Assembly (NCBI GenBank): GCA_021158465.1
Contig: JAGGUN010000046.1
Span: forward strand, 1-20,320
Direction: 5' to 3'
Origin: a bacterium
Lineage (GTDB): Bacteria > UBP14 > UBA6098 > 4484-93
Length of the DNA: 20,320 nt
The notes under the pieces were generated by a model, which was not told the DNA's origin, ran no database searches, and worked only from the letters and a program-made list of their open reading frames with translations. The position numbers and the translations under genes were made by a program. Below are positions 1-20,320 of this stretch, in pieces (the first letter of the stretch is position 1; every line of letters starts with the position of its first letter).

Positions 1-430
1 GCTTTGGGATTGCAAGAAGATAACCGATTTCTCAGCTCTTTCGAGCCTTACCGACCTGCGGGAGCTTAGTTTGAGCTGGACTAACATCACCAATATAAAG
101 CTCCTTTCCAGCCTGACGAAGCTGGAGTGGCTGTTGCTTAGGGGTTGCAAGAATATAACCGATTTCTCCGTTCTTCCGAGCCTGACCAACCTGCGGGCGC
201 TTGTTTTGAGCGGGACTAACATCGCCAATATAAGCTCACTTTCCAGCCTGACGAAGCTGGAGGCGCTGTGGCTTTACGATTGCGAGAATGTAACCGATTT
301 CTCTGTTCTTCCGAGCCTGACCAACCTGCGGGTGCTTGATTTGGACCGGACTAAAATCACCAATATAAAGCCTCTTTCCAGCCTGACGAAGCTGGAGGCG
401 CTGTGGCTTGTAGGTTGCAAGAATATAAAG
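1..430 (+). repeat. 135-bp tandem DNA repeats within the LRR gene
   Basis: The string GCCTGACGAAGCTGGAG recurs at 111, 246 and 381, exactly 135 bp apart, and the flanking sequence is nearly identical between units. A further partial unit occupies the first ~110 bases. Each unit encodes 45 residues (two LRR motifs). Identity at the DNA level, not only the protein level, points to recent expansion by slippage or unequal recombination. Confidence 0.9.
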
Positions 431-487
431 AAAGAAGATGTGGAAGCCCTGAGAAAACAACTCCCGAACTGCGATATTTATTTTTAG
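2..487 (+). CDS. Leucine-rich-repeat protein, C-terminal part (5' end outside window)
   Basis: The open frame runs from the first bases of the window to a TAG at 485-487, so the start lies upstream; a Met at 71 is internal and not a credible start. The visible ~161 residues are tandem leucine-rich repeats in which two motifs alternate (TDFSxLxSLTxLRxLxL and ITNIxxLSSLTKLExLxL), together a 45-residue unit. The last ~20 residues (from KKEDVEALRK to a terminal IYF) break the pattern and look like a C-terminal cap, so the end is natural. LRR proteins of this kind usually form curved ligand-binding surfaces, and many bacterial ones are surface-exposed or secreted. Neither a signal peptide nor an anchor can be judged because the N-terminus is missing, and the partner is unknown. 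The gene is followed by an AT-rich hairpin and then the helicase promoter. Confidence 0.85.
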   Translation, partial: LWDCKKITDFSALSSLTDLRELSLSWTNITNIKLLSSLTKLEWLLLRGCKNITDFSVLPSLTNLRALVLSGTNIANISSLSSLTKLEALWLYDCENVTDFSVLPSLTNLRVLDLDRTKITNIKPLSSLTKLEALWLVGCKNIKKEDVEALRKQLPNCDIYF

Positions 488-489
488 GC

Positions 490-507
490 AAAATATTTAT
501 ATTTTTT
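490..507 (+). terminator. Weak AT-rich hairpin after the LRR gene
   Basis: AAAATAT (490-496), a TT loop and ATATTTT (499-505) form a perfect 7-bp AT-only stem that runs into more Ts, two bases after the LRR stop codon. Position and T-run fit an intrinsic terminator, but the stem has no GC pairs and the loop is too tight as drawn, so this is tentative. Confidence 0.3.
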
Positions 508-559
508 GCTTTGCTGTGACACCAGTTGTCTGAAACAGGCAAGAAGCCAGTTAATTTAC

Positions 560-587
560 TTGAAAATATCTCGCAAAATGCTATATT
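560..587 (+). promoter_or_regulatory. Probable sigma70-type promoter of the helicase gene
   Basis: TTGAAA (560-565), a 16-bp spacer and TATATT (582-587) lie just upstream of the helicase. Transcription would begin near 594, leaving a leader of about 20 nt that contains the ribosome binding site GGAGG (605-609). Confidence 0.5.
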
Positions 588-614
588 CCCTCCCAGAGTT
601 TTTTGGAGGCAGGT

Positions 615-2720
615 TTGGATTTCAGTTCCCAGCTCAACGAGCGACAGCTTGAGGCGGTTACATTTGGCGATGGTCCTCTGCTTGTTATTGCCGGTGCTGG
701 AAGCGGAAAGACCCGCGTTCTGACATACAGGATAGCATATCTCATCGAGGAGTTCGGTATCCCGCCAGCATCGATACTCGCCGTTACATTCACCAACAAG
801 GCGGCAGGTGAGATGCGGGAAAGGGTGGCATCGCTTCTCGAAGAAGGTATGTCGAGAAAGGTCTGGCTCGGGACATTCCACTCGATATGCGGAAGGATTC
901 TCAGGATCGATGGCAAGCCTGTCGGTGTTGAGAGGAACTACTCGATATACGACCGCGAGGATAGTCAAAGGCTCATTCAGGATATAATCGATGAGCTAAA
1001 GATAGACAAGCAGGCTCTCCCTGTCAGGCGTGTTATGGACAGTATATCCGTTGCCAAGTCCCGAATGGAGAAGCCTGGTGAGCTGCACGACCCATACGAT
1101 ATACACATCTCCGACGCCCTGAACGACATATATTCGCTATACCAGGAGCGGCTAAGGGAGAACAATGCAGTCGATTTCGACGATATGATAATGCTCGTTA
1201 TCGAGCTGTTCCAGAAGGAGCCACAGCTGCTCGAGAGGTATGCAAGGCGGTTTCAGTATATTCTCGTCGATGAGTTCCAGGATACGAACCGAAGCCAGTA
1301 TCAGCTTGTTAAGCAGCTTTCGTCGGTATATCGCAATCTTAATGTTGTTGGTGATGATGACCAAGCGATATATGCCTGGCGAGGTGCCGATGTCCGGAAT
1401 ATACTCGATTTCAAGCGTGATTTCCCTGATGCACATATCGTTAAGCTCGAGCAGAACTATCGGTCGACTCAGACGATCCTCGATGCTGCCTGGTCGGTCA
1501 TATCGAACAATACCTCTCGGCACGAGAAGAAGCTATTTGCCCGTGAAAAAGGTGGAGTGGGAGTGAGGATTGCCCGTTTTGCCGATGAGATCTCGGAAGC
1601 GCTCGGTGTGTATAACCAGCTTGTCCATCTCCGTGACAGGGCAGGTTATCGCCTCGACGAGATTGTAATCTTGTATCGCACGAACGCCCAGTCTCGCCCG
1701 CTTGAGGAGGTTCTACGGCTCAACAACATACCATACAAGATAGTTGGCGGAATACGTTTCTACGAGCGGCAGGAGGTCAAGGACATATTGGCATATTTGA
1801 AGCTGCTTGCGAATCCGAAGGATGATGTCTCGCTCAAGCGAATAGTAAATGTTCCAAGGCGAGGGATAGGAAGGTTGCGGCTGAAGAAGCTTGAGGAGGC
1901 TGCATCGTCGAACCAGTTGACGATTGGAGAGTATCTCCTCTCTGCCGATGAGAGCGAACTTATGCGGATCTGTCGAGGGGCTTTTGAGTTTGCAAAACTG
2001 CTCAGGAAATTTTATAAGCTTTCCAAGAGTAAGAAAGCGGATGAGGTGGCGGAGATGGTTGTCAAGGAGACGCGCTATGTGGAGGATTATCTTTACCCAT
2101 CTCTGACGAAGCCGGAGGAGCGGGAGAGAAATGTTGTCGAGCTTTTGAGTGGCATCCACCAATACAGCAAGTCGAATCCGGAGGCGGGGATCGCCGAGTA
2201 CCTCCAGGATGTCTCTATACTGACCGATATCGACCTCTACGAGGCAGAGACCAACTATGTAACCCTTATGACGCTCCATTCTGCCAAGGGGCTTGAATTC
2301 GATGTGGTGATAATTGTCGGCGCGGAGGATGGGCTGCTTCCTCTCATTCGTGCCGACGACAGGGATATTGAGAGTAGGCTCGAGGAGGAGAGAAGGCTAT
2401 TCTATGTCGGTATGACGCGAGCGAAGAAGGAGCTTTTTATCACCTACACCGATAGCAGGGGAGGGCGATTGTCCTTTCCGTCACGATTTATCGGTGAGAT
2501 ACCTCGGACGCTTGTTGAGCAGCTCCAACCTACCGTCGAGGAGAGCACACAGACAACCAGCGTCCGCGTCGGAATGCGGGTATACCATAACCACTTTGGC
2601 AAGGGAACAATAGTGGCTCTCAGAGGGTTCGCCGAAAACACGGTTGTAACCGTTCAGTTCGATAGAGGATTTACCAAGCAACTCTTGCTCCGCTTTGCCA
2701 AACTCGCCATCGTCGAGTAG
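615..2720 (+). CDS. uvrD: UvrD/PcrA-type superfamily 1 DNA helicase
   Basis: ATP-dependent 3'-5' DNA helicase acting in nucleotide-excision and mismatch repair and in removal of protein or RNA polymerase roadblocks (known for the family). All SF1A motifs are visible, in residue numbers from this start: Walker A AGAGSGKT (26-33), DEFQD (219-223), motif III GDDDQAIYAWRG (246-257), motif V TLHSAKGLEFD (553-563) and motif VI RLFYVGMTRAKKEL (594-607). The C-terminal ~50 residues (from VGMRVYHNHFGKG) match the Tudor-like tail that binds RNA polymerase in PcrA/UvrD. The protein has 701 residues, normal for the family. The TTG at 615 is preferred because GGAGG at 605-609 sits 5 nt upstream; an in-frame TTG at 603 would add four residues but has no ribosome site. 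PcrA and UvrD cannot be told apart from sequence alone. It probably has its own promoter and is separated from gyrB by a 284-bp gap. Confidence 0.96.
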   Translation: MDFSSQLNERQLEAVTFGDGPLLVIAGAGSGKTRVLTYRIAYLIEEFGIPPASILAVTFTNKAAGEMRERVASLLEEGMSRKVWLGTFHSICGRILRIDGKPVGVERNYSIYDREDSQRLIQDIIDELKIDKQALPVRRVMDSISVAKSRMEKPGELHDPYDIHISDALNDIYSLYQERLRENNAVDFDDMIMLVIELFQKEPQLLERYARRFQYILVDEFQDTNRSQYQLVKQLSSVYRNLNVVGDDDQAIYAWRGADVRNILDFKRDFPDAHIVKLEQNYRSTQTILDAAWSVISNNTSRHEKKLFAREKGGVGVRIARFADEISEALGVYNQLVHLRDRAGYRLDEIVILYRTNAQSRPLEEVLRLNNIPYKIVGGIRFYERQEVKDILAYLKLLANPKDDVSLKRIVNVPRRGIGRLRLKKLEEAASSNQLTIGEYLLSADESELMRICRGAFEFAKLLRKFYKLSKSKKADEVAEMVVKETRYVEDYLYPSLTKPEERERNVVELLSGIHQYSKSNPEAGIAEYLQDVSILTDIDLYEAETNYVTLMTLHSAKGLEFDVVIIVGAEDGLLPLIRADDRDIESRLEEERRLFYVGMTRAKKELFITYTDSRGGRLSFPSRFIGEIPRTLVEQLQPTVEESTQTTSVRVGMRVYHNHFGKGTIVALRGFAENTVVTVQFDRGFTKQLLLRFAKLAIVE

Positions 2721-2740
2721 AGTATTTCCGCAGATTTTGC

Positions 2741-2768
2741 TTGCCCCGCCACAGATTTTATATATAAT
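2741..2768 (+). promoter_or_regulatory. Probable gyrB operon promoter
   Basis: TTGCCC (2741-2746), a 16-bp spacer and a consensus TATAAT (2763-2768) lie in a very AT-rich stretch 20 bp after the helicase stop. The predicted start near 2775 would give gyrB a leader of about 230 nt. Confidence 0.5.
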
Positions 2769-2774
2769 ACTTAT

Positions 2775-3004
2775 ATACATTATATACCCTCATTGAGCGC
2801 AACTTTGGGCGGATTGAGGAAGATAGGAATACTGGGAAACCTGGAACAAAAAGGGTTTCTTGAGTTTCTACTCAAGCCGTCTATATGATGGACGGGCAAA
2901 GGATAAGGGATGTCCGAGCAATAGTGTTCATCTGGTGGTGACTTTTCCACCTTATAGTGTTGGTAAAAAGTATAACAGTATACATTCCAAGAAGAGGGAG
3001 AGCA
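2775..3004 (+). promoter_or_regulatory. Hairpin-rich untranslated leader of gyrB
   Basis: The predicted leader contains several short perfect inverted repeats in close succession. These are GAAACC/GGTTTC (2836-2841 with 2854-2859), CTTGAGT/ACTCAAG around a TTCT loop (2859-2876), CCGTC/GACGG (2877-2895), GGTGG/CCACC (2934-2951) and GTATA/TATAC (2970-2983). The second and third hairpins abut exactly. The ribosome site GAGGGAG at 2994-3000 follows the last hairpin. I do not recognise a known riboswitch class. It could be a cis-regulatory leader, a processed small RNA, or chance pairing. Confidence 0.35.
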
Positions 3005-5410
3005 ATGTCGAAGGATGATTATACTGCGGACCAGATAAAGGTTCTTGGGGGTCTTGAGGCGGTTAGGAAACGCCCGGCGATGTATATCGGCTCGACGGGT
3101 CCGACAGGGCTTCATCACCTCGTTTTCGAGGTTGTGGACAACAGTATCGATGAGGCTATGTCCGGGTTCTGCACGAAGATCAGTGTAACGGTTCACCTTG
3201 ACAACTCCGTTACTGTGGTGGACGATGGTCGTGGTATTCCTGTCGATATGCACAAGACAGAGAAGCGTTCGGCAGCTGAGGTTGTGATGACCAAGTTGCA
3301 TGCTGGTGGCAAGTTCGATAGGAAGAGCTACAAGGTCTCGGGCGGTTTGCATGGTGTTGGGCTATCGGTTGTGAACGCACTATCAGAGCATCTGATGCTT
3401 GAGATATGGCGTGATGGGAAGGTGTATATGCAGGAGTATTCTCGCGGAAAGCCGATGACCCCGTTCGAGGAGAAGGGAAGAACCACCAGACGCGGGACAA
3501 AGATACACTTTAAGCCCGATCCGGAGATCTTTGAAGACATTGAGTTCTCTTACGAGACTCTCTCGTCAAGGCTTAGAGAACTTGCCTTCCTCAACAAGGG
3601 AGTTACTATCATCATTACGGATGAGCGTTACGACCGCTCGCAGACATTTCAATACCAGGGGGGAATCGTTGAGTTTGTTAAGCATCTTGATAGGAATAAG
3701 AAGAATATCACTCCTGAGCCTATTTATATCGCTGGTTCTAAGGGTGATGTGGAGCTTGAGATAGCCATGCAGTACAATAAAGGATACTCAGAGACGGTTC
3801 TCTCCTTTGCCAACGCTATCAATACCATCGAGGGAGGAACACATTTGTCAGGTTTCCGGGCTGCACTTACAAGAACACTCAACAACTACGCCAGCTCTCA
3901 GAGGCTTCTCAAAGGGAGCAGGCAGATAGAAGGGATAGATACACGTGAGGGGCTGACGGCAATCGTTAGTGTGAGGCTTCCTGAGCCACAGTTTGAGGGG
4001 CAAACGAAGACAAAGCTTGGCAACAGCGAAATAAAAGGTATTGTCGAGAACATTGTCAACCAGAAGCTCGCCGAGTATCTGCTCGAGCATCCAAAAGAGG
4101 GGAGAAAGATAGTCGAGAAGGTTCTTTTGGCTGCTCAGGCTCGCGAGGCGGCAAAGAAGGCGCGAGACTTGGTAAAGAAAAAGGCAAGCGTTGAATCGGG
4201 GCTTGCGCTACCTGGTAAGCTCGCCGACTGCCAGTCAAAGAACCCAGAAGAATGTGAGCTGTTTATTGTCGAGGGGGATTCCGCTGGAGGGTCTGCTAAA
4301 CAGGCGCGAGATAGACGCTTTCAGGCAGTCCTGCCTATCAGGGGGAAGATACTCAATGTGGAGAAAAGCAGCGTCCATAAGATGCTGGAAAATGAAGGTA
4401 TAAAGACTATTATCACAGCGCTTGGGACGGGCATTCAGGATGGTTTTGATATAACCAAGCTCCGGTACCATAAGATAATCATTATGACGGATGCGGATGT
4501 CGATGGCTCGCATATAACGACGCTCCTTCTGACACTTTTCTTCCAGTATCTTCCGGAGATAATCGAGCGTGGATATCTATACATTGCTCAGCCGCCTCTC
4601 TTCCGTGTTCACTCCGGGGGCGAGGCTATTTATATTCGGAACGAGAACGAGCTCGACAGATACATTCTCGCCGACGGGTCATCGGGGGTGGAGCTTATAA
4701 CGAACGCGGGGAGTGTAAAGGGTGCTGTTCTGGTAAAGTATTTCCTGAAGGTAAGGGCGTTTCAGAGGCTGCTCGACTACTTTGACAGACATGGTATTCC
4801 AGAGGAGCTTCTGCTGATTTTGTTGGAATCTGGCAATCTTTCCAAGCATATCTTTGATGAGGATGCCCGAATGGAGCAGATAGAGATGCTCAATCGCTTT
4901 CGGAGCAGTGCGAAGAAGCTCGGATACGATGTGGAATATCATAGGCGCTACAATGAGGAGTATCTAATATTTGAACCGATGATAACCTTTAGCAGCCTCA
5001 AGAGAAGGGGTAGCATTGAGCTGACATACGATTTTATGAGTAACCCAGATTTTGAGGAGCTGATAAAGCTTCACAGGGAGCTTTCTTCGCTTGGTCAGCC
5101 ACCATATACCCTGGAGATTCCTGGTGAGGGGAGAAAAGAGTTTGCGACGCTTGATGAGCTTGTTGAATTTGTTGAGGAGCGTGGCAGGAGGGGGAAGAAT
5201 ATCCAACGGTATAAGGGGCTTGGCGAGATGAACCCGGAACAGCTTTGGGAAACGACGATGAATGTCGAGACGAGGACGCTGCTTCAGGTGCGTATCGATG
5301 ACCGTCCTGCCGCTGAGGAGACTTTTGATATTCTTATGGGAAGCAGGGTGCAGCCACGCAGGAAGTTTATAGAGGAGCACGCGCTTGAGGTCAGAAACCT
5401 GGATATATAA
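3005..5410 (+). CDS. gyrB: DNA gyrase subunit B
   Basis: ATPase subunit of DNA gyrase, which introduces negative supercoils together with GyrA. The GHKL ATPase domain shows FEVVDNSIDEA (41-51, catalytic Glu42 and Mg-binding Asn46), DDGRGIPV (73-80) and the lid motif GGLHGVGLSVVNALS (113-127). The TOPRIM domain has EGDSAGG starting at E423, PIRGKILNVEK, and DADVDG at 496-501. The tail carries RYKGLGEMNPEQLWETTM. At 801 residues the protein includes the ~170-residue insert between the TOPRIM core and the tail that is known from many Gram-negative GyrB proteins and absent from Gram-positive ones. The ATG at 3005 is chosen because GAGGGAG lies 4 nt upstream and MSKDDYTADQIKVL is a typical N-terminus; a GTG at 2957 in frame is less likely. 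gyrA is not in the window. The stop overlaps the next gene's start by 1 nt (TAATG). Confidence 0.97.
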   Translation: MSKDDYTADQIKVLGGLEAVRKRPAMYIGSTGPTGLHHLVFEVVDNSIDEAMSGFCTKISVTVHLDNSVTVVDDGRGIPVDMHKTEKRSAAEVVMTKLHAGGKFDRKSYKVSGGLHGVGLSVVNALSEHLMLEIWRDGKVYMQEYSRGKPMTPFEEKGRTTRRGTKIHFKPDPEIFEDIEFSYETLSSRLRELAFLNKGVTIIITDERYDRSQTFQYQGGIVEFVKHLDRNKKNITPEPIYIAGSKGDVELEIAMQYNKGYSETVLSFANAINTIEGGTHLSGFRAALTRTLNNYASSQRLLKGSRQIEGIDTREGLTAIVSVRLPEPQFEGQTKTKLGNSEIKGIVENIVNQKLAEYLLEHPKEGRKIVEKVLLAAQAREAAKKARDLVKKKASVESGLALPGKLADCQSKNPEECELFIVEGDSAGGSAKQARDRRFQAVLPIRGKILNVEKSSVHKMLENEGIKTIITALGTGIQDGFDITKLRYHKIIIMTDADVDGSHITTLLLTLFFQYLPEIIERGYLYIAQPPLFRVHSGGEAIYIRNENELDRYILADGSSGVELITNAGSVKGAVLVKYFLKVRAFQRLLDYFDRHGIPEELLLILLESGNLSKHIFDEDARMEQIEMLNRFRSSAKKLGYDVEYHRRYNEEYLIFEPMITFSSLKRRGSIELTYDFMSNPDFEELIKLHRELSSLGQPPYTLEIPGEGRKEFATLDELVEFVEERGRRGKNIQRYKGLGEMNPEQLWETTMNVETRTLLQVRIDDRPAAEETFDILMGSRVQPRRKFIEEHALEVRNLDI

Positions 5411-5838
5411 TGGAAGAGTATGGTAAGGTTTTATCGTGTGACTGTGGGTTGGTGAAGGTTGAGATAGTTACTTCCCGCTCTGTGTGTGGGAGGTGCCAGT
5501 TTGCCTCTGATTGTGTGCTGAGGAGGCGGAAGAAGGTTGTTGTTGATGCGACCAACGATATTGGCGCATCTCCTGGGGATTATGTCCGAGTGGAGCTCGA
5601 GCCCAAAAGGTTGCTTCTCGGAGGGTTCCTCACCTACATCTTGCCAGTCATAAGTATGCTCGTTTTCTACTATATTGCCGCTTGTTTCCTTGAATCGGAG
5701 CCGATAAAGGTTCTTGTGTCTATTGTTGCTGGTGTTTTGAGCTTTTTGGCGGTCTCAATCCTCAATCGATATTCTTCCCTTTCCGAGCGTTACCGTGCTC
5801 GGCTTCTCGGCTTTGCCGCTTCGGAGAGCTTCGAATGA
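5410..5838 (+). CDS. RseC/MucC-family inner-membrane protein
   Basis: A 142-residue membrane protein of the SoxR-reducing/RseC family. The N-terminal half reads GKVLSCDCGLVKVEI, then CGRCQFASDC (Cys26, Cys29, Cys35), the Cys cluster that defines the family. Two hydrophobic segments follow at about 68-92 and 98-117, then a short basic tail. In Escherichia coli RseC helps keep the SoxR iron-sulfur protein reduced together with Rsx/Rnf proteins, and in Rhodobacter relatives it sits near Rnf genes. No rnf gene lies in this window, so the role here is inferred only at family level, probably membrane-associated redox. The start overlaps the gyrB stop by 1 nt and the stop overlaps the next gene by 4 nt, so it is translationally coupled on both sides. 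Confidence 0.8.
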   Translation: MEEYGKVLSCDCGLVKVEIVTSRSVCGRCQFASDCVLRRRKKVVVDATNDIGASPGDYVRVELEPKRLLLGGFLTYILPVISMLVFYYIAACFLESEPIKVLVSIVAGVLSFLAVSILNRYSSLSERYRARLLGFAASESFE

Positions 5839-6644
5839 AGAGCGCAATCAGGATAAGAAGAAAACTCAAGAGCCTTAGGAGGCTCCATGCGATAACTTGT
5901 AGTATGGAGTCTGTCTCGAGGATACGGATGCAGGCTGTAAAAAGAAGCCTCGAGCGGTTTGCTGGGTACGCCTCGTCGCTCGAGAGGATGGCGGATTTCT
6001 TTCCGCGCCACCTATATCTGCAGGCTTCGTCGGGTGTGGAAGGGTATATCATTTTCTCCACGGACAGGGGGCTTGTCGGAAGTTTCAACTTACCGATGGT
6101 TGAATATCTTTCTTCACTTGAACCGGGGAGCGTTATCTATGCGGTGGGGAGGAAGCTCAAACCAGCCATTGTTTCACTTAACCTTTCACCAAGACGATAT
6201 ATTGACGGGCTGGAATCGGGTGATTTCATTGAGAAACTGACAACTATCTCTGATACCGCATTTTCAGATTTTATCAGTGGCACCATATCGAGGCTTCGGG
6301 TTGTTGGTCATGCTCGGAATGCTGACCGTGTGGAAGAGAGGGTAGTCCTTCCGTTTCCCCGGCGTGAGGGAATGGTTGAGGAAGAAGCGATATTCGAGCC
6401 GACACCGGAAGAAATTTACCGTGATTTCCAGAGGCAGCTTTTGTTCGCCGTCGTGACGAAGGCTTTCCTTGAGTTCAAACTGTGTGAGCATCGAGCACGG
6501 CTCTTTATGATGCACCAGGCAGCGGACAAGAGTTCTGAGATGATAGAGAAGACATTCCTTGAATACAACAAGGCTCGGCAGGAAGCGATAACCTCTGAGA
6601 TACAGGATGTGTACGGAGGGAAGAGGGCGCTCGAAGGCGAATAG
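5835..6644 (+). CDS. atpG: F1-type ATP synthase gamma-subunit homologue, encoded alone
   Basis: Homologue of the central rotor shaft of F-type ATP synthase. The N-terminal helix (residues 1-55, with ITCSMESVSRIRM) matches the gamma N-terminal coiled coil. STDRGLVGSFN (75-85) corresponds to the family's conserved TSDRGLCGGFN. The C-terminal helix (217-262) contains EHRARLFMMHQAADKSSEM and YNKARQEAITSEI. Arg248, Gln249 and Thr253 align with the E. coli residues Arg268, Gln269 and Thr273 that contact the beta-subunit catch loop. At 269 residues it is slightly short (E. coli 287), and the middle domain is the divergent part. It overlaps the RseC-family gene by 4 nt (ATGA). No alpha, beta, delta, epsilon or Fo gene is present. 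It could be the cell's only gamma subunit from a split operon, or a paralogue. The next gene is convergent, 2 bp away, with no terminator visible between them. Confidence 0.85.
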   Translation: MKSAIRIRRKLKSLRRLHAITCSMESVSRIRMQAVKRSLERFAGYASSLERMADFFPRHLYLQASSGVEGYIIFSTDRGLVGSFNLPMVEYLSSLEPGSVIYAVGRKLKPAIVSLNLSPRRYIDGLESGDFIEKLTTISDTAFSDFISGTISRLRVVGHARNADRVEERVVLPFPRREGMVEEEAIFEPTPEEIYRDFQRQLLFAVVTKAFLEFKLCEHRARLFMMHQAADKSSEMIEKTFLEYNKARQEAITSEIQDVYGGKRALEGE

Positions 6645-6646
6645 GT

Positions 6647-7147
6647 TCAGTCGATGATATACGCAGGGATTCTTCCTGTGCGGATGAGTCCGGACACGAG
6701 ATAGGCTTCGGCAAAGATGTGATATTCCCCCAGTATTGGATGTCCGCCTGTCATCCTCTCACCAGCCCAGTTGAATTCGAAGAGGAGTGAATCTCCTGGT
6801 GCAAGTGGGACCTCTTTTATAACCTGGAGAAACCCTTTTCCTTTGAACGCTACCCAGACAAGTGTCCGCTCGTCCGCAACGAAGAAGTCAACATACTTCG
6901 TCGAGCTGAAAAGGAGCGAGCGCTTGCTCTTGGATACATTTTTTATCACAAATCTGGTGTGGATAGTGTCCCCGATGACGATTGCTGTTTTGTCAACGCT
7001 GAGCTGAAACAGAATAGAATCCTTAACTTCTGACCAAGAGGTAGGGTTTACCTTGTTTGAGGCTTTTGTTGCGGGTTTTTGCTGGTTCGCGGTGCAGGAG
7101 ACAAGAAGAATGGCAAAAAATGTGAGCAAGAGAGTGGCTTCTTTCAT
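6647..7147 (-). CDS. Lipoprotein with BsuPI-like domain
   Basis: A 166-residue predicted lipoprotein. The N-terminus is a short hydrophobic signal ending in a lipobox LVSC, with Cys18 as the likely lipidated residue, followed by a Gln/Lys/Thr-rich linker. Residues ~45-160 form one beta-rich domain resembling the BsuPI family (named after a Bacillus intracellular proteinase inhibitor). The recognisable parts are a strand with TRFVIKNVSKSKRSLLFSS, a YVDFFVAD strand, LVWVAFKGKGFLQVI, a PGDSLLFEFNW turn and GEYHIFAEAYLV near the end. Despite the family name, inhibitor activity should not be assumed. The gene starts 33 bp after the BatA-like gene on the same strand and is probably the last gene of the MoxR-VWA operon, placing a periplasm-facing lipoprotein with the membrane VWA protein. 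Confidence 0.75.
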   Translation of the reverse strand: MKEATLLLTFFAILLVSCTANQQKPATKASNKVNPTSWSEVKDSILFQLSVDKTAIVIGDTIHTRFVIKNVSKSKRSLLFSSTKYVDFFVADERTLVWVAFKGKGFLQVIKEVPLAPGDSLLFEFNWAGERMTGGHPILGEYHIFAEAYLVSGLIRTGRIPAYIID

Positions 7148-7180
7148 TTTTTTGCCTGCGAGAGATTAATTGTCCTGAGA

Positions 7181-9295
7181 CTATCCCTTGGCAGAGAAGG
7201 GTGAAGAGGTTTCATATCTTTCTTCCTGCCCTTTGGGTTTCTTGTATGTTGAGCCGAGTGCGAGCTCAAGTATCATAAGTATGAACGCTATCCAGAGGAA
7301 GGTTTTCCACAGTTCTTTTCCGAACCTTGCCTGGAATATGAACTCCTCGATATTCGACTCCGGATCGATGAAAGTTAGGGGAAATTCCTTTTCTATTTGT
7401 TTCTTGTTAAGTTTCTCTGCATCCGATTCATCGAACGGAACATTAACAGCGAACATATCAACAAGCGAATCTCCAGAGAAGATTGAATATATCCCAGGGG
7501 ATTGTAACGGCTTTATCTTCACAGCGATGTTTGAGCCTATATATACCGGTTTAAGGTACTCTTGTTTTCCGCTTGGGTATGTAAGGATTAGCTTGGAGCC
7601 GGCAGGAAGCCCTTCAATTGTCCGTGTGATATATGTACCGACTGTTTCTGGCTCCTCGAACCTTGCTATGCTCCCTGATAGGTACTGTACCGAGCGGTGG
7701 AGAAGTGGAACGAACAGGGCGCTTGTGGTGATATCGCTTTCCTCACGGGAGATTCCTGAGGTTAGAATGAGTATCCTTCCTTCTCCTGCCTCTGACTCTA
7801 AGATGAAGGGGTCACCCGAGGAGAGCGAAGCGATTGTCCTGTAGCCTGAGTGGTTTTTTGCTCGGACATTCCAGTAAAAATGAACCTCCGGCAGCTCTCC
7901 TATCCCTTTGAACGGCTCGAATATTGGATGCTGTAGGTCAAAGCTCGAGATAGTCAAGAAACCAGATGACGGCTTCTGCTTTTCGAACTCGAGAGCGACG
8001 AGCCTGTGGAAGACCGATTCCTGGAAAAAGTCCATATCGGATTTAGCGGATGCGATGAACATTAGCCCGCCACCTGATTCGACAAAGCTTATCAGCCGTG
8101 AGATAAACTCGTCTGACAGCGTTGTCGCGCCTGATATGAGCAGGACATCATAGCCTGTTAAAAGTTGTCCTGCACTCCTTGAGCTGCTTATCGCATCCAC
8201 AGATATGTAGGATGTATCTGCTCCTGTTGGGTTGAGCGCTAACTTTGGGAAGATATAGTCGGGTTCGCTGTCCCCGATGATAAGAACCCTTATCTGTTCC
8301 GGTACCCGTAGCACGAAGAAATACCGGTTGTCCATCATAAGGTTATCTTCCTCCAGCTCGGCGAATCCGGAGTGGAACCCGCCTGTGGGAACACGGAATG
8401 GGAGATTGACGGACGATTCAGAGCCAGCTGGTATCATGTCGAAACTTGCCTGGGACACTCGCCTCTCATCCACGGATAGCGATGCCAGAACCCCGTTTCG
8501 ACGCTTGCTGGAGTAGTTCCTTGCTACAAGCTTGACCGTTGCTGGCTTGCCACGCTCGAGGATTGTGTGCGGGAATTCGAGGGAGACTACTCCCCTGTTA
8601 TCGTCTGTTTCTGCCTCAAACTGAATGACAAATATCCTGATGCTTGGTTGTTTCCCCCTCAACGGGACGAGCTTTCTCCAGCCGGATGCACGGTTATCCG
8701 TCAGGATATATAGCTCCTTGTTCAACAGCTTTGACTCCTCGCAGAGCGACAGTGCAGCCGAGATAGCAGATGCTATATCTGTTCCACCACCGGAGAGCGA
8801 GAGGGTGTCGAGCGTTTCCTCTGCCATCCTAAAGTTGCGTGTTGGCTTCTTTGTTAGGAGGATGGGCTCATCGTTGAACGCTATAATAGAGAGTTCGTCG
8901 CCAGATGTTAGCATAGAGATTATGTGGGATGCCTCCGCCTTGGCACGGGTAAAAAGCTCTATTCCGCCAGACTCCTGCCCCATGCTGTAAGAGTTATCTA
9001 TTGCTATTATTACATATGTTCTCTCATGAGCTTTTGCGGAGCCTGCCATCTCTCCGCGCCAGACGGGGCGGGCAAACGCTCCGACAACTAACAGAACTAT
9101 AAACACCCTGATTATGAGGAGCAATATCTGTTTGAGTCTCATCCGTCTCATCCGCCTGCGTTCTTTTTCCTGGATGAACCGGAGCGATGAGAAGTGGATG
9201 AACTGTGGCTTCTTTCTTGTTAGTAGATGTATTAGGAGCGGGATAAGGCTTGCTCCAAGAAGCGGAAGGAATATACTATTTAGAAACCCAAACAT
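7181..9295 (-). CDS. BatA-like membrane protein with VWA domain
   Basis: A 704-residue inner-membrane protein. It opens with the BatA N-terminal region (FLNSIFLPLLGASLIPLLIH, then RKKPQFIHFSSLRF), with membrane segments at about 5-25 and 57-77. A von Willebrand factor A domain follows (~93-215). Its metal-ion-dependent adhesion site is complete: DNSYSMG (Asp100, Ser102, Ser104), GGGTDIAS (Thr172) and ILTD (Asp200). A beta-sandwich stretch (~230-330) and a glutaminase-like alpha/beta fold region (from VRVLIIGDSEPD to ESGGGLMFIA) come next. A third membrane segment near the C-terminus (FLWIAFILMILELALG) leaves a short charged cytoplasmic tail. The domain order matches large BatA-domain proteins found beside MoxR and DUF58 genes, proposed to work as metal-dependent assembly or chaperone modules; the client is unknown. 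The ATG directly abuts the stop of the DUF58 gene. Confidence 0.88.
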   Translation of the reverse strand: MFGFLNSIFLPLLGASLIPLLIHLLTRKKPQFIHFSSLRFIQEKERRRMRRMRLKQILLLIIRVFIVLLVVGAFARPVWRGEMAGSAKAHERTYVIIAIDNSYSMGQESGGIELFTRAKAEASHIISMLTSGDELSIIAFNDEPILLTKKPTRNFRMAEETLDTLSLSGGGTDIASAISAALSLCEESKLLNKELYILTDNRASGWRKLVPLRGKQPSIRIFVIQFEAETDDNRGVVSLEFPHTILERGKPATVKLVARNYSSKRRNGVLASLSVDERRVSQASFDMIPAGSESSVNLPFRVPTGGFHSGFAELEEDNLMMDNRYFFVLRVPEQIRVLIIGDSEPDYIFPKLALNPTGADTSYISVDAISSSRSAGQLLTGYDVLLISGATTLSDEFISRLISFVESGGGLMFIASAKSDMDFFQESVFHRLVALEFEKQKPSSGFLTISSFDLQHPIFEPFKGIGELPEVHFYWNVRAKNHSGYRTIASLSSGDPFILESEAGEGRILILTSGISREESDITTSALFVPLLHRSVQYLSGSIARFEEPETVGTYITRTIEGLPAGSKLILTYPSGKQEYLKPVYIGSNIAVKIKPLQSPGIYSIFSGDSLVDMFAVNVPFDESDAEKLNKKQIEKEFPLTFIDPESNIEEFIFQARFGKELWKTFLWIAFILMILELALGSTYKKPKGQEERYETSSPFSAKG

Positions 9296-10198
9296 CTAAT
9301 ATAACCTTGAGCGTTTATGGAGATACTCGAGAAGGGCGAGCGAGAAATCGGATGTCGTGAGCAGAGGAGTATAGTCTACCTGTATCTCTTCGCACTGGTA
9401 TTTGATTGCGTTGGCGAACCGTGAGAAGTTTGTCTGATAATCCGTTCGTATAGCCCATGGCTGTGTCTGCAGCTGCTCACCCGTCTCCATATCCTCAAAT
9501 ATTGCATCACCTGAGAAATCGAAGAACCTCTCCTTCGGATCGATTATGTGAAACAGGAGGATCTCATTTCTCCGGTATCGTAGCTGTTTTACCGCCTTAA
9601 TTATCTCCTCCTGCTCCTCGAGCAGGTCGGAGATGAGGATAACAAGGCTCCTTTTCTTTATCCCCTCGACGATGTCGGATATCACATCGAGTATCCTTGT
9701 TTCACCACCGGGGGTTACCGTCTGGAGCCTCTTCAGAATATTGAATAGCTGAACCCTTGTAGAAGAAGGGCGAAGGTTTTCCCGTATTGCATCGTCGTAG
9801 AGGATAAGTCCGACCGCATCCTGCTGCTTGTTCATAAGGTATGACAACGCCGCAGTGAGATATGCACCGTATTCGAACTTCGTGACGGTATGAGATGAGT
9901 AGTTCATCGAAGCGCTCTTGTCAAGGATGATATAGCATCTTGTGTTTGTTTCCTCCTCGAACTCCTTGACATAATATCTATCGGATTTGGCATACAGTTT
10001 CCAATCGATGAACTTGGGTGAGTCACCGAAGTTGTATGGTCTGTGTTCGGCGAACTCGGCAGAAAAGCCGTGGTACGGGCTTTTGTGCAGTCCGACGATG
10101 AACCCCTCGACGACGAGCCTTGCTATGAGTTCCATATTCCCCAGCTTCGAGACGACATCCGGTTTGAGGAACTGTTTATAATCTTCTTTCCTCTTCAC
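9296..10198 (-). CDS. DUF58 (VWA-like) protein
   Basis: A 300-residue soluble protein of the DUF58 family. The signature is clear: EHRPYNFGDSPKFIDW (51-66), followed by a DKSASM metal-site motif (93-98) that opens a VWA-like domain. Later features are LVILISDLLEEQEEI and a C-terminal TTSDFSLALLEYL. DUF58 proteins are almost always encoded next to MoxR ATPases and BatA-type proteins, as here, and are thought to be partners of the AAA+ ATPase; the biochemical role is not settled. It starts with GTG, which overlaps the DUF763 stop codon by 4 nt (GTGA), and its stop abuts the BatA-like start, so translation of all three is coupled. Confidence 0.92.
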   Translation of the reverse strand: MKRKEDYKQFLKPDVVSKLGNMELIARLVVEGFIVGLHKSPYHGFSAEFAEHRPYNFGDSPKFIDWKLYAKSDRYYVKEFEEETNTRCYIILDKSASMNYSSHTVTKFEYGAYLTAALSYLMNKQQDAVGLILYDDAIRENLRPSSTRVQLFNILKRLQTVTPGGETRILDVISDIVEGIKKRSLVILISDLLEEQEEIIKAVKQLRYRRNEILLFHIIDPKERFFDFSGDAIFEDMETGEQLQTQPWAIRTDYQTNFSRFANAIKYQCEEIQVDYTPLLTTSDFSLALLEYLHKRSRLY

Positions 10199-11265
10199 AG
10201 AAGCCTCCTCAGCCTACCGAAAGCGCTTTTCTTCTCGTTTTGGGAGAGCCTTGCCTTTGTGATTGCCCTCTCAAGTATTGCGATGCTCTCGTCATAGGTG
10301 TTTCTATCGACAGGGTAAGGGTGACCATCCTTTCCGCCGTGGGCGAACGAGAAGCGAGCTGGGTCGGTCCAGTCGGGTGGGGTTCCCCAGATAAGCTCGG
10401 ATAAGAGCGACAGCGCTCGAATTGTCTTTGGTCCGACGCCGCGCCTGCCGAGCAGCTCCTCGAAACTCAACGGCGGGTCCTCATATGTCGAGATAAGAAT
10501 GTGCTTTATCTTCCCCTGGCTGACATCCGAAGGGAGGATCGTGTGGCGTTTCGGCATATTCAGTGTCGTAAGGGACTTCAATTCTGATATTGTCTTATCA
10601 GGGTTCTGTCCAGAGAGTGCGGTTATAACCTTCCTTGCCTTCTCACTCTTCTGTGAGACAAGGTTTAAAACCCGTTTTTCTCTTTTGACCGTTATTATTC
10701 CCTTGTGTGGCTCCAAGACGAAGTCTGAGAGGTCTTTCGATAGCCAGTGGTATCTCCTCGCATACCCTGTCACCTCGTTCATCCCCTGCTGTACGACCGT
10801 CCATAGACCATCCTTTGTAAATGCAAAGGTATGCTGGTATATCTGATAACCGTCCTGCACGGCGGTTGAATCCACCTTTGCAGACATCCTACTGGCGTAG
10901 ATGAAATAATCAGGAGAGAAGCCGAACCTCTCTGCGAATGAGCTTATCTCCTCGGGCGTTCTCCTTGAATATTTTCCCTTTCCACCTGCGAAGAACAGAC
11001 CGTAGTCGTTCTCGAGCCCGGAGAAACCCTGCTTCAGAGCGGCGCAGACGGTGGTTGTTATGCCACTTGAGTGCCAGTCGAATCCGAGGATACATCCGAA
11101 GCCCTGGAACCAGAACGGGTCGGACAGCCTCTCGAGCAGCGTCTCTCTTCCAAATTCCTCGATGATTACAATCCCTATTGCCCTTGCCAGCTTCACCATT
11201 CGTTGGAAGAGCCAGGCAGGTGCTTTTCCGCCGTGGAGCGGTAGGTTTGCGATTCCTGTTCTCAT
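10195..11265 (-). CDS. DUF763 family protein of unknown function
   Basis: A 356-residue protein of the DUF763 family, recognised by its N-terminus (ANLPLHGGKAPAWLFQRMVKLA), FQGFGCILGFDWHSSG, and the C-terminal block WTDPARFSFAHGGKDGHPYP. Residues ~270-290 contain LLGRRGVGPKTIRALSLLSE, which looks like a helix-hairpin-helix element (GVGPKT) of the kind that binds DNA non-specifically. The family is known mostly from archaea, thermophiles and some bacteria and has no established function. It overlaps moxR by 4 nt (ATGA) and DUF58 by 4 nt (GTGA), so it is embedded in the operon. Whether it works with the MoxR-VWA proteins or only shares their transcript cannot be decided from sequence. Confidence 0.88.
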   Translation of the reverse strand: MRTGIANLPLHGGKAPAWLFQRMVKLARAIGIVIIEEFGRETLLERLSDPFWFQGFGCILGFDWHSSGITTTVCAALKQGFSGLENDYGLFFAGGKGKYSRRTPEEISSFAERFGFSPDYFIYASRMSAKVDSTAVQDGYQIYQHTFAFTKDGLWTVVQQGMNEVTGYARRYHWLSKDLSDFVLEPHKGIITVKREKRVLNLVSQKSEKARKVITALSGQNPDKTISELKSLTTLNMPKRHTILPSDVSQGKIKHILISTYEDPPLSFEELLGRRGVGPKTIRALSLLSELIWGTPPDWTDPARFSFAHGGKDGHPYPVDRNTYDESIAILERAITKARLSQNEKKSAFGRLRRLL

Positions 11266-12245
11266 CCCTTAATATCGGATAGAAGTTTATCTATGATATC
11301 ATCCGTCGTTATCCCCTCTGCCTCAGCGGAGAATGTCCTTATTAGGCGGTGTCTTAGGACGGGCTTTGCGAGGAAGCGGATGTCATCAATATTCGGAGTT
11401 GGGCGACCGTTCATTGCGGCATAGGCTTTTCCGCCGAGAATCAGAAACTGGCTTGCCCTCGGGCTCGCTCCCCAGCGTATCCATTTCTTGATGTACTCGA
11501 ATTGCGTCGACTCAGGGCGTGTGGCTGAGACAAGTTTGACAGCATATTCCATAACAAAATCGGATACAGGAACTCGCCTGATAAGCTTTTGCATCTTTAT
11601 CACCTGTTCTGCACTCAGGACCTTATCTATCTTTGCCTCAACTGGTCCTGTTGTCCGCTTGACAATGTCTTGCTCCTCCTTTAACGATGGATAAGTGATG
11701 TATGTGTTGAGCATAAACCTGTCGAGTTGAGCCTCCGGCAGAGGATATGTTCCCTCTTGTTCAATGGGGTTCTGTGTGGCAAGAACGAAGAACGGGTCGT
11801 CAAGTTTGTATGTTGTATCGCCCGCTGTAACCTTATGTTCTTGCATTGCTTCGAGGAGTGCTGCCTGTGTCTTTGGAGGCGTTCGGTTTATCTCATCTGC
11901 GAGGATGATATTGGCGAATATAGGTCCTGCGATGAACTTAAAGAAACGCTCGCCCGTTGAGCGGTTCTCTTCCAGAACCTCTGTCCCTGTGATATCAGAC
12001 GGCATAAGGTCTGGTGTAAATTGGATGCGTGAGAATTTCAAGTCGAGTGTCTCGGCAAGTGTCGATATTAACATCGTCTTGGCGAGCCCCGGAACACCGA
12101 TTAAAAGCGAATGCCCTCCGGATAGAAGCGTTACCAAAACCTCTGTTATCACCTGCTCCTGCCCTACAATCCGTTTCGCTATCTCAGCCCTTATCCTCTC
12201 GACGGATTCTCCAAGTTTCTGGATGCTTTCGTAATCTTCTTTCAC
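11262..12245 (-). CDS. MoxR-family AAA+ ATPase
   Basis: A 327-residue AAA+ ATPase of the MoxR class, known to act as a chaperone or cofactor-insertion factor for complexes containing VWA-domain partners. It shows Walker A GVPGLAKT (50-57), the MoxR-typical FTPDLMPSDITG (76-87), Walker B IILADEINR (113-121), sensor 1 ATQNP (156-160) and EAQLDRF (171-177) with a probable arginine finger. The C-terminal lid has GASPRASQFLILGGKAYA. Length is normal. The start is GTG at 12245 with a strong GGGG ribosome site 4 nt upstream (12250-12253). It is the first gene of the operon MoxR, DUF763, DUF58, BatA-like, BsuPI lipoprotein. Confidence 0.95.
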   Translation of the reverse strand: MKEDYESIQKLGESVERIRAEIAKRIVGQEQVITEVLVTLLSGGHSLLIGVPGLAKTMLISTLAETLDLKFSRIQFTPDLMPSDITGTEVLEENRSTGERFFKFIAGPIFANIILADEINRTPPKTQAALLEAMQEHKVTAGDTTYKLDDPFFVLATQNPIEQEGTYPLPEAQLDRFMLNTYITYPSLKEEQDIVKRTTGPVEAKIDKVLSAEQVIKMQKLIRRVPVSDFVMEYAVKLVSATRPESTQFEYIKKWIRWGASPRASQFLILGGKAYAAMNGRPTPNIDDIRFLAKPVLRHRLIRTFSAEAEGITTDDIIDKLLSDIKG

Positions 12246-12295
12246 GCTTCCCCCTTTGATTATTTCTCAAAATGAATAATTTATCAAGATCTACT

Positions 12296-12317
12296 GAAAA
12301 ACCAAACGGTATTTTGG
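12296..12317 (-). terminator. Candidate terminator after trmO
   Basis: On the minus strand CCAAA (12317-12313), a 6-nt loop and TTTGG (12306-12302) are followed at once by six Ts (12301-12296), about 30 nt after the trmO stop. The short stem with only two GC pairs makes it weak. The rest of the 99-bp gap before moxR holds no gene. Confidence 0.4.
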
Positions 12318-12344
12318 ACCTGGTGCCGGTCTGAACGGATAATG

Positions 12345-12824
12345 CTATTTTATAATGGTTTCATCCGGGATATTCCCGTTTTTGAAGTGCTTATCCAGCC
12401 AACCCGAGATGACATTGCTCCGACTATCGAAATATTTTACATAAGGTTTTATATCAAGTAACGGCGTTTCATCAAGCATATCTACTTCCGTAAAGTACAT
12501 TTTGTTTCCCTCGATTCGTTCGATTTTCACAACGGAAAGCCCTATATGGTTAGGGCGATGAGGGCTTCTTATAGCAAATATTCCGTGTTTCTCCTGCTCG
12601 AGGAACGGTCTCCCTTCAATATCCTCTCTGTGTGACCTGTGAAAATAGTATATTAATATGGCATGGCTAAATTTATCCAGGTCCTTCAAGCCAGGAACAT
12701 ATTTATCTTTCAGTTCAATCCACGCCTTAATATTATTCTTAAAAGTTCCCTGTATGGGAATGTCTCTGGCTTCTTTATAAGGTGAGTGAATTATCCCGAT
12801 TGGATGCATTATTATCCTGTTCAT
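12345..12824 (-). CDS. trmO: tRNA (N6-threonylcarbamoyladenosine37-N6)-methyltransferase TrmO
   Basis: TrmO (TsaA/YaeB, UPF0066 family) methylates t6A at position 37 of certain tRNAs using SAM, through an unusual all-beta fold rather than a Rossmann fold. Diagnostic stretches are HPIGIIHSPYK at the N-terminus, LDKFSHAILIYYFHRS, the SAM-binding FAIRSPHRPNHIGLSVV, and the DMLDETPLLDIKPYV block. The family usually has DGTP where this protein has DETP. The protein is ~159 residues, the single-domain length. The start at 12824 (MNRIIMHPIG) keeps the first beta strand. An ATG at 12809 has a better ribosome site (AGGA, 5 nt upstream) and is a real alternative, while a longer frame to 12899 lacks family similarity. 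It follows the asparaginase gene in the same direction and probably shares its transcript. Base composition is visibly AT-richer than kdsA or gyrB. Confidence 0.88.
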   Translation of the reverse strand: MNRIIMHPIGIIHSPYKEARDIPIQGTFKNNIKAWIELKDKYVPGLKDLDKFSHAILIYYFHRSHREDIEGRPFLEQEKHGIFAIRSPHRPNHIGLSVVKIERIEGNKMYFTEVDMLDETPLLDIKPYVKYFDSRSNVISGWLDKHFKNGNIPDETIIK

Positions 12825-12912
12825 AGCGGTTTTACTGCTGCTAACACGAAAATCTGATGCTTGCGAGTGAACTCCTGTTGCCTCTCCATATAATAGCACT
12901 CAGGTAGGTCAG

Positions 12913-13422
12913 CTATGTCGAGGGGCAGGAGGTTTGATTTATCTCTTCAAACCTGCCTTTCTGTTTGTTTTTTCTGACATTATCCCAGCGAAAGTATTTG
13001 CCGTTCATAGAGATATAAACCCCCGTAGGAAGGGTTTGGACGAATGCCAAGGAACTTCCCAGGTTGAATAGCCCGTCGGAGCTACCGAATGTATAGGGAA
13101 TCATTGCGCCAGTTAAGACGATTGTTTTATCTCTTATAGACTTGCCGAGGACCCTGGCAGTTTCTACCATTGTATCGGTACCGTGGATAATCAGGATCTT
13201 ATCTTCTCTTGCTTTTTTACACTCTTCAAGAATTTTTTCCCTATCGGCGTCTGTCATATCCAAGCTATCGACCATCATTAGAGTTTTGATATCGACTTTT
13301 AGCCCACAACGCCCCAGTTTCAGCATCTCAGGCAGGTGAGTATCCTTGAAGAAGAGCTTTCCACTGATTTCGTCGTACTCCTTGTCGAAGGTACCGCCTG
13401 TGACAAAGATTTTGATTGTCAT
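12913..13422 (-). CDS. Short, one-domain asparaginase homologue
   Basis: A 169-residue protein corresponding to the N-terminal domain of type I/II L-asparaginases, which hydrolyse asparagine to aspartate and ammonia. The catalytic set of the large enzymes appears complete: Thr11 in TGGTFD, Thr82-Asp83 in HGTDTM, and Lys151 in DNVRKN, which aligns with Lys162 of E. coli asparaginase II. GAMIPYTFGSSDGLFNL (105-121) is also typical. The C-terminal domain of ~130 residues present in classical enzymes is absent, and the ending is natural because the gene reaches an ordinary stop. Similar short asparaginase-domain proteins are known in other bacteria with little characterised function. ATG at 13422 has GAG 5-7 nt upstream and a strong promoter ~30 bp before it. 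trmO follows after ~90 bp. Confidence 0.82.
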   Translation of the reverse strand: MTIKIFVTGGTFDKEYDEISGKLFFKDTHLPEMLKLGRCGLKVDIKTLMMVDSLDMTDADREKILEECKKAREDKILIIHGTDTMVETARVLGKSIRDKTIVLTGAMIPYTFGSSDGLFNLGSSLAFVQTLPTGVYISMNGKYFRWDNVRKNKQKGRFEEINQTSCPST

Positions 13423-13452
13423 AATTTCTCAGTTCTGGTATCAAGCCAACCT

Positions 13453-13480
13453 AATATAATTGGATGGCTACTGTTGTCAA
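13453..13480 (-). promoter_or_regulatory. Strong sigma70-type promoter of the asparaginase-trmO genes
   Basis: On the minus strand a consensus TTGACA (13480-13475), a 16-bp spacer and TATATT (13458-13453) sit about 30 bp upstream of the asparaginase ATG, with a T6 run just upstream of the -35 element. The -35 and spacer lie in copy 1 of the 35-bp repeat. Confidence 0.65.
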
Positions 13481-13490
13481 CCAGAAAAAA
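13456..13490 (+). repeat. 35-bp direct repeat, copy 1 (downstream side of the methyltransferase)
   Basis: Matches 14360-14394 at 34 of 35 positions (the difference is A at 13464 versus G at 14368). The core is GGCTACTGTTGTCAACCAG followed by A6. The match stops abruptly at both ends. The copies are 904 bp apart and bracket only the methyltransferase gene and its probable terminator. Confidence 0.95.
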
Positions 13491-13525
13491 GAGCCGTCTC
13501 GGAGCTATCGGATACCTGTCGAGAC
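13485..13525 (-). terminator. Probable terminator of the methyltransferase gene
   Basis: On the minus strand GTCTCG (13525-13520) pairs with CGAGAC (13501-13496) around an 18-nt loop that has a small inner TAT/ATA stem. A T6 run (13490-13485) follows five bases later. The T-run belongs to the 35-bp repeat, so the repeat would serve as both the terminator tail of one gene and the upstream part of the next gene's promoter. Confidence 0.45.
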
Positions 13526-13526
13526 A

Positions 13527-14309
13527 CTATGGTTTTTTGTAGACTCCTATAACATAACCGCTGTAATATTTGGAATTGAGCCTTCTGAATATCCTGAAAG
13601 GTCGACTGTTAAAGCAAAAGCATAGCAACTTCACAACTGTTAGCAATATGAGGTTAGAGAAGCTCTTTTTCTCGCAGGTATGCAGTATACCTGGTTCAAA
13701 GCCTCCGATGTACCCCTTGAACAACGGCTTTAGTTTGAACTTTTCCTCGAAACTTTTCCAATTGGAGATATCCATGGCGGATAGGTTGTGTTTGTAGAGC
13801 CTCTGTGGAGCTAATCTCTTTAAGAACCAGTGATTTATACCTCTAAGATTGGGAGCGCCAATCAGCAGTATGCCACCAGGTTTCAATAGTTCCAAGTGTT
13901 TCTGAATAACCGTGTCAAGATCTGAAAAATGCTCTATAAACCCCAGAGAATATACTATATCAAATGATGGAAGGTTAAGCTCCTTAGAGAATATATCCTC
14001 TTGATACACATTTCCTCTGATATTTAAGAGCTTGAAGTTCTCTTTCGTTTTTTTGCACCCTATTTCTGAATAATCCAGGCAGTGGACCTCGTATCCGAAA
14101 TTGCTATGCATATAGGCTAGGTATTGCCCTGGAGCACCACCGATCTCCAATATAGATAGCTGCTCGTTTTTGGGCATATACTTGTCAAAGATGCTCAGTA
14201 TCTCGTTCAGGTAAGGGGTCTTGGGGGATTTCTTGATCTCTACTGGCAAGGAGATCTTTTCCCAACAGTTGTCCCAGTAAGCTCGCTTGGTTAATTTGCG
14301 AATCCCCAT
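13527..14309 (-). CDS. Class I SAM-dependent methyltransferase
   Basis: A 260-residue methyltransferase with a seven-strand Rossmann fold. Motif I is ILEIGGAPGQY (53-63), the SAM-ribose acidic residue is Asp79 in VHCLDYS, motif IV is FDIVYSLGFIEHF (116-128), and LLKPGGILLIGAPN (141-154) is the post-motif strand. An N-terminal KRAYWDNCWEK leads in, and the C-terminal ~60 residues are basic and hydrophobic. The substrate is not predictable; enzymes of this type often modify sugars, lipids or small molecules, and kdsA next door makes a cell-envelope role conceivable but unproven. The start at 14309 is chosen because GGGGAG (14321-14316) lies 6 nt upstream; a longer frame to 14384 would read through the promoter repeat. 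The gene looks AT-richer than kdsA or gyrB, and its flanks are direct repeats, consistent with acquisition as a cassette. Confidence 0.85.
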   Translation of the reverse strand: MGIRKLTKRAYWDNCWEKISLPVEIKKSPKTPYLNEILSIFDKYMPKNEQLSILEIGGAPGQYLAYMHSNFGYEVHCLDYSEIGCKKTKENFKLLNIRGNVYQEDIFSKELNLPSFDIVYSLGFIEHFSDLDTVIQKHLELLKPGGILLIGAPNLRGINHWFLKRLAPQRLYKHNLSAMDISNWKSFEEKFKLKPLFKGYIGGFEPGILHTCEKKSFSNLILLTVVKLLCFCFNSRPFRIFRRLNSKYYSGYVIGVYKKP

Positions 14310-14356
14310 AAACTTCTCCCCGGATCTGTAAGGCTGTGCTCCCGTTCTATTGTCCC

Positions 14357-14384
14357 AAGATAATTGGGTGGCTACTGTTGTCAA
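14357..14384 (-). promoter_or_regulatory. Promoter of the methyltransferase gene, within repeat copy 2
   Basis: On the minus strand TTGACA (14384-14379), a 16-bp spacer and TATCTT (14362-14357) are followed by a leader of about 40 nt to the start codon. The -35 and spacer match copy 1, but the -10 continues into unique sequence and is a poorer match to consensus than TATATT in copy 1. Confidence 0.55.
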
Positions 14385-14394
14385 CCAGAAAAAA
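14360..14394 (+). repeat. 35-bp direct repeat, copy 2 (upstream side of the methyltransferase)
   Basis: Partner of 13456-13490 with one mismatch and the same orientation. It lies in the divergent intergenic region between the methyltransferase and kdsA. Confidence 0.95.
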
Positions 14395-14397
14395 CGC

Positions 14398-14425
14398 TTG
14401 ATTGGCTGAGAAAACGGAGTAAATT
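14398..14425 (+). promoter_or_regulatory. Candidate kdsA promoter
   Basis: TTGATT (14398-14403), a 16-bp spacer and TAAATT (14420-14425) would start transcription near 14432, ahead of the G-rich ribosome site at 14442-14447. Both hexamers are imperfect; position is the main support. Confidence 0.3.
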
Positions 14426-14451
14426 ATTGGTAGCCATCTTAGGGGGGAAGA

Positions 14452-15255
14452 GTGATAAGGCTAAAAAATATTACCATTGGTAGGGATTTCTTCATTGTTG
14501 CTGGACCCTGCTCGCTTGAGTCGGAGGATGTTGCCATCTCCGTTGCGGAGGAGCTCGGTAGATTAGAGAAGGAATATAACATTCCTTTCATTTTCAAAGG
14601 GTCTTACAAGAAGGCTAATAGGCTCTCGGCTACCTCCTATCGAGGTCCAGGAATGGATAAAGGAATGCGGATACTTTCTCTTGTGAAGGAGAAGTACGGT
14701 TTCCCTGTTCTCACGGATATTCATACCCCTAATGAGGCGAAGCCTGTGTCGGAGGTTGCCGATATTATCCAGATACCGGCATTCCTGTGCCGGCAGACAG
14801 AGCTTATCGAGTCGGCTGCAAGGACTGGTAAACCGATAAATATCAAGAAGGGGCAATTCCTCTCGCCCGAGGATATGAGATTCGCGGCAGAGAAGGCAAA
14901 GCTGGTTGGCAACGATAATGTCATCTTCACCGAACGGGGGACATTCTTTGGGTATCGTGACCTTGTTGTCGATTTTCGCTCAATCATCATTATGAAGTCG
15001 CTTGGATACCCTGTCCTGTTCGATGCAACGCACTCATTCCAGACACCAGGCGGCAGGGGAGGGTCATCCGGCGGAAGAAGGGATTTCTCCATTCCTTTTG
15101 CGAAAGTGGCGGCTGTTCTGGGTGTGGATGGGATATACATTGAGACGCATCCAACCCCTGATGAGGCGTTATCGGATAGCGCTGTTATGCTCCCGCTCCA
15201 TAGTATGGAGAGACTCGTTGCTGAACTGAGAAAAATTTTAAGCATAAGGGAGTAA
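14452..15255 (+). CDS. kdsA: 3-deoxy-8-phosphooctulonate synthase (Kdo-8-P synthase)
   Basis: Condenses phosphoenolpyruvate with arabinose-5-phosphate to Kdo-8-phosphate, the precursor of the Kdo sugar that joins lipid A to the LPS core; cytoplasmic. The motifs AGPCSLES (17-24), KGSYKKANR, TDIHTPNEA, IIQIPAFLCRQTEL, NIKKGQFLSPEDM, FGYRDLVVDFRS and FDATHSFQTPGG identify the enzyme unambiguously. Cys20 in AGPCS marks the metal-dependent class; E. coli-type metal-independent enzymes have Asn at this position. The other metal ligands also look present: His in ATHS, Glu in YIETHP and Asp in ALSD. The protein has 267 residues, a normal length. GTG at 14452 has a GGGGGG ribosome site 4 nt upstream. 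The M14 peptidase gene starts 5 bp after the stop, with its ribosome site inside the kdsA end, so the two are probably co-transcribed. Confidence 0.97.
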   Translation: MIRLKNITIGRDFFIVAGPCSLESEDVAISVAEELGRLEKEYNIPFIFKGSYKKANRLSATSYRGPGMDKGMRILSLVKEKYGFPVLTDIHTPNEAKPVSEVADIIQIPAFLCRQTELIESAARTGKPINIKKGQFLSPEDMRFAAEKAKLVGNDNVIFTERGTFFGYRDLVVDFRSIIIMKSLGYPVLFDATHSFQTPGGRGGSSGGRRDFSIPFAKVAAVLGVDGIYIETHPTPDEALSDSAVMLPLHSMERLVAELRKILSIRE

Positions 15256-15260
15256 ATAAT

Positions 15261-17594
15261 ATGAAGCGGATTTCTCTGCTGGTGTTCTTTGTTTTTGCAT
15301 TATTTTCTTCCGTTTTCTCACAGTCGCTTGTCAGGGTTTACACAACGGATGTGCAGATCCTTTCGCATCTCGATGTGGCATCCGTTCGACCGGGTGCCTA
15401 TGCCGATGTTGTGCTGTGGGAGAAGGATAAGGAGTATCTGTTATCTACTGGAGTGGATTACAAACTGCTGATAGATGACCTGCCGGGGTATTATGCCTCA
15501 CGGCTTGACCCCACGCTTTCTATGGGTGGATATCACACATATTCCGAGGCTGTCGCCTGGCTCGATTCGATATATAATGAGCACCCGGATATTGTCTTGC
15601 CGCCGGAGTCGATCGGGTACAGCTGTGAGGGCAGAGCAGTTTACATGATAAAGATTTCCGATAACCCGACTGTCGATGAGGATGAGCCTGAGCTGCTCTA
15701 TGATGCAATGCACCACGCGAGGGAACCGGGTAGTATGGAGATCCTTCTGTATTTCATCTCTTATCTTCTTGACAACTATGGGATATCCGATGATGCCACA
15801 TATCTTGTGAACAACAGGGAGTTGTTCTTCATTCCGATAGTCAATCCCGACGGCTATGTCTACAACGAGCTGACGAACCCCGGGGGTGGTGGTATGTGGC
15901 GTAAGAACCGCAGGAACAACGGTGATGGCACATTCGGTGTTGACCTGAACAGGAACTACTCCTATATGTGGGGTTATGATGACGAGGGGTCATCGCCTAA
16001 CCCGGCTGATGAGACTTACAGGGGATTAGGACCGTTCTCCGAGCCAGAAACGCAGGCAATGAGGGATTTCTATGCTGAACACAACATACTGTTAAACCTA
16101 TCATATCACACATATTCAGCAATGTATCTTTCTCCTTGGGGGTACACAGCCGACACCTGCGCCGACCACTCTAAATTTATGGAGATGATGCAGCTCTTCT
16201 CGAAGGAGAACCATTATGTATATGGTCCGGGTGCTACCGCTATATATCTGACCAATGGAGACGCAAACGACTGGGCTTACGGTGACACAATAACCAAGCC
16301 GAGGGTGCTTTCGGTTACCCCTGAGGCAGGATCAGGTGAGGATGGTTTCTGGCCTCCGACCGAGCGAATTATACCTATAAACCAGGATAACCTGCCAGCG
16401 AACATAAGGCTTGCCTATATGGCTGTCTCATATGTACACTACGGTGATATTGTTATATTCGATTCGCTCGGAAACGAAAACGGCTTCTTTGACCCTGGGG
16501 AAACGCTTTCTGTCTCCTGTCGAGTTAGGAACTGCGGACTGGGAACGAGCCGTGAGGTCATAGGAAGAATAGTTTCTGCTTCACCTCACATCGAGGTTAT
16601 CAGGGATTCTGTGCTGTGGAGCCCGGTGGGCTCGTTTGAGAGCTCCGAGTACGAAAGCTTTCTCGTGTATCTTTCCAATGACGCGGAGCGGGGAGCAGTT
16701 GCAAGGATTATCTTATCCTGCACGGAGGGGATAGGGTATGTGGAGCAGGAGACGGTTTCTTTTATCATCGGAACGCCAGAGACCCTTTTTGCCGAGAGTT
16801 TCGATGGGTCGGGCGATGACTTCTTTGTTGTCTCAGGCAGCGAATGGCAGAGGGGGGTTCCTGTTGCCGATGTAGGCTCGCATTCATCTCCAAATGTCTG
16901 GGCAACGGTGCTTTCGGGTGACTACCACGATAGGCAGACAGCGGTTTTGTCATCGCCTGTTGTCCATCTCGATAGCACCGCAAAATATCTTTCCTTCTGG
17001 CATTGGTATGACTTCGAATACGACGGAGTCTGCTATGATGGCGGCAATGTAAAGATAGTTGTTGATGGTGGAACGCCTGTTCTCTTGAGTCCGCTCACAG
17101 GATACACTGGGATCTTCTACGAACACAGCAGTATGGCAGGAGATTCCTGCTTTTCTGGTGTGTCAAACGGCTGGAAGAATGTAATGTTTGACATATCTGC
17201 CTACTGCGGTGAGGATGTCAGGTTCTTATTCTCTTTTTGCTCCGATAATTATGTGCACCATCTGGGCTGGTATATAGATGACTTCGCCGTGATTGGTTAT
17301 ACCGCTGCATCCGTTGAGGCAGAAGAGAGAATAGCTCTATCGTCATCTCTTGGACTCTCTGTATCGCCAAATCCGTTTAACTCGCGCCTTATGATAAATA
17401 TTTTGGGCAACTCGGATGGGGAACACACGGTAACCATAAAGAATATCCTTGGTGAAACGGTTGTTGTGGAAAGGTTGCCGGCTGGGGTGAAAAGTTTCTC
17501 TTATGAGCCGAGAGCAGGAGGTTCAGGGGTGTATTTTGTCACCCTCACCGACGGCGAATGTTCGGTCACAAAGAAGGTTGTGTATCTGAAATAA
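15261..17594 (+). CDS. Secreted M14 zinc carboxypeptidase with C-terminal sorting domain
   Basis: A 777-residue exported metallopeptidase. A signal peptide (residues 1-20, cleaved before Gln21) is followed by a short propeptide-like region and an M14 catalytic domain (~90-395). Zinc ligands are His152 and Glu155 in HHAREP and His283 in LSYHTYS; the catalytic Glu355 is in TPEAG. MWRKNRRNN (212-220) and DLNRNY (228-233) are substrate-binding stretches of the family. A beta-sandwich region (~400-520) and a MAM/immune-inhibitor-A-like lectin-fold domain (~530-690, ending GWYIDDFAVIGY) come next. The last ~76 residues, beginning SPNPFNS and ending GVYFVTLTDGE...KKVVYLK, resemble the type A C-terminal sorting domains used by type IX secretion or the related FlgD-like fold. 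It likely digests extracellular protein or peptides. AAGGGAG at 15246-15252 is the ribosome site and overlaps the kdsA 3' end. Confidence 0.9.
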   Translation: MKRISLLVFFVFALFSSVFSQSLVRVYTTDVQILSHLDVASVRPGAYADVVLWEKDKEYLLSTGVDYKLLIDDLPGYYASRLDPTLSMGGYHTYSEAVAWLDSIYNEHPDIVLPPESIGYSCEGRAVYMIKISDNPTVDEDEPELLYDAMHHAREPGSMEILLYFISYLLDNYGISDDATYLVNNRELFFIPIVNPDGYVYNELTNPGGGGMWRKNRRNNGDGTFGVDLNRNYSYMWGYDDEGSSPNPADETYRGLGPFSEPETQAMRDFYAEHNILLNLSYHTYSAMYLSPWGYTADTCADHSKFMEMMQLFSKENHYVYGPGATAIYLTNGDANDWAYGDTITKPRVLSVTPEAGSGEDGFWPPTERIIPINQDNLPANIRLAYMAVSYVHYGDIVIFDSLGNENGFFDPGETLSVSCRVRNCGLGTSREVIGRIVSASPHIEVIRDSVLWSPVGSFESSEYESFLVYLSNDAERGAVARIILSCTEGIGYVEQETVSFIIGTPETLFAESFDGSGDDFFVVSGSEWQRGVPVADVGSHSSPNVWATVLSGDYHDRQTAVLSSPVVHLDSTAKYLSFWHWYDFEYDGVCYDGGNVKIVVDGGTPVLLSPLTGYTGIFYEHSSMAGDSCFSGVSNGWKNVMFDISAYCGEDVRFLFSFCSDNYVHHLGWYIDDFAVIGYTAASVEAEERIALSSSLGLSVSPNPFNSRLMINILGNSDGEHTVTIKNILGETVVVERLPAGVKSFSYEPRAGGSGVYFVTLTDGECSVTKKVVYLK

Positions 17595-17635
17595 TTTGTG
17601 AGGATTGCTAATATCAGGATAAAAAAGGGGGAAAA

Positions 17636-18532
17636 ATGAGAAAGGTTCTGGTAATTTCTGTTCTGTTTTTGTTCCTTCTGTCAGGATGCGTCGGCGAGAA
17701 GCACCTGACGGGTGATATAATTGTTCAGGGAACGAGGTTATCTTATGCGCCGTCCGTTGGTGATACGCTTTCGTACAAGTCGTCGAGTGATGTTGTAACC
17801 GAGTTCAGCGAGAAGGGGTATAGCAAGCGTATCCACAGGAAGAGCGATTCCTGGACGAGATTCATTACAGAGAGGCTCAATGAAAACGGTTCAATCAGTT
17901 TTAGGGTATTGTTTGATAGGTATGAGGGGAGTATAATTGAGAACGGCACGATGAAGCCGGATACGAGCCAGAACGAGCTTGTTGGTGACTATCTCGCCAT
18001 AGTTGTCGATAGTTCGGGGCAGATGGTTGACTGGAACGGGCTGGACAATGTCGGTATGGATGAATCTGGTGTCGATAGAGGGGAGGCTATTGCGAACGGC
18101 TACGCAACGCATCAGATAGAATACTTTCCAGCAAGAAATTTGAAAATCGGAGATACCTGGCAAAAGGTCGTCAATACGAACACAACCACGCGCGACGGTG
18201 TTGCTACGAACAAGACGGTCAAAAATTATACCCTCAAGGATTTTGTAGAGTATAGTGGGCATCGCTGTGCAAAGATTGAAACGAAGGTTACTGTTACCGT
18301 AACAGGCAGCGGAACGACCGAACAGGAAGGAGAAACATACTCCTACGAAGTAGCAGGCAAGGGCGACGGCAAAGGGGTGCTGTATTTTGATTTCGAGAGG
18401 GGGTGTGTGGTGAAGAATGAAATCTCTTGGATGATAGAGTTCACTATCGACCAGATAAACGAATCCACCGGCGAACACCAGCAGGTTACCTACTACGAGG
18501 AGGACAGAACAAAGACAGAACTTCTTGAATAA
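17636..18532 (+). CDS. Predicted lipoprotein of unknown function
   Basis: A 298-residue protein with a clear lipoprotein signal (MRKVLVISVLFLFLLSGC, Cys18 in the lipobox LSGC) and no other membrane segment, so it is probably attached to a membrane and faces the periplasm. The mature part is beta-strand rich, with many Thr/Ser/Tyr/Glu residues and motifs such as LKIGDTWQK and GKGVLYFDFERGCVVKNE. This layout recalls lipoproteins in which a strand-rich domain ends with a comparison of time-zero and bound states in DUF6263-like families, but I cannot assign a family firmly. The ribosome site GGGGG lies 5 nt before the ATG. The gene starts 41 bp after the peptidase and may be transcribed with it. 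It ends convergently with nfnB, leaving a 45-bp gap without a convincing terminator. Confidence 0.8.
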   Translation: MRKVLVISVLFLFLLSGCVGEKHLTGDIIVQGTRLSYAPSVGDTLSYKSSSDVVTEFSEKGYSKRIHRKSDSWTRFITERLNENGSISFRVLFDRYEGSIIENGTMKPDTSQNELVGDYLAIVVDSSGQMVDWNGLDNVGMDESGVDRGEAIANGYATHQIEYFPARNLKIGDTWQKVVNTNTTTRDGVATNKTVKNYTLKDFVEYSGHRCAKIETKVTVTVTGSGTTEQEGETYSYEVAGKGDGKGVLYFDFERGCVVKNEISWMIEFTIDQINESTGEHQQVTYYEEDRTKTELLE

Positions 18533-18577
18533 TAGAATTAAATGTTGTAACTTGCCAAAATCGGTGAGTTTTGCGCA

Positions 18578-20319
<1,742 letters not shown>

Positions 20320-20320
20320 C

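Follow-up and report, generated by a model that had tools for sequence, protein, structure and literature searches.

A methyltransferase gene bracketed by a duplicated promoter between kdsA and trmO in an uncultured bacterium

The described processes closest to the locus reported here each share part of its organization. In homologous or homology-facilitated illegitimate gene acquisition within an existing transcription unit, the flanks of the foreign gene are conserved, homology is short at one of its junctions and longer at the other, and mobility genes are absent; our locus is alike in these respects but differs in that the resident promoter is duplicated, with one copy each for the newcomer and the downstream unit. 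Campbell-type single-crossover integration gives the same homology-insert-homology geometry (a direct repeat), whereas here there are no vector or replication genes inside and the homology spans only 41 bp, which is very short for a RecA-dependent crossover. Integron gene cassettes also present a single promoterless-type gene behind a resident promoter, unlike the present locus, which has neither attC nor integrase, occupies a single site and has a repeat that is itself the promoter. The features of this locus are collected in Table 1, in the coordinates of the window (the whole 20,320-nucleotide contig that was analyzed).

Table 1. Features of the interval between kdsA and trmO, with the basis of each assignment.
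Feature	Positions	Strand	Basis
trmO, right-hand anchor of the slot	12345..12830	-	congener comparison
trmO leader (95% identity to the congener); collinearity ends here on the trmO side	12824..12885	-	BLASTN
Short-chain (single-domain) L-asparaginase, predicted, 169 aa, RrA-like	12913..13422	-	PDB matches, catalytic residues
Promoter copy 1 (probable duplicate)	13450..13490	-	repeat and promoter scan; 38/41 identical to copy 2
Terminator-like hairpin, weak	13491..13526	-	sequence; folding z -0.04
Class I SAM-dependent methyltransferase, 260 aa, putatively inserted gene	13527..14309	-	Pfam; Bacteroidota MAG relatives
Promoter copy 2 (kdsA-proximal, probable resident)	14354..14394	-	repeat and promoter scan; orthologous single copy in the congener (G001 C5:4281-4316)
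kdsA, anchor on the left, oriented divergently from the slot	14452..15255	+	congener comparison

The initial annotation had described a 35-bp direct repeat with one mismatch, and this was confirmed: the copies at 13456-13490 and 14360-14394 are 34/35 identical, in the same orientation and spaced 904 bp apart. Allowing 3 mismatches lengthens the repeat to 41 bp (93% identity), and the longest exact run shared by the copies is 26 bp. The chance expectation for such a repeat pair in the 20-kb window is about 2e-11. When the 26-bp run was searched in the 2,044,102-base (2.04-Mb) genome with 3 mismatches allowed, only these two sites were found, and the 14-mer TTTTCTGGTTGACA, with at most 1 mismatch, again gave only these two sites genome-wide. 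The 35-mer likewise had no further copy in the genome, and a 23-mer of the repeat had no match in the viral contigs searched. A genome-wide scan for intergenic near-identical direct repeats bracketing genes gave about a dozen matches, among which the pair in the window was the sole 35-bp repeat bracketing a single gene; one other notable match, on contig C22, is described below. The duplicated-promoter locus is real, well-anchored and locus-specific.

On the minus strand, each copy consists of a T6 run, a consensus TTGACA, a 16-nt spacer and a -10 hexamer. Copy 2, with the methyltransferase gene downstream, has TTGACA at 14384-14379 and TATCTT at 14362-14357, and copy 1, with the asparaginase-trmO genes downstream, has TTGACA at 13480-13475 and TATATT at 13458-13453. 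These elements, which had been annotated by inspection of the sequence, were recovered by a minus-strand promoter scan of positions 12800-14520, in which copy 1 scored 11/12 and copy 2 scored 10/12, the top two among five matches. By consensus, both copies would be sigma-70-type promoters, and both are presumably active. An Rfam search of the slot between kdsA and trmO gave no match.

The hairpin that follows the methyltransferase gene has a 6-bp stem (GUCUCG/CGAGAC) and then GGCUCUUUUUU, with the T6 of copy 1 as its T-tract. The earlier description of a terminator-like hairpin with its T-run in copy 1 holds for the sequence, but the element folded no more stably than shuffled sequence and was not among the matches of a terminator scan; a terminator function is possible.

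The methyltransferase gene is the sole gene between the repeat copies, and its ATG at 14309 is preceded by a GGGGAG-like ribosome-binding site. The protein matched the Pfam families Methyltransf_11, 25, 12, 23 and 31, and it belongs to the Methyltransf_11/25 group with 47.9 bits relative to the curated cut-off of 21.2. The SAM-binding motif I, LEIGGAPGQY, is invariant in its two close relatives. The NCBIfam equivalogs UbiG (33.3 bits, 102.95 required) and BioC (32.5 bits, 184.95 required) were rejected. The mean pLDDT of the predicted structure was 65.5, and the structural matches were to the generic methyltransferase fold only, which points to no particular substrate.

The closest relatives found, in a pattern-based search with thin sampling, were two Bacteroidota MAG proteins (58% and 52%, full length). 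Good matches were absent from the congener and from 15 class members, in which the best were 24-36% over parts, and no relatives were found in phages, plasmids or viral contigs. The two Bacteroidota genes adjoin flippase and GT2 glycosyltransferase genes, and remoter relatives are likewise found among polysaccharide-type genes; these gene neighborhoods suggest a surface-glycan role for the methyltransferase. The promoter motif was present at none of the relatives fetched. Because the Bacteroidota relatives are in polysaccharide loci that do not have the promoter, the favored explanation is that the resident promoter captured a transferred gene, and the methyltransferase gene was, as judged from these comparisons, likely acquired by transfer without its own promoter.

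The gene had also been thought to be AT-richer than kdsA or gyrB, and its overall GC content was indeed 41.3% compared to 48.8 and 49.5%, respectively, or the 1.5th percentile of 1408 ORFs. In contrast, its GC3 (51.5%) was at the 29th percentile, and neither GC3 nor codon use set it apart from the asparaginase gene or the native trmO. Low GC was rejected as proof of a foreign origin because the GC3 is ordinary and the GC of trmO (39.3%) is lower still.

The same-genus comparison was to one genome, G001, about 80% complete, in which a 7.1-kb contig covers the locus and kdsA is 88% identical. BLASTN collinearity on the kdsA side extended over 14379-18670, stopping with the final base of the copy 2 -35 sequence, and on the other side it consisted of 12824-12885 and 11323-12825 (trmO leader, trmO and moxR). 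The differing segment, 12886-14378, contains the methyltransferase gene, copy 1 and the asparaginase gene in the window and asnA in the congener; the methyltransferase gene is missing from the kdsA-trmO locus of the congener. A single promoter precedes asnA, TTTTCTGGTTGACA-16-TATTTT, located at the kdsA-proximal site, and its -10 region ATTATTTTGG matches the ATTATCTTGG of copy 2, with equal 16-nt spacing. Because the congener has this single orthologous promoter, copy 2 appears to be the resident and copy 1 the duplicate. The spacers of copies 1 and 2 differ at 1/16 positions, in contrast to 11/16 between copy 2 and the congener (p = 0.0006), and therefore the duplication, or a later homogenization, is younger than the species split.

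This comparison of the intergenic region modified the initial interpretation of a single-gene insertion with a duplicated resident promoter. The locus-specific promoter with its kdsA-side copy in the congener, the absence of the gene there and the Bacteroidota relatives agree with it, but the asparaginase gene proved variable too: promoter, kdsA and trmO are common to the two genomes, whereas asnA occupies the differing segment in the congener. An asparaginase-trmO resident unit was thus abandoned, because the congener has asnA-trmO behind the same promoter. In the flanks fetched from the 15 further members of the class, each of the four genes (kdsA, trmO, asparaginase and asnA) is located elsewhere, and so these genomes do not polarize the event. 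No relative was found with an empty promoter-asparaginase-trmO arrangement, and with one congener, about 80% complete, the order of events is not polarized.

Four other observations concern the flanking genes. Positions 12690-12838, which cover the 5′ part of trmO and the bases immediately before it, match the congener without a single mismatch (about 150 bp), compared to about 12% divergence in the neighboring moxR; this is either a recombination tract or hidden constraint. In the congener, trmO is immediately preceded by 63 bp (L037 5584-5646) that contain a small hairpin and are absent from the window. A second, divergent trmO-like gene (35% identity) is present on another contig of the genome (C47 10761-11150), and the congener has one too. 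Adjoining kdsA, at 15261-17594, is a gene for an M14 zinc carboxypeptidase that carries, at its C terminus, a sorting domain of the Por-secretion type.

The asparaginase gene is not broken. Its product matches the short-chain RrA type along its entire length and has the catalytic residues. Its best PDB matches were RrA (8uoo, E 1e-36), with a full-length alignment, and it carries the catalytic Thr (GGT-F), Lys/Tyr (KEY), Thr-Asp (HGTDT) and C-terminal Lys. RrA-family enzymes consist of a single N-terminal-type domain with conserved Thr16, Lys19, Tyr21, Thr87 and Asp88 (PMC10949315), and by this definition the predicted protein is a member of the RrA-family short-chain L-asparaginases, being alike in its single domain and catalytic residues. 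Asparaginase was not found in the congener, nor asnA in the genome of the window, and so the two genes are mutually exclusive across the two congeneric genomes. The congener asnA encodes an aspartate-ammonia ligase, above the NCBIfam cut-off. It is 82-83% identical to asnA of another family in the class (L070, genome G015), the kdsA of which is only about 54% identical to that of the window; there is a hint that asnA was transferred within the class.

It is probable, in our judgment, that the kdsA-trmO stretch serves as a small slot for gene exchange, transcribed from a resident sigma-70-type promoter that is specific to this locus and lies immediately upstream of kdsA, and that after the split from the sister species a foreign methyltransferase gene was placed directly behind copy 2, with a copy of the resident promoter (copy 1) ending up between this gene and asparaginase-trmO. 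The methyltransferase and asparaginase-trmO units would each have gained their own promoter, and the T-run heading copy 1 may double as the U-tract of a methyltransferase terminator. The promoter-gene-promoter geometry is the expected outcome if, at the promoter, there was a single crossover, template switching or illegitimate joining. The likeliest route would be recombination at the promoter or an illegitimate joining there that resembles a template switch, although a single crossover with a circle bearing the promoter and the gene would give the same product. We infer that the methyltransferase gene is foreign and that the promoter was copied as the gene was inserted; the duplication and the insertion may also have been separate events.

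Neither a transposase gene nor terminal inverted repeats were found inside the duplicated ends; the only inverted pairs were chance-like and none of them was at the ends, and a reading by eye gave no attC-like GTTRRRY/RYYYAAC pair at the repeat. There were no tRNAs in the 20-kb contig, and no integrase gene among its ORFs as read. The absence of terminal inverted repeats, an attC-like pair and a recombinase gene disfavors transposition and integron-type insertion. A transposon with a target-site duplication was rejected because it would have neither transposase nor terminal inverted repeats, the only intervening ORF being the methyltransferase gene, and an integron cassette was rejected because there is no attC at the repeat and no integron integrase among the contig ORFs. 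The unusually long target duplication that had been offered as one mechanism is disfavored on the same grounds and on length, as 35-41 bp far exceeds known transposon target duplications.

An alternative that we regard as rather unlikely is that the methyltransferase gene, copy 1 and asparaginase arrived jointly, or that asnA replaced them in the sister species, by homologous recombination anchored in trmO and short promoter homology, in which case the repeat would come from a two-promoter donor or from later homogenization. The mutual exclusivity of asnA and asparaginase is consistent with such a block replacement, as is the 14-bp match ending at the -35 sequence at the kdsA-side break. Compared to the congener, identity is about 88% in moxR and increases to 98-100% in the slot-side half of trmO, and the four-fold sites that differ number 3/46 in trmO compared to 154/583 in kdsA, the M14 peptidase gene and moxR (p = 0.001); this resembles the end of a recent recombination tract and raises the standing of a whole-slot exchange, although the high trmO identity could reflect constraint or chance, the gene being short, and no donor with the locus-specific promoter in two copies was seen. 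With two genomes only, insertion and block replacement are inseparable.

The remaining explanations fare worse. Site-specific integration of a gene cassette, with the repeats as attL/attR-like sites, is geometrically compatible with 35-41 bp direct repeats flanking an insert, but it is improbable given that the repeat is conserved as a promoter in the congener, unlike a generic att core, and given the lack of an integrase gene among the ORFs of the 20-kb contig as read, of tRNAs there, of an attC-like pair at the repeat as read by eye and of other copies in the genome. As for an att core shared with an empty site, the congener carries the promoter once, followed by asnA. An assembly chimera, in which two strains or loci were joined at a common promoter, could be imagined because the assembly consists of 54 contigs, of which the window is one, and a repeat is present at each junction; it is highly unlikely because the copies differ at three places and share no exact run beyond 26 bp, so that any assembly step with k of at least 27 separates them, and because both flanks are collinear with the congener. 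Least credible are two independent promoters kept similar by a common regulator rather than by recent copying: the repeat does hold a near-palindrome (CTGGTTGACAACAG), but in the congener promoter conservation is limited to the -35 and -10 regions and does not include the spacer or the right half of the palindrome, and a 26-bp exact match across a non-conserved spacer is better explained by copying.

Elsewhere in the genome (contig C22, 10158-12163), a CitMHS/Na-sulfate-symporter-type transporter gene and a small gene lie between an SppA-like peptidase gene and cmk, bracketed by two elements of about 105 bp with terminal inverted repeats of about 16 bp, which are 82% alike and have only two copies genome-wide. 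The congener shows an empty site at this position, and the segment resembles a composite insertion with MITE-like elements at its two ends.

The locus is a fresh instance of known processes, namely gene acquisition into a promoter-led slot, and the unusual detail is the presence of the resident promoter on both sides of the acquired gene. Judged from titles, a literature search turned up no comparable case of a promoter duplicated along with an insertion. The locus illustrates how a newcomer gene could gain expression while the genes downstream of it escape silencing, through copying of the resident promoter to both sides. It may be, although we consider it unlikely, that in this genus the stretch from kdsA to trmO acts as a promoter-keyed exchange slot: incoming genes would recombine at the promoter and leave it in one copy on either side, which would give them immediate expression, spare the genes behind from silencing and allow clean deletion by recombination between the copies. 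If the slot does swap genes repeatedly, with asnA in one species and methyltransferase plus asparaginase in the other, and with repeats that predict clean excision, it would represent a simple, integrase-free form of gene turnover in an uncultured lineage.
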